Part shown: one piece after another, positions 1-64,000 of the stretch
Layout: every line of letters starts with the position of its first letter
Position numbering within the stretch: the first letter of the stretch is position 1
Origin: Odoribacter sp. OttesenSCG-928-L07
Lineage (GTDB): Bacteria; Bacteroidota; Bacteroidia; Bacteroidales; BM520
Reading direction: 5' to 3'
DNA: 64,000 bases
Assembly: GCA_030265965.1 (NCBI GenBank)
Contig: JAJDHA010000001.1
Coordinates: forward strand, 1 to 64,000
The notes under the pieces: generated by a model
Databases searched by the model: none
The model's input: the letters and a program-made list of their open reading frames with translations, nothing else
What the model was told of the DNA's origin: nothing
Made by a program: the position numbers and the translations under genes

Positions 1-40
1 CATCGGGAATTTCGAACGGTAGCCTCGTGATATGTGCCAT
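1..40 (-). CDS. possible 5' end of a CDS running off the left edge (MAHITRLPFEIPD...)
   Basis: Open minus-strand frame from ATG at 40 to the window edge; only 13 codons visible. Confidence 0.2.
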   Translation of the reverse strand, partial: MAHITRLPFEIPD

Positions 41-170
41 TTTCCCACGCGCGCCATAGGTGCGCGACGAAACGATGTAAACAAAACAGTTGAGAAATGA
101 AAGTTTCGAAATGTTTTATCAAAAGTTAAATTTTGTTATATTTGCATAAAATTACAAAATCAAAAATAGA

Positions 171-1409
171 ATGAAAAAACTTATTTCAATATCAATCTTT
201 ATTTTCATTGCAACTTGTCTTTTTGCGCAGGTTAATCCTATTGAACAGGAGATTATAAATCAGAAAGAAACAAAGTCAGTAATAATATACAAAGGCAAAG
301 AATACATGAAGGAAAAACTAATCGAAGGGGATCTTGATAAATTTAAAGAAATCAAAGATTATTTAATTTATAATATTGAGGATGAATATCATTCTGTCTT
401 TAGTAGTGATGAATATATACTTGTTTTGTATTACACCCGTGAATATGAAACTTTAGGAAATATAATTTTAATGGATATTCATAATAGAAATAAAAGTTAC
501 TTCATCTATGGAAATGAGATATTAAAATATAATTTAAGTAGTGTTCTGGTAAAAAAGGCAGAGGTTGATGCTGACAAAATTAAATCATGGATATTTGAAT
601 CAAATATTGCACATGATCTTAGAGATTTCTTAATTTTATACTTCAATTATATATATAGCTCAAAATTAGGCTTTTCTCAAGATAATTTAAACGAATTATC
701 TGAACAATTTGTAAAGAAATATCCAAAGAGTAAGTATATTTCTTACATTTTGGGTAACATAAGTAATATGAGAAATAAACTTTATGTTAAAAGCAATTGG
801 GGATGGACTATTAATGTTGGATTAGGCTGCGGTATTTTGTCGGGGACATTGAAAGATTATTACAAACATTATGGAATCATTGATGTATCTTTTGATATAT
901 TTTATAAAAAATTTGCGTTACTTTCTGACATGTATTTCGGTCTAAGTAAAAACAAAAAGCCACTTGAATATTCGACAGGAATGCTGAATAAAGGCTCCAG
1001 ATATAGTACTGTATCTATTAATACTGCTTTTGGATATGGCATTTACAATAATCATAAAATAAAAATTACTCCATACATAGGAGTTGGTTACATAAGTATT
1101 GGTCCTGAAAGTGATAAATTACCAGACGAAGTAAGGGAATTGGAATTGGAATCTATAACATATAACATTGGATGCTTTTTTGATTATAAAACATCAAGTA
1201 GAGAAAATTCCTATTCTGTTTTTACCCATCATTCGAATCTCACTTTGTTTTATTTTAGAATGGGTTATTCCTATAATATTCCAAGATTTGAAAAAAAACA
1301 TCCTGAAATAACAGGTGGGGTACATCTAATCAAAGTAATGGTAGGATGGGAGTTTAGAAAATGGGTTAAAAACAAAAATCTCAAAGCAGAAAATCCTTGG
1401 TTAAACTAA
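171..1409 (+). CDS. secreted/outer-membrane hypothetical protein, beta-barrel-like C-terminus
   Basis: 412-aa ORF, signal peptide MKKLISISIFIFIATCLFAQ, aromatic/glycine-rich C-terminal half; TATATTTG box at 137-144. Confidence 0.7.
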   Translation: MKKLISISIFIFIATCLFAQVNPIEQEIINQKETKSVIIYKGKEYMKEKLIEGDLDKFKEIKDYLIYNIEDEYHSVFSSDEYILVLYYTREYETLGNIILMDIHNRNKSYFIYGNEILKYNLSSVLVKKAEVDADKIKSWIFESNIAHDLRDFLILYFNYIYSSKLGFSQDNLNELSEQFVKKYPKSKYISYILGNISNMRNKLYVKSNWGWTINVGLGCGILSGTLKDYYKHYGIIDVSFDIFYKKFALLSDMYFGLSKNKKPLEYSTGMLNKGSRYSTVSINTAFGYGIYNNHKIKITPYIGVGYISIGPESDKLPDEVRELELESITYNIGCFFDYKTSSRENSYSVFTHHSNLTLFYFRMGYSYNIPRFEKKHPEITGGVHLIKVMVGWEFRKWVKNKNLKAENPWLN

Positions 1410-1835
1410 CTCAATATTCACCGCATTCATCCCCCTATTACCTTTCTCCAAAGTAAAAGTAACAATATTTCCTTCGGCGATATTTTCAGGCGCCATGCTG
1501 ATGTGGAAAAAATATTTATTTACACTTGCTAAGTCCTTTATAAATCCAAATCCTTTAGCTTCATTGAAATGTTCAACACGACCTTTTAAAACAAGAATTT
1601 CTTCCTTGTCTTTTTTCGGAATTGAAATAATAATATCCTCTTGCTCAATATCTTCCTCTTTATCTTGCAATTCAGGCGGCGTTGATGTAATATTCCCGTG
1701 AGCATCAACGTAAGCTATCATATCATCGAAGTCGGATTTACCCGTAATCTTCTTTTCTTCCTTACGTTTTTGCTTATCTAATTTCTTTTGTTGTCTCTTT
1801 TTTTCGTTTTCTCTTTTGTTTGATGATATTGCCAT
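1401..1835 (-). CDS. cold-shock domain protein with charged N-terminal extension
   Basis: GRVEHFNEAKGFGFIKDL...YFFHIS matches the CSD RNP1/RNP2 pattern. Confidence 0.9.
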   Translation of the reverse strand: MAISSNKRENEKKRQQKKLDKQKRKEEKKITGKSDFDDMIAYVDAHGNITSTPPELQDKEEDIEQEDIIISIPKKDKEEILVLKGRVEHFNEAKGFGFIKDLASVNKYFFHISMAPENIAEGNIVTFTLEKGNRGMNAVNIELV

Positions 1836-1867
1836 ATATAAAATTTTGATTATTAATCTATTAAAAC

Positions 1868-2992
1868 TTAAACTGCTGTTACAGCCTGATTGATTTTTAC
1901 TCCCATTAATTTTTGAATACCGTTAACCAATTTTCTTTCTTCTTGGGAACAAAATGATACGGCTCTGCCTGAATGTCCTGCTCTACCTGTTCTTCCAATA
2001 CGATGAATGTATGTTTCAGGTACTTCCGGAAGATCGAAATTTATCACCAAAGGTAATTCATTTATATCAATTCCGCGCGAAGCAATATCTGTAGCAACTA
2101 TTACTCGAGTTTTCCCGGTCTTAAAATTAGATAGAGCTGTTTGTCGAGAAGTTTGACTTTTATTTCCGTGCAAAGCTTCACTTCCGATACCTGCTTTAAC
2201 AAGTTTTTTCACAATATTGTTAGCATTATGTTTTGTGCGTGAAAAAACTAATACCGATTGATTTTTCTCTTCTTTTAAAATAGAAATCAACAGATTACTT
2301 TTATCTTTTTTCTCCACAAAGTACAATAATTGTTCAATTTGTTCTGTTGGTGCTGATTCTGTCGAAATATTAATTCTAACAGGATTCTTTAATATCTTAT
2401 TTGTTAATGATGTTATTGAAGAAGGAATTGTTGCAGAGAACAATAGAGTTTGTCTTCTCTCAGGAAGTTTTGATATAATACGTTTTATATCATTAATAAA
2501 TCCCATATCAAGCATTCTATCTGCTTCATCCAACACAAAATAACGAATATCATTTAATTTGATATAACCTTGATTTATTAAGTCGAGCAAACGCCCCGGT
2601 GTCGCTACGAGTATATCAATACCCTTACGCAACATTTTATTTTGAGGCTCTTGGTTCACTCCGCCGAATATTACTCCATGTTTTATGTTTGTATATTTTG
2701 CATAATCTTTAATACAGTCGCTGATTTGCAAAGCAAGCTCGCGTGTGGGAGTTAATATTAATGCTTGTATTTTACGCGATTTATCTTGAATTTGTTGCGA
2801 TTGCAATAATTGAATAATAGGTATTGTAAATGATGCTGTTTTCCCAGTGCCTGTTTTTGCGCAACCAATAATATCTCTTTTAGAAAGTATTACTGGTATG
2901 GCTTGTTCTTGTATCTCAGTAGGCTTTTCATAACCTTGTTCTTCTACTGCTTTTAATATTTGTGGTATTATGTTTAATTCTTTAAATGTCAT
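1868..2992 (-). CDS. DEAD-box RNA helicase (RhlE-like)
   Basis: Motifs AKTGTGKT, PTRELALQ, TPGRLLD, DEADRMLDMGF, SAT, HRIGRTGRAG. Confidence 0.95.
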   Translation of the reverse strand: MTFKELNIIPQILKAVEEQGYEKPTEIQEQAIPVILSKRDIIGCAKTGTGKTASFTIPIIQLLQSQQIQDKSRKIQALILTPTRELALQISDCIKDYAKYTNIKHGVIFGGVNQEPQNKMLRKGIDILVATPGRLLDLINQGYIKLNDIRYFVLDEADRMLDMGFINDIKRIISKLPERRQTLLFSATIPSSITSLTNKILKNPVRINISTESAPTEQIEQLLYFVEKKDKSNLLISILKEEKNQSVLVFSRTKHNANNIVKKLVKAGIGSEALHGNKSQTSRQTALSNFKTGKTRVIVATDIASRGIDINELPLVINFDLPEVPETYIHRIGRTGRAGHSGRAVSFCSQEERKLVNGIQKLMGVKINQAVTAV

Positions 2993-3497
2993 GTTTTTTT
3001 CTAATTATATATTTTTCCTCTATTTTCGTCGATCAATCTCAGATCTCATTTATAATATATGTATCAAAATCTTAATAAAATAAATTCTACCATTACCTAT
3101 ATGAGACAACATAAGCAGTTTAAACTTTAAATAAGATTAAATGGAAAATTTCTAAAGGGGATGGATTCGAAACTCTAAAAATAATTTGTTTAAGTCATTA
3201 TCGTTAACATTATAACTTAAACTTGTAATGTAAATGTTCATTAAAAATTGTTTAAATAAATACTAAGTGATTGAGAGGGAAAGATTAAAAGGAGAGACAA
3301 CAAATAATAATGAAGAACTGTACTAAAAAAAATTCTAACTCAATTTCGATTGCAAAGATAACACAATTATTGATTGATAAGCTATTTCGACAATAATTTA
3401 TTATTTTTACTATACTGAAATACAAAAATTAATTCTGTTTGCACAATCAATTGCAATTTATTATTTTTGCACGATATTAACAACAAAACTAAAATCT

Positions 3498-4079
3498 ATG
3501 AGAAATCACATTTTTATTTTAATCATTTTATTTGGGGTCATTATGAATTCATGTAACACTAATGAAAAACAATTCGAAAGAATTGATATTAAAGATTTAA
3601 AAGAAAATACTTTTGAACTATTTAACGACAATTGGTTTGTTGTAACAGCAGGAGAAGACAATAACTTTAATCCTATGACTATCAGCTGGGGTGGCTTTGG
3701 TATATTATGGGGATATCCTGTTGCCACAATTTATATTAGAGATTCGCGCTATACTTATCAGTTTATTGATGAGGGACATTATTTTACTTTATGCGCTTTT
3801 GACGAAGAATACAGAGATAAAGCATCTTACTTTGGAACCGTTTCAGGCAGAGATGAAGATAAAATTAAAAATTCCGGTTTAACTCCTCAATACACATTAC
3901 AAGGTAATATGTATTTTAAAGAAGCGCGGTTAGTAATCGAATGCGAAAAGATCTTTTTTAATGATATGATTAAAGAAAATATTCTTGATGATAAAGCAAG
4001 AGATTTTTACAGCGGAGCTGAAGAAGCATACCATACAATGTTCGTTGGCAAGATTATTAATGTTTGGGAGAAAAAATAA
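3498..4079 (+). CDS. flavin reductase family lipoprotein-like protein
   Basis: WFVVTAGEDNNFNPMTISWGGFG...GTVSGRDEDKIKNSGL resembles flavin reductase-like FMN-binding proteins; N-terminal signal with Cys (IMNSCN). Confidence 0.7.
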   Translation: MRNHIFILIILFGVIMNSCNTNEKQFERIDIKDLKENTFELFNDNWFVVTAGEDNNFNPMTISWGGFGILWGYPVATIYIRDSRYTYQFIDEGHYFTLCAFDEEYRDKASYFGTVSGRDEDKIKNSGLTPQYTLQGNMYFKEARLVIECEKIFFNDMIKENILDDKARDFYSGAEEAYHTMFVGKIINVWEKK

Positions 4080-4852
4080 TGATTTTCTATTTTTCTGGGA
4101 CAGATAATTCTCTGTGGGTTACGAGAAATCTTGCCGAATATCTTGAAGATGAAAAGGTAATTGCAATTGGAGATTATTTTTCACTTGGAAATGAATTAAT
4201 TCCGAAATTTTCAGTAGAAGAAAATGAAAGAATTGGATTTGTATTTCCAACTCACTCTTGGGGAATTCCTCCAATAGTAAAACAATTTATCAAAAAGCTT
4301 GAAATTGATAATTATAAAAAGAATCTCATATATGCTATAGTAACATGTGGTGATCAATGTGGCTATACCGATAAAATGCTTCAAAAACTTTTTCGAGAAA
4401 AAGCATGGAAAACAGAGCATATCTATTCTTTACAAATGCCAAATAATTATATTATATTTCCATCATTTGATGTTGATAATAAAGAACTTGAAGAGCAGAA
4501 AAAAGTTAGAGCAGAAAAAACCTTACCTGTAATTATGCAATTGATATTAGATGATTACCCACTGGATTATTATACAAAAGGGAATGCAGCATTTCTTAAA
4601 TCTCGAATAATACATCCTCTTTTCTGCAAGTATGCCATGAATGACAAAGATTTTTATGCTGATGACAAATGTATTTCATGCGGAATATGCTCAAATGTCT
4701 GTCCGGTAAAGAATGTAATTTTACATGAAGCTAAACCCAAGTGGTTGGGAAACTGCACTCAATGTCTTGCTTGCATTCATCATTGTCCGGAAACCGCAAT
4801 ACAATATGGTAATAAAACCCAGAATAAGGGAAGATATACTTTTTACAATTAG
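4064..4852 (+). CDS. EFR1 family ferredoxin: flavodoxin-like domain plus 2x[4Fe-4S]
   Basis: N-terminal FYFSGTDNSLWVTRNLA; C-terminal CISCGICSNVCPVKN and CTQCLACIHHCP. Confidence 0.9.
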   Translation: MGEKIMIFYFSGTDNSLWVTRNLAEYLEDEKVIAIGDYFSLGNELIPKFSVEENERIGFVFPTHSWGIPPIVKQFIKKLEIDNYKKNLIYAIVTCGDQCGYTDKMLQKLFREKAWKTEHIYSLQMPNNYIIFPSFDVDNKELEEQKKVRAEKTLPVIMQLILDDYPLDYYTKGNAAFLKSRIIHPLFCKYAMNDKDFYADDKCISCGICSNVCPVKNVILHEAKPKWLGNCTQCLACIHHCPETAIQYGNKTQNKGRYTFYN

Positions 4853-4873
4853 AATTTGAGTTAACTGATGAAC

Positions 4874-5851
4874 TTACTTTATCTTAATATTTATCGTAAG
4901 TTTGTTGTACCATTCAATTGTTTGACTGTCGTACCGATTATAGTCAAACTTTGACATTATTGCAATGCTATAATTACTTGTGCGAAATAGAATAATTTCA
5001 TTTTCAAGATTAACATTAAATTTACTTATCCATTTTTCCGATAAGAATTTATCTTCTCCCGGAAAAAATATTCTTCCGCTATTTTTTATTCTTACATAAT
5101 GTTTAAAATCTTTTTCAAAATAGAAATTTATTGACAAGCCTAATCTGTTAATCAAAACTTTACCTGAATTTACTCCATTAATAATTTTTTCATCTAAATT
5201 TTCATAAATCTTTTGGTTGAGCATTATCGTTGATTGTACTGATGCAAAGTTTACCGAAAAACGTTTTGTAACTTTCTTATTATCTTCGAAATAAAATCCT
5301 AAGGAATATTGAAATTGACCCGGTGATAAAAAACTTGAAATCAACAAACCATCTTCAAAAGAATTAAATAATTGAGAGTTAAAAGCACTAATAACGTTAA
5401 ATTTTATTTTCTTTGATTTGTATATAATCGATTGATTTAGATTTAACTCATCTAAGGTGATTGAAAACTTTTTATTTGATTCAAAATTATATCCAAAAGA
5501 ATAGTTTGAAATCAAATTATAATTGATGTTTTTTGATAAATATTTCAATGAAAAATATGTTGATACATCGCCGCTAAGATTGTACATTGAAATATTTTCC
5601 TCGATAAACTCATTCGAATTGACGCCTAAGGTTACAAAGTACAATTCGGCGTTTAGCAACCAACTTTTTTGGGGAACATAAAGAGGAATGCTTTCATCTA
5701 AGATCATCTTGTAATAATCATTTGACAGATAATCTTTTAGTGAAACGCATAACGAAATTTGATTGTTTATTTTATTTGGATAATATACGTTTAAAAATGT
5801 ATTCTCCATCATAAATAAAATCGCCAACACAGTGAAATAAAATACATCCAT
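4874..5851 (-). CDS. hypothetical protein, probably outer-membrane beta-barrel
   Basis: 325-aa ORF with alternating hydrophobic/aromatic segments. Confidence 0.5.
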   Translation of the reverse strand: MDVFYFTVLAILFMMENTFLNVYYPNKINNQISLCVSLKDYLSNDYYKMILDESIPLYVPQKSWLLNAELYFVTLGVNSNEFIEENISMYNLSGDVSTYFSLKYLSKNINYNLISNYSFGYNFESNKKFSITLDELNLNQSIIYKSKKIKFNVISAFNSQLFNSFEDGLLISSFLSPGQFQYSLGFYFEDNKKVTKRFSVNFASVQSTIMLNQKIYENLDEKIINGVNSGKVLINRLGLSINFYFEKDFKHYVRIKNSGRIFFPGEDKFLSEKWISKFNVNLENEIILFRTSNYSIAIMSKFDYNRYDSQTIEWYNKLTINIKIK

Positions 5852-5888
5852 TCATATATTATCAATTTAATTTGCTTATTTTTTATAA

Positions 5889-5914
5889 ACGGTTCCCGTT
5901 TTTGCGGGAACCGT
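5889..5914 (-). terminator. hairpin, possible terminator of the 5949-6461 gene
   Basis: 10-bp perfect stem ACGGTTCCCG/CGGGAACCGT with 6-nt loop; U-tract on the minus strand is weak (TTTAT). Confidence 0.5.
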
Positions 5915-5948
5915 GTGAAAAAACTACTAGTAAAACTTGTCAATATTC

Positions 5949-6461
5949 CTATAATGGAATATGAATTTTCACTTTACCGTTTTCAAAACTTACTTTGTAA
6001 CTTCCGGCACTAACTTTCTTTTCTCCTCTTATACCCAATTCCATCATAACTTCTGCCGGAATAGTAAACGCTTGGTCGAACTTAATTCCGCTTTTACTTG
6101 ATGAAATGTTCTTTGATAAGATGTCATCTCCCTTAATATCAGATTCTTCAAGAAAAAGTACAAGTTCTTTGCCTGTGTTTTCTATTTCACCAAACATTCC
6201 ATCATCATTACCCTTGCTGTTTTTGCCAAAAGTTACAGACAATCTTATTTCGCAAATTCCAAAACCGGGAACACAATCACCATTAATCCATCTTCCCCAG
6301 TAAATCCTAAGTCTTAGTTTAGGCCTCTTTTCTTGTGCTAAACTTAAAGCTTCAGATTCTACTTCATCATTTACAACCGGAATACTGCTTGTATTCGCAT
6401 AATTTAATCCGACACACATAACCGTGATCAGAATTAATAAAAACATTTTTTTCATAATCAT
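5949..6461 (-). CDS. secreted hypothetical protein
   Basis: 170-aa ORF with signal peptide MKKMFLLILITVMCVGLNYA. Confidence 0.6.
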   Translation of the reverse strand: MIMKKMFLLILITVMCVGLNYANTSSIPVVNDEVESEALSLAQEKRPKLRLRIYWGRWINGDCVPGFGICEIRLSVTFGKNSKGNDDGMFGEIENTGKELVLFLEESDIKGDDILSKNISSSKSGIKFDQAFTIPAEVMMELGIRGEKKVSAGSYKVSFENGKVKIHIPL

Positions 6462-6654
6462 TTAATTTTTAATTGCGTCTACTCTTTTAGGATTTTCGAC
6501 TTACTCCTTAGTTTTAGGATCCTACTTTTATATTAATATGCACAAAACATGAGAACATTACCTTATATTAACTTTTTTTAATGATATTTTCATTTTTAGC
6601 TCAAAATAAAGTCTTGTATTTTATTATCTTTGCAGCGTTAAAGAAAATTTTATC

Positions 6655-7143
6655 ATGAAATTTAAAGGTATCTGTTTATTAATATTAGCCACTATTGTAC
6701 TATCAAGTTGTAATAAGCAAAAGGTATATTTTACACAAAATTATACTTTTGAAAATGGAATATGGCCACGCTTTGAACATGTTAAGTTTGAAGTGCCAAT
6801 TAATCCTGATAATAGTTATGATATGATCCTTGAAGTCAATTATGATCCGAATATTAATTATAATGTTTTACCACTGCATATTATTACAACAACTGATGAT
6901 GGAGAGGAGCGAATTAAGGAATTTCAATTCAGGTTAAAGGATGCTTATGAGTTTCGTGGTGAAATGCAAGATAATGGTACTATAACTTACTCTCAAGTTA
7001 TTAGAGCAAATTTTTCTGTAAATCAAGCTACAAAATACAATATTGATATTGAATGTTTCTATCCAAAATATGAAATACCTTTTATTAATTCTCTAACATT
7101 AAAGTTAGTAAAAGCGCCTTCATCTAAAGTCAAGAAGAATTAG
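6655..7143 (+). CDS. gldH: GldH-like gliding motility lipoprotein
   Basis: Lipobox (VLSSC); size and family features (YTFENGIWPRFEHVKFEVPI, LPLHIITTTDDGEERIKEF) match GldH-family lipoproteins. Confidence 0.7.
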   Translation: MKFKGICLLILATIVLSSCNKQKVYFTQNYTFENGIWPRFEHVKFEVPINPDNSYDMILEVNYDPNINYNVLPLHIITTTDDGEERIKEFQFRLKDAYEFRGEMQDNGTITYSQVIRANFSVNQATKYNIDIECFYPKYEIPFINSLTLKLVKAPSSKVKKN

Positions 7144-7161
7144 TATCCTAAATAAAATTTT

Positions 7162-7719
7162 ATGGATATTATTAATGTAATTGAAAAATATTTCCCTCCG
7201 GAAACAGATTCTTATAAGATATATATTCAACATGTTAAAGCTGTTGCAAATGCTGTGGAAAAAATTTGCGACTACAATAAACATCTTAATATTGACAAAA
7301 GTTTTGTCAAAAATGCTGCTCTGTTACATGATATTGGAATATGTATGGTAGATGCGCCAAAACTTCATTGCTATGGATTTGTGCCTTATATTCAACATGG
7401 AATAATGGGGCGACTTATTCTTGAAGATGAAAAACTTGAAGAATATGCTTTGGTTTGTGAAAGACATATTGGAACGGGAATTTTTAAGGATGATATCATC
7501 TCCAACAAATTACCACTTCCCATAAAAGATATGTACCCGATAAGTATCGAGGAAAAAGTTGTGGCTTACGCTGATAAGTTTTTTTCTAAATCTCAAAATG
7601 AACTCGCAAAACCTAAAGCAATTGAAGATATAAAAAATGATATTGCTAAATACGGCAAAAAACATTTGATAATCTTTGATGAATGGTGCAAATTATTCGG
7701 CTATAAATACATTTATTAA
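7162..7719 (+). CDS. HD domain phosphohydrolase-like protein
   Basis: HVKAVANA...LLHDIGICM...HGIMGRLIL HD-domain pattern. Confidence 0.85.
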   Translation: MDIINVIEKYFPPETDSYKIYIQHVKAVANAVEKICDYNKHLNIDKSFVKNAALLHDIGICMVDAPKLHCYGFVPYIQHGIMGRLILEDEKLEEYALVCERHIGTGIFKDDIISNKLPLPIKDMYPISIEEKVVAYADKFFSKSQNELAKPKAIEDIKNDIAKYGKKHLIIFDEWCKLFGYKYIY

Positions 7720-7729
7720 TATAAATAAG

Positions 7730-8881
7730 ATGGAACAAAAAAAAATAGGAATACTCGGTTCTACGGGTTCAATAGGAACGCAAACAATAGAAATTGTTAA
7801 AGAACATCCTGAACTGTTTGTAATTGAAGCATTAGCTGCCGGAAGTAATGCCGAACTTTTAATCAAACAAGCGCTTGATTGTAATCCGAATGCTGTTGTA
7901 ATTGCCGACAAAAACAAATACAAATATGTTGCAGATATTTTGCAACCAAAAGGAATAAAGGTTTATACTGGTACGGAATCTGTAAATAAGTTTTGCGATG
8001 TTGCTGAAATGGATACTATTGTTCATGGTATTACCGGATTTGCAGGCTTCTCACCAACTTATTACGCTATCCTTGCCGGTAAAACCATTGCGTTGGCTAA
8101 TAAGGAAAGTTTGGTTGTTGGTAATGATATTATTATTGAACTTGCTCGCAAACACAAATCTGCAATTTTACCCGTTGATTCGGAACATTCAGCAATCTTC
8201 CAATGTTTGCAAGGTGAAGGACTTAATGAAATTCAACGATTGATTCTCACGGCATCAGGCGGACCTTTCAGAAATTATGATATTTCCGACTTGGAAAGTG
8301 TTACTCCTGAGATGGCTCTAAATCACCCTACATGGAAAATGGGCGCAAAAATCACAATCGACTCCGCAAGCTTAATGAATAAAGGCTTTGAAATAATTGA
8401 AGCAAAACTCCTCTTTGATGTTGATGTAAATAATATTGATGTGGTTATTCATCCTCAATCGATTATCCACTCAATGGTTGAGTTTGTAGACAATTCTATT
8501 AAAGCGCAAATGGGCTATCCGTCAATGAAAATTCCAATTCAGTACGCTTTATCCTATCCTTATCGAGTTCAATCTCAAAGTAAAACGTTTGACTTCAACC
8601 AATTTAACCAATTAACTTTTGAACAAGTTGATCATAAAAAATTTCCATGTTTAAATTTAGCTAAAGAAGCATGTAAAATTGGAGGAAGTATGACCGCCGT
8701 TTTAAATGCCGCCAACGAAGCCGCTGTTTATTCATTCTTAGATAATAAAATAAAATTTACCGATATTCCTAAAATTATTACTAAGGCAATGGAAAATCAC
8801 AATGTGATAAATAATCCAACTTATGATGATTTATTGGCGGTGGATAAGGAGACAAGAGAACAAATAATATATGCCTATTAA
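7730..8881 (+). CDS. dxr: 1-deoxy-D-xylulose 5-phosphate reductoisomerase
   Basis: ILGSTGSIGTQT, LANKESLVVG, LPVDSEHSAIFQCLQG, LTASGGPFR, HPTWKMGAKITIDSASLMNKG, HPQSIIHSMVEF. Track start 7676 overlaps the upstream gene; in-frame ATG at 7730 is the likely start. Confidence 0.97.
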   Translation: MEQKKIGILGSTGSIGTQTIEIVKEHPELFVIEALAAGSNAELLIKQALDCNPNAVVIADKNKYKYVADILQPKGIKVYTGTESVNKFCDVAEMDTIVHGITGFAGFSPTYYAILAGKTIALANKESLVVGNDIIIELARKHKSAILPVDSEHSAIFQCLQGEGLNEIQRLILTASGGPFRNYDISDLESVTPEMALNHPTWKMGAKITIDSASLMNKGFEIIEAKLLFDVDVNNIDVVIHPQSIIHSMVEFVDNSIKAQMGYPSMKIPIQYALSYPYRVQSQSKTFDFNQFNQLTFEQVDHKKFPCLNLAKEACKIGGSMTAVLNAANEAAVYSFLDNKIKFTDIPKIITKAMENHNVINNPTYDDLLAVDKETREQIIYAY

Positions 8882-8886
8882 ACTTC

Positions 8887-8923
8887 TACTCAAGGTTTGT
8901 TATACTATCACAAACCTTGAGTA
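8887..8923. terminator. bidirectional intrinsic terminator between dxr and the convergent T9SS gene
   Basis: 13-bp perfect stem TACTCAAGGTTTG/CAAACCTTGAGTA with 11-nt loop between convergent ORFs. Confidence 0.7.
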
Positions 8924-8938
8924 AAAGTCATATTATTT

Positions 8939-10261
8939 TTACTTAACAATAAATTTATCAGTATATATTTTGTTGTTATACTGCAAATTATAAAAATACA
9001 ATCCGGGTGCCCAACCTTTTACAGAAACAGATTCTCTATATTCACCTGATGCCACAGCAACTGGTTTGGAAAATATTGTTCGACCATGAATATCTGTTAT
9101 ATTTAATGCCACATTTGCACTTTCATTCAAATCAATATTAATTGTAATTAAGTTATTGGTGGGATTTGGGTAAACTGTAAACTTAACATTGCTATCAAAT
9201 TCTTGTTTTTCAATTCCAACAACAATATTATCAGGGATAGGGGCAATAATAACACCAAGTCCGTCTCCTCTAGATGAGAAAACGCTGCAAATAATATTTC
9301 CATCAGCAAAAACAAACCCCATTGGACAATCATAAAATGTAAGTTCAGGAATAGGAGAGTACCCTGGAAAATCATCTTTAAAATCAATCCAAGTTTCACC
9401 ATTATCTAAGGTGTACCATACACCATCAATAACGTGTCCTATAAACAATGCATCTCCATAAAAATCAAGAACTCTTACACTCGTTGAAAGGCCATCGGGT
9501 ATATTCATAACTGTCCAGTTCTCACCATCCGAAGTATAACGGATAGCTTGAGGAATTCCATGCGCATTATGATTAACATATAATATATCGTTGTGAACAA
9601 CTGCTCCTGAGTTGTACCAAGCATCATTTATCATATTCCATAAATCACTATCCTCATCATAAGTCCAAATACCAAAAGCTGCCAAGTTATACAATTTACC
9701 TTTATAAGCTCTGAGTCCGTAACACCATTGGCCACCATCTTCGGGGTTCTCTAATAAAAGTGATTCTCTGTCTGTCATTACCCATGTTTCACCCCAATCT
9801 TCACTGTAGGCAATACCTAAATATAAAACAGAAGCATATATTCTTTCATTATGATATTCCATTGCATAAATGGGATAACTATCAGTGATATTTTCTCCAA
9901 TGGCTTCGGAAAGATTGGATAATGTCCATGTTTCGCCGTTATCGTGCGAAATAGCAATGTTTCCAAAAAGTCCTCCCATATAAACAGAATTTTCAACCAC
10001 GACATAAGCTGAATAATTATAACCGGCAACATTGCATTCTTCCCAAGAACCAGCATTATCTTTTGAGATGTAGAGTTTCCCGTTATTATCCGGATATTTA
10101 TCTACAGCCGCAATTATATTACCATTTGCCGTTTTACATATTGTCCAAGTCGATGCTTCGGGAAAGTTTGCCGGTTTCCATTGCTGTGATAATGCTAAGT
10201 TGAAATTTAATGAGATTATTCCCATTAAGAAAATTGAAATTAAGGTAGATTTTTTCATCAT
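8939..10261 (-). CDS. BNR/sialidase-repeat-like secreted protein with T9SS type A sorting domain
   Basis: Repeated S-x-D-x-G-x-T-W Asp-box motifs (ISHDNGETWT, YSEDWGETWV, TLDNGETWI); C-terminus VYPNPTNNLITI...GLYFYNL...YTDKFIVK. Track start 10321 precedes the signal peptide MMKKSTLISIFL. Confidence 0.9.
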   Translation of the reverse strand: MMKKSTLISIFLMGIISLNFNLALSQQWKPANFPEASTWTICKTANGNIIAAVDKYPDNNGKLYISKDNAGSWEECNVAGYNYSAYVVVENSVYMGGLFGNIAISHDNGETWTLSNLSEAIGENITDSYPIYAMEYHNERIYASVLYLGIAYSEDWGETWVMTDRESLLLENPEDGGQWCYGLRAYKGKLYNLAAFGIWTYDEDSDLWNMINDAWYNSGAVVHNDILYVNHNAHGIPQAIRYTSDGENWTVMNIPDGLSTSVRVLDFYGDALFIGHVIDGVWYTLDNGETWIDFKDDFPGYSPIPELTFYDCPMGFVFADGNIICSVFSSRGDGLGVIIAPIPDNIVVGIEKQEFDSNVKFTVYPNPTNNLITINIDLNESANVALNITDIHGRTIFSKPVAVASGEYRESVSVKGWAPGLYFYNLQYNNKIYTDKFIVK

Positions 10262-10521
10262 AACTATAAGTTTTAAGATTTTTAAATATAAATATTTATG
10301 TAAATGAAAAATGACATACATCCATTCAAGTACAAGTGCAAAGATATTGTATTAATATCCCAACAACCAAATTTTAAAGGTATACAAAGGGGATACATAA
10401 TATAAATATTAATATTGAATGTCAATATATTATAATTTATATATTATTTCATCTTAAAAATAATGAGTTTTGTTTCGTCTAAAATGTGTTACTTTGCATT
10501 TAATATATTTTTCAGTCTTTT

Positions 10522-12213
10522 ATGAAACATATTTTATTTAAAACAGCAATTGTTTTCGGAATCGTTTGTTATTCAACCGGAGCATTTTCTCAAAAAAGCA
10601 ATATAAGTGATTTTTGGGAAGTAAGCCAAAAGGTGGAGGATATTTTACCATATAATTATTCCGAATCAATGGAACTACTAAATGATTTATACAATATTGC
10701 CGATTTATATCCTGAAAACAGTAACTATTACACAACATGCCTTTATTTGGAAAGTTTGATTAACTATAATAATTTCAAATATGACTCTCTCCTAATAAAT
10801 AAACTAAATGATCATTTAACATATCTACAGCATTATGAAGGAAGCAGTTTATTCAACATTGCTTTAACTGAATATGCTATAGCCGTTAATAACATAGTTT
10901 TGAACGAGTTTTTAGATAGTTTTTTTGCGGCAATGCATGCATTAGAAAACTTTAAAATCGAAAACAACACCTACTACATTGCAAAAACATTAAATCTTCT
11001 TGGAAATATCTCAAACCAAATTCATAGTCATCATTTAGCAAATGATTATTTTGTTGAAGCTTTGTCGTATCTTACTCCTACCGACAATTTATATTATCGT
11101 GTTAAATGCAACTTATATATGGCAAATTCCTTTCTACAAAATCATCCTCTATCATTGGTTGATTCTCTGTTATCATTAGTTGAACCTATAAAAACCGGTA
11201 ATCACCCATCATCCTTACTTCATTTATATGCGAATCTGAGCGGAATTTATTCATTCCTTGGGCAATATGAAAAATCATTTAAGTATTTGAAGATTATTGC
11301 CGCTTTACTTGATGAAAATCCCGAAATTAATAACAAATATTTTTACTATAATTTAAACTATAATACTGCCTATTATTATAATCAATTGAGCATGCATGAT
11401 TCTGCATTATATTATTTTGAGAAAACTTATGATATAGCTTTAATACTTAACAACCAGAACTTATCAAGTAGTTGCTTATTAGAAATATCAAATATATATA
11501 GTGGTTTAGATCAAAAAGACAGCGCATATTATTATCTGACGAAATATGTTGAGTTACAAGATAACATAAATAATAGAGCAAAAATGTTTGAAACATACCG
11601 CACTTATATAAATGCCATAATAAATTATTCGAAAAAAGAACTTAAAATAAAGGAAAAGGAACTCTACATGCGAAATATAGGTCTGATAATTTCAATTATT
11701 GCTGTAATAATAAGTATGCTATTGATGATTATGCTGTTAATAATAATTAAACAAAAAAAGAATAAACAACAACTTCTAAAAGAAAGTCTCGACTCAAAAG
11801 TAAGAGAAATAACTTCATATTCGATGCTACTTTCAAACAAGAATAACTTGCTTGTAAACATTATGGATAATGTAAATGAGCTGACTTCCAACGATAATAA
11901 CAAAACAAGGATTGAAGAAATTAACAATTTAATAAAAAACAACCTTCATACTGATCTTGATTGGGAAACTTTTGTAATGCACTTTGAAAAAGTTCATCCG
12001 AATTTCTTCAAAAATCTAAAAAAGAAATGTGATGATTTGACCACAACAAATCTTCGATTTTGCGCATATATTAGAATTGGATTGTCAACTAAAGAAATTG
12101 CAACGATTCAGAATATTGCAACAACATCTGTTAAAGTTGCACGTTTTAGACTAAAGAAAAAATTTGGATTGAACGAAAATGACAGCTTGGATGAATTTAT
12201 TACTAGAATGTAA
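10522..12213 (+). CDS. TPR-repeat membrane protein with C-terminal LuxR-like HTH
   Basis: Signal peptide, TPR-like repeats, one TM helix (IGLIISIIAVIISMLLMIMLLIII), C-terminal RIGLSTKEIATIQNIATTSVKVARFRLKKKFGL. Confidence 0.8.
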   Translation: MKHILFKTAIVFGIVCYSTGAFSQKSNISDFWEVSQKVEDILPYNYSESMELLNDLYNIADLYPENSNYYTTCLYLESLINYNNFKYDSLLINKLNDHLTYLQHYEGSSLFNIALTEYAIAVNNIVLNEFLDSFFAAMHALENFKIENNTYYIAKTLNLLGNISNQIHSHHLANDYFVEALSYLTPTDNLYYRVKCNLYMANSFLQNHPLSLVDSLLSLVEPIKTGNHPSSLLHLYANLSGIYSFLGQYEKSFKYLKIIAALLDENPEINNKYFYYNLNYNTAYYYNQLSMHDSALYYFEKTYDIALILNNQNLSSSCLLEISNIYSGLDQKDSAYYYLTKYVELQDNINNRAKMFETYRTYINAIINYSKKELKIKEKELYMRNIGLIISIIAVIISMLLMIMLLIIIKQKKNKQQLLKESLDSKVREITSYSMLLSNKNNLLVNIMDNVNELTSNDNNKTRIEEINNLIKNNLHTDLDWETFVMHFEKVHPNFFKNLKKKCDDLTTTNLRFCAYIRIGLSTKEIATIQNIATTSVKVARFRLKKKFGLNENDSLDEFITRM

Positions 12214-12418
12214 TTTAAAGTATTTACATACAAGCAAATTAGTCATATAAATAATACTTTTTCAAAACAGAATCCTTTTATGCTTTTTTAATTAATTTAC
12301 AATTTTCAAACCGATTTTCTTTATTACCTTTGTCAATTGTGTTAATTTGTTGTGGCTTAACTACAATTTACACAAGGTTAAAACGTTATATTCAAGAAAA
12401 AAATGAAAAAATAATTTT

Positions 12419-13900
12419 ATGGTAGTATTTATAAAAATCGTACAATTGTTATTATGTCTGTCCCTTTTAGTTATCGTTCATGAGTTCGGACATTTTATCG
12501 CAGCTAAAATATTTAAAGTTAGAGTAGAAAAATTTTATCTGTTTTTTAATCCGAAGTTTTCCATTTTAAGAGCTAAGAAATTTAATGACAAATGGCATTT
12601 TAAATTCTTCTCAAAAAACATTGTTAATGAACGACCAAAACTTGATGAATACGGTAATCAAATGACTGATTCAAAGGGTCGAATGATTTATGAACAAATT
12701 CCTATTGAAGAATTGAGCGACGACAATTGGATGAAATATCCTGAAACAACAGAATGGGGAATCGGCTGGGTGCCATTAGGCGGATATGTCAAAATCGCTG
12801 GGATGATCGATGAATCAATGGATATGGAACAAATGAAGAATGAACCTCAACATTATGAATTTCGTTCAAAACCTGCTTGGCAACGATTAATAATAATGCT
12901 CGGCGGTATTATTATGAATATCGTTGCAGCAATGGTTATTTATATCGGATTATTAGCAGCTTACGGTGAAGCTTATCTTCCAACAGATAATGTAAAATAC
13001 GGAATTACAGTCGATTCATTAGGTTATGAAATGGGATTAAGAACCGGAGATAAAATTTTAAGCATTGACAACAACAAGGTTGAATCATTTTATAAAATTC
13101 CGGAAGAAATACTTCTTGAGCAAGCATCTACAATACAAGTTCTTAGAGATGGCGAAAAAGTTAATGTAACGATTCCCCAAGAAACAATGGGCAAAATCGT
13201 TAAAGCTCAAGAACTATTTATGAGTCCGCGCATTCCTTTTAACGTTGGCGGATTTTCTGAAGATTCTCCGGCAAAAATTGCAGGAATTGAAGTCAATGAT
13301 AGAATTATCGGCATAAATCATAATTACATGGATTTCTTCGATGAATACAAACCGGAATTACAAAAATATGCTAATCAGGATATTATTGTAAGTGTTATAA
13401 GAAATAATGACACATTAGATTATCCCGTTCATTTAAGTGAAGAAGCATTGCTCGGCGTATTTGTTACAGCATCAGGGGTTTTTGATTTCGCCGAAAAAAA
13501 TTATTCCTTCTTTGAAGCAGTCCCCGCCGGTTGTGCAAAAGCATTCACCGGAATTGGAAGTTATTTGAAACAACTGAAATTATTGTTCTCACCGGAAGTT
13601 AAAGCATACGAATCTGTTGGTAGTTTCATAACAATAGGAAGCATTTTCCCGGGAACTTGGGATTGGCAAGCCTTTTGGCAATTAACAGCATTCATCTCAA
13701 TCATTCTTGCGATAATGAATTTATTACCAATTCCGGCACTTGACGGAGGTCACGTTATTTTTACTCTTTACGAAATGATAACGAGAAGAAAACCAAGCGA
13801 TAAATTCTTGGAATACGCTCAAATAATAGGAATGCTCTTGATATTTGCATTGTTCGCTTTGGCAATGTGGAATGATATCACACGCTTTATTATAAAATAA
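12419..13900 (+). CDS. rseP: RIP metalloprotease RseP (site-2 protease family)
   Basis: [12 protein letters not shown] active site, PDZ region, [12 protein letters not shown]. Confidence 0.95.
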
Positions 13901-13905
13901 TTATT

Positions 13906-15420
13906 ATGCAAAAAGTACTTTTAATGATATTAGACGGTTGGGGTATTGGCGATGGTTCGAAAGCTGATGTTATTAGCAATACACCTACACCGAATATAGA
14001 TAGATTGACAAAAAAATATCCGCATGCTACTTTGAAAACCAGCGGCGAAGATGTTGGACTTCCTGAAGGCCAAATGGGTAACTCCGAAGTAGGACATTTG
14101 AATATTGGCGCTGGAAGAGTTGTATATCAAGATCTTGTAAGAATAAACAAAGCATGTGAAGATAATTCAATCACGAAAATTCCAACGATTGTCGATGCAA
14201 TGAATTATGCGAAAGAAAATAATGTTGCAATACATTTTATCGGATTAGTTTCTGATGGTTGCGTTCATTCATCCGACAAACATTTATACAAACTTTGCGA
14301 TATCACAAAAGAATATGGCATTGAAGATGTTTTCATTCACGCAATTACTGATGGAAGAGATACCGACCCGCACAGTGGATTAGGTTTTATTAAAAATCTA
14401 AACAAACATTTGGAAACAAGTAATGGAAAAATCGCAACTGTTGCAGGTAGATACTATACAATGGATAGAGATAAACGTTGGGAGCGAGTAAAGCGCGGCT
14501 ATGATGCAATGGTTAATGGTATTGGAATTGTTGCACATTCTGCAGAAGAAGCTATAGAGAAATCTTATGTTAAGGATGTTACCGATGAATTCATCATTCC
14601 TACCGTAATACTTGATGATAACAATAAGCCCATTGCTTGCATCAAAGATAATGATGTTGTTATTAGTTTCAATTTTCGCAATGACCGCGCCCGTCAATAT
14701 ACGCGAGCGCTTACGCAGGAAGCATTTCCGGAATACGATATGAAACCATTAAATTTGTATTATCTAACAATGACTCCTTATGATGATACATTTAAAAATC
14801 TTCATGTTATCTTCGACAAAGAACATGTGCATGTTACCTTAGGAGAAGTTGTGTCAAAAAATTTATTGCGCCAAATAAGAATTGCGGAAACTGAAAAATA
14901 TGCTCACGTTACTTTCTTTTTTAATGGAGGTGTTGAAACTGAATTTCCGGGAGAAAAACGTATCTTAATTCCTTCTCCGAAAGTTGCAACTTATGACCTT
15001 CAACCGGAAATGAGCGCTTATGAAGTTAAAAATGCAATTGTCGAAGAAATCAATAATGAATCTGCTGACTTCATCTGTTTAAATTTTGCTAATGGCGATA
15101 TGGTAGGACATACCGGTGTTTACAGCGCAATTCAAAAAGCAATTACTGTTGTTGACGAATGTGTCGGCGAAATTGTGGATGCTTCGGAAAAACATGATTA
15201 CACGGTTATTATCATAGCCGATCATGGTAATGCCGACTACGCTTTGAATAGCGACGGCAGTCCGAATACCGCACACTCGCTAAATGTTGTACCAATAATT
15301 CTTGTTAGTGACAAATACACTAATGTAAATGACGGCAGACTATCCGATATTGCACCTACTATTTTAAAGATAATGGGAATAGAAATTCCGAAAGAAATGA
15401 CAGGAAATATTTTAGTTTGA
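13906..15420 (+). CDS. gpmI: 2,3-bisphosphoglycerate-independent phosphoglycerate mutase
   Basis: [55 protein letters not shown]. Confidence 0.97.
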
Positions 15421-15437
15421 AAAAATAAATTTCACTT

Positions 15438-16997
15438 ATGCTTAACACATTATCAAATATATTAACAAAACTGTTATCGGTAATTATCTTGATTATGTTA
15501 AGCGTTTTTTGTAATGCTCAATCCGAAGTCGAAAAAAAGTCAACCGACGATGAAAAAAAACCAACATTAATACAACTAATTCAGGCTGACGTTGCAAATA
15601 ATCATCGTTCTACAAATAATCAAATTTTAATAGGCAACGTTATCTTTAAACATGACGAAGCCTTCCTTTATTGCGATAGCGCATATTTGAATAAGAGTCG
15701 CAACGATTTAGAAGCTTTTGGTAAAGTACATGTTATTGAAAGTGACACAATCAATTTGTACGGAAAACATTTGATTTACAACGGTAATACAAAACTTGCA
15801 GAAATTAGTCGTGAGGTTTTATTGACAGATCCAACTACTAATCTTCGCACCGAAATTTTATTTTACGACAGAGCAAAACAAGTTGCGTATTATAATACCG
15901 GAGCAACAATTATTAATAGTGATAAAACTTTGGTAAGCAAACGAGGTATTTATAATTTAGATAATAAAGATTTCGATTTTTTTATTGATGTGGTAATAAC
16001 AGACCCTGAATATGTTTTAGAGGCAGATACGGTTTTTTATAATAGTAATACTGAAATTGCAAGAACAATTAGCAAAACAATTATTCACAATGGCGAAAAT
16101 ACAATATATTGTGAAAAGGGAATTTATGATTCTAAAGTTAAAAAATCATTTTTAAAAACAAATGTTGAAATACACTATAATGAATATATAGTTTTTTGTG
16201 ATAGCGCTTATTATAATGAATCAATAGAATATGCAGAGGCTTATAAAGATGTAATTACAATCGATACCGCAAATAATGTCAAATCTTGGTCGGAATATCT
16301 CGAATACAACAAAATAGGAGAATACGCATTTATTTCTGAGGATGCAGTAGCAAGAGCAGTAAACGAAGGCGATACTATTTTCCTTTTTGCAGACACTTTG
16401 TTCGCAAAATTTAATAATGAAACTGAAACTATTGATAAAGCATTCGCATATAATAATACAAAAATATTTAGTAATGATTATCAGTCTGCATGCGATTCGT
16501 TAGTGTATTATCATTCAGATTCAATCGCTGTGTTATATAATAGTCCTGCTTTGTGGTCGGGAAATAATCAAATTACCGGTGATTCAATTACATTCATAGT
16601 TAAAAATGAAACTCTTGAAAAAATTACTGCAACACCAAACGGATTTATTATTTCAGAAGATAGTCTCGGCGCATATAATCAAATTAAAGGCAAACTTATT
16701 GACTTATTTTTTGAAAACAATAAACTCGACAATGTTTTTGTTAATGGCAATTCTGAGATTTTATATTTTCTTAGAGAAGATGATGGGACAATGATTGGTC
16801 CTTATTATATCATTTCATCCGATTCAAGAATTTTCTTTAATGAAAATGAAATTTCGAAATTAATTAACCTTAGTAATCCTAAATCAGAACTTACACCTGA
16901 AGAAAAATCAGTAAAAGAAAAAGAAATTTTAACAGGATTCAAAAATAAATTTGATGAAATACCTGAAAAACCTACAAATAATAAGTTTTTTCGGTAA
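15438..16997 (+). CDS. OstA-like protein (LPS-transport related)
   Basis: Signal peptide and OstA/LptA-type repeats (NNQILIGNVIFKHDEAFLYCDSAYLNKSRNDLEAFGKVHV). Confidence 0.85.
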   Translation: MLNTLSNILTKLLSVIILIMLSVFCNAQSEVEKKSTDDEKKPTLIQLIQADVANNHRSTNNQILIGNVIFKHDEAFLYCDSAYLNKSRNDLEAFGKVHVIESDTINLYGKHLIYNGNTKLAEISREVLLTDPTTNLRTEILFYDRAKQVAYYNTGATIINSDKTLVSKRGIYNLDNKDFDFFIDVVITDPEYVLEADTVFYNSNTEIARTISKTIIHNGENTIYCEKGIYDSKVKKSFLKTNVEIHYNEYIVFCDSAYYNESIEYAEAYKDVITIDTANNVKSWSEYLEYNKIGEYAFISEDAVARAVNEGDTIFLFADTLFAKFNNETETIDKAFAYNNTKIFSNDYQSACDSLVYYHSDSIAVLYNSPALWSGNNQITGDSITFIVKNETLEKITATPNGFIISEDSLGAYNQIKGKLIDLFFENNKLDNVFVNGNSEILYFLREDDGTMIGPYYIISSDSRIFFNENEISKLINLSNPKSELTPEEKSVKEKEILTGFKNKFDEIPEKPTNNKFFR

Positions 16998-17113
16998 TAT
17001 TAATGAATCTTAATTTTCTTTGCTTGTTTTTTCAAAAAACAAACCAATCAAACCATTGTTAATCAAGATTGTAAAATTTGTTAACATTTATTAACATTTT
17101 TTATTGAAAAAAC

Positions 17114-17145
17114 TTGTCACAAAATCAAATTTATTTATACCTTTG
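17114..17145 (+). promoter_or_regulatory. Bacteroidota-type promoter (TTG-N21-TAccTTTG)
   Basis: TTG 17114-17116, TACCTTTG 17138-17145. Confidence 0.7.
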
Positions 17146-17149
17146 TCAA

Positions 17150-17295
17150 GTTCTTTTTTTTGTATTTACAATGTGGTTGGTCGTCAGTTCGTCCCTTCCT
17201 TTTAGTTCCTAAAATAATGTGTGTATATATTTACCCCCCCTTTAGAAACGACCAACCCATTAAAGGTAGAAGCGATTGCTTCTACCTTTTTTTTT
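17150..17295 (+). ncRNA. candidate small structured RNA upstream of pgi (possible 6S-like/Bacteroidales-1-like RNA, or a leader)
   Basis: Promoter at 17114-17145; long-range stem 17171-17184/17248-17260 (ATG[T]GGTTGGTCGT/ACGACCAACCCAT); terminator 17265-17295. Confidence 0.55.
17265..17295 (+). terminator. intrinsic terminator of the candidate sRNA
   Basis: 9-bp perfect stem GGTAGAAGC-GATT-GCTTCTACC followed by 9 T. Confidence 0.85.
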
Positions 17296-17315
17296 GTATA
17301 TTTGCCAAAAAAATT

Positions 17316-18605
17316 ATGAAAGCAATAAGTGTAAACAACAAGTTCTCAGAACAATTTATTCCAATCGAATTAAACAATATCATAATTAATGAATTAATTT
17401 CCGCCTATAATACATTAATTGATAAAACGGGCAAAGGGAAGGAATTTACCGGTTGGATTGACACGCCAAAATCTATTCTTGATTCATCTTTATTATATGA
17501 AGTAAATGAACACATCGGAAGTTTAAAAAACAAAATTGATTCTGTTGTAGTTATCGGGATTGGCGGTTCTTATCTTGGAGCAAAAGCAATTATTGATGCA
17601 TTAAATTATCAACATATTTCAAATGGAATAAAAATTCATTATGCCGGCAATGATCTTAACGGAATCAACCTGAGCAATTTACTCAACAACTTGGAACGTG
17701 AAGATTATGCTGTGGTAGTAATTTCAAAATCAGGGACTACAATAGAACCTGCAATAGCTTTCAGAATAATTAAGGAACATATTGAAAAGAAATACGGCAC
17801 TTCTGAAGCCGCAAATAGAATTATTGCAATTACAGACAAAGAAAAAGGTAAATTGCGCGAAACTGCTAATCAAAATAATTACAAAACATTCGTTATTCCT
17901 GATGATGTCGGCGGAAGATTTTCTGTGTTGACTCCCGTAGGATTGGTGCCGCTTGCTTTTGCCGGAATAGATATTAACGAACTTGTTAGAGGAGCCAATG
18001 ATATGGCAGAAATATGTACAAAGGAAAATGATATATCAAAAAACCCTGCTTTACAATATGCAATGACAAGATATAGCTTGCACGCATTAGGATTTGATGT
18101 TGAGATTCTTGTAAATTACCTCAACCAGCTTAACTCACTCTGTGAATGGTGGAAACAACTTTTTGGTGAAAGTGAAGGAAAAGATGGAAAAGGTTTATTT
18201 CCGGCAAGCACTTCATTTACAACAGATTTACATTCATTAGGACAATTTATCCAAGATGGCTCAAAAATACTCTTTGAAACAATTCTACATATAGAAAATA
18301 TTGACAAAGATGTCATAATTCCAAAAATTGAAAATGATTTCGACGGATTAAATTATCTTGCAGGAAAAAGTTTGCATCAAATAAATAAAATCGCTGAGGA
18401 AGCAACAACCCAAGCTCATGTTGACGGCGGTGTGCCAAACATTACCATTAATATTCCACAATTAAATGAGTATTATCTCGGACAATTAATATATATGTTC
18501 GAATTTGCTTGCGGCATTGGCGGTTATATGCTTGATGTAAATCCTTTCGACCAACCCGGAGTTGAAGCGTATAAAAAGAATATGTTTAAACTACTGCAAT
18601 ATTAA
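17316..18605 (+). CDS. pgi: glucose-6-phosphate isomerase
   Basis: [59 protein letters not shown]. Track start 17160 lies in the candidate sRNA; ATG 17316 is the likely start. Confidence 0.96.
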
Positions 18606-21372
18606 TAATTCTTTTCGGCACAAAAATAAATTTTTTGACCTCTTTACCTTCAGTCCATTTTTGCGCTTCAGGAGTTGCGAGAACTATTTTTTCAACCTCA
18701 TCTTGACTTAATGTTAAAGGTAAATTAATTTTAAATCTAACTTTTCCATTAAACGAAACAGGATATTCAAAACTATCTTCATGAACATATTTTGCATCGA
18801 AAACAGGATATGCTGCATATTCAACCGTTGTGTCATGTCCCGACAATTGCCATAATTCTTCTGCAATATGCGGTGCGTAAGGCGAAATTAAAACGGTAAG
18901 TTCATCTAAAATTTTTCTTTTATTACATTTTAACTCTGATAATTCATTTACTGCAATCATAAAACTTGCAACAGCCGTATTAAAAGAAAAGTTTTTAATA
19001 TCGGTTTCAACCTTATTGATTGTTTTATGTAAAACCTTCAACTCTTCTGCGGTTGGCTCTTCATCAGAGAGAATAAAGTTGTTATCTCTATCATGATATA
19101 ATCTCCACAATTTTTTCAAGAAACGAAATACACCTTCTATTCCGTTGGTATCCCATGGTTTATGCGATTCCAATGGTCCCAAAAACATTTCGTAGAGACG
19201 TAAAGTATCTGCGCCGTATTTTTCAACCAAGTCATCAGGATTTTGCACATTGAATTTCGACTTCGACATTTTTTCGATTTCCCAACCGCAAATGTATTTT
19301 CCATCTTCTAAGATAAATTCTGCACTTGCGTTTTCGGGACTTTGTTTTTTGAAAGCTTCAATATCGAGTTCATCATTTTTTACAATATTAATATCGACGT
19401 GCAAAGCAGAGGTGTCATAATCATTTTTCAGATTCAAAGAAACATATTTATTTGTGCCGTTTATACGATAAACGAAATTCGAACGTCCTTGTATTTTACC
19501 TTGATTGATAAGTTTTTGATACGGTTCCTCAGTAATAGCCACACCAATATCGAACAAAAATTTATCCCAAACACGCGAATAAATCAAATGACCTGATGCA
19601 TGTTCGTCGCCGCCCAAATACAAATCTACATTAACCCAATAACTTGCAGCTTCTTTTGAAACCAACTCATTATTGTTTTTCGAATCCATGTATCTCAGAT
19701 AATAAGCGCTTGAACCTGCAAATCCGGGCATTGTATTTACTTCTAAGGGATAACCTTTGTAAGTCCAATTTTTAGCGCGCGCCAAAGGAGGTTCGCCGCT
19801 TTCAGTCGGTAAAAACTTATCAACTTCCGGCAATTCCAAAGGCAAATCCTTTTCATCCATTGCGTAAGGAATTCCATCTTTATAATAGATTGGGAACGGT
19901 TCGCCCCAATATCTTTGTCTGCTGAAGATTGCATCACGAAGACGATAATTGATTTTTCCTTTACCGACATTCATCTCTTCAAGTTTTTTCACAACTGTAG
20001 AAATTGCTTCTTTCACATTCATTCCAGTAATAAATCCGGAGTTAATAATCACACCATCTTTAGAATCATAAGATTCTTCCCAAGTTGAAGTATCTTTTGG
20101 CTCATCGCCGGGAGCACAAACAACTTGTAAAACAGGAAGTCCGAAATGGCGAGCAAAAGCAAAATCTCTACTATCATGACCCGGAACAGCCATTATTGCG
20201 CCGGTTCCATAACCAGAAAGAACGTAATCGGCAATCCAAATTGGAACTTTTTCGTTTGTCAACGGATTTATTCCGTAAGCTCCGGTAAATACTCCGCTCA
20301 CAGTTTTAACTTCCGTCATTCTTTCGCGTTCGCTACGATTTTTAGCGTAGGTAACGTATTCTTCAACTTGAGCTTTGTTTTCAGGTTTAGTGATTATATC
20401 GACATAATCGTGTTCAGGAGCAAGTACCATAAAAGTTGAACCCCAGAGAGTATCAGGACGGGTTGTGAAGATTTCCAACTTCATATCAGGATGATTTTCA
20501 ATACCGAAGAAAACAGTTGCGCCTTCGGAGCGACCAATCCAGTTTCTTTGCATTTCTTTTAGGGATTCAGACCAATCGACAGTATTGAGTCCGTCGAGCA
20601 AACGTTGAGCGTAAGCTGTAATTCTCAAAATCCATTGCTGCATCTTTTTTCTTTCCACAGGAAATCCGCCTCTTTCAGATAATCCGTTGATTACTTCATC
20701 ATTAGCCAAAACAGTTCCGAGAGCAGGACACCAATTAACCCAAGTTTCAGCCAAATAAGCAAGACGATAATTCATAAGAATTTCTTGTTGTTCTGCTTCC
20801 GATTTAGAGTTCCACTCATCGGCGGTAAACGACATTGGCTCAGTACAAGCCAAATCCAAATCTTTTGTTCCTTGCAATGAAAAGACTTCGACAAGCTCAT
20901 CAATTGGCCGCGCACTATTCGCCTGATTGCAATAATAAGAATTAAATAATTGAATAAAAACCCATTGAGTCCATTTGTAATATTTCGGGTCAGAAGTTAC
21001 AACTTCTCTATCCCAGTCGAAAGAAAAACCAATTTTATCAAGTTGTTCTCTATATCTTTTGATATTTTTTTCGGTAGTAATAGCAGGATGTGTTCCTGTT
21101 TGGATTGCGTATTGTTCTGCAGGAAGTCCGAAAGCATCATAGCCCATCGGGTGCAACACATTAAAACCTTTGTGGCGCATAAATCGCGCATAAATATCCG
21201 AAGCAATGTAACCCAAAGGGTGACCGACATGCAAACCTGCTCCCGAAGGATAAGGAAACATATCAAGCACATAATATTTTTTCTTATTATTATCTATTTC
21301 CGTTTTAAACGTTTTATTTTCAGCCCAATACTTTTGCCATTTTTTTTCTATTTCCGAATGTTTATATTCCAT
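18586..21372 (-). CDS. leuS: leucine--tRNA ligase
   Basis: [22 protein letters not shown] (HIGH), [13 protein letters not shown] (KMSKS), editing-domain [12 protein letters not shown]. Confidence 0.97.
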
Positions 21373-21398
21373 AAAAGCAATTATTCTAATTAAAAATT

Positions 21399-21980
21399 TT
21401 ATTTGTGTTGATTAATATATTGTTGAATTTGACTTTCAATAACTTTAGGGTAGCACTCATATTCAAGAACATGAATTTTTTGTGCTAATGATTCTGCTGT
21501 ATCATCATTTTCAACATTACATTTAGCTTGAAAAATGATTTTACCTTCATCATAAATATTGTTCACATAATGAATTGTAATTCCCGATTCTGTTTCCTTA
21601 GCATCAATTACCGCATTATGAACATTAGTGCCGTACATTCCTTTTCCGCCGAATTTTGGCAGAAGCGCAGGATGAATATTAATGATTTTATTTGGGTATG
21701 CATCCACAATAAAATCCGGAACTAAGAGAAGGAATCCTGCGAGGATAATGAATTCGATTTCATTTTCTTGAAGAATTTTGAGAACACCTTCGCTATCTTT
21801 TAATTCTTTTGGTGAAAAAACGACGCAGGGAATATTCAACTTTTTTGCTCTTTCGATAACGTAAGCATCATTCTTATTTGTAAGAAACAACTTAACATTA
21901 ACCTTAGGATTTCCTTTAAAATAATTTGCGATATTTTCAGCGTTAGAACCATTTCCGGATGCGAATATTGCGATATTCAT
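21399..21980 (-). CDS. purN: phosphoribosylglycinamide formyltransferase
   Basis: [46 protein letters not shown]. Confidence 0.95.
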
Positions 21981-22004
21981 TGCTATTAAAAATTAAATTA
22001 GCTG

Positions 22005-22012
22005 CAAAGATA
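22005..22012 (-). promoter_or_regulatory. -7 box upstream of purN
   Basis: TATCTTTG on the minus strand. Confidence 0.5.
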
Positions 22013-22036
22013 GGATTTTCAGTTGAAAGTTGGGAG

Positions 22037-22052
22037 TTGAGGGTTGAAAGTT
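22037..22052. repeat. left copy of 16-bp inverted repeat flanking the RM island
   Basis: TTGAGGGTTGAAAGTT; exact reverse complement at 33149-33164. Confidence 0.8.
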
Positions 22053-22122
22053 TTTTGGATAAATCTTTTTTTGAGTCGATTTATTATTTTAAATTTACTT
22101 TACTGTTATAAAAAACTAATAA

Positions 22123-25100
22123 CTATTTATTTCTTTTAAAATTCTCCGCTTGTTCAAAAATTTCCACATAAACTTCATCGCGTTCCACAGGAGGATATCC
22201 GTATTCATCTAACAATAATATCAAACCAACTTTCAATGCAGATTTAATATCATCGCGTTTATTCCAATCAGGGTATTTCGCTTGTGAATCTACAAGGTTT
22301 TTTACTCCTTTAGCTAATTCAATCATTTTATCATCAGGGTAAGTAAAGTCATATTTAGTACACAATGATTTGAGTATGTCGTAAAAAGCCTTTTCTTCGA
22401 AATCAATACCCATTGCATCACCTGCGGAAAACTCTTTATGAACTTCCCAAATCAAATTGGTTAGCTGTTCCGCTATTTCTTCATAAACTTCACTTCTTAA
22501 AATATCGTTTGCATCTCGCTGATTGTATCGTTCCACCAAACTCTCCATTTTTTTACTGAAGTCGATCCCTTTCATGCGGTTTACCTTTTTCAGTTCTCCG
22601 ATTACTTTCGCCAACAGCTTTTGGAGCAGCTTGATTTTTGTATTGGGCAGCTTTATCTTATCTATCTTTGCCAAATAATCTTCATCGAAAATGTCTTGTT
22701 CAGTTTCATCTTCCGAACCCATTTTGAAGAGTTCTTCCACGCCGTCACTTATCAAAGCGTCTTTTATCATTTCCTGCACTTTGGCATTCATCTGTGCTGT
22801 ATCGGGAGCATCGCCTTTGGTCAATTTAAAAACGATAGAACGAACAGCCAAATAGAAGTGTGTATAATCTCGTTCTTCCTGCGTGAGTTGTTCGCTGCCG
22901 GTGCAAATATCATACGCTGCTTTCAGGCGTTTCACCAAATCCATAAAACGAGTTTCAAATTCTTTGGTGCACTGTATATATTCAGCGGCTTTGTTCAAAC
23001 AGTTCAATTGTTCCAATGTACCACCTGAGAAATAAGCTGAGCTATCGAATTTGTGAAACAGTTTTGTCAACAGATCCAAATGATCTTTTACCACCACAAG
23101 CGACTGGGTGATATCTTCAAAATTATCTTTGTCGCCTTTATTGTAGTGAGCCAAAGCAAGGTTCATTTGTTTCTTGATTCCGATATAATCGACCACCAAA
23201 CCTTTGTTTTTACCTTCAAACTTACGATTTACGCGCGAAATCGTTTGTATCAGATTGTGTTGTTGTATCGGCTTATCAATATAAATGGTATCGAGAAACG
23301 GCACGTCGAAACCTGTGAGCCACATATCGACCACAATGGCAATTTTGAAGTTTGACTTTTCATTCTTGAATTGTCGGTCGAGTTCTTTACGATACTCCTT
23401 TGTTCCCAATAAATCATATAACTTTTTGTCGTCGTCTTTATTGCGAGTCATCACAAGTTTGATACGTTCCATCGGTTTCAACTCACGTTTGTCTTTATCG
23501 GTAAGTTCAACACCCTCTTCCGCGAATCGGACTTCTCCCCATTCAGGACGAAGCGCCAGTACCTTTTTATAAAAATCGTAGGCGATAGTACGATTGCTGC
23601 ACACAAACATGGCTTTACCTTTTACCGAAGAACCTTCAGAAATACGATTTTCGTAGTGTGTAACAAAGTCTTCGGCTAATGCCTGCAAACGGTCAGGATC
23701 GCCAAGAATAACATGTAATCGGGCAGACTCTTGTTTACTTTTCTCTATTTGATATTCGTTTGCTCCTTCTTCGGCTACATCGTTATAATATTGTTCTATT
23801 TTTTGTAGTTCGCTGTTATTCAAAACTACTTTGGCAGCCCGTCCTTCATATACAATGCGAACGGTAATTTCATCGCGAACTGATTCGGTCATAGTATAGG
23901 CATCCATCACTTTACCAAACACATCGAGTGTGGCATCGATGGGAGTACCAGTGAATCCTACATACACTGCGTTTGGCAATGAATCGTGCAGGTATTTGGC
24001 AAATCCGAAAGTTTTGGATACACCTTTCTCGCTTATTTTTATTTTTTGGTCCAGATTGGTTTGACTGCGATGGGCTTCGTCCGAAATACAAATTACATTT
24101 TGACGGTCAGTTAATAATTCGGTATCCTCGGTGAACTTATGAATAGTGGTTAGAAAAACGCCGCCGCTTTCACGTCCTTGCAACAATTCACGCAAATCAT
24201 TTCGACTTTCAACACTAATGACATTATTGTCTCCAATGTATTGTTTGGCATTGGTAAATTGTCCGGCTAATTGGTCGTCCAAATCGGTACGATCGGTAAT
24301 CAATACAATGGTAGGGCTGCCAAAGTATTCGCTTTTCATCAATAGCCGGGTAAGGAAAAGCATTGTATAACTTTTCCCGCAACCTGTTGCCCCAAAATAA
24401 GTACCACCTTTTCCATTTCCAAACGGTTTTTGAGCCTGTTTTATGTTGTCATATAGTGCTCGAGCCGCGTAATATTGCGGATAGCGACAAACTATTTTCT
24501 CGTTCTTTTTCGATGAATCTGGAAAGTAAACGAAGTTTCGCAGTACATCCCGCAATCTATTTTTCTGGAACATACCTTGAACCAAGGTATACATAGAATC
24601 TATGCCATCCACATCTTTATTCATGCCGGCAATGCGTCGCCATGCATAGAAGAAATCGTAAGGAGCGAAAAACGAACCTACTTTGTTGTTTATACCATCG
24701 CTGATTACACAAAAAGCATTGTATTTGAACAGTTCGGGAATATCACGTTCGTAACGGACAGTCAACTGTGTATAAGCATCGTGAATGGTAGTATCTTCTC
24801 GAATGGCACTTTTGAATTCGAAAACCACCAAAGGCAAACCATTGATATATAGAATGCCATCAGGAATGCGTTTTTCCGAACCTTGAATTTCCAACTGAGT
24901 TATAAAGCGGTAGATATTTGCATCCGTTTTGTATTCAGCTTGTGGTTCAGCGACAACGGAAATTAGTTCTTCGGCAGTGTAAGTCTGATTCTCCAATCCC
25001 GAATAATCAATCAGCTGGATATAAACATCTTTATGCGTATGATCTTCACGTTTGAGAATAAATCCATCGGACAACATTTTCATAAAATGTTTATTGCTCT

Positions 25101-25329
25101 CGTACAGATCAGAAGCGGGAAGCGATTTCAGCTCCAACAGAATAGATTTGATTTCCGTATCGGTAATACCGTGATTAGCATAACGCTTTTTCAGGAAATT
25201 GCACAAATCGTCTTCTATCAGTACTTCATCAGGCTGGCGGGTAAGCGTATTGCCCAAGCAATGCGGATAACCTTCTTGTGAAAGAAGTTCGGCAAATGCT
25301 TGTTCGAGTTTGGCTTCGGTGAATTTCAT
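22123..25329 (-). CDS. hsdR: Type I restriction endonuclease subunit R
   Basis: RIPDGILYINGLPLVVFEFKSA nuclease motif, GATGCGKSYTM Walker A, ISDEAHRSQ, VGFTGTPID, TISRVNRKFEGKNKGLVVDYIG. Confidence 0.96.
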   Translation of the reverse strand: MKFTEAKLEQAFAELLSQEGYPHCLGNTLTRQPDEVLIEDDLCNFLKKRYANHGITDTEIKSILLELKSLPASDLYESNKHFMKMLSDGFILKREDHTHKDVYIQLIDYSGLENQTYTAEELISVVAEPQAEYKTDANIYRFITQLEIQGSEKRIPDGILYINGLPLVVFEFKSAIREDTTIHDAYTQLTVRYERDIPELFKYNAFCVISDGINNKVGSFFAPYDFFYAWRRIAGMNKDVDGIDSMYTLVQGMFQKNRLRDVLRNFVYFPDSSKKNEKIVCRYPQYYAARALYDNIKQAQKPFGNGKGGTYFGATGCGKSYTMLFLTRLLMKSEYFGSPTIVLITDRTDLDDQLAGQFTNAKQYIGDNNVISVESRNDLRELLQGRESGGVFLTTIHKFTEDTELLTDRQNVICISDEAHRSQTNLDQKIKISEKGVSKTFGFAKYLHDSLPNAVYVGFTGTPIDATLDVFGKVMDAYTMTESVRDEITVRIVYEGRAAKVVLNNSELQKIEQYYNDVAEEGANEYQIEKSKQESARLHVILGDPDRLQALAEDFVTHYENRISEGSSVKGKAMFVCSNRTIAYDFYKKVLALRPEWGEVRFAEEGVELTDKDKRELKPMERIKLVMTRNKDDDKKLYDLLGTKEYRKELDRQFKNEKSNFKIAIVVDMWLTGFDVPFLDTIYIDKPIQQHNLIQTISRVNRKFEGKNKGLVVDYIGIKKQMNLALAHYNKGDKDNFEDITQSLVVVKDHLDLLTKLFHKFDSSAYFSGGTLEQLNCLNKAAEYIQCTKEFETRFMDLVKRLKAAYDICTGSEQLTQEERDYTHFYLAVRSIVFKLTKGDAPDTAQMNAKVQEMIKDALISDGVEELFKMGSEDETEQDIFDEDYLAKIDKIKLPNTKIKLLQKLLAKVIGELKKVNRMKGIDFSKKMESLVERYNQRDANDILRSEVYEEIAEQLTNLIWEVHKEFSAGDAMGIDFEEKAFYDILKSLCTKYDFTYPDDKMIELAKGVKNLVDSQAKYPDWNKRDDIKSALKVGLILLLDEYGYPPVERDEVYVEIFEQAENFKRNK

Positions 25330-25335
25330 ACGGCT

Positions 25336-26355
25336 TTATTCTTTATCGTTATTTTCCGACTGTTCTTTTAACTCTTTGATTGCCCTATCGAAATCGCTTT
25401 CGTATTGCAACATTTCTTTTCGACGATATTCTTCAAATTCTTGTGTTGCTTTTTCTATGGCTTGTTTGTGTGAAATAGTCCCTGCATTATTGAGCAAAGG
25501 ACGGTTGCCTACCATCAGAATATTATCTAACTTTTCAATCCATTGCTGCATGGTCATAGCTTGTTGTTCTAAGGCTTGCAATTCAGCAAAATCAAGATAC
25601 TGAGATACTAACAAATTCAAGACTTGCAACTCTTTTTCCGAAAGATAGTTTTTTGCAATTTTTACATCATCGCGCGTTATGTAATCGCCTTTGAAATTGG
25701 TCATGCCCACCATGGGTTTTTCGGAATCTACCCGCTGATAAATAACCTCAGCCGCTGTATGTTGATGAGCGGCATAGTGCATTTTATTCTGAACGGTTGC
25801 AAAAAACGATCTAGTAACATCTGAGTTTGGATCATAATCAATCGCAGTAGCATAAATATCAGTTACTTGTTGATATAGATTGCGTTCGCTGGAACGAATA
25901 TCCCGAACACGTTGTAACAGTTCCCGAAAATAACGATTTCCATTCCCTTTCAATCGCTCATCGTCCATCGTAAATCCTTTTTGGATATATTCGTGCAGAC
26001 GTTGTGTTGCCCATTGCCGAAATCGTGTAGCCACTTGGGATTTCACACGATAACCGATGGCGATAATCATATCTAAATTATAGTTTGGAATATTCCGTTT
26101 TACAGAACGCTTACCTTCCGTTTGAACCTGTAAGAAATTCTTACAAGTTCGATCTTCCTGTAATTCAGCTTCTTGGTAGATATTTCGGATATGCTGCACA
26201 ATATTCTCGCGCGTTGTATCAAACAGCAAAGCAATCTGCTGTTGCGAAAGCCAAACATCTTGACCATCAAAACGGACATTGACATTTGTTATCCCATTGT
26301 CGTCTTGATAAAGAACGAACTGACTATTTGAGGGTTGAGGGTTATTGTTTGACAT
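25336..26355 (-). CDS. RhuM family protein
   Basis: VWLSQQQIALLFDTTRENIVQHIRNIY...YNLDMIIAIGYRVKSQVATRFRQWATQRLHEYIQKGF. Confidence 0.9.
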   Translation of the reverse strand: MSNNNPQPSNSQFVLYQDDNGITNVNVRFDGQDVWLSQQQIALLFDTTRENIVQHIRNIYQEAELQEDRTCKNFLQVQTEGKRSVKRNIPNYNLDMIIAIGYRVKSQVATRFRQWATQRLHEYIQKGFTMDDERLKGNGNRYFRELLQRVRDIRSSERNLYQQVTDIYATAIDYDPNSDVTRSFFATVQNKMHYAAHQHTAAEVIYQRVDSEKPMVGMTNFKGDYITRDDVKIAKNYLSEKELQVLNLLVSQYLDFAELQALEQQAMTMQQWIEKLDNILMVGNRPLLNNAGTISHKQAIEKATQEFEEYRRKEMLQYESDFDRAIKELKEQSENNDKE

Positions 26356-26459
26356 TATTGAATTATTTTAATTATACTGTACCATTTCTCTTGTTCTTCG
26401 TCCCAGATGGTACGAACTTTCTTTTCTTCGAATGGCTTTATGGATTCTTGGTTGGGCAT
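26355..26459 (-). pseudogene. Bro-N family N-terminal stub (34 aa)
   Basis: MPNQESIKPFEEKKVRTIWDEEQEKWYSIIKIIQ* resembles the start of Bro-N domain proteins, then stops; TAATG overlap with the downstream rhuM start. Confidence 0.65.
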
Positions 26460-26496
26460 GCTACACGCGGATTTATAAGTTTTGAAATAACTATTT

Positions 26497-26622
26497 CTAT
26501 TTTGGAACAGTTGCTTTATTTTCCAATCGAGCTTCTACTTTTACAGCTCCGCTGTCGGATTGGTAAAGAAGGATTTCGCCTTTTGAGGGATTGAATTTAG
26601 TGAATTTCATATTCTTCTTCAT
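26497..26622 (-). pseudogene. RhuM family N-terminal stub (41 aa)
   Basis: MKKNMKFTKFNPSKGEILLYQSDSGAVKVEARLENKATVPK* matches the typical RhuM N-terminus and stops before the HTH. Confidence 0.65.
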
Positions 26623-28575
26623 TTATTGAAAATCATCTGGTAAATACTGTTTGTATTTCTCTTCAAGTAGAGATAGTGCATCTTCATTTGTTTGAAGATT
26701 TAAATTTAACTTATCTTTTATATACTTGTATTTTGATCTTGCTGTTTGAATTATGTCGCTCCAACGAAGGATAAACACATTTACATGTTCTGATTCTATA
26801 ATGTGACCATAACGTCTGTGTTGCTGCTCTACGCTTGTTTTTAATTCATCTTTAATGTCTCTTGTTAATAAAATAAAAGTCCATTTAGTTTTTTCTTTGG
26901 GAAATCGAGCATCATTACTGACTTTAGCAGCATAAGATTCTATTTGTGTTTTTTCAGGAAACCCTGCATCTTTAATTGGTCGTTTTAATTCAATTACCAA
27001 ATTTTCGTAATAATCAGCTTTTCCTAAATTGTATTGTTTCCATAGACATACATCAGGAATCGTTTCTAATTCTGAATTATCTTCAGAATTTACCACTTCT
27101 TCGAAATCATCTCGTCCTAAATCTTTTAGATATTGTTTTAGAACATTTTTAAGAGTTAAATCATCCGCACCATAAGTATAATCATCACCAAAAATCCAAG
27201 TTTCATTCACTACAATTTTGTGTAAATGCTTTCTCTCTTTTACTTTTTTTGAATGTTCAGGATCATATATAAGCAATTCTAATCCGCTTAGAAAATCAAG
27301 CCTATCTGTCACTAAACGCATAGTGTCAATCATATTCTCCAAAGAAGTTTTCTCTAACAATTCAGCCAACTCTTCTTTCTTATCGTCAGGCAATCCTATA
27401 ACTTCAGTGAGAATCTTTTGCAAACTAGCAGTGTTTGTCTCTAATGCCTCTTTAACTAAAGACAATGTTAATTTCTTGCTTATATTATCTTGTTCACTAA
27501 AAGAAGGTAGATATTCATTTATTTGAAGAGCAACTATATCAAAAACTTGGCGTTTTGCTATTTCAACATTTCCTTTTGCTTCTTCGTGATAGGGATATAA
27601 ATTTGACATTTTAAGATCTTCTATAAATTCTTTAGAATAATAGTGCAATCTTTTTCTGACATATTCTCGTGCTATTTTTTTACTTTGTTCAACGACTTTT
27701 ACTAACTCTGGATTAGCCTCAGCTAAATTTAATTCATTTTGTCTATGTAAAGATTCAATATATATTGATTGAATAAAAATTGAAATCGGCAAACTTGAGC
27801 GTATCCCAAGCGTGGCTTCAAGAAATGGAATTCCTTTTTCATTACATAAATATGTTTTCCTTTTATTCTCAAATTTCCATTCTATTATTTTAATTTCAAA
27901 TTTATACGTCAGGTTATTAATATCTGTTTTTATTATTTCCGTATATTGATTTTTTATAAGGTTGTCAAAATCTAATTTTTTATTGTTAATATATATTTGA
28001 AAATATGGATAACTTAAGTAATACAAAGCAAATCTTTCTTCTAGTTCTCTGAAATTATCTTTTAAAAAAACTTCATTTGCAATTTTATCATTGATATTGT
28101 TGATTGTGACCTTAAATCCCTTTTTCATGCCATTAACAGTCTCAATGTCGCTTAATTTAGGATTTCGAAGACTATTTTTATCAATAGCAACAGTAAAATG
28201 ATTAGAAAAATCATCTATGATCTGATAACTATCGAAATGCACCAGATCTCCAAGAGCTAAAGCTTTATACCTGCCTTTTCCTTCCTTGCCATGATAAACC
28301 CTTCCTGCAGGACTAACATTATTTTGTTTCTTATCTGAGCCTCCAAGTTTTTGAAAGACATCTTCTGCTAATTGATAAGATAATCCAATACCATCATCTT
28401 CTATAGATATGTACTCGTATTTGCCAAGTACATTTTTCTCAAAATTTATTCTTATTTCATTTGCATCAGCATCAAGAGAATTCCAAATTAACTCTGAGAT
28501 AGCATTGATTCCATTAGATCTTGTTAAAGACTCAATGTGATCCTGCTGGACAATTATTTCTAATTCCTTTGACAT
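26623..28575 (-). CDS. GHKL (Hsp90-like) ATPase protein with C-terminal PDDEXK-like nuclease motif
   Basis: GHKL motifs ELIWNSLDADA, IEDDGIGL, GKEGKGRYKALALGD; C-terminal PDVCLW...NLVIELKRP. Confidence 0.75.
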   Translation of the reverse strand: MSKELEIIVQQDHIESLTRSNGINAISELIWNSLDADANEIRINFEKNVLGKYEYISIEDDGIGLSYQLAEDVFQKLGGSDKKQNNVSPAGRVYHGKEGKGRYKALALGDLVHFDSYQIIDDFSNHFTVAIDKNSLRNPKLSDIETVNGMKKGFKVTINNINDKIANEVFLKDNFRELEERFALYYLSYPYFQIYINNKKLDFDNLIKNQYTEIIKTDINNLTYKFEIKIIEWKFENKRKTYLCNEKGIPFLEATLGIRSSLPISIFIQSIYIESLHRQNELNLAEANPELVKVVEQSKKIAREYVRKRLHYYSKEFIEDLKMSNLYPYHEEAKGNVEIAKRQVFDIVALQINEYLPSFSEQDNISKKLTLSLVKEALETNTASLQKILTEVIGLPDDKKEELAELLEKTSLENMIDTMRLVTDRLDFLSGLELLIYDPEHSKKVKERKHLHKIVVNETWIFGDDYTYGADDLTLKNVLKQYLKDLGRDDFEEVVNSEDNSELETIPDVCLWKQYNLGKADYYENLVIELKRPIKDAGFPEKTQIESYAAKVSNDARFPKEKTKWTFILLTRDIKDELKTSVEQQHRRYGHIIESEHVNVFILRWSDIIQTARSKYKYIKDKLNLNLQTNEDALSLLEEKYKQYLPDDFQ

Positions 28576-28582
28576 GTTTTTT

Positions 28583-29776
28583 TTAATTTTTTATTGTTGC
28601 CATCTTCGAAAGAAGTAGCGATTGTAATTCTTTTAACTTTTTATCTTGTTCAGCAAACAGCTCTATATTTTTATCAAGAATAGATATAGTGTCTTCAAAT
28701 AGTTGAATAGTTTTATTGTTCGGAATGATAATTTTACTCTGATATAACGCCTCTTTTGTTATTGAGCCAAATATTGTTCCTTCGTCATTAGACACATCAA
28801 ATTCATTTCTAATTGCTAACATCAAATGAAAAAGAAATGAATTGTGTTTTGTTTTGCTATTCAAAGAGGCAATACCTCGACCAATTGCACAATCATTCTT
28901 TGTTATATTCAAGTCTCCTACTGGAGCTCTCACACTCATTAATATATCTCCCTTTTTAGCTCTTTTTTTAGGTTCAGTAGTGTAAGTTGTTATATCAGGA
29001 AATCTTATTCCAAAGTCTGTTCGCCCCTGATAAAATATCATCCCATTTCCTTCGGAATTATACGACTCACCTTCAGGTGACTGTCCCATAATGATATTTG
29101 CAATATCCGACAAAGCTCCCACTCTCCACCCCCTCGGAATCTCCCCCAACTCACTATCCACCATTTCGCCACCCGAACTTTTATACGACTTCCCGTCTTC
29201 ATTTGGAAACTCAAAATCCACAAACCACTGCTTGTAAATAGCCTGTGCAGTTTCTTCGAGTTTTTGTATCAGTTGGTTGTTGAGGTCTATACGACGTTGC
29301 ACGGCATTGTATTCGGCTACTATCTCGCGTTGTTTTTCGGGAGAGGGAATGGGGAGTTCAGTATTGCACAATTCTTCCCAATCAAACATTTCCCTAACGC
29401 TTCCATGACTTCTGAAACGAGCATATCTGTCAAACTCGGGACGCCGAAACCACATCATTAGATACTCAGGAAGAAGGCTTTCTGTGTCAGTAATTTCAAA
29501 AACAGTATATGCTTGAGAAACTAATGCCGTACCTCCATTCGCATACATTGCAATACCAATTTTGTCTCCTCTTCGAGAAGTGTCTGGGATATATGTGAAT
29601 TGAGTGTTTCTTACTGTTTTGTATTTTGTAAAGTCAGTTCCAACAGTATTTGCTACAGATTTAATAAATTCTTTTGACACAGAAACACCAAGTAGATTGT
29701 CTTCCCGTCCTTCAAGATTCCGCACATCCACTTCCCGAATATAATCACCCAATCGTTTATAATTGCTCATTCTCAT
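28583..29776 (-). CDS. hsdS: Type I restriction specificity subunit S
   Basis: Two TRD-like halves with conserved-region motifs (LPIPSPEKQREIVAEYNAVQRRIDLNNQLIQKLEETAQAIYKQWFVDFEFP; GEIPRGWRVGALSDIANIIMGQSP). Confidence 0.95.
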   Translation of the reverse strand: MRMSNYKRLGDYIREVDVRNLEGREDNLLGVSVSKEFIKSVANTVGTDFTKYKTVRNTQFTYIPDTSRRGDKIGIAMYANGGTALVSQAYTVFEITDTESLLPEYLMMWFRRPEFDRYARFRSHGSVREMFDWEELCNTELPIPSPEKQREIVAEYNAVQRRIDLNNQLIQKLEETAQAIYKQWFVDFEFPNEDGKSYKSSGGEMVDSELGEIPRGWRVGALSDIANIIMGQSPEGESYNSEGNGMIFYQGRTDFGIRFPDITTYTTEPKKRAKKGDILMSVRAPVGDLNITKNDCAIGRGIASLNSKTKHNSFLFHLMLAIRNEFDVSNDEGTIFGSITKEALYQSKIIIPNNKTIQLFEDTISILDKNIELFAEQDKKLKELQSLLLSKMATIKN

Positions 29777-30323
29777 CTCTCAATTTTATGAACTCATTTT
29801 CTATTTCTTCTATCGTTGGTAAGCTATCTTTCAATTCTTTGGGCAAATGCTCGGTAATTTGAAATTCGCTTACTCCCATAGGTTTGTTTATATCGCGTAA
29901 TGAAAACTCGACTTCAATGCTATTCTTTTCGCGGCACAGTAAAATGCCAATCGTTTGTTGTCCGACAAAAGCAAATCCTTTACCTAATTCCAATGGAATT
30001 TTTGTAACGGGTTGTTGCACAATTTGTCCAACAGGTTGTTGGATTAATTTATCGTGATAGAAAACATAGAATTGCTTGCAATAAAATAAGTTACTCCTTG
30101 ATAAACCTTTCATGTCAGGAAATTCTGATTGCAGATCTTTAGCCGCCTGCTCTATCAGTTTATTACCCCACACGTTCTCTTTTTCGGAAATCATTTTGCC
30201 TAATTCCCAATAAAATTCAATCAATGCAGAATTGACAGCAATAGCTGCCTTAATTTGCGTTGAACGAATTTTGGTTTTTAGCTCTAAAATCCATTTTTTA
30301 TAACTGTTATCGGATATATTCAT
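29757..30323 (-). CDS. DUF1016/YhcG-like protein, internally collapsed (lacks PDDEXK core)
   Basis: N-terminal INSALIEFYWELGKMISE-type DUF1016_N, then QQPVTKIPLELGKGFAFVGQQTIGILLCREKN...LRDINKPMGVSEFQITEHLPKELKDSLPTIEEIE, with the middle regions absent. Confidence 0.75.
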   Translation of the reverse strand: MNISDNSYKKWILELKTKIRSTQIKAAIAVNSALIEFYWELGKMISEKENVWGNKLIEQAAKDLQSEFPDMKGLSRSNLFYCKQFYVFYHDKLIQQPVGQIVQQPVTKIPLELGKGFAFVGQQTIGILLCREKNSIEVEFSLRDINKPMGVSEFQITEHLPKELKDSLPTIEEIENEFIKLRDENEQL

Positions 30324-30329
30324 ACCGCC

Positions 30330-31328
30330 TCAATTGTTTTTATTAATCAGATTGACTACTAATTTTACCATCACATCTTTCTCTTCCGAGCGGCTTTCGG
30401 CAATCATCAGGGTTAAAGCTACTAATGTATTGTTTTCAATCAACCTTGTTCCATCGGGCTTGTAAAGGATTCCGTTTTTCTCTAAAAACCAAAGGAACAG
30501 AAAAGCTGCAATCCGCTTATTCCCATCGCTGAAAGAATGATTTTTGGTTACTAAGTACAAGAGCATTGCCGCTTTTTCTTCAATACTTGGATAAAGTTCT
30601 TTACCATCGAATGTTTGATAAATGGTATTGATTGAGCTATGAAACGATCCGTCTTTTTCATTACCAAACAAGGAGCTTCCGCCAAATTTTTTGTGTAATA
30701 TAGAAATCGCCTCTTTTGCATTTTCGTAAGTGGCTCGAAAATCCTCTTTTGTAGTGGTTTGTTCGATACTCAACTGTTTATAGTCATATTTATCCAATGT
30801 ATCTAAAGCATACGTGTAATCACTTATCACTTGCAAGAGACCTGTAGCTTCGTCTGCCGATAGTTCTTTGCTTTGCAAAACATTCGATAGTAGTTTGACG
30901 GTTAGTTTCAGGTCGTTGTATTGTTGCAATTGTATCTTGTTATTAACGGCATAGCCTTTTACAAGATACTCTTTTAAAATACGGTTTGCCCAAATGCGGA
31001 ATTGAATTCCTCTGCTTGACTTTACTCGATAACCAACAGACAAAACCATGTCCAGACTATAAAATTCTATATTTCTTTCAACTTCTCGATCCCCTTCTTT
31101 TTGAACTGTCGCAAAATTTGCGACAGTTGGAATTTCAGCCAACTCTTCCTTTAAAGCATTATTAACATGCTTCCCTATTGTTTTAACATCCCTATCAAAC
31201 AATTCAGCCATCTGCTGACGATTGAGCCATACGGTTTCTTCTTTCAGCCTCACTTCCAACTTTGTAGTCCCATCGGCAGCCTGATAAATAACTATCTGAT
31301 TATCATCAACCATCTTTTCATCTTTCAT
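30330..31328 (-). CDS. RhuM/Fic(Doc) fusion protein
   Basis: N-terminal VWLNRQQMAELFDRDVKTIGKHVNN; C-terminal Fic motif HSFSDGNKRIAAFLFLWFL. Confidence 0.9.
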   Translation of the reverse strand: MKDEKMVDDNQIVIYQAADGTTKLEVRLKEETVWLNRQQMAELFDRDVKTIGKHVNNALKEELAEIPTVANFATVQKEGDREVERNIEFYSLDMVLSVGYRVKSSRGIQFRIWANRILKEYLVKGYAVNNKIQLQQYNDLKLTVKLLSNVLQSKELSADEATGLLQVISDYTYALDTLDKYDYKQLSIEQTTTKEDFRATYENAKEAISILHKKFGGSSLFGNEKDGSFHSSINTIYQTFDGKELYPSIEEKAAMLLYLVTKNHSFSDGNKRIAAFLFLWFLEKNGILYKPDGTRLIENNTLVALTLMIAESRSEEKDVMVKLVVNLINKNN

Positions 31329-31343
31329 TGTTTAGCCTCTTTT

Positions 31344-32954
31344 TTATTCAATACCATATCCCAATTCTTTAAACACTTTAATCAATTCCAGTTTCGATTG
31401 TTCTTCGGCTTGCAACAATTCTTTAAACTCGGCTTGTAATGTTTTCATCTTTTCGTCGAAGTCGATATTCTCATCACGATTCTTAAAAGCAATGTATTTG
31501 CTCGGAACTAAGGAAAAATCTTTTGCTTCTACTTCTTCATGCGAAGCTGAATAGCAATATTCAGGGATATTGAAAACTTCACGTTGAGACGCACGGCCGT
31601 GTTGAGACGCACGGCCGTGCGTCTCTATCGTAGCGGTCTGCCAATCGTGATAGGTTGCTGCAACCCGTCTGATATCTTCTATTGAAAATTGAGTAAACTT
31701 CTTCTCAAAGGGTTCGCCCATTTGGCGCAGGTCCATAAACAAGATTTCGCCTTTGCGGTGGCGATAGTTGCGGATTTCATCGCCTACCTGTACGGTTCGT
31801 TGGGTCTTATTTCGGTTCAATATCCAAAGTGTAACGCTAATATCGGTTGTATAAAACATATTTCGAGGCAAAACCAAAATCGCTTCCACCAAATCATTTT
31901 CAATCAGTTTTCGGCGAATTTTATATTCTTCACCTCCACCGCTTAATGCACCATTGGCAAGAATAAAACCTGCTACGCCGTTTTCAGAAAGTTTGCTTGC
32001 CATATTGAGAATCCAGCCGTAATTGGCATTGCTTTTGGGCGGCACATCGTAGCCACGCCAACGCGGATCGTCAATCAGTTCATCTTCGGCTCGCCAGTCT
32101 TTTTGGTTGAATGGCGGATTTGCCATAATGTAATCGGCTTTCAGGTCTTTGTGTTGGTCGTCTGAAAACGTATTGGCGGCTTTCGCTCCCAAATTGGCGG
32201 AAATACCCCGAATGGCAAGATTCATTTTTGCCAGTTTATAGGTGGTATTGGTGTATTCCTGTCCGTAAATGGAAACTTCGCGTTTGTTACCGTGATGACT
32301 TTCGATAAATTTAATGGATTGTACAAACATGCCACCTGAACCGCAAGCAGGATCGTAAATGATACCCTTGTAAGGTTCAATCATTTCGGCAATCAGGTTT
32401 ACAATACTTTTGGGCGTATAAAACTCTCCTTTCCCTTTTCCTTCCGCTAAAGCGAATTTTGAAAGGAAGTATTCATATACACGTCCAACAATATCCTGCT
32501 CTTTATCTTTTAGGGTGTTTATCTCACTGATTTCATCAATCAACGAAGCCAGTTTGGATGATTCCAAACCTAAGCGAGAGAAATAATTATCGGGTAATGC
32601 CCCTTTCAGGCTTTTGTTGTTTTTCTCTATGGTATGGAGAGCAGTGTCGATAATCAGAGCCAAATCGTCTTGTTTGGCTTTTTCTTTGATGTAATTCCAA
32701 CGTGATATTTCTTCGAGAAAAAACACATTGCTCATGTTGTAGAATTCGGGCATCTCTACGTACTTCTCTTTTCCGTCGGCAATGAGCTTAGATCTGTGTT
32801 CCTCGAACTTATCACTGACAAATTTCAGGAATATCAACCCCAACACCACATGTTTGTATTCCGAAGGCTCAACACTTCCACGCAATTTGTTTGCCGACTC
32901 CCACAGACTTACCTCTATTGGTTTTTCTTGTTTTTCATTTGCTTTTTTAGCCAT
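31344..32954 (-). CDS. hsdM: Type I restriction methyltransferase subunit M
   Basis: GEFYTPKSIVNLI, YDPACGSGGMFVQS, ADYIMANPPFNQKDW. Confidence 0.96.
   Translation of the reverse strand: MAKKANEKQEKPIEVSLWESANKLRGSVEPSEYKHVVLGLIFLKFVSDKFEEHRSKLIADGKEKYVEMPEFYNMSNVFFLEEISRWNYIKEKAKQDDLALIIDTALHTIEKNNKSLKGALPDNYFSRLGLESSKLASLIDEISEINTLKDKEQDIVGRVYEYFLSKFALAEGKGKGEFYTPKSIVNLIAEMIEPYKGIIYDPACGSGGMFVQSIKFIESHHGNKREVSIYGQEYTNTTYKLAKMNLAIRGISANLGAKAANTFSDDQHKDLKADYIMANPPFNQKDWRAEDELIDDPRWRGYDVPPKSNANYGWILNMASKLSENGVAGFILANGALSGGGEEYKIRRKLIENDLVEAILVLPRNMFYTTDISVTLWILNRNKTQRTVQVGDEIRNYRHRKGEILFMDLRQMGEPFEKKFTQFSIEDIRRVAATYHDWQTATIETHGRASQHGRASQREVFNIPEYCYSASHEEVEAKDFSLVPSKYIAFKNRDENIDFDEKMKTLQAEFKELLQAEEQSKLELIKVFKELGYGIE
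31584..31625. repeat. 18-bp tandem duplication ending in a 22-bp perfect palindrome, in frame within hsdM
   Basis: TTGAGACGCACGGCCGTG at 31584-31601 and 31602-31619; GAGACGCACGGCCGTGCGTCTC at 31604-31625. Confidence 0.9.
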
Positions 32955-33148
32955 TTCTCACATCTATTCTTTATGATCAAAAAAATATACTAATTTACAA
33001 TCTTATAACAATAATATTAAAGTTTCCACGAGAGACTGATATTACTATTGCAAGCTGAATAATGAATTTAATTCGGCACCAAAGGTAAGAAATTTTATTG
33101 AATTTTTAAGCATTGCTCCTATTTTACATTGTGTCAAAAACAATTTTC

Positions 33149-33164
33149 AACTTTCAACCCTCAA
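33149..33164. repeat. right copy of 16-bp inverted repeat flanking the RM island
   Basis: AACTTTCAACCCTCAA = reverse complement of 22037-22052. Confidence 0.8.
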
Positions 33165-33181
33165 TTTTCAATTAAATAAAC

Positions 33182-33189
33182 TATCTTTG
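33182..33189 (+). promoter_or_regulatory. -7 box upstream of prs
   Basis: TATCTTTG 15 nt before the prs ATG. Confidence 0.5.
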
Positions 33190-33203
33190 CAAAAAATTTT
33201 TCG

Positions 33204-34136
33204 ATGTCAAAAAATGTAAATATTTTTGCGGGTCGTTCTTCCGAGTATCTTGGCAGACAAATAGCTGAAAAGTATGGTACTACTTTAGGCAATGTAATTT
33301 TTGATGTTTTTTCTGATGGCGAATTTAAGCCTTCATTTGAACAAAACATTAGAGGAAATTCTGTGTATATTGTTCAATCTACTTTTCCACCAGCTGATAA
33401 TTTGTTGGAATTGTTAATGCTTGTTGATGCTGCTCGTAGAGCTTCTGCAAAACATATAGTAGCTATCATTCCTTATTTCGGTTATGCTCGTCAAGATAGA
33501 AAAGATCAACCGCGAGTTCCTATTACATCAAAACTTATAGCAAATCTTCTTACAGCTTCTGGGCTTGATCGTTTGGTTACTTTAGATTTACATGCCGATC
33601 AAATTCAAGGTTTTTTTGATATCCCTGTTGACCATTTATATGCGTCTTCTGTTTTTGTTCCGATTATTAAAGATTTAGGGCTTGAAGATATTACATTTGC
33701 TTCGCCTGATGCAGGTGGAACAAAAAGAGCAGCTTCTTATGCAAAAGCTTTCGGTACCGACTTTGTAATGTGTTACAAACAAAGATCTAAACCAAATGAA
33801 ATTGAAAAAATGGCTCTTATCGGAAACGTGAAAAATAGACACGTTTTACTTTTAGACGATATGATTGATACCGGAGGAACTATTACAAAAGCAGCAAAAT
33901 TAATCAAGAGCAAAGGGGCAAAAAGCGTTATGGCTTTTGCAACTCACGCTGTTTTATCCGGAAATGCATATAAGAGTATCGAAAAATCTGTTTTTAACAA
34001 AATATTCTTAACGGATTCAATTCCTTTAAGGGAAAATTCTTCTAAAATAGAAATTGTACCAACTGCGGATTTATTCGCACAGGTCATACATAAAATTGAA
34101 AATTGCGAATCAGTAAGTTCACTGTTCGAATTCTAA
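33204..34136 (+). CDS. prs: ribose-phosphate pyrophosphokinase
   Basis: IIPYFGYARQDRKDQPRVPITSKLIANLLTASG, TLDLHADQIQGFFDIPVDHLYA, LLDDMIDTGGTI. Confidence 0.97.
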   Translation: MSKNVNIFAGRSSEYLGRQIAEKYGTTLGNVIFDVFSDGEFKPSFEQNIRGNSVYIVQSTFPPADNLLELLMLVDAARRASAKHIVAIIPYFGYARQDRKDQPRVPITSKLIANLLTASGLDRLVTLDLHADQIQGFFDIPVDHLYASSVFVPIIKDLGLEDITFASPDAGGTKRAASYAKAFGTDFVMCYKQRSKPNEIEKMALIGNVKNRHVLLLDDMIDTGGTITKAAKLIKSKGAKSVMAFATHAVLSGNAYKSIEKSVFNKIFLTDSIPLRENSSKIEIVPTADLFAQVIHKIENCESVSSLFEF

Positions 34137-34165
34137 TAAATATTTATTAATAAAAATTTAAAATT

Positions 34166-34753
34166 ATGAAAAGTATCTCATTGAGCGGTTCTTTAAGAAA
34201 GAACGTAGGGAAAAAAGATTCAAGACAAATTAGAAAAGATGAAATGATTCCTGCTGTTATTTACGGTGGAAATGAACAATATCAAATCATCCTTTCTGAA
34301 AAAGAGTTTGGAAAAGTTATTTTTACACCTGAAACTTACATTGTTAATGTAAATATTGACGGTAAAACTGTACAAACTATTCTTAAGGATATTCAATATC
34401 ATCCTGTAAGTGATAGAGTTCTACACGCTGACCTCTATGAAATTAGCGAAACTAAACCTTTTACTGTTTCTTTACCGATTATTTTAACCGGTACTTCAAA
34501 AGGTGTTTTGCGCGGTGGTAAATTACAACAAAGAATGCGTAAAATTCGCGTTAACGGATTATTACACAACATTCCCGATTGTATCGAAATCGACATTACA
34601 GACCTCGATGCCGGCTCTCCAATAAGAATTGAAGATGTTGATGTTAAGTATGAAAATCTTAAATTCGTCGATTCTAAACGTAATGTCATTGTTGATATTA
34701 AATCTTCTCGTTCTATGACTTCAGACGAAGAAGGTGCAGAAGAAGAAAAATAA
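34166..34753 (+). CDS. rplY: 50S ribosomal protein L25/general stress protein Ctc
   Basis: SGSLRKNVGKKDSRQIRKDEMIPAVIYGG, HADLYEI, acidic C-terminus. Confidence 0.95.
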   Translation: MKSISLSGSLRKNVGKKDSRQIRKDEMIPAVIYGGNEQYQIILSEKEFGKVIFTPETYIVNVNIDGKTVQTILKDIQYHPVSDRVLHADLYEISETKPFTVSLPIILTGTSKGVLRGGKLQQRMRKIRVNGLLHNIPDCIEIDITDLDAGSPIRIEDVDVKYENLKFVDSKRNVIVDIKSSRSMTSDEEGAEEEK

Positions 34754-34775
34754 GATTCTTAATTATATGTATAAT

Positions 34776-34807
34776 AAAAAAGCTGCCCGATTGGAGCAGC
34801 TTTTTTT
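34776..34807 (+). terminator. intrinsic terminator after rplY
   Basis: AAAAAAGCTGC...GCAGCTTTTTTT. Confidence 0.8.
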
Positions 34808-35069
34808 ATAAAAAAACTTGAAGCTTATATCAAATATGTTTTCTATTGATATGAATTCCTTGCAGGAATTTGAGTTTGTGCTTGCGCGTTGCCAATTGTT
34901 TTTTTTAATAATTTATAATAGCACATCGAAATAAGATTTAGCCCAATTCACCTTTAACATAATGTAGCTGTTTGTATTATTAACATTATTTATGCAAATA
35001 ATTGAAATGAAAACTATAGAGATATTATTGTGAGAATAATACGGACTTAATCTATCATCATATTAATGA

Positions 35070-35657
35070 CTACTGCAAAACCTGATTTATCTGTTCTGTA
35101 ACTGTTGTAATAAACTCTTTATAATCTTTAGGATTATGTCTATTATGATAAAATAATAACATTCCTGCAACACAATAATTCAACTGTTTTTTTAATACTT
35201 CTGCTTGTTCAGCTGAAAACACTTTTTTCTTCACGCAATATGCAAAGTCATCCTTACATAAATCATTAAGAGAATTATATATCAGATCGCAAATCTGTTC
35301 TTTATTTCCTATGTTTCCCATTCGCTCTAAGAAAAATAATTCGTATGCCCCGGGATATTCAAGGAAATATTTAACGTATAAAACAGAAATATCGCGTATC
35401 CTTTCTTTTCCTTGAATAGAATTTTCTACTCGCTCAGAGATAAAATCATTGCATTCTTCTACAAAAACCTTCACACTTTCAAAAATTAATTCATTTAAAT
35501 CTTTGAAATAATTGTATAAACTTGCAAAAGAATAACCGGCATTGTCTGCCACACTTCGTACATTAACGCTTCTTAATCCTTCTGTCTTCAATAAGTTAAC
35601 AGTAGAGTCGATGAAATATTTTTTTACTCTCTGTTCTTGAATTTCTTTTTTGTTCAT
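35070..35657 (-). CDS. TetR/AcrR family transcriptional regulator
   Basis: N-terminal HTH LKTEGLRSVNVRSVADNAGYSFASLYNYFKDLNELIFE. Confidence 0.9.
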   Translation of the reverse strand: MNKKEIQEQRVKKYFIDSTVNLLKTEGLRSVNVRSVADNAGYSFASLYNYFKDLNELIFESVKVFVEECNDFISERVENSIQGKERIRDISVLYVKYFLEYPGAYELFFLERMGNIGNKEQICDLIYNSLNDLCKDDFAYCVKKKVFSAEQAEVLKKQLNYCVAGMLLFYHNRHNPKDYKEFITTVTEQINQVLQ

Positions 35658-35686
35658 TTTAACCTCGTTTAATTATTTTAATCGTG

Positions 35687-35717
35687 CAAAGATAATGAAC
35701 ATTGTTCAATTTTGCAA
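35687..35717 (-). promoter_or_regulatory. promoter of the TetR gene with palindromic operator candidate in the spacer
   Basis: Minus strand TTG (35717-35715)-N20-TATCTTTG (35694-35687); palindrome TGAACATTGTTCA 35696-35708 in the spacer. Confidence 0.7.
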
Positions 35718-35861
35718 ATATTTTTTTCAACAATAATATTTTGCTATTTTCGCGTTTTAAATATTTAATATGTCTCAAATGAATTAATATTGGTTTTAAT
35801 TCATGTTTCGTCATTAAATAATATTATAAGTATTAACAACATAAATTTGATTTCTAATAAA

Positions 35862-36878
35862 ATGTTTAAAAAATTTCTAACAATAAATATCCTGATTTTT
35901 TATTATTGTTCCACACTTTTTTCGCAAAATTTAATTCAAGATAACAATTTTGAGAATTTTGATGAAAATACAATCACTGCTAATGTAGAAATTCCAATCG
36001 ATTCTATTGTTAAAGTTTCGCCGGAAGATGTTCTTTACGAAAAAATTGCAATTGATACTATCGACAGCAAGGATAAATTTATCAAGATAATTCTTTTCGA
36101 TGATCATACATGGAATTACCTTGATTTGCATAAGCCTCAAATTTCGGAAGATATTTTGACTTATTATTGGGATTCCGAAAAAATACATTCTTATAAGGAA
36201 TTAGACATTAAAACTTTGCCTGATGAAATTCCAATTGCTTTAATCGATTCGTTAAGCGGATTTTGTTCGCCTTTTGTTGCAAAAGTTAGTTCACCATACT
36301 GTTTCAGAGGTAAACGCGAACATAATGGAGTTGATCTTAAAGTACAAATCGGAGATACCATTAGAGCTGCATTTGATGGCAAAGTAAGAATAGCAAAAGC
36401 TTCAAGATATACTGGTGGCTATGGTAATTTAGTTGTAATAAGGCATACAAACGGACTCGAAACATATTACGGACATTTGTCTAAAATAATTGTTGAAGAA
36501 GATGAATATGTTAAAGCTGGTGAAGTAATAGGATTGGGCGGCTCATCTGGGCGAAGTACAGGCTCTCATCTTCATTTTGAAACACGCTATTGTGGGCAAT
36601 CTTTCGATCCTCAAAGAATAATCGACTTTGAAACGGGTTCACTAAAAAGTTTTTCCATAGTTTTGAAAAAACATTATTTCAGCATCTACTCCAATCACAA
36701 GCAAACTGATGAACAATCACTTGCCGCATCTCAACGTATTGTACACACTATTCGATCAGGTGATACGTTAAGTGGATTGGCTTCAAAATACGGAACCACC
36801 ATTGATAAAATTTGCAAATTGAATAATATTTCTAAGTCAACGACTTTAAGAATTGGAAATAAGTTAATTGTAAGATAA
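35862..36878 (+). CDS. M23 family metallopeptidase with C-terminal LysM
   Basis: REHNGVDLKVQIGDTI, YYGHLSKI, GSHLHFETR; LysM HTIRSGDTLSGLASKYGTTIDKICKLNNI. Start trimmed from 35790 to the signal-peptide ATG. Confidence 0.92.
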   Translation: MFKKFLTINILIFYYCSTLFSQNLIQDNNFENFDENTITANVEIPIDSIVKVSPEDVLYEKIAIDTIDSKDKFIKIILFDDHTWNYLDLHKPQISEDILTYYWDSEKIHSYKELDIKTLPDEIPIALIDSLSGFCSPFVAKVSSPYCFRGKREHNGVDLKVQIGDTIRAAFDGKVRIAKASRYTGGYGNLVVIRHTNGLETYYGHLSKIIVEEDEYVKAGEVIGLGGSSGRSTGSHLHFETRYCGQSFDPQRIIDFETGSLKSFSIVLKKHYFSIYSNHKQTDEQSLAASQRIVHTIRSGDTLSGLASKYGTTIDKICKLNNISKSTTLRIGNKLIVR

Positions 36879-36983
36879 CCTTAGTTGATATTGAAGAGGG
36901 TAGGAGAAATAAAATATCCCCATAATTAGGGATGCTTCTTTACGTTTTTCTTTAGTACTTTTGCAAATTAGAGTTTTGCAAAA

Positions 36984-39461
36984 ATGGATGAAAAAAAATA
37001 CGTTTCTTTAGCTGATATTTCTACAAAGAGTTCTTGTGTGGTGATTAGTGTTCATGGGCACGGCGGATTTCGTCATCGTGTTATGGAACTTGGCTTTGTA
37101 AAAGGTGTAGAAGTTACAGTAGTAAAAAACGCACCATTACTTGACCCTATTGAATATGAGGTTATGAATACTCATGTATCTTTACGAAGAAGTGAAGCGG
37201 AACGTATCGAAGTTGTCGAATTGCAAGATTCAACAAAAGATGAAGTCAATTACAACGGACTCATTATTGAAGATATTGAAAAGAAAATAAAGGAAAAAAC
37301 AAAAACAATTTCTGTTGCTCTCGTAGGTAATCCTAACAGCGGCAAAACCTCATTCTTCAATCACGCTACAGGATTGCGCGAAAAAGTTGGTAATTATAGC
37401 GGCGTTACAGTTGAGTCGAAAGTTGGAACTTTCTATTGGAATGGCTATACAATTAATATGATTGATTTGCCCGGAACGTATTCTACAACGGAATTTACTC
37501 AAGAAGAGGTTTTTGTTCGAGAATATATTTCAAAAGATCTTCCTGATGTTGTGCTTAATATTGTAAATGCTTCTAACCTGGAAAGAAGCATGTTTCTTAC
37601 CACTCAACTTATTGACATGAATGTCAGAATGGTGATGGCTTTAAACATGTACGACGAACTGGAAAAAAGCGGTGCATCGGTTGACTACGTAAATCTTGGT
37701 AATATGCTCGGATTTCCGATCGTTCCTACTGTCTCAACAAAAGGAAAAGGAATTGATAATGTGTTGAAATGTATTGTTGATGTTTATGAAGATAAAAAAG
37801 GTATTTCAAAGCACATTCATATAAATTTTGGAAACGATATAGAAGAAGCCTTAACCGATATTAAATCTAAATTAGCAATTAATCAAGATGAAGTAAATAT
37901 TTTCCCGCTTAGATTTGTGGCTCTGAAAATCCTTGAAAATGACTCAATTACAAAAACTGAAATTGAAAAATTTGATAACAGTAACGAAATATTAAAAGTT
38001 GCTACAGATTACAGAGAAAAAATTGAAAAATCTTACAAAGAAGATATTGATTCAATTATTACTAATGCAAGATTCGGTTTTATTAGAGGTGCGTTGAAAG
38101 AAACTTTTAAATCGGGTGTTAATCCGAAAAAAAGATTGGCTTATTCATTAGATGTTGTTCTAACCAACAAATGGCTTGGATTTCCTGTCTTGTTCCTATT
38201 CTTATGGATAATGTTCCAAACTACTTTTACTCTTGGAGCTTATCCTCAAGCATGGATAGAATCAGGAATAAATTGGCTCGGCGATTTAGTGTCAAGGAAT
38301 CTTCGCACTGGAATAATTAATGATCTTATTGTTAATGGTATCATTCAAGGTGTTGGCGGTGTTCTCGTTTTCTTGCCTAATATCTTGATTCTCTTCTGGT
38401 TTATTTCTGTCCTGGAAGATAGCGGATACATGTCGCGTGCAGCATTTATTATGGATAAACTTATGCATAGAATAGGTTTACACGGAAAATCTTTTATTCC
38501 TTTTCTTATTGGCTTTGGCTGTTCTGTTCCGGCAATAATGGCAACAAGAACATTGGAAAATAAAAAAGACAGAATTATTACAATGCTTGCAATTCCGTTT
38601 ATGTCGTGTTCGGCAAGACTACCTGTTTATATTCTTTTTGTTTCTGCATTCTTCGCTAAACACAAAGGCTTAGTAATGCTAAGCTTATATCTTATCGGAA
38701 TAATGTTTGGAATATTAACAGCATTAATCTTAAAGAAAACTGTTTTTAAAAACGTATCAGATGAGTTTGTAATAGAACTTCCACCATATAGAGTTCCAAC
38801 TTTAAAAAATTCACTCATTCACATGTGGGATAAAAGCGTCCAATATATAAAAAAGATAGGTTCTGTAATTTTGTTGGCTTCTATTATTATTTGGGCTCTG
38901 CAATATTTTCCACAAGAAAATAAACAAACAAAAATTCTTGCAATGCAAATAGAAATGGTGGAAGATAGTTTGGACGATACTTTTGATAATAAGGAAGAAA
39001 TATTATCAAAACTGGAACTTGAAAAACTTTCTGCTCAACGCGAACATTCATATATCGGGCAAATAGGTCATTTTATTGAGCCTGCTGTACGACCATTGGG
39101 CTTTGATTGGAGAATGGGAGTAAGTATTTTAACCGGTTTTGCTGCAAAAGAAATTATTGTGTCATCATTGGGAATATTATATCAGGCTGAGTCAGAAGCC
39201 GATGAATCTTCAGAAAAATTAATAACAACATTGCAGAATGTTGAATATACCTCCGGACCAAAAGTCGGGGAGAAAGTATTCTCTCCTTTAGTTGCTTATG
39301 CATTTATGCTGTTTGTTCTGCTGTATTTTCCATGTTTTGCAACACTCGTAACAATACGAAAAGAAGCCGGACTGAAATGGGCGGCTTTCTCAATGGTTTA
39401 TACAACATTAATTGCCTGGATAGTATCTTTTACTGTCTATCAGATAGGCATGCTGTTTTAA
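36984..39461 (+). CDS. feoB: ferrous iron transporter, FeoA-FeoB fusion
   Basis: N-terminal FeoA-like domain (MELGFVKGVEVTVVKNAPLLDPIEYEVMNTHVSLRRSEAERIEV), then VALVGNPNSGKTSFFN, NYSGVTVESK, DLPGTYS, multi-TM FeoB. Confidence 0.96.
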   Translation: MDEKKYVSLADISTKSSCVVISVHGHGGFRHRVMELGFVKGVEVTVVKNAPLLDPIEYEVMNTHVSLRRSEAERIEVVELQDSTKDEVNYNGLIIEDIEKKIKEKTKTISVALVGNPNSGKTSFFNHATGLREKVGNYSGVTVESKVGTFYWNGYTINMIDLPGTYSTTEFTQEEVFVREYISKDLPDVVLNIVNASNLERSMFLTTQLIDMNVRMVMALNMYDELEKSGASVDYVNLGNMLGFPIVPTVSTKGKGIDNVLKCIVDVYEDKKGISKHIHINFGNDIEEALTDIKSKLAINQDEVNIFPLRFVALKILENDSITKTEIEKFDNSNEILKVATDYREKIEKSYKEDIDSIITNARFGFIRGALKETFKSGVNPKKRLAYSLDVVLTNKWLGFPVLFLFLWIMFQTTFTLGAYPQAWIESGINWLGDLVSRNLRTGIINDLIVNGIIQGVGGVLVFLPNILILFWFISVLEDSGYMSRAAFIMDKLMHRIGLHGKSFIPFLIGFGCSVPAIMATRTLENKKDRIITMLAIPFMSCSARLPVYILFVSAFFAKHKGLVMLSLYLIGIMFGILTALILKKTVFKNVSDEFVIELPPYRVPTLKNSLIHMWDKSVQYIKKIGSVILLASIIIWALQYFPQENKQTKILAMQIEMVEDSLDDTFDNKEEILSKLELEKLSAQREHSYIGQIGHFIEPAVRPLGFDWRMGVSILTGFAAKEIIVSSLGILYQAESEADESSEKLITTLQNVEYTSGPKVGEKVFSPLVAYAFMLFVLLYFPCFATLVTIRKEAGLKWAAFSMVYTTLIAWIVSFTVYQIGMLF

Positions 39462-39473
39462 TTGATATATTTC

Positions 39474-40082
39474 ATGATTAAGAAGATCTCTATTCTAATA
39501 ATTTTATTTTTATTTTCATTGCAGATATTTTCTCAAGAGTTAGGTAACAAGATGAGATATAGCGGTTATGCCGGAGGAATGATGATAAATACAGGGTACC
39601 TTTTTGGGGGTAACTACACTTTGAATGGCAATTCGGGATCAATTAACGGAGTTCCTTTCGGAATTGGAGGCGCAATGAAGTTTTGTTTCGGGAAACATCT
39701 TCGTGTCGGATTCGAAGGATATACAACAACTTTATCATACAATGATAACGGAAGCTCAGTTAGTCTCGGTTGGGGCGGTGTTCTTGCCGATTGTAAATGG
39801 GATTTTGAAAAGATAACTTTATTTGTCGGAATAACTTTCGGTGGCGGTAGTTATAAGCATATTCTTAATACAGAAATTCAATATAATCAAGAAAATACAT
39901 ATTATTTGAGAAAAACTCCTGTGATGGTCGGAGTTCCATTCATTGGAATAGAATACGCCCCAACAAAAAGAATGCGCCTGACAGCAAAAATTGATATGGT
40001 TACATATCTTTCTCCTTGGAAAAATGATTTTGTAAACGGACCAAGACTTTATTTGGGGTTTTTGTTTGCTCGAAAAAAATAA
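39474..40082 (+). CDS. outer-membrane beta-barrel-like hypothetical protein
   Basis: Signal peptide MIKKISILIILFLFSLQIFSQ, glycine-rich barrel-like sequence. Track start 39462 is a TTG; ATG 39474 preferred. Confidence 0.65.
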   Translation: MIKKISILIILFLFSLQIFSQELGNKMRYSGYAGGMMINTGYLFGGNYTLNGNSGSINGVPFGIGGAMKFCFGKHLRVGFEGYTTTLSYNDNGSSVSLGWGGVLADCKWDFEKITLFVGITFGGGSYKHILNTEIQYNQENTYYLRKTPVMVGVPFIGIEYAPTKRMRLTAKIDMVTYLSPWKNDFVNGPRLYLGFLFARKK

Positions 40083-40177
40083 TTGAAAATAGGAGCATTA
40101 TATATGACTCACAATACAACAACATAATATAAAATAGAAAATTTAAGGTTATCTTTGTGCATCCAAATGCAATTAAT

Positions 40178-42370
40178 ATGAGATTAAAACTATTATTTCT
40201 TATTTTTCTTTTTACTGTAACATTCTCTGTTAATGCTCAAATAACAATTGTAAAAAACGGCATTCCTAAATCGCATATTGTTGTGAATAACAATAATGAG
40301 CACAATATGGAAGCAGCAATTTTATTACAAGATTTTATCATTAGAATAAGTGGAACAAATCTGCAAATTATTAATAATTCAACTCCAAATAAAGGCGATA
40401 TAGCAATCGGATTTGGAAATATTGACGGATTAACGGAAGATGGGTTTCGTTTGGAAACGAAAAAAGGAATTCTATACATAAGTAGCGGCGGCGACAAAGG
40501 AGCTATTTACGGTGTAGTTACATTGTTGGAAAATCATCTTGGAGTTTCGTATTATGCAAGTAATACTTACACATTAAACAAAAGTAAAACGATAATAATT
40601 CCGGAACTTAACAGCGCAGAAAATCCTGCTTTTCGATACAGACAAACTCAAAATTACGCTATTGAAGAAGATAGTATTTTCAAATATTGGTTTCGCTTCG
40701 AAAAACCAAAAGAGGTTTTTGCAAATAATTTGTGGGTTCATACATTCAACGATTTGCTCCCATCTTCAAAATACGGAGCAACAAATCCGGAGTATTATTC
40801 TTTTATTAATGGAGAACATCGTCCCGGAAGACATAGTCAATGGTGTTTGACAAATCCGGATGTTTTTGAAATTGTTTCTCAAAAAATAGATTCAATATTT
40901 AAAGCGAATCCCGATAAAAATATTATTTCAGTTAGTCAAAACGACGGAAATAATACTAATTGTACTTGTCCTAAATGTAAAGCGCTCGATGAATATGAAG
41001 GCAGTCCGTCGGGAACAATAATTCATTTTGTGAATAAACTGGCAGAACGCTTCCCTGATAAAGAAATTTCCACACTTGCTTATGTTTATACGATGCATCC
41101 GCCGAAACATGTAAAGCCTTTACCAAATGTAAATATAATGCTGTGTAATATTGATTGCACACGAGAAGTTCCTTTAACAGATAATGCTTCTGGACAAGAA
41201 TTTATGAAAGCATTAAACGCTTGGTCGGCAATAAGTAATAATATTTTTATTTGGGATTATGGGATTAATTTTGATAATTATGTGTCGCCTTTCCCAAATT
41301 TTCATATCATTCAAAAAAATATTCAAATATTTAAAGAGCATAATGCAACAATGCATTTTTCGCAAACCGGAGGAGTAAAAGGTGGTGATTTTTCTGAAAT
41401 GCGTGCGTATATTATAAGTAAATTAATGTGGAATCCTTACTTAAATGCTGATTCTCTGATGCGAACATTTTTGAATGGATATTATGGAGCAGCAGCGCCA
41501 TACATTTATCAATATGAAAAAATGTTGGAAGGAGCTTTGCTGGCAAGTAAAAAGCCATTACGACTGTACGATACGCCTGTAACTCATAAAGACGGAATGT
41601 TAAATGCAAATTGTTTAAAACATTATAACGAGCTTTTCGATAAGGCTGAACAAGCTGTTGCAGATGATACTGTGTTATTAAACAGAGTGCAATTGTCACG
41701 ATTGCCAATTCAGTATGCGGAATTGGAAATTGCAAGAGTTGAAGGAAATTACAACAAGGGAATTATTAAATCTAAACTATTGCTATTTAATGAAAGAACA
41801 AGCAAGTTTGGAGTGAAAACATTAAATGAAAAAGTGTATCCTCCGGCAGAATATTGTCAAATATATTCTGACCGATATTTATCTGATGATATTGATAATC
41901 TTGCAAAAGATGCAAAGATTATTTGGATTACCGAGCCTTACGGTCATTATAAAGATTTGGGAGAAACAGCTTTGACCGACGGACTTTTGGGCGGTACGAG
42001 TTTTAATGAAAGTTGGGTTGGTTGGCTTGGAATAGATGGCATTTGGGTATTAGATTTGGGTGAAGAAAAGGAAATATCATCAATTGAAGGCGATTTTTTA
42101 CATCATTTAGGTGCATGGATATTTTTACCGTCAAAAGTGACATATTCAACCTCTTGCGATAATATTACCTACGAAAAATTCGGAGAAGAGTCTTTGGATG
42201 AAGATAAAAATATGAGAATAAAATTTGTAGGCGTAAAATGTACTGCGCCGGAAAAAGTATCTGCCAGATATATCAAGATAGAAGCCGAAAGCATAAAAAG
42301 ATGTCCCGATTGGCATTACGGAATCGGATACGATGCATGGTTTTTTATTGACGAGATAACAGTACAATAA
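40178..42370 (+). CDS. DUF4838-type secreted glycoside-hydrolase-like protein with C-terminal discoidin-like domain
   Basis: GH20/GH67-like N-terminal fold (NMEAAILLQDFIIRISG, YGVVTLLENHLGVSYYA), ISVSQNDGNNTNCTCPKCKALDEYEGSPSGTIIHFVNKLAE; TATCTTTG box just upstream. Confidence 0.8.
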   Translation: MRLKLLFLIFLFTVTFSVNAQITIVKNGIPKSHIVVNNNNEHNMEAAILLQDFIIRISGTNLQIINNSTPNKGDIAIGFGNIDGLTEDGFRLETKKGILYISSGGDKGAIYGVVTLLENHLGVSYYASNTYTLNKSKTIIIPELNSAENPAFRYRQTQNYAIEEDSIFKYWFRFEKPKEVFANNLWVHTFNDLLPSSKYGATNPEYYSFINGEHRPGRHSQWCLTNPDVFEIVSQKIDSIFKANPDKNIISVSQNDGNNTNCTCPKCKALDEYEGSPSGTIIHFVNKLAERFPDKEISTLAYVYTMHPPKHVKPLPNVNIMLCNIDCTREVPLTDNASGQEFMKALNAWSAISNNIFIWDYGINFDNYVSPFPNFHIIQKNIQIFKEHNATMHFSQTGGVKGGDFSEMRAYIISKLMWNPYLNADSLMRTFLNGYYGAAAPYIYQYEKMLEGALLASKKPLRLYDTPVTHKDGMLNANCLKHYNELFDKAEQAVADDTVLLNRVQLSRLPIQYAELEIARVEGNYNKGIIKSKLLLFNERTSKFGVKTLNEKVYPPAEYCQIYSDRYLSDDIDNLAKDAKIIWITEPYGHYKDLGETALTDGLLGGTSFNESWVGWLGIDGIWVLDLGEEKEISSIEGDFLHHLGAWIFLPSKVTYSTSCDNITYEKFGEESLDEDKNMRIKFVGVKCTAPEKVSARYIKIEAESIKRCPDWHYGIGYDAWFFIDEITVQ

Positions 42371-42396
42371 ACAATCAGTCGGTTGTACGTCTTTTC

Positions 42397-44862
42397 TTAT
42401 TTTTCTTCTAACTTATCTGAAATCAACTTCTGTACTTTCTCACGCATCTGAATGTAACTTTCGTTAACTTGCGGATAAATTGGTTCTAAAAATTCAATTG
42501 AAACTCTTGTTCCAAAACGTGGAAGAAAGCTTTTAATAACGGCAACATTTGTACCTTTAGTAACAATAGGAACAACAGGAATTTTTAATTCAGTACTCAA
42601 AATGGCAAACAAATCTTTGAAATCATTCATGCCGGTTTTAGATCGTGTGCCTTCAGGGTATATAGCTACATTTTTGTTGTTTGATAATACATACATCAAT
42701 TTTTGTAAAGACTCCCTCAGGTTCGAATTAATATCCATTAAGATTATATTATTTCTATTTGCCAGAAACTTCATGAAAAAATTCTTGAAATGTTTATTTT
42801 TAGCAAAGAAATAAGTTTTCTTTCTAACTTGTTTTTTCAATTGAGTAAATAGAACAACTCCATCGAGCATACTTTGATGGTTAGAAACAAAGATGCAAGT
42901 TTCTTCAGGAATATTTTCTTTACCGGTACTTTTGAATTTATAGCAAATATTTATTAACCCGCGGCAAATTCCCATGAGAAAACTGTTTAGAGCGCCGGCA
43001 CGAGGTAACTTTATCGGTGGAATATCGGAGGATAAAATATCTTTCCATGACAAATCTTCGTTTTGTAAATTAATAGTATTGTTGCTTTCCTCAACAAATG
43101 CGCTCATTTTAGCTAAAGTATCAAGAACTTCAATATCCTTTTCATTTAAACTGACTCCGAAATTAGTTTCAACAAAAGCCATTAAAGCAATTCGTGTCAA
43201 TGAATCCATTCCGAGATCAATTTCAAAATGATCGTTTGCTTTTGGAGTTTTTCCAGTTTCTTTTGCAATGAAATTTCTTAAAAGAATATATTGTTCACTT
43301 TTGCCGGAATCACTTTCAACGGTGTTATCTTCTACAACTTCAATAAGATCTGCAAACTTAAATCGTTGCAATTTTCCAAGTCGATTCTTTGGCAACTCGG
43401 TTGATATTATATGATATTGTTTTATTCTTTTGTATTGTGATACAGAAGAGTTGAAGTTAATAATATCTTGTTTTATTAATGAATTTATATCACCTAAGGA
43501 AGTCTCTCTAATTTCTTCCATTTCAGGAATAATTAATGCTTGTAAAATTCCTTCATGCATAAAAACTCCGATTTCTTTAGTGTATGGCGACATGCTCATA
43601 AACTTTCTTTCTAACTCTTCAGGAATAATATTCTTACCATTAGATGTAACAATAATTTCTTTTATTCTTCCCGTTAACTTTACGCCGTACTTGTCGATAA
43701 TTCCCAAATCGCCGGTATGTAACCATCCGTCAATAATCACTTCTGCTGTTTCTTCCGGTCGATTGTAATAACCTTGCATAACATTATCGCCTTTAACACA
43801 TATTTCCCCGTCGATTGATTTTACTTCGGCTCCATCCAAAGGTAATCCGGCATATCCGAGTTTCCATTTTTCCGGATGAGTAAAGCTAATCATTGGTGAA
43901 GTTTCAGTCATTCCATAACCATCGAGAATTTCAAATCCCAATGTTTTAAAAATTTTGCCTGTTTCTATAGACAAAGCAGCGCCTCCTGAAACAAGATATT
44001 TCAAATGTCCGCCGAACTTTTTATGAACGGAAGAAAAGAGCATATTAGAAAGTCCTCTTATCTGAAGACCGGCAGCGATTTTATAAATAATCTTTGTTAT
44101 TAACTTGGCATTAATCTTATCCATAACACCTTTAGCCAATAAAGCATACAAACGCGGAACTCCTATAATTAAATTAATCTTTCCCTTATTTAAGGTTTTT
44201 ATAATACTTTCGCTATTCATTCCTTCGGCAATAAAAATACTTTCACCGATGTATAATGGAGCCATTAACGAACCCAAAAGAGGAAAAACATGATGCAACG
44301 GCAACAAAATCATCATGGTTCGTTCTTCTGTGATAATGGGCACTTGCTTACAAACTGCATTCAGATTGAAAAGAATATTTTTGTATGAAAGCATCACTCC
44401 TTTCGATGTTCCTGTTGTTCCTGAGGTATAGATTATCAAGGCTGTTTTTTCAATATCTTCAATCAAAAAATCAATTATTGGAAGTGTGTGAACTTCAGAA
44501 ACATCAATATCTTTTGCTGTGATTAGTTTAGCTGTAAGTTTTTCTTCGTTAACAATTATGGAAAGACTTTCCTTTTTTTCTTCTGATGAGAAGATAATGT
44601 CAGGGTTACAATCTTTTAATATGTAAGCAATTTCGTCGGGAGTAGATTGTACATCAATAGGAATTGCAATTGCATTTGTGCGCAATGCGCCATAGAAAGC
44701 ATACACCCATTCTAAAGAGTTTTCGCCAATAATACATATTCTTTCTACATTATCATTTTTTGCAAAAGCTTCGGCGTAAGCCAATGAGTATTGCAATAAT
44801 TGCGAATATGTGATGTCTGTGTCTTTATATGATAAAGCTAATTTTTCGCTTTGTTTTAACAT
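42397..44862 (-). CDS. AMP-dependent acyl ligase - acyl carrier domain - PlsC-type acyltransferase fusion
   Basis: LIIYTSGTTGTSKGVMLS, GYGMTETSP, LHTGDLG; carrier GMDSLTRIALMAF; acyltransferase VSNHQSMLDGVV (HX4D) and YPEGTRSKTG. Confidence 0.93.
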   Translation of the reverse strand: MLKQSEKLALSYKDTDITYSQLLQYSLAYAEAFAKNDNVERICIIGENSLEWVYAFYGALRTNAIAIPIDVQSTPDEIAYILKDCNPDIIFSSEEKKESLSIIVNEEKLTAKLITAKDIDVSEVHTLPIIDFLIEDIEKTALIIYTSGTTGTSKGVMLSYKNILFNLNAVCKQVPIITEERTMMILLPLHHVFPLLGSLMAPLYIGESIFIAEGMNSESIIKTLNKGKINLIIGVPRLYALLAKGVMDKINAKLITKIIYKIAAGLQIRGLSNMLFSSVHKKFGGHLKYLVSGGAALSIETGKIFKTLGFEILDGYGMTETSPMISFTHPEKWKLGYAGLPLDGAEVKSIDGEICVKGDNVMQGYYNRPEETAEVIIDGWLHTGDLGIIDKYGVKLTGRIKEIIVTSNGKNIIPEELERKFMSMSPYTKEIGVFMHEGILQALIIPEMEEIRETSLGDINSLIKQDIINFNSSVSQYKRIKQYHIISTELPKNRLGKLQRFKFADLIEVVEDNTVESDSGKSEQYILLRNFIAKETGKTPKANDHFEIDLGMDSLTRIALMAFVETNFGVSLNEKDIEVLDTLAKMSAFVEESNNTINLQNEDLSWKDILSSDIPPIKLPRAGALNSFLMGICRGLINICYKFKSTGKENIPEETCIFVSNHQSMLDGVVLFTQLKKQVRKKTYFFAKNKHFKNFFMKFLANRNNIILMDINSNLRESLQKLMYVLSNNKNVAIYPEGTRSKTGMNDFKDLFAILSTELKIPVVPIVTKGTNVAVIKSFLPRFGTRVSIEFLEPIYPQVNESYIQMREKVQKLISDKLEEK

Positions 44863-44873
44863 GTTTGATTATT

Positions 44874-47800
44874 TTAATTTTTACGTTTAACGCTGATTTT
44901 AACGGCATCTGAATGGCCGCCGAATTCCGGAGCATACATACATTGAATTTTAGAAATACCGCCGGTAAAGTTACCGCTTTGTTGAATATTAACTTTGTAT
45001 TCAATTATATGTGTGCCTTTTGGTAAATATTCTATAAAGAAATTCATCGAATCGTCTTTGATACTTGTATAATACAATAAATTTCCGGCAAAAGAATAAC
45101 CTGAAAGTTTTTGTTCGGGGATGAAACAGGCCGGCAATACGTCTTTCAAATGAACATACTCGTATTCTCTATCACTTGTAATTACCATTCTTACAACAAT
45201 TTTATCTGTATTGTTAATTTCTTCGCCTTTCTTTATTTCGGTATAACTTATTGGTTGACCGTCGTAAGAAGATTTTAATATTTTCCTATCAACAGACAAT
45301 CCTGCCGCTGCCGAACTTACATTTTCATAATCGGTAGTATATTGCCAATACATTGCGCCCCAAGCTGTACCTTCGTTTTCTTTCTCAATTGAAATTTCCG
45401 CAAAGTCTTTGGAAATTTGTGCTGCCGGATAAGTTTCCTTAATGTATCCCGCTCCGGCGCTCGCTTTTGAAAATTCAACAGAATGATTTCCAATCATAAT
45501 CTTATCATTACTTTTAATCATAATCTCTGATGAATTATCCAACAAAAGTGCGAATATCGCTTTACTTGTAGCAGGACCACTTTGCCATGAATTTGTGCGT
45601 TTCTGATTTAACAACCATCTTTGCATCTCGGAAATAGATTTGCTGTCGCTGGAAATAGTATGATAACATTCGATTAACGCCGCCATAGTAACAATCGATG
45701 AACTGTAAGTGAAAGTCTTTTGCATATCTCGCCAATACATTCCTAACTCGGCGCTGTGTAATGCTCTTTCATTTAATGATTGCAAAATAAGACTTGCAGC
45801 TTTTCTGTTGTTAGTATTATGTAAGGTCGTTGCAATCATAGCTTGCATTTCTAATCCGTGAACATTCCAATTTTTTTCAAGATGCGACATAAAAAATTCA
45901 TAAGCTTGTGTATTGTCTTTTGAAACCGGATTGTTTTTTACAAAAATGTGACGAGCGTATAAATATTTAATAACATCAGAAGAAATAACATATTTATCCA
46001 AAGATTTATTCTTTTCTAAATTATTGTATGTTTTGGTAATTTCAGAATCAATATAATTCAAAGCAGGTGTTAATATCATTCTCAATTCATTGGAATATTC
46101 TACAATATTCAAAGAATAAAGATTTGCAAATCCTGTGATAATATTAAGAGTGATATAATAACTCGGATAACTACCATTTTCTATCCAAGTGAAAGCGCCG
46201 GAAGCATGTTGCATGTTTTTTAACTTGCTGAACATTGCGTTTTTCGTATAACTTATATTGTTTTTATCAAACAATAAAGCCATTCTTTCTCTTTGCAATT
46301 CTTCATTTTCTGCGTCCAAAACCCATGGTGTTTCTGAAAGAAGAATATTCTTCAATTCTTGATTTTGTGCTAATTGAGATGCAAAACTTTCAGGATTTGT
46401 TGCTTTAACTTGTTCGTAAATTTCTTGAATTTCCGGATTGTTTTTAACAATATGTTCAGCAATTAGATTTGAATACAACTTGTTGAAAACAGTCAAAGAG
46501 AATATTTCATCACCTTCAGATAAGAATGGTAACGATTGAACTGCGTACCAAATCGGATTAGCAGAATATTCGAAAGTTATTGATTGTGTTGAATATTTCG
46601 AATCGCTGTATTTCTTATTAAATCCATCAAAAGTAAATTTATTCAAACCTTTCTTGTTAATTGTAAGAGGTAACGATTCTGTTATCAGAATCTTTGTTGT
46701 TAACACAGGAATAATATGTTCTTCGACATCTTTATGTGAAGTTGTTTCAGCTCCGCAACGGATTTTTAGTAATCCTGCGTTTTCAGGAACGATTAATCTC
46801 CAACTTACATAAGAAGACGAGTTTTCATTAACATTAAAATGTGTTGTACTCACATCAACAACTTCTTTTGTAATATCTTTCCCGAATAAATCATAAACCT
46901 CTATAAATGCGCTTCCATAATGACTTTCGGTTGATAAGTTGGAAATTCTTGCACTATATTCAATTACATCTTTTTCGTATAATACTTTCGGCGTATTTGC
47001 TTGAATAAAAATATCCTTCTTGGAAATTATCTCAGTTTCAAAATATCCTGTCGACAAATCTTTTGTATGTGCCCAAGCTCTAAATTTCCATTTTGTCATA
47101 CTCTCAGGAACAAGAAATTCAAATTCAACATTGCCGTCTTTATTAACTTTCAGTTGAGGATAGAAGAATGCTGTTTCTTTAAAATCACGACGAATACTTT
47201 GAGTTTGGTCTTTATCTGTTTCGGAATCTTGGCTTGGCATTGATTCATCACGAACATCCAACATTGTGTCATCATTACCTTCAACTTCGTAATTATTAAT
47301 CATATCAGAGCTAAGAACCATTTCTTCTAGAACAACATCTCCTTTAGCAGATGACGACCTTTCTTTGTACATAATATTTTGATTTCTCGGAACTCCTCCA
47401 AAATAAATCGGGTAATACATATCCATCAAATTGAAATCATCATATTCTCTAGTCTCAATCTTTTTCGTATCAAAAACATAAGGATTTAATGTCCACTGGC
47501 GTGATAAATGATTAATATTACTGAATGAAAAACTATATTTCGACTTTGCTGAACGTGAGAAATTAAAACGCGGATTACTTTCTTTTGTAAAATAATCTAA
47601 CGACATATCGTACATTGTTGCAAGAAGTTCCGCATCAACAATATTGTTTTTGTAATCTCTTAAAGAAAGCGACCATTTTTCAGTAGTATTTGGAGTAATA
47701 AAACTTCTTTCGGTTAATAATTTAATATCAAGATTTTTATTATCAAAAGGTACTTCAATGTTTAATGATTTATTATATGATCTATTGTTGAACGCAGCGC

Positions 47801-50800
47801 CGGCAATAATTTTAATACTTCCTCTATCTTCTTCTTTTACATCAAAAGAAAGAACTTTCGTGCCGTTTAGACTTACAAAGTCATCATAAATAACTCGTTT
47901 CGGAGAATAAACAATTAAACGAATATTAGATTTCTTTTGTGATGAAGAAAGATAAATATCGAATTTATCTTCCGGTTTAGCTGAGGTTTTTGAAGTAAGC
48001 AAACTAATACCTTCTTGCGAGAAAACAGATTGTTTAGTTTTATCATAAGTACAGAAATAGAACTCTTTACTTACATCATTTCCAAACTTATCTTTAGTAG
48101 AAGCTTCAATAACATAATATCCTGCCGCAAGTTTTAAATCTTTAATATTAATTTTTCCGTCTGAATCATTAATTGTGGCAATTAAATTACCTTTTTCCCA
48201 ATCCTTGTATGAGTATTCGTTTTTGTAAGCATCTTTCGGAAGTTTATTTTTAAAATCTTTTTCCGAGTAGCTAAAAACATCCGGATTACTCGCCCATAAG
48301 CGCGGTCTAACAATATTTTCCGGTTCAGTAAGCTTATGAATCTTAACTTGAATATCGACTTTTATCGGTTCGTTATCTGTATTTGTTGTTTTAATTATAT
48401 ATTCATCCTCAACATATTCCGAATTATTAGAACTTAAAAAGACACTTTTGTTTGATATACGAAGTGAATAGCTTCCGGAAATTGTTTCGCCTGAATTATC
48501 TGTAACATCAACATTAATTGTGAAATAATATATTGGATCGATGAAATATGTTTTGTTTGTCGGACAAACTGCATTAAAACAAATTATTCCATTGCCATCT
48601 TCATCTAAGTTTAAAATTCCATTTGAAATAGCAACATTATTTGAACTGAAATATCTAAAATAAGAAACTCTTGAAATTGAATATTTTACATTTGCATTAT
48701 TTAGGGAAATTCCTGTTAATGATTTTGCGTTAACTTTCACACAAACTTCTTTATTGGCAATATTTTGTTCAGAAGTTTTCTCAAAGCTAATCTCAAAAGA
48801 AGGTCGTTTATATTCTTCTACTCTGAAATAAGTTGAATAATTACCATCAGTTATAGTATAAATTCCGGGTTTGCAATTATTTGGTAAAATAAATTCTCCG
48901 TTACAAGAACCAAACTCATTAGTTCTTAATTTGAAAGTTTGAAGATCTTTGTAATTATTATCTTTCAAAGAAATGTTCATAAGTTTATTAGGTTCTGCAG
49001 AGTAATTTTCCTCATAACCTTTGTGAGCAATAACCTTAAAGTAAACAGTTTGTCCCGGACGATAAATAGCTCTATCAATAAAGAATGACGACTGTTGTCT
49101 TTCATGACTGCTGTCTGTATATGTATTGCTGGAATTATCAAACAAAAACTTATCGCCATCTTTATTAATTACGATAGAATAAGAGTTGTAATAAGACGTT
49201 TTACCACTTAATTTTTTTAATTCATCTTTGTTGACAATTAACTTTCCTTTATCATTTGTTGATTTTTTATCAATAAGAATTTGTTTTTTATTATCGCCCC
49301 AACCATCAGTAAAATAGAATGATACTTCGCAATTTTTCAATGTTTGTCCGGAGTTTCTATCGCTAATAATTAATTCAAAATTATTTTCAGTATTTAAAAC
49401 CAGAGAATTAAGTTTTGTAACTTGGAAGGTTGCTAATGCAATTTTGTCTTCCTTTTTATTAAAAGTGTTTTTATTGCAAGTAATAACAACATAAGCGCCG
49501 TTTTTCAGAGGAGGTAAAATGATTTCAGTAGTGTGAGTTCTATAATCATTGCTTTTCGGAATATCTAATTTAAATTCTTCAACAGCTTGTTTAGACAGGA
49601 AAAGATCTAAATTTTTATCACTTTGTAGATTAGAATAAATGTTTTTACCAAAATATTCATTTTCAAAGTCTAAAGGAATTATTCTTACAAATATTTCTTC
49701 AATATTTTTATAGGATATACTTGCAGGGAAATATTCATTAGGATAATTATTTCCTACAACAGTTATGTTATTAATTTCTTGACTTTCAATTTCGTACATT
49801 AGATTATAACAACGTTTTCCACCGTTAGTTTCCGGAAATTGATCATATGCTTTTTTGCAATAAGCTAAAGAGTTAACAAGATAATCTTTGTATTCATCTG
49901 ATATCTCCGGATTGTATTCAAAAGCTTTTTGATAATAATAATTAGCAATTGTGTACATAATATCTGCCGCTGATTCGTGTTGCGCAAAATTTCTTTCCAA
50001 AGTAAAAAGCGCCTCAAGATATTTTTGTTCCTTATCATCAAACTCAGAGATATTGTTATAAACGAATTGTAATCTAAGAAGTTCAGCATCAACAAATGGA
50101 GTTGGATCATTTGCATGAAATTTCAATATATCTTGAAACAGTCTTACACCCATTTCAAGATAATCGTTAGTATTTTCAGGTAGAACTAATCTTAAGAAAG
50201 TATTATATGTTGAAAGATAATCTTGATTATTTAAAGTTTTGCCCAATAAATTATTTTCAAAATCCGAAAGAAATTCTAAAGCTCTGAACGCAAGAATATC
50301 ATATAAAGTTGGACGGAGTTTTCTGTTAGGATTTTCTTCTTTTTCCAAAATTACTTTGTAGTTTTCAATAGAGATATTTTGTAATTTTGAAGCGTTTTCA
50401 AGAGATTTTAAATAATAATCATAAGATTTCTCGAGTAAATTTTCTCTACTCCAAGTATTAATGTCGTCAGATTTTTCAGAGGTGTTGGCAAGATTTGCAA
50501 TTTTCCAATAATTGTTTTGCAAAAATTGAGTATATAGCTGAGCTGTAAGTGAATAATATATGTTCTTTTCCGGAAATTTGCTTTTAGTTAATATTTCTTC
50601 AAAATCATTTATAGAGTTTTGGAGAAAATCTTCAGCATATTGGGAAGAAATTTTAACTTTATAAATTGAAACAGCAATTAATTGTGAAGAATTATTTTCC
50701 TTTTTTGCTTGAGTTTCAATCTCGTTTATTATCTTTAATGCAGATTCGGGTAATTTTTTGTTGAAAAGTTCATCAACTTCATTCCATTTTTCCTTATAAT

Positions 50801-50873
50801 CAAATGGAGTTTGTGCGCATGCACCAAGCATTATTGCGTTTAACAATAAAATTATACAAAATCTTTTAGGCAT
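44874..50873 (-). CDS. alpha-2-macroglobulin family lipoprotein (MG2-containing), no thioester
   Basis: 1999 aa; lipobox MLGACAQ; FFIDRAIYRPGQTVYFKVI; YPQLKVNKDGNVEFEFLVPESMTKWKFRAWAHT; no CxEQ motif seen. Confidence 0.9.
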   Translation of the reverse strand: MPKRFCIILLLNAIMLGACAQTPFDYKEKWNEVDELFNKKLPESALKIINEIETQAKKENNSSQLIAVSIYKVKISSQYAEDFLQNSINDFEEILTKSKFPEKNIYYSLTAQLYTQFLQNNYWKIANLANTSEKSDDINTWSRENLLEKSYDYYLKSLENASKLQNISIENYKVILEKEENPNRKLRPTLYDILAFRALEFLSDFENNLLGKTLNNQDYLSTYNTFLRLVLPENTNDYLEMGVRLFQDILKFHANDPTPFVDAELLRLQFVYNNISEFDDKEQKYLEALFTLERNFAQHESAADIMYTIANYYYQKAFEYNPEISDEYKDYLVNSLAYCKKAYDQFPETNGGKRCYNLMYEIESQEINNITVVGNNYPNEYFPASISYKNIEEIFVRIIPLDFENEYFGKNIYSNLQSDKNLDLFLSKQAVEEFKLDIPKSNDYRTHTTEIILPPLKNGAYVVITCNKNTFNKKEDKIALATFQVTKLNSLVLNTENNFELIISDRNSGQTLKNCEVSFYFTDGWGDNKKQILIDKKSTNDKGKLIVNKDELKKLSGKTSYYNSYSIVINKDGDKFLFDNSSNTYTDSSHERQQSSFFIDRAIYRPGQTVYFKVIAHKGYEENYSAEPNKLMNISLKDNNYKDLQTFKLRTNEFGSCNGEFILPNNCKPGIYTITDGNYSTYFRVEEYKRPSFEISFEKTSEQNIANKEVCVKVNAKSLTGISLNNANVKYSISRVSYFRYFSSNNVAISNGILNLDEDGNGIICFNAVCPTNKTYFIDPIYYFTINVDVTDNSGETISGSYSLRISNKSVFLSSNNSEYVEDEYIIKTTNTDNEPIKVDIQVKIHKLTEPENIVRPRLWASNPDVFSYSEKDFKNKLPKDAYKNEYSYKDWEKGNLIATINDSDGKINIKDLKLAAGYYVIEASTKDKFGNDVSKEFYFCTYDKTKQSVFSQEGISLLTSKTSAKPEDKFDIYLSSSQKKSNIRLIVYSPKRVIYDDFVSLNGTKVLSFDVKEEDRGSIKIIAGAAFNNRSYNKSLNIEVPFDNKNLDIKLLTERSFITPNTTEKWSLSLRDYKNNIVDAELLATMYDMSLDYFTKESNPRFNFSRSAKSKYSFSFSNINHLSRQWTLNPYVFDTKKIETREYDDFNLMDMYYPIYFGGVPRNQNIMYKERSSSAKGDVVLEEMVLSSDMINNYEVEGNDDTMLDVRDESMPSQDSETDKDQTQSIRRDFKETAFFYPQLKVNKDGNVEFEFLVPESMTKWKFRAWAHTKDLSTGYFETEIISKKDIFIQANTPKVLYEKDVIEYSARISNLSTESHYGSAFIEVYDLFGKDITKEVVDVSTTHFNVNENSSSYVSWRLIVPENAGLLKIRCGAETTSHKDVEEHIIPVLTTKILITESLPLTINKKGLNKFTFDGFNKKYSDSKYSTQSITFEYSANPIWYAVQSLPFLSEGDEIFSLTVFNKLYSNLIAEHIVKNNPEIQEIYEQVKATNPESFASQLAQNQELKNILLSETPWVLDAENEELQRERMALLFDKNNISYTKNAMFSKLKNMQHASGAFTWIENGSYPSYYITLNIITGFANLYSLNIVEYSNELRMILTPALNYIDSEITKTYNNLEKNKSLDKYVISSDVIKYLYARHIFVKNNPVSKDNTQAYEFFMSHLEKNWNVHGLEMQAMIATTLHNTNNRKAASLILQSLNERALHSAELGMYWRDMQKTFTYSSSIVTMAALIECYHTISSDSKSISEMQRWLLNQKRTNSWQSGPATSKAIFALLLDNSSEIMIKSNDKIMIGNHSVEFSKASAGAGYIKETYPAAQISKDFAEISIEKENEGTAWGAMYWQYTTDYENVSSAAAGLSVDRKILKSSYDGQPISYTEIKKGEEINNTDKIVVRMVITSDREYEYVHLKDVLPACFIPEQKLSGYSFAGNLLYYTSIKDDSMNFFIEYLPKGTHIIEYKVNIQQSGNFTGGISKIQCMYAPEFGGHSDAVKISVKRKN

Positions 50874-50929
50874 AATGGGTAGATTTAAATTAATAATTGA
50901 GGGAGCGGGATATCAAAAACCATTCCAAC

Positions 50930-51454
50930 TTATCTGAAAGATTCATCATACACATTTTCAGAATCATATAAATCTTTATGATATATTGAAATAGAATCTT
51001 GTTCTTGAAGTATTGGGGAATATGGTTCATCAAAGATTGAAATAAATTCCTTTACAAAAAAGGATGCTTTAAAATCTTTATGAATATTATTTAGTAAATG
51101 TTCTGCATCAAGTCTGCTTCTGAAGTTACCAACTTTTACTCTGTAGTTTGGCGCTTTAAAAGTTACGTATGCCGGAATATCGGGAAAGAGTTTGTAAAAT
51201 GCTTCAGCAGCATCGTAAGCGCCTTGTTTTGAGTGGTTTCCTGAGTTAGAGTATATTTGTACTCTATAACCCATATAACCGGAATGATAAACATCATAAG
51301 TGAGTTTTTTATTCAAAATTGAAAAAAATTCCGGTTCCGCAATAACATTCACCTTTTCTTTAGAACCAATAGAACTTTGTCCGGATAATGGAATAACAAA
51401 ATTCAGAATTAATAATAATAATAAGATGTTTTTATAATTTGAATCTAATTGCAT
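50930..51454 (-). CDS. SPOR domain protein
   Basis: YRVQIYSNSGNHSKQGAYDAAEAFYKLFPDIPAYVTFKAPNYRVKVGNFRSRLDAEHLL. Start moved from 51481 to 51454 because a TACCTTTG box (minus, 51486-51479) overlaps the track start. Confidence 0.85.
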   Translation of the reverse strand: MQLDSNYKNILLLLLILNFVIPLSGQSSIGSKEKVNVIAEPEFFSILNKKLTYDVYHSGYMGYRVQIYSNSGNHSKQGAYDAAEAFYKLFPDIPAYVTFKAPNYRVKVGNFRSRLDAEHLLNNIHKDFKASFFVKEFISIFDEPYSPILQEQDSISIYHKDLYDSENVYDESFR

Positions 51455-51529
51455 AAGTTGTAAATGAACGGTTTTTTGCAAAGGTAAATTAAAAAAAACT
51501 TTATTATGTATAAAAAATTAAAAAAAATA

Positions 51530-51560
51530 TTGCAAATTGTAAAATAAAATGTTATTTTTG
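51530..51560 (+). promoter_or_regulatory. Bacteroidota-type promoter (TTG-N20-TAttTTTG)
   Basis: TTG 51530-51532, TATTTTTG 51553-51560. Confidence 0.65.
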
Positions 51561-51685
51561 TACGATTTTATTTTAGATATAAGATTGGTTTTCATTTTGA
51601 AATATATTTTTTAAAATGAAATTTTAAGAGTAACAATAATGGAGTACATATTATCGGGATAAATGCCGATAAAATGTTTCGTAAT

Positions 51686-51763
51686 ATGAGAGGTAAAGTT
51701 TATGAAATAATTAAAGAAAGTACTTTGTTATTGAGTGTAGTTTTCATATTTTTTGTGTTGTGA
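51686..51763 (+). CDS. candidate 25-aa hydrophobic small protein MRGKVYEIIKESTLLLSVVFIFFVL
   Basis: Short ORF between a consensus promoter and a strong hairpin; predicted single TM segment; not in the ORF track. Confidence 0.4.
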   Translation: MRGKVYEIIKESTLLLSVVFIFFVL

Positions 51764-51795
51764 ATTAAGGCGAACTAATTTTGTTCGCCTTAATT
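51763..51795 (+). terminator. strong intrinsic-type hairpin upstream of ruvB
   Basis: 13-bp perfect stem AATTAAGGCGAAC/GTTCGCCTTAATT, 7-nt loop. Confidence 0.65.
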
Positions 51796-51824
51796 CTTTA
51801 ATAAATTAAAATAGATTGATGTAA

Positions 51825-52847
51825 ATGAATGATAATTTGAATGCGGATTCGGAGATATTATCTCAAAAAGATAAGAAATATGAAATTGCTTTAAGGCCTT
51901 GTGACTTTGAGAGTTTTTCCGGACAAGAAGCAATTATTGATAATCTGAAAGTTTTTTGTGCTGCTGCAAAACAACGCAACGAGCCTTTGGATCATGTGCT
52001 TTTGCACGGTCCTCCGGGATTAGGAAAAACAACTTTATCTTACATTATTGCTAATGAACTCGGTGTAAATCTGAGAGCTACATCTGGTCCTGTTTTGGAA
52101 AAACCGGGAAATCTTGCAGGGTTACTTACCAATCTCGAACCTCACGATGTTCTGTTTATTGATGAAATTCACAGATTGTCGCCAATAACCGAAGAATACC
52201 TATATTCTGCAATGGAAGATTATAAAATAGATATTATGATTGATACCGGAGCAAATAGCAGGAGCATTCAAATAAGTCTTAATCCGTTTACTCTTGTTGG
52301 TGCAACAACTCGCTCAGGATTGCTTACTGCTCCGCTGAGATCGCGTTTCGGGATTACTTCACGATTAAATTATTACGATTCTAAAACTTTATCTAAGATT
52401 TTGTTGAGATCAGCAAATCTTCTTGATATTGAAATTGAAAATGATGCCGCTTATGAAATCGCACGACGCAGCAGAGGTACACCACGAATAGCCAACTTGT
52501 TGCTTAGAAGAGTTCGAGATTTTGCTCAAATTAAAGGTACAGGAATTATTGATATGGATATTGCTAAAAAAGCCCTGCTCGCTCTTAATGTCGATCTTAA
52601 TGGTTTGGATGAAATGGATAATAAGATATTATCAACAATTATAGAAAAATTTGGCGGCGGACCTGTTGGAATTTCAACAATTGCAACGGCTGTTTCTGAA
52701 GATGCAGGTACAATAGAAGAAGTTTACGAGCCTTTCTTGATACAAGAAGGTTATCTCATTAGAACACCACGCGGACGACAAGCTACTGAGTTGGCTTATA
52801 CGCATTTTGGTAAAAGTCCGTTTAATCGTGATGGGGGATTGTTTTAG
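51825..52847 (+). CDS. ruvB: Holliday junction branch migration DNA helicase RuvB
   Basis: [71 protein letters not shown]. Confidence 0.97.
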
Positions 52848-52882
52848 TTCAAGGTTTGAGTTGGGGGATAATTATACTGTCT

Positions 52883-52950
52883 TTTTGTCATAAAAATTAA
52901 TTACAATAATGCCATTTTGTCATAAATTTTAGCTTGGTATATTGTTTGTT
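52883..52950 (+). promoter_or_regulatory. candidate hsp20 control region (TTTTGTCATAAA repeats plus sigma54-like element)
   Basis: TTTTGTCATAAA at 52883-52894 and 52915-52926; TTGGTATATTGTTTGTT at 52934-52950 (GG-N10-GT). Confidence 0.4.
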
Positions 52951-53024
52951 TAAGCGTCATGAAAATAAAAGTTTAAAACAAATAATAAAAAATAATAATC
53001 TAAAATTTTAACAAGGAGGCAATT

Positions 53025-53450
53025 ATGAGAATCGCAAAAGTAAATGATCAATCAGATTTAACAAGAGTATTTGATGATTTTTTCAACACAGGCATGGATC
53101 GTATTAAAAATTTTTACGCACCATCAGTAAATATTTCCGAAGAGGAAAAGGAATATACCATTGAAGTAGCTGCACCGGGCAAAGAAAAAAGTGATTTCAA
53201 TGTAAGTTTATTTGATAATGTTTTAACAATTTCTTCTACTTCTGAAAACAAATCAGAAGAAAAACAAAGTACAGATAAAAATTACATTCATCAAGAGTAC
53301 AGCTATAGCGCTTTCGAAAGATCTTTCGTATTATCAGATGATATTGATCAAGAGAATATAGACGCTAAATATGACAAAGGGGTGTTGAATATAACATTAC
53401 CTAAGAAAGAAATAGCACAGAAGAAGAATAAAAGTATTGCTATTTCATAA
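53025..53450 (+). CDS. Hsp20/alpha-crystallin family small heat shock protein
   Basis: PSVNISEEEKEYTIEVAAPGKEKSDFNV...YDKGVLNITLPKKE. Confidence 0.95.
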   Translation: MRIAKVNDQSDLTRVFDDFFNTGMDRIKNFYAPSVNISEEEKEYTIEVAAPGKEKSDFNVSLFDNVLTISSTSENKSEEKQSTDKNYIHQEYSYSAFERSFVLSDDIDQENIDAKYDKGVLNITLPKKEIAQKKNKSIAIS

Positions 53451-53473
53451 TCATTAATTTTCTTATTACACAG

Positions 53474-53507
53474 AAAAAGCCGTTAGATCCCCTCTAACGG
53501 CTTTTTT
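53474..53507. terminator. bidirectional intrinsic terminator
   Basis: AAAAAGCCGTTAGA-TCCCC-TCTAACGGCTTTTTT between convergent genes. Confidence 0.9.
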
Positions 53508-53529
53508 GATGTTTCAAACTTTAAATATT

Positions 53530-54396
53530 TTAAGCTAATTCTTGATCGATTTCTTCGCGAACTTTGGTTGCGATATCATTATCTACCAAGATTCTACCAC
53601 AAAATTCACATACAATAATTTTTTTGTGCATCTTAATATCGAGTTGGCGTTGCGGTGGAATTTTATTAAAACATCCGGCGCAAGCATCACGTTCAATTGG
53701 AACAACTGCTAAACCGTTGCGAACATTTTGACGAATTCTTGTATAAGCATTCAACAAGCGATCTTCAATATAACCTTCATGAGTTTTTGATAAAGCAATT
53801 AAAGCTTCTTCGTCGTTGATAGTTTCTTGGATAATGCTGTCAAGTTCCGATTTTTTTACTTTTAAATCTTCACGTATTTGTTGCAAAGTCTTCTCAGCAA
53901 CATCAATATTTGCTTGCAGTCTTTCAATTGTTAAGGTATTTTCCTTGATTCTTTTTTCCGCAAGTTGAATTTCAAGTGTTTGATATTCTATTTCTTTATT
54001 GATAGAGTCGTATTCACGATTATTTCTAATAAGTTTATTTTGACTTTCATACTTTTTAATCAACTCATTAGATTCTTCTATTTTGTTTTTTTGTTCACTT
54101 ATTGAAGTCTGACATTTAACAATCTCAGATTTACTGTTATTAACGCGTGTTTGTAATCCTTCGATTTCATCTTCAAGGTCTTGTACCTCAATAGGAAGTT
54201 CGCCTCTGACGATTCTTATTTCATCAATTTTAGAATCGATTAATTGCAAGCCATATAAAGATTCAAGTTTCTTTTCAATTGTAACTTCTTGACTGTTTTG
54301 AACCTCACTATTTTGTTTTTTTGCAGTATTTTTTTCAGGATTTTTATTGTTTTCTTCAAGATTTTTATTTTCCTCAACGACTTTTTTCTTTGCCAT
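53530..54396 (-). CDS. coiled-coil protein with C-terminal C4-type zinc ribbon (COG1579-like)
   Basis: Long coiled coil; CAGCFNKIPPQRQLDIKMHKKIIVCEFCGRIL. Confidence 0.88.
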   Translation of the reverse strand: MAKKKVVEENKNLEENNKNPEKNTAKKQNSEVQNSQEVTIEKKLESLYGLQLIDSKIDEIRIVRGELPIEVQDLEDEIEGLQTRVNNSKSEIVKCQTSISEQKNKIEESNELIKKYESQNKLIRNNREYDSINKEIEYQTLEIQLAEKRIKENTLTIERLQANIDVAEKTLQQIREDLKVKKSELDSIIQETINDEEALIALSKTHEGYIEDRLLNAYTRIRQNVRNGLAVVPIERDACAGCFNKIPPQRQLDIKMHKKIIVCEFCGRILVDNDIATKVREEIDQELA

Positions 54397-54559
54397 ATTC
54401 TATAAGTGTTTTATTAATAATAATTTATGAAAGTAGAATTAGATATCACAAATTCTTGCAAAAGTAAGATTTTTTTTCCACAAAAAGAATTTTTTTTTAA
54501 ATTTTTATCATAACTTTGCAGGGTGTTGATTAAAATAATGATATTGACAAAATTTTATC

Positions 54560-55630
54560 GTGAGTTATAAAAGATTATATCTATATCCAGCAGCTTTAAT
54601 ATACGGATTTATCATTCGCGCACGAAATGCATTTTTTAATTGGGGTTTGTTCAAACAAATTAATCATAAAAATGTATTTGTTATCGGTGTTGGAAATCTT
54701 ACTACCGGCGGAACGGGAAAAACTCCGATGGTTGAATATTTAATTAGAAAATTAAGTAACAACTATAAAGTTGTTGTTCTTAGTCGCGGATACGGAAGAA
54801 AAAGCAGAGGCTTTCGGTTGGTAACACCTTCTGACACAATTCAAAATTCTGGCGATGAACCCTTACAAATTGCTACAAAATTTGAAAATATTAAAGTTGT
54901 GGTACAGGAAGATCGTAATGCGGGAATAAAAAATATTATGAAAAAAATTCCTGATACGGAAATAATTCTTCTTGATGATTCTTTCCAACACAGGAAAGTG
55001 AAGCCTGATATCAACATACTGCTTACAGATTATTTTGACTTATATGCAAACGATTTCTTATTGCCTGTAGGTGGACTTAGAGAGCATAAACATGAAGCTA
55101 AACGTGCTGATGTGGTCATCGTTACTAAGTGTGACAAATTCATATCGCCAATTACAAAAAGATATTTCAAAGAAACTTTAAATTTATTAGAACATCAAAG
55201 ATTATTAACATCATATATTGTTTATGAAGATTTAAAGCATTATGAAAAATCTATTCCGTTTAATTTTGACAAGAAAAAATATACTACAGCAATATGTTTT
55301 TCAGGAATTGCGAATAATTATTGGTTTATTAATGAAATGAAAAATATTTTTTCGGATATAGAAATATTTGAATTTGGGGATCATCACAATTATTCTGTCA
55401 AAGAAATAAAAAAGATTGTACAAAAGTTTAAAGACAATTACGGTAATCGAAAAGTTGTTGTAACTACGGAAAAAGATTTAATGCGATTGAAAAACAAGAA
55501 ATTTGAATCAATCTTAAAAGAAATACCGCTTTTTTATCTACCGATAAAAACAGAATTTCACGATTCTCAGGGTGATGAACTGATAAAAATAATCAAAGAA
55601 AAACTACTCGTCAAAGTCCAAAACAGTTAA
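54560..55630 (+). CDS. lpxK: tetraacyldisaccharide 4'-kinase
   Basis: GTG start; VIGVGNLTTGGTGKTPMVEYLI, VVLSRGYGRKSRGF, LLDDSFQHRKVKPDINILL. Confidence 0.95.
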   Translation: MSYKRLYLYPAALIYGFIIRARNAFFNWGLFKQINHKNVFVIGVGNLTTGGTGKTPMVEYLIRKLSNNYKVVVLSRGYGRKSRGFRLVTPSDTIQNSGDEPLQIATKFENIKVVVQEDRNAGIKNIMKKIPDTEIILLDDSFQHRKVKPDINILLTDYFDLYANDFLLPVGGLREHKHEAKRADVVIVTKCDKFISPITKRYFKETLNLLEHQRLLTSYIVYEDLKHYEKSIPFNFDKKKYTTAICFSGIANNYWFINEMKNIFSDIEIFEFGDHHNYSVKEIKKIVQKFKDNYGNRKVVVTTEKDLMRLKNKKFESILKEIPLFYLPIKTEFHDSQGDELIKIIKEKLLVKVQNS

Positions 55631-56107
55631 ACTGTATTTCCAAGGTTTATCTAAATGATATTTTCTTTTATTAAGTGGTGTAACTGCCGCGGCGGCTGCC
55701 ATAAGAGATATTGGTACAACATAATCGGCTGTTGACATTTCTGTCCCTTCTTGGGTTATCAATGCATTAATACCCGTAAGTCCAAGATAAATTGCACCTG
55801 CACCACCTACTGCAGGTTGAAGAAGCTGAATTACCCTTCTATCAACAAAAACCTTTGTAATCTTAGAAATTTCATACTCATTAGAATAATTTACAATAAT
55901 TATATCATCCTCAATCACATTGATCTTTCCTCTAACTTTAATGCAAATATCATTATCACAGTATTTGAAAGATATTTCATCTCCAACGAAATATTTAGCA
56001 TTATATTTAGTGCCGTTTTTTTTCACCAATATCATTTTTTGTGACATCGCAGGCAAGGTAAAAAGCATTAATAATAACACAATACATATATGCAACTTAT
56101 TATTCAT
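55604..56107 (-). CDS. secreted hypothetical protein
   Basis: 167-aa ORF with signal peptide ending LPAMSQ; 3' end overlaps lpxK convergently. Confidence 0.6.
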   Translation of the reverse strand: MNNKLHICIVLLLMLFTLPAMSQKMILVKKNGTKYNAKYFVGDEISFKYCDNDICIKVRGKINVIEDDIIIVNYSNEYEISKITKVFVDRRVIQLLQPAVGGAGAIYLGLTGINALITQEGTEMSTADYVVPISLMAAAAAVTPLNKRKYHLDKPWKYSLTVLDFDE

Positions 56108-56196
56108 ACGATTCTAATTATATTCGACAAAGATAGCATTTTTTTATTTGCAAAATAACAGCTATCTTTGAAGCGAAAAAATTATTATGATTTTTT

Positions 56197-56967
56197 ATGT
56201 CGATTGATCAAAAAAAATATTACTTTCTGTCTGATTTTCATCTTGGTATCCCCGATAACAAAAGTTCGAGAGAAAGAGAGATAATACTTATAAATTGGTT
56301 TAATGAAGTAAAAACCGATGCAAAAGAAATATATATCTTAGGTGATATATTCGATTTTTGGTTTGAATACTCTAAGGTAGTACCAAAAGGTTATGTAAGG
56401 TTTCTTGCAAAGCTGGCTGAACTGATTGAATCAGGCGTGAAAATTCATGTTTTTCATGGAAATCACGATCTTTGGGAATTTAAATATTTACGCGATGAAA
56501 TAGGTGTTATATACCATCGCAAACCTGAAACAATAGAATGTAACGGTAAAAAAATTCACTTGGCTCACGGCGACGGATTAGGTCCTGATGATATCTTCTA
56601 TAAATTATTATTAAGAATTTTTGAAGGAAAATTCAATCAATTTTTATTCAAATGGATTCATCCCGATTTAGGAATACGATTCGCATTGAGTTTATCAAAC
56701 AAGCATAGATATATAAAACGTCATGAAAGAGGTAAAGACATACAAATCAATCTCGACAATGAATTACTATATAAATATGCCCTTGAAAAAAATAAAGATA
56801 ATACTGAAATCGATTACTTTATTTTTGGTCATAGACATATTCCAATCATTGCTGATATTCCCGACAGCAAAGCTAAGTTTGCATTACTGGGCGATTGGAT
56901 GACTCATTATACTTATTGTATTGTTGATGAATCGGGAAATTTAACTTTAAATAAATTCATTTCTTAA
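56197..56967 (+). CDS. lpxH: UDP-2,3-diacylglucosamine diphosphatase (LpxH-like)
   Basis: FLSDFHLGIPD, LGDIFDFWFEY, FHGNHDLWEF, LAHGDGLGPDD, FGHRHIP. Confidence 0.9.
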   Translation: MSIDQKKYYFLSDFHLGIPDNKSSREREIILINWFNEVKTDAKEIYILGDIFDFWFEYSKVVPKGYVRFLAKLAELIESGVKIHVFHGNHDLWEFKYLRDEIGVIYHRKPETIECNGKKIHLAHGDGLGPDDIFYKLLLRIFEGKFNQFLFKWIHPDLGIRFALSLSNKHRYIKRHERGKDIQINLDNELLYKYALEKNKDNTEIDYFIFGHRHIPIIADIPDSKAKFALLGDWMTHYTYCIVDESGNLTLNKFIS

Positions 56968-56981
56968 TAAAAGGTCTAAAT

Positions 56982-57548
56982 ATGAATACATTACTTGTTG
57001 TTGATGTGCAAAATGATTTTCTTCCGGGAGGACAATTGGGCATTAATAATGCAGATTCAATAATAGAAAAAATCAATGAAATTACAAAACTTTTTGATTA
57101 TTGTATTTTTACTAAAGATTGGCACCCAGCTAATCATTCGAGCTTTATAAACATTTGGCCAAAGCATTGTATTCAATATAGCTCAGGCGCTGAATTTTCT
57201 AAAAACTTAATTGTTCCCAAAGATGCAATAATAATATACAAAGGAATGGATAATGTAATTGATTCGTATTCCGCCTTTTTCGACAATGATAAAACTTCTG
57301 AAACACCTCTTAACAGTATATTATTAAGTAAAAAAGTTGATACTATATATATTTGTGGATTAGCAACCGATTATTGTGTAAAATATTCTGTAATGGATGC
57401 TTTGTCGTTAGGATATAAAACTTACGTTATTGCAGATCTTACCAGAGCAGTTAATGTTTGTCCAAATGATTATGAAACAGCAATAGAAGAAATGAAAAAT
57501 GCAGGTGCAATAATTGTTACATCCGATGATTTAAAACTCAACAAATAA
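56982..57548 (+). CDS. pncA: nicotinamidase
   Basis: LLVVDVQNDFLPGGQLGI, TKDWHPANHSSF, IYICGLATDYCVKYSVMDAL. Confidence 0.94.
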   Translation: MNTLLVVDVQNDFLPGGQLGINNADSIIEKINEITKLFDYCIFTKDWHPANHSSFINIWPKHCIQYSSGAEFSKNLIVPKDAIIIYKGMDNVIDSYSAFFDNDKTSETPLNSILLSKKVDTIYICGLATDYCVKYSVMDALSLGYKTYVIADLTRAVNVCPNDYETAIEEMKNAGAIIVTSDDLKLNK

Positions 57549-57558
57549 AATCAAGAAA

Positions 57559-58722
57559 ATGATTAAATCAATATTAGACAATGATTTTTACAAATTTACG
57601 ATGCAAAAAGCAACGATAAATTTATTTCCGCGCGCAATAGTTAAATATGAGTTTATTAATAGAGCAGGAACGTTATTTCCTGACGGATTCGACAAAATTT
57701 TAATGGAGAATATCAAAGAAATGCGCAGTATAAAACTCACTAAGGATGAAAAAGATTACCTAATTTCGAGATGTTACTTTTTAGATCCGGCATATATCGA
57801 CTTCCTTGCCGGTTATCGTTTCGACCCTGACGAAGTAACCGTAACTTGTATTGATGGAAAATTAGAAATAAGTATTATTGGATATTGGTATAGAGCAATT
57901 TTATGGGAGATACCACTAATGGCTTTAGTCTCAGAATTGTATTTTAATATTTTAGGAGAACCGATACTGCCAGAAAATGAAATTCAAAAAAATGCGGAAG
58001 AGAAAATGAAATTCTATGAATCTCTCTGTGTTCGTGTTTCTGATTTTGGTACTCGCCGTAGATATTCATATAATAATCATGATAAAATAATTCAAACTCT
58101 AATAAAATTCTCTGACTCAACTTTCTTAGGCACTTCTAATGTGCATTTTGCTCAAAAATATAATGTTAGCCCAATGGGAACTCAAGCACATGAATGGTTT
58201 ATGTTTCATGCAGCAAAATACGGATTTAAAATGGCAACTAAATTTGCACTTGAACATTGGATAGATATTTATCGCGGCGATCTCGGAATTGCGCTCTCGG
58301 ATACTTTTACAACAGATCTTTTTTACCTTTATTTTGATACAAAGTTTGCAAAATTATTCGACGGTGTACGCCACGATTCCGGCGACCCAATCGTGTTCGC
58401 AGAAAAAACAATCAATCATTATAAAAAACTCGGTATTGATCCTACTACAAAATCAATTGTTTTCTCCGATTCGTTAACCCCGGAAAGAGTAAAAGAAATT
58501 CGCGATTATTGCTCGGGGAAAATTAGATTCTCATTCGGAATAGGAACTAACTTTACTAACGATGTTGGTGTTACACCTTTAAATATCGTTATCAAAATGA
58601 CAGAAGCTAAACCTGAAGGTAGAAATTGGGTAAATACAATAAAATTATCTGACGAAGCAAGCAAAAATACCGGCGATCCATATACAATCGACCTCTGTAA
58701 AAGAGTTATTGAAATACATTAA
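57559..58722 (+). CDS. pncB: nicotinate phosphoribosyltransferase
   Basis: LDNDFYKFTMQKA, DFGTRRRYS, GTSNVHFAQKYNVSPMGTQAHEWFM, GVRHDSGDP, FGIGTNFTND. Confidence 0.96.
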   Translation: MIKSILDNDFYKFTMQKATINLFPRAIVKYEFINRAGTLFPDGFDKILMENIKEMRSIKLTKDEKDYLISRCYFLDPAYIDFLAGYRFDPDEVTVTCIDGKLEISIIGYWYRAILWEIPLMALVSELYFNILGEPILPENEIQKNAEEKMKFYESLCVRVSDFGTRRRYSYNNHDKIIQTLIKFSDSTFLGTSNVHFAQKYNVSPMGTQAHEWFMFHAAKYGFKMATKFALEHWIDIYRGDLGIALSDTFTTDLFYLYFDTKFAKLFDGVRHDSGDPIVFAEKTINHYKKLGIDPTTKSIVFSDSLTPERVKEIRDYCSGKIRFSFGIGTNFTNDVGVTPLNIVIKMTEAKPEGRNWVNTIKLSDEASKNTGDPYTIDLCKRVIEIH

Positions 58723-58729
58723 AACAATA

Positions 58730-61700
58730 ATGAAAAAATTATTTTCAATAATTGCTTTTTTGTTTTGTGCATTATTATTTTATGGACAAGATTCTGAAGT
58801 GTTATTTTCTCCGAGTAATGACCTGAATTTGCAATTCAATTCTTATATCGAAAATATTGGGAAAGATTTTACAAAAGAAGATATTCAAAATATAAAGACA
58901 AACTTTTCACAAATCATAAGTAACAATAAATTCAATTATTTTTTTGAAGAACAATTATGCAATTCATTAAATTGTCTCAAAATAAATAATACATCCTTTC
59001 CTATTATTAAGGTTTTTATATCTGCCTATTTGAATATGTTGAACAGCAATTTCAACGAGAAAGATTGTGAAAACTGGACAAGAGCAATTTGCAGCATTAA
59101 TCCGAATTTGCAACTATTTAATCTTTGGGAGGAACTTTTTGCAAATTATACAGTAAGCATTACTTCCTTCGGCAAATGGCAAGTTTTAAATTCAGCAAAA
59201 ATGGAATTAGTTTACAATAATGATGCTCCGCATATTGTTTTTGAAAAAGGAATGTTAACATGTCCGTTGAATGATAGTATTAAAATTCATGACTGTTCCG
59301 GAAAGATTAATCTTATTTCAAAAGAGTTTACCGGCATTCATGGTTTCATTTATTGGGAAAAGGCAGGAATGAATAGAGATTCTGTTTTTGCTGAATTACC
59401 TGCAACATACAAATTAACTCTTGATAATATTACAATTACTGTAGAAGCTGCCAAATTATACCACAAAAAGTACTTCTCAGGTAATGCTTTGTTAGGAAAG
59501 GTTACAGACAGATGCATTCAAGGTACTAACGAAGCGAATGCGAGATATCCGAAGTTTAATGTTTATTCTGAAAACCCAGTATTAATACAAAATATTTATC
59601 CTAATATTAATTATTTTGGTGGATTTGAATTAGAAGGAAGTCAAATAATAGGTTCAAACAATAAAAATCTTGATGCGGAAATCACTATTCAACACAATGG
59701 TAAAAAAAGTGTTGTATTGAAATCAAAACATTTTAATTTAAAAAAGGATAGTTTTGCTGCAAGTGAAACAAACTTTAAACTTATTACAGCAAAAGATACT
59801 ATTTCACATTCCAACGCAAGTGCTAAATATTCTCTGAAAAACAATGAATTGGAAATAATTCGTGACCCCAAAAAGAGGGGAGGCGCTCCCTTTTCCAGCA
59901 CTTACCACAAACTAAATATTTATTGTGATTATGTGAATTGGAAACTTGGAAGTGATGAAATAAGATTTACGTCCGGAACATCCATTGTTAAAGAAGGAAA
60001 AGCATTCTTCGAATCAAAAAATTTCTTTTCAAAAGATAGATTTCGCCAATTTGAAGCTGCCGACGGAACTAATTCAATCATTCAACTTGTTAAATTCACA
60101 AGAAAAAAATCTGATATTTTTTATCTTTACGAATATGCTGAATTCTGTAAAAAAGGTGAGGATCAGGTGAAAACAAGCTTGTTGCTTATGTCAAATTTGG
60201 AACTCTTAGATTATGACTTGGAAAACGACAGAATTACAGTTAATAAAAAATTGTACGATTATGTTGCTGCGTATAGTGAGAATAGAGATTATGATATTAT
60301 AAGCATTTTTTCTGATGTAAAAGGAATAGATAATGCTGTTTTAGATTATAATACAGACTTATTAACTATTAGTGGAGTTAGTAAAATAGTGTTTAGCGAA
60401 AAAAATAATGTAATCTTATATCCATCTGATAACAAAATAAATGTTCTTGATGAACTTACCTTAGAATATGGTGGTTATTTGCAAGCTGGATTAGTGGATT
60501 TTTATGTACAATCAGGAACTTTCGATTATCATAATTTTAAAATGAAGTTAACGCAAATCGATTCGATGAGCTTTTTCGTTAATACTGAAGAACTTGACCA
60601 GTATGGGAAACCAATTGTTTCAAAAGTAAACAGTCCTATCCAAAATCTTTCAGGAATACTTGAGATAAATAAGATTTTCAATAAATCAGGTAATTTAGAT
60701 TATCCGGAATATCCGATTTTCACATGTGATGATTTTGCACATATCTATTATGATGATCAAGATGGTTGTTATCAGGCTTATAACAGAGATGAATTTTATT
60801 TTCAGGTTGAGCCGTTTGCCATAAATAATATGCAAGATTTCTTGCCTAATAATCTTTCATTAGAAGGAGAATTTGTTTCCGCAGGAATCTTTCCGAACTT
60901 CAAGGAAAAAGCTACAATAATGCCAGATCTTTCATTAGGATTTATCCATCAAACCCCGCCGGAAGGTTATCCGATGTATGGTGGAAAAGGTAAATTCTTT
61001 AATACAATTGTTTTAGGTAATGGTTGCTTGAAAGGTCAAGGTAGAATTGATTATATTACAGCATCATTAAAATCTGAAGATTTCGCAATTTATCCGGATT
61101 CTGTAATTGCTGTTGTCGAGCATTTAAATATTAATGAACTTGTTTCTACTGTTGAATATCCTCAAGTAGCTGGTAATACATCAACAATGTTTTGGAATGT
61201 TAATGAAAACTTTATGGATTTCAATACAGTTTCAGGCGAGCCGTATTACTTTTTTAATAACTTCATAAGTCTGGAAGGCAACCTATTATATTCTCCGGAA
61301 TATTTAAAAGGGAATGGAATTATTAACAAAGATAATGGAATAATTATTTCTAATGATTTTGAATTTAAGGCACAAAGTTTTTATGCTGATTCATCACATT
61401 TTCAATTATATCTTCCCGGAAATAAATATTTGGCAATTGAAGTAGATAATTATAATGCGTCTTTAAATGTAAATAATCAATCGGTAAACTTTAATGCTAA
61501 TAATAAAGATAGTTGTGGATTATATTTTAAAGAAAATGCTTATTTTGTTGAATATGACAAATTTGAATGGAAAATCAACGAAAACTCTTTAATCTTAGGA
61601 GATAAAGATTTTCAATCGCAGATCTTAACAGATTCCTCATTAAATAATATTATTAACTCAAATGTAGAAGCATATCTTGCAACTTCATTAAGTAAAAAGA

Positions 61701-63247
61701 CTGATTCTTTGCAATTTTATACTAAAAATGGCTATTATGATGTTGATGCTTTTGTATTAACATTGAGTGGAATTAATTACATTAAAATTTCGGATGCAGC
61801 AATTTTCCCCAGCGACGGTTCGGTAAAAATTACTGCCGGCGGAACAATGATGCCGGTTTCTGATGGTTTTATGATTATTAATCCTGAAAATAAATACCAT
61901 ACATTATATAATATAAACTTAACAGTAGAATCAAAGGATATACTAAAAGGTTCAGGTTACTACAATTATGTTGATGTTACAAAAAATGTGACTCCAATAT
62001 ATGTTGAAAGTATTACGAGCAACGAAGAGCAGGTAAGAGGTAGGGCTGTTATCTCCGAATTAAGTCCCTTGCTTTTAAATCCGGTTGTAGAATATCAAGG
62101 CATGATAAGTATGAATAATACTTCACCGGAATTGGAATTTAACGGCTACTATAATATTAAACAAGTCTGTTTCGAAAACAAAACATGGATTAAATTGGAT
62201 CATAGTATTGAACCGAATAACATTATTCTTCCTGCTAATGAAAGTAGGTTGTCAAAAGAAAACAAACCGATATATTCAGGTTTGATTTTTTCAAATCCGG
62301 GAGCAATTCTTTATCCGGCATTTTTATCTTCCAAAAATAAGACTACCGATATTTCAATTTTTAATGTTGAAGGATTGTTGAGTTTTAATGGAAATATTTA
62401 TACAATTTCAAACTCAACAGAGACTGCCGATTTGAATAATATTAATGATTCAATAAGAGTTAGCGATTCAGCAAGCTATCTCAATATGGTAAGAGATTTT
62501 CCTAAAGAATATCTTACTCTTGATGCTCAAACCTGTACGATGAGTGGTAGTGGTAAGTTCGATTTTCTGGAAAATCCCGGAAGAATTTCTGTTGTAGCTG
62601 CCGGCGATTTCAACTATAATTTGATGACAGAAAATATTACCGCTGAGGTTTCACTCTTTCTTGATTTCCATTTTAATAATCAAGCATTGAAAATAATGGC
62701 TGATGAAATTCAAAATTCTCTCCAGATAACTGAACAACAAATTGCTAATGAAGATAAATATTACTCAGCATTAAGTTATCTTCTTGATGAAAAAGAATTT
62801 GAATCATATTACAGTGCTATTAGTGATTTTGGGATTGCTCAAATTACTCCCAAATTATTACAATCTAAAATTGCAATATCAAATGTTAAGCTTGTTTGGA
62901 ATGATGTAGATAAAGTGTTTTATTCAGAAGGTCCAATTACGATTTCAGCTATAAATGGTCAAGTTGTAAATAAAGCTATAAATGGAGCTGTTGAAATTTC
63001 TAAATTTGGTGGAACAGAATCTATTACATTGATGTTAGTTGCGAAAAATTTTGAAACACAAATTGAAGAAAATTATTTCTTTCAATACCACAATAACAAT
63101 ATGTTTACTTATTCTACTAACGAAAGGTTTTCCAAGTTAATTCGTACTGATGGGAATAAGACGCGCCGACTAAAACGCAAAGGTGATTTGCCACCGTATC
63201 AATATATTTTAGATACGGATGAAAGGTTTTTATCTTTTGGATTTTAG
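58730..63247 (+). CDS. very large secreted hypothetical protein (~1505 aa)
   Basis: Signal peptide MKKLFSIIAFLFCALLFYGQ; long repetitive beta-rich sequence. Track start 58709 overlaps pncB; ATG 58730 preferred. Confidence 0.75.
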   Translation: MKKLFSIIAFLFCALLFYGQDSEVLFSPSNDLNLQFNSYIENIGKDFTKEDIQNIKTNFSQIISNNKFNYFFEEQLCNSLNCLKINNTSFPIIKVFISAYLNMLNSNFNEKDCENWTRAICSINPNLQLFNLWEELFANYTVSITSFGKWQVLNSAKMELVYNNDAPHIVFEKGMLTCPLNDSIKIHDCSGKINLISKEFTGIHGFIYWEKAGMNRDSVFAELPATYKLTLDNITITVEAAKLYHKKYFSGNALLGKVTDRCIQGTNEANARYPKFNVYSENPVLIQNIYPNINYFGGFELEGSQIIGSNNKNLDAEITIQHNGKKSVVLKSKHFNLKKDSFAASETNFKLITAKDTISHSNASAKYSLKNNELEIIRDPKKRGGAPFSSTYHKLNIYCDYVNWKLGSDEIRFTSGTSIVKEGKAFFESKNFFSKDRFRQFEAADGTNSIIQLVKFTRKKSDIFYLYEYAEFCKKGEDQVKTSLLLMSNLELLDYDLENDRITVNKKLYDYVAAYSENRDYDIISIFSDVKGIDNAVLDYNTDLLTISGVSKIVFSEKNNVILYPSDNKINVLDELTLEYGGYLQAGLVDFYVQSGTFDYHNFKMKLTQIDSMSFFVNTEELDQYGKPIVSKVNSPIQNLSGILEINKIFNKSGNLDYPEYPIFTCDDFAHIYYDDQDGCYQAYNRDEFYFQVEPFAINNMQDFLPNNLSLEGEFVSAGIFPNFKEKATIMPDLSLGFIHQTPPEGYPMYGGKGKFFNTIVLGNGCLKGQGRIDYITASLKSEDFAIYPDSVIAVVEHLNINELVSTVEYPQVAGNTSTMFWNVNENFMDFNTVSGEPYYFFNNFISLEGNLLYSPEYLKGNGIINKDNGIIISNDFEFKAQSFYADSSHFQLYLPGNKYLAIEVDNYNASLNVNNQSVNFNANNKDSCGLYFKENAYFVEYDKFEWKINENSLILGDKDFQSQILTDSSLNNIINSNVEAYLATSLSKKTDSLQFYTKNGYYDVDAFVLTLSGINYIKISDAAIFPSDGSVKITAGGTMMPVSDGFMIINPENKYHTLYNINLTVESKDILKGSGYYNYVDVTKNVTPIYVESITSNEEQVRGRAVISELSPLLLNPVVEYQGMISMNNTSPELEFNGYYNIKQVCFENKTWIKLDHSIEPNNIILPANESRLSKENKPIYSGLIFSNPGAILYPAFLSSKNKTTDISIFNVEGLLSFNGNIYTISNSTETADLNNINDSIRVSDSASYLNMVRDFPKEYLTLDAQTCTMSGSGKFDFLENPGRISVVAAGDFNYNLMTENITAEVSLFLDFHFNNQALKIMADEIQNSLQITEQQIANEDKYYSALSYLLDEKEFESYYSAISDFGIAQITPKLLQSKIAISNVKLVWNDVDKVFYSEGPITISAINGQVVNKAINGAVEISKFGGTESITLMLVAKNFETQIEENYFFQYHNNNMFTYSTNERFSKLIRTDGNKTRRLKRKGDLPPYQYILDTDERFLSFGF

Positions 63248-64000
63248 TATTCGTATTTATCCTTCCACCTATTTTTTAGAAACTTACGGTGTTCTTCTTC
63301 GCGTAAGTTCTTTTGAGGATCGTAGAACTTCTTGCCGCTTAACTTTTTCGGAAGAAATTCCTGCTCAACAAAATTATCTTGATACGAATGAGCGTATTTA
63401 TAATTTTTTGAATATCCAATATCTTTCATCAATTTTGTAGGGGCATTGCGAAGATGTAGCGGCACCGGATCAACGCCATTTTTACGAATATAATTTTGTG
63501 CTTCATCTATTGCCATATACGAGGCATTGCTTTTTGGAGAGCATGCTAAATATATTGCAGTTTGTGAAAGAATTAATCTCGACTCGGGCCATCCGATTTT
63601 TTTTATGGCATCAAAACAGGTATTTGCTAACAATAAAGCATTCGGATTTGCATTGCCAATATCTTCGGAAGCTAATATTAACATTCTACGAGCAATGAAC
63701 TCCGGTGCTTCACCTCCTTCAATCATTCTTGCGAGCCAATAAACGGCGCCATTCGGGTCGCTGCCGCGCATCGACTTGATGAATGCTGAAATGATATCAT
63801 AATGCATCTCTCCGTTTTTGTCGTATAAAGCAAGATTTTGTTGGATGACTCCTAAAACAATATCATCTGTGACAACAATATCTTTTCCCGGACTAATATT
63901 TTGTATTTCAAAGCTAACAACCAATTCCAATGCATTTAGTAATTTTCTGGCATCACCGCCTGAAACTGTAATCAACGCTTCATTCTCTTGAATGATAACT
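63244..64000 (-). CDS. rarA: replication-associated recombination protein A, C-terminal part (runs off the right edge)
   Basis: SGGDARKLLNALE, SDPNGAVYWLARMIEGGEAPEFIARRMLILASEDIGNANPNALLLA, PVPLHLRNAPTKLMKDIGYSKNYKYAH; frame stays open to 64000. Confidence 0.93.
   Translation of the reverse strand, partial: VIIQENEALITVSGGDARKLLNALELVVSFEIQNISPGKDIVVTDDIVLGVIQQNLALYDKNGEMHYDIISAFIKSMRGSDPNGAVYWLARMIEGGEAPEFIARRMLILASEDIGNANPNALLLANTCFDAIKKIGWPESRLILSQTAIYLACSPKSNASYMAIDEAQNYIRKNGVDPVPLHLRNAPTKLMKDIGYSKNYKYAHSYQDNFVEQEFLPKKLSGKKFYDPQKNLREEEHRKFLKNRWKDKYEY

Follow-up and report, generated by a model that had tools for sequence, protein, structure and literature searches.

A paraMORC3-like GHKL ATPase-nuclease gene nested in a type I restriction-modification operon is likely to be portable anti-phage cargo

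Within a 64,000-nucleotide stretch of Odoribacter sp. OttesenSCG-928-L07 DNA (hereafter the window), a gene lodged in a type I restriction-modification (RM) operon encodes a conserved fusion of a GHKL ATPase to a PD-(D/E)XK-like C-terminus, and the gene is a modular, mobile unit that occurs independently of RM genes. We consider it likely that the product is a self-sufficient, ATP-gated anti-phage nuclease of the paraMORC3 kind, carried as portable cargo inserted into an RM operon that it does not need. An earlier note on this DNA had suggested an ATP-gated effector; we keep this as the best reading, predicted from the GHKL-nuclease fusion.

The open reading frame specifies 650 amino acids from an ATG start, its ends are exact, and the plus strand over the same interval is riddled with stop codons. 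On the minus strand the operon runs hsdM, RhuM-Fic, DUF1016 remnant, hsdS, GHKL-nuclease gene, RhuM and hsdR (Table 1). The location between hsdS and hsdR had thus been given correctly in the earlier note, with one RhuM gene interposed before hsdR. The GHKL-nuclease gene starts 7 bp past the end of hsdS and is separated from the downstream RhuM-hsdR pair by 267 bp; a promoter and terminator check of this gap revealed no terminator-like site and no more promoter matches than expected by chance. Given the 7-bp spacing, functional coupling to RM in the host strain is possible. The gene would probably be co-expressed with the host RM operon. By Pfam, the window protein itself contains no HsdM, HsdS or HsdR domain.

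Table 1 Features of the GHKL-nuclease gene, its operon in the window and its P4-satellite-type homologues
Feature	Position	Strand	Basis
paraMORC3-like GHKL ATPase + PD-(D/E)XK nuclease gene	26623..28575	minus	ORF, Pfam, conservation, fold
GHKL ATPase domain, ~residues 1-161 (E28, N32, D60, G62, G64, G96, G99, G101, R102)	28093..28575	minus	
S5/transducer-like domain, ~residues 162-270	27766..28092	minus	AF2 + Foldseek
Helical middle domain, ~residues 271-439, joins ATPase to nuclease	27259..27765	minus	AF2
PD-(D/E)XK nuclease-like domain, residues 440-650 (E447, D508, E529-x-K531, Q544xxxY548)	26626..27258	minus	
hsdM, type I N6-adenine methyltransferase	31344..32954	minus	N6_Mtase 5e-100, HsdM_N 1.2e-22
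RhuM-Fic fusion, PADLOC candidate PDC-S23	30330..31328	minus	Pfam, PADLOC
DUF1016/YhcG gene, internal deletion, PDC-S02	29757..30323	minus	188 aa vs ~350
hsdS, type I specificity subunit	28583..29776	minus	Methylase_S 3.8e-22
RhuM-family gene, PDC-S05	25336..26355	minus	Virulence_RhuM 5e-109; PDC-S05 8e-144
hsdR, type I restriction subunit	22123..25329	minus	T1RH-like_C, SWI2_SNF2, HSDR_N; REase_I PDLC03040 1271 bits
P4-satellite-type homologues (E. coli, Salmonella)	L036:12001-13986, L037:8001-9986, L033:11992-13977		

We began with the N-terminal part of the protein. Every GHKL motif quoted in the earlier note is present: E28 and N32 in ELIWNSLDADA, D60-D-G62-I-G64, and H95-G96-K-E-G99-K-G101-R102. 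HATPase_c_3 (E=2e-13) was the sole Pfam name given to the window protein. An AlphaFold2 model of the full protein, built with 77 sequences, had a mean pLDDT of 80 and placed the strands and helices of the S5-like part at residues 163-278. Foldseek searches of the PDB with the N-terminal part returned TRAP1/Hsp90, MORC2/3/4 and MutL with E values of 1e-10 to 1e-13 (best E=8e-13), in alignments spanning 315-430 columns of these two-domain structures and with TM-scores that were modest overall (TMt up to 0.48). Similarly, hmmsearch with profile A2 against the PDB matched MutL at 1.5e-8 and MORC2 at 1.4e-6. As modelled, the N-terminal part is a GHKL domain plus S5 of the Hsp90/MORC/MutL kind. Orthology to MutL or MORC was rejected, the match being confined to the GHKL core: the NCBIfam MutL hit covers residues 24-68 only. 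The helical middle domain that follows carries residues conserved family-wide (Y327-P328, E338 and R425).

The C-terminus contains the stretch PDVCLW...ENLVIELKRP, that is I-P-D508...LVIE529-L-K531-R-P533, within a nuclease signature that reads D508...E529-x-K531...Q544xxxY548; we take D...ExK...QxxxY to be the motif set of RecB-like nucleases. To examine conservation we collected relatives from 80 genome loci and 27 viral contigs, and aligned 86 full-length proteins (effective number 69). E28, W31, N32, D35, D60, G62, G101, R102, E529, K531, P533, W565 and W605 are invariant in this set, and E447 (99%), D508 (99%), Q544 (97%) and Y548 (99%) are nearly so. All positions of G96xxGxG101 are likewise fully or almost fully conserved. 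Because the 80 loci were fetched by GHKL-motif patterns, the conservation of E28, N32 and G96-G101 is partly by construction; with the GHKL part as bait, only that of D508, E529, K531, Q544 and Y548 is fully search-independent. The PDDEXK-like C-terminus claimed in the earlier note is supported, and the acidic and lysine residues on which that claim was to be judged are conserved (D508, E529 and K531, 99-100%). The Pfam scan gave no C-terminal match for the window protein itself; among its relatives, the C-termini of 61 of 77 matched HSDR_N_2 (best 1.4e-6), and others matched NucS_C, PDDEXK_9, VRR_NUC, PDDEXK_4 and YhcG_C. Cas4 matched weakly over the C-terminal part of one phage-borne relative.

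Structural comparison of the C-terminus, a check proposed in the earlier note, gave a divided answer. Modelled alone, the C-terminal 211 residues (pLDDT 75, pTM 0.71) adopted the strand-strand-helix-strand order of PD-(D/E)XK enzymes. However, a Foldseek search with this model yielded no match below 1e-3, and the best (8e-3) was a non-nuclease. The top 50 included MspJI (four chains), McrC, FokI, E. coli SduA, SwaI, HamA and Cap4, weak matches that are only suggestive of a nuclease fold, and a PDB sequence search with the C-terminal profile returned no match. The model thus supports a PD-(D/E)XK topology at the C-terminus with a weak structural match, and the profile evidence for such a domain is better than that from structural matches.

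This arrangement of domains has been described before. The pointer in the earlier note to Iyer, Abhiman and Aravind proved exact: their paraMORC3 class of 2008 combines GHKL, S5 and a C-terminal RE fold with E-D-ExK, the last resembling RecB-family nucleases, and is common in Proteobacteria and Bacteroidetes, mobile, and found in RM operons or standalone (PMC2292703). Compared by this published description, the window protein showed no difference. It has the GHKL motifs, the S5 and the C-terminal E447-D508-E529xK531 (fold matches there being suggestive only), and hence the paraMORC3 architecture. Experimental evidence comes from VcSduA, a GHKL-Shedu (type I-D) protein with DUF4263 encoded on V. 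cholerae VSP-II (PMC12137116). In 2025 it was reported that VcSduA-mediated defence is lost with E27A or K557A (PMC12137116), so the glutamate and lysine mutations proposed in the earlier note have in effect been made on a relative. Like the window protein, VcSduA has a GHKL N-terminus, a clamp-like middle and a PD-(D/E)XK C-terminus with equivalent catalytic Glu and Lys, and is the product of a single gene on a mobile island. The published E27-K557 spacing is 530 residues, compared to 503 in the window protein and 495-513 in its 86 relatives; judged from that spacing alone, VcSduA probably represents a sister subfamily. The architecture, nuclease prediction, RM association and frequent standalone occurrence were already on record in 2008 for paraMORC3, and mutational support for the GHKL-nuclease mechanism has been on record since 2025 for VcSduA. 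The family ties that prediction to that experiment, and is large and under-annotated. Our survey of the literature found no tested member of the exact window clade, and the window protein belongs to a clade that is apparently untried and is unnamed in current libraries.

On the preferred reading, the GHKL and S5 module would bind ATP and dimerise as an ATP-gated clamp around DNA, as its fold and invariant motifs suggest. The helical middle domain may relay clamp closure to the PD-(D/E)XK domain, which would then cut DNA using D508, E529 and K531. By analogy with VcSduA, the target is most likely phage DNA, cut directly. The same domain anatomy would be compatible with ATP-gated suicidal nucleases, and most loci have no linked cognate modification enzyme, as might be expected if the triggered nuclease degraded DNA indiscriminately and killed the infected cell. 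We nevertheless hold abortive infection of this kind to be unlikely: VcSduA protects at every MOI tested without growth arrest and is non-abortive in appearance (PMC12137116), and the gene has no conserved antitoxin-like partner.

We then asked how often the gene keeps company with RM genes, since the earlier note had given weight to its operon position and pairing and had called for a family-wide neighbourhood analysis. If the protein were an accessory of type I RM, it could work as a MutL/MORC-like clamp or looping protein, either in cooperation with HsdR or by limiting or extending HsdR cutting. The tight spacing after hsdS in the window is in keeping with such a role, and DNA looping together with RM enzymes is what Iyer et al. 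put forward (PMC2292703). Among the 80 genome loci, 8 have hsdM or hsdR within 3 kb, 7 of them co-directional; the other 72 have neither, and linkage to hsd genes is thus not obligate. Furthermore, the order varies. The gene lies after hsdR in L038, L055, L066 and L101, before hsdM in L053 and L065, before hsdR in L059, and on the opposite strand in L076. On a maximum-likelihood tree the 9 RM-linked copies, that of the window included, are scattered and need 8 changes. At 41 of the 80 loci there is no co-directional neighbour within 100 bp, and the neighbours at other loci include Septu, Gabija/PARIS-type ATPases, MADS, Hachiman and GmrSD genes, integrases and conjugation genes.

Comparison of related mobile elements revealed what can stand beside the gene in place of RM. 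Two Maribacter conjugative elements (L050 and L053) share a mobilisation/coupling-protein backbone and the GHKL-nuclease gene, and are ~87% identical across 5.9 kb. After the gene, L053 has hsdM-hsdS-Abi_C-hsdR, and L050 has a Gabija gajA-gajB pair in convergent orientation, beyond which its backbone continues. A second pair comes from Rhodobacterales. In the T4SS region of L032 the gene directly follows virB11 and precedes a pPIWI-associated nuclease gene, and in L101 an hsdM-hsdS-hsdR block, its middle gene called hsdS from place and size, lies between the T4SS genes and the GHKL-nuclease gene. The strongest evidence for the gene acting as a module in its own right comes from these natural cassette exchanges. 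Collectively, the census, the tree and the locus comparisons show independent, swappable placement, and operon position is therefore ruled out as the mark of a new system, contrary to the emphasis of the earlier note. With its own conserved nuclease motif, the protein is quite improbable as an RM accessory. More generally, these findings caution against taking a gene inside an RM operon for a subunit, such genes often being swappable cargo. MzaB and other MORC/paraMORC ATPases likewise present a GHKL ATPase in an RM-like defence operon; MzaB, however, matches the window protein over ~45 GHKL residues only (E=0.046, 12 bits against a cut-off of 850) and lacks a match to its C-terminal nuclease.

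The gene also travels alone. A homologue is present in 11 of 5426 complete E. coli genomes and, in the two loci that we read, is the only cargo gene that a P4-like satellite at ssrA carries between psu and int; a Salmonella record carries a gene 98% identical to it. Hotspots of anti-phage systems have been reported in P4-like satellites (PMC9122126), and the P2/P4 hotspot paper makes no mention of the GHKL-nuclease family. The E. coli P4-satellite copy (WP_021536577.1) offers a convenient case, in an easy laboratory host, for testing directly whether immunity by DNA cutting is gated by ATP-driven GHKL clamps. Other lone-gene settings include a Mu-like Pasteurella phage, a plasmid T4SS region and the 27 viral contigs. 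Plasmids and Mu-like Pasteurella phages carry full-length relatives with 30-33% identity. In a sample of 396 Bacteroidota genomes, full-length homologues occurred in ~6 of the 395 besides the host, and none of 59 genomes related to the host, four of the same genus included, had one; given this patchy occurrence, the gene was presumably acquired. A MutL-like repair or recombination protein recruited to mobile elements for a purpose other than defence is highly improbable given this distribution, the defence-island and satellite-cargo locations and an NCBIfam MutL score of 29 bits against a cut-off of 180, even though the GHKL and S5 fold is closest to MutL/Hsp90/MORC and Iyer et al. allowed a non-RM role for standalone paraMORC3 (PMC2292703). 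Two loci were considered as split genes and dropped: in L071 the junction contains masked Ns, and L079 shows a simple frameshift.

The family was also compared with Shedu. Classical SduA, like the window gene as we read it, is a single-protein defence; unlike the window protein, it has no GHKL domain. PF14082 (SduA_C/DUF4263) gave no match to the window protein at E<=1 and none across the host genome, and filing the protein as Shedu was rejected. However, when the family C-terminus was compared by hhalign with a nuclease profile built from the PF14082 matches on classical SduA, the two aligned with P=7e-7 and a probability of 85%. They share the ExK motif and, ahead of the catalytic core, an xTWI[FL]G stretch. 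In addition, three GHKL proteins of ~590 aa (L150, L151 and L156) have C-termini that pass PF14082 and align with the window family over their full length (P=3e-38), and by these sequence comparisons they bridge classical Shedu and the window family. By the profile match and these three proteins, the nuclease domain is distantly related to that of Shedu.

Existing annotation conveys little of this. RefSeq labels members of the family "ATP-binding protein", PHROGs lists them as function unknown, and PADLOC calls them "REase_II" via the GHKL domain only and has no model covering the full length of the window protein. The PHROGs entry phrog_6203 represents the same full-length family, matching the window protein at E=8.5e-54, the Pasteurella phage protein at 1.7e-153 and the E. 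coli P4 protein at 3.8e-74. We give even chances to a stronger proposal, in which the phrog_6203-like clade of ~650-aa proteins would form a separate branch of GHKL-gated nucleases, sister to VcSduA/Shedu I-D. On this proposal the clade would respond to a trigger of its own, have a nuclease domain that falls outside the current Shedu models, occur widely on satellites, phages and conjugative elements, and be missed by the defence library searched.

Several further observations concern neighbouring groups and genes. Four GHKL-nuclease proteins (L125, L157, L158 and L159) form a third group, with a Glu-Lys spacing of 521 in L125 and L159. Genes of this group often adjoin a DNA cytosine methyltransferase gene (L157 and L158), and some of the nuclease motifs are altered, L157 having EFM at the expected ExK. 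In the window operon, the DUF1016/YhcG remnant joins DUF1016_N to positions 109-157 of 157 of YhcG_C only, the last third, and its product probably lacks the PD-(D/E)XK catalytic core. Two RhuM-type genes lie in this one type I RM operon, one of them fused to Fic, and both are PADLOC defence candidates; in L059, too, a RhuM gene is placed between hsdR and hsdM. An Abi_C-domain accessory gene (L053:14861-15889) sits between hsdS and hsdR of another type I RM operon, and cargo seems to enter the hsdS-hsdR slot repeatedly.
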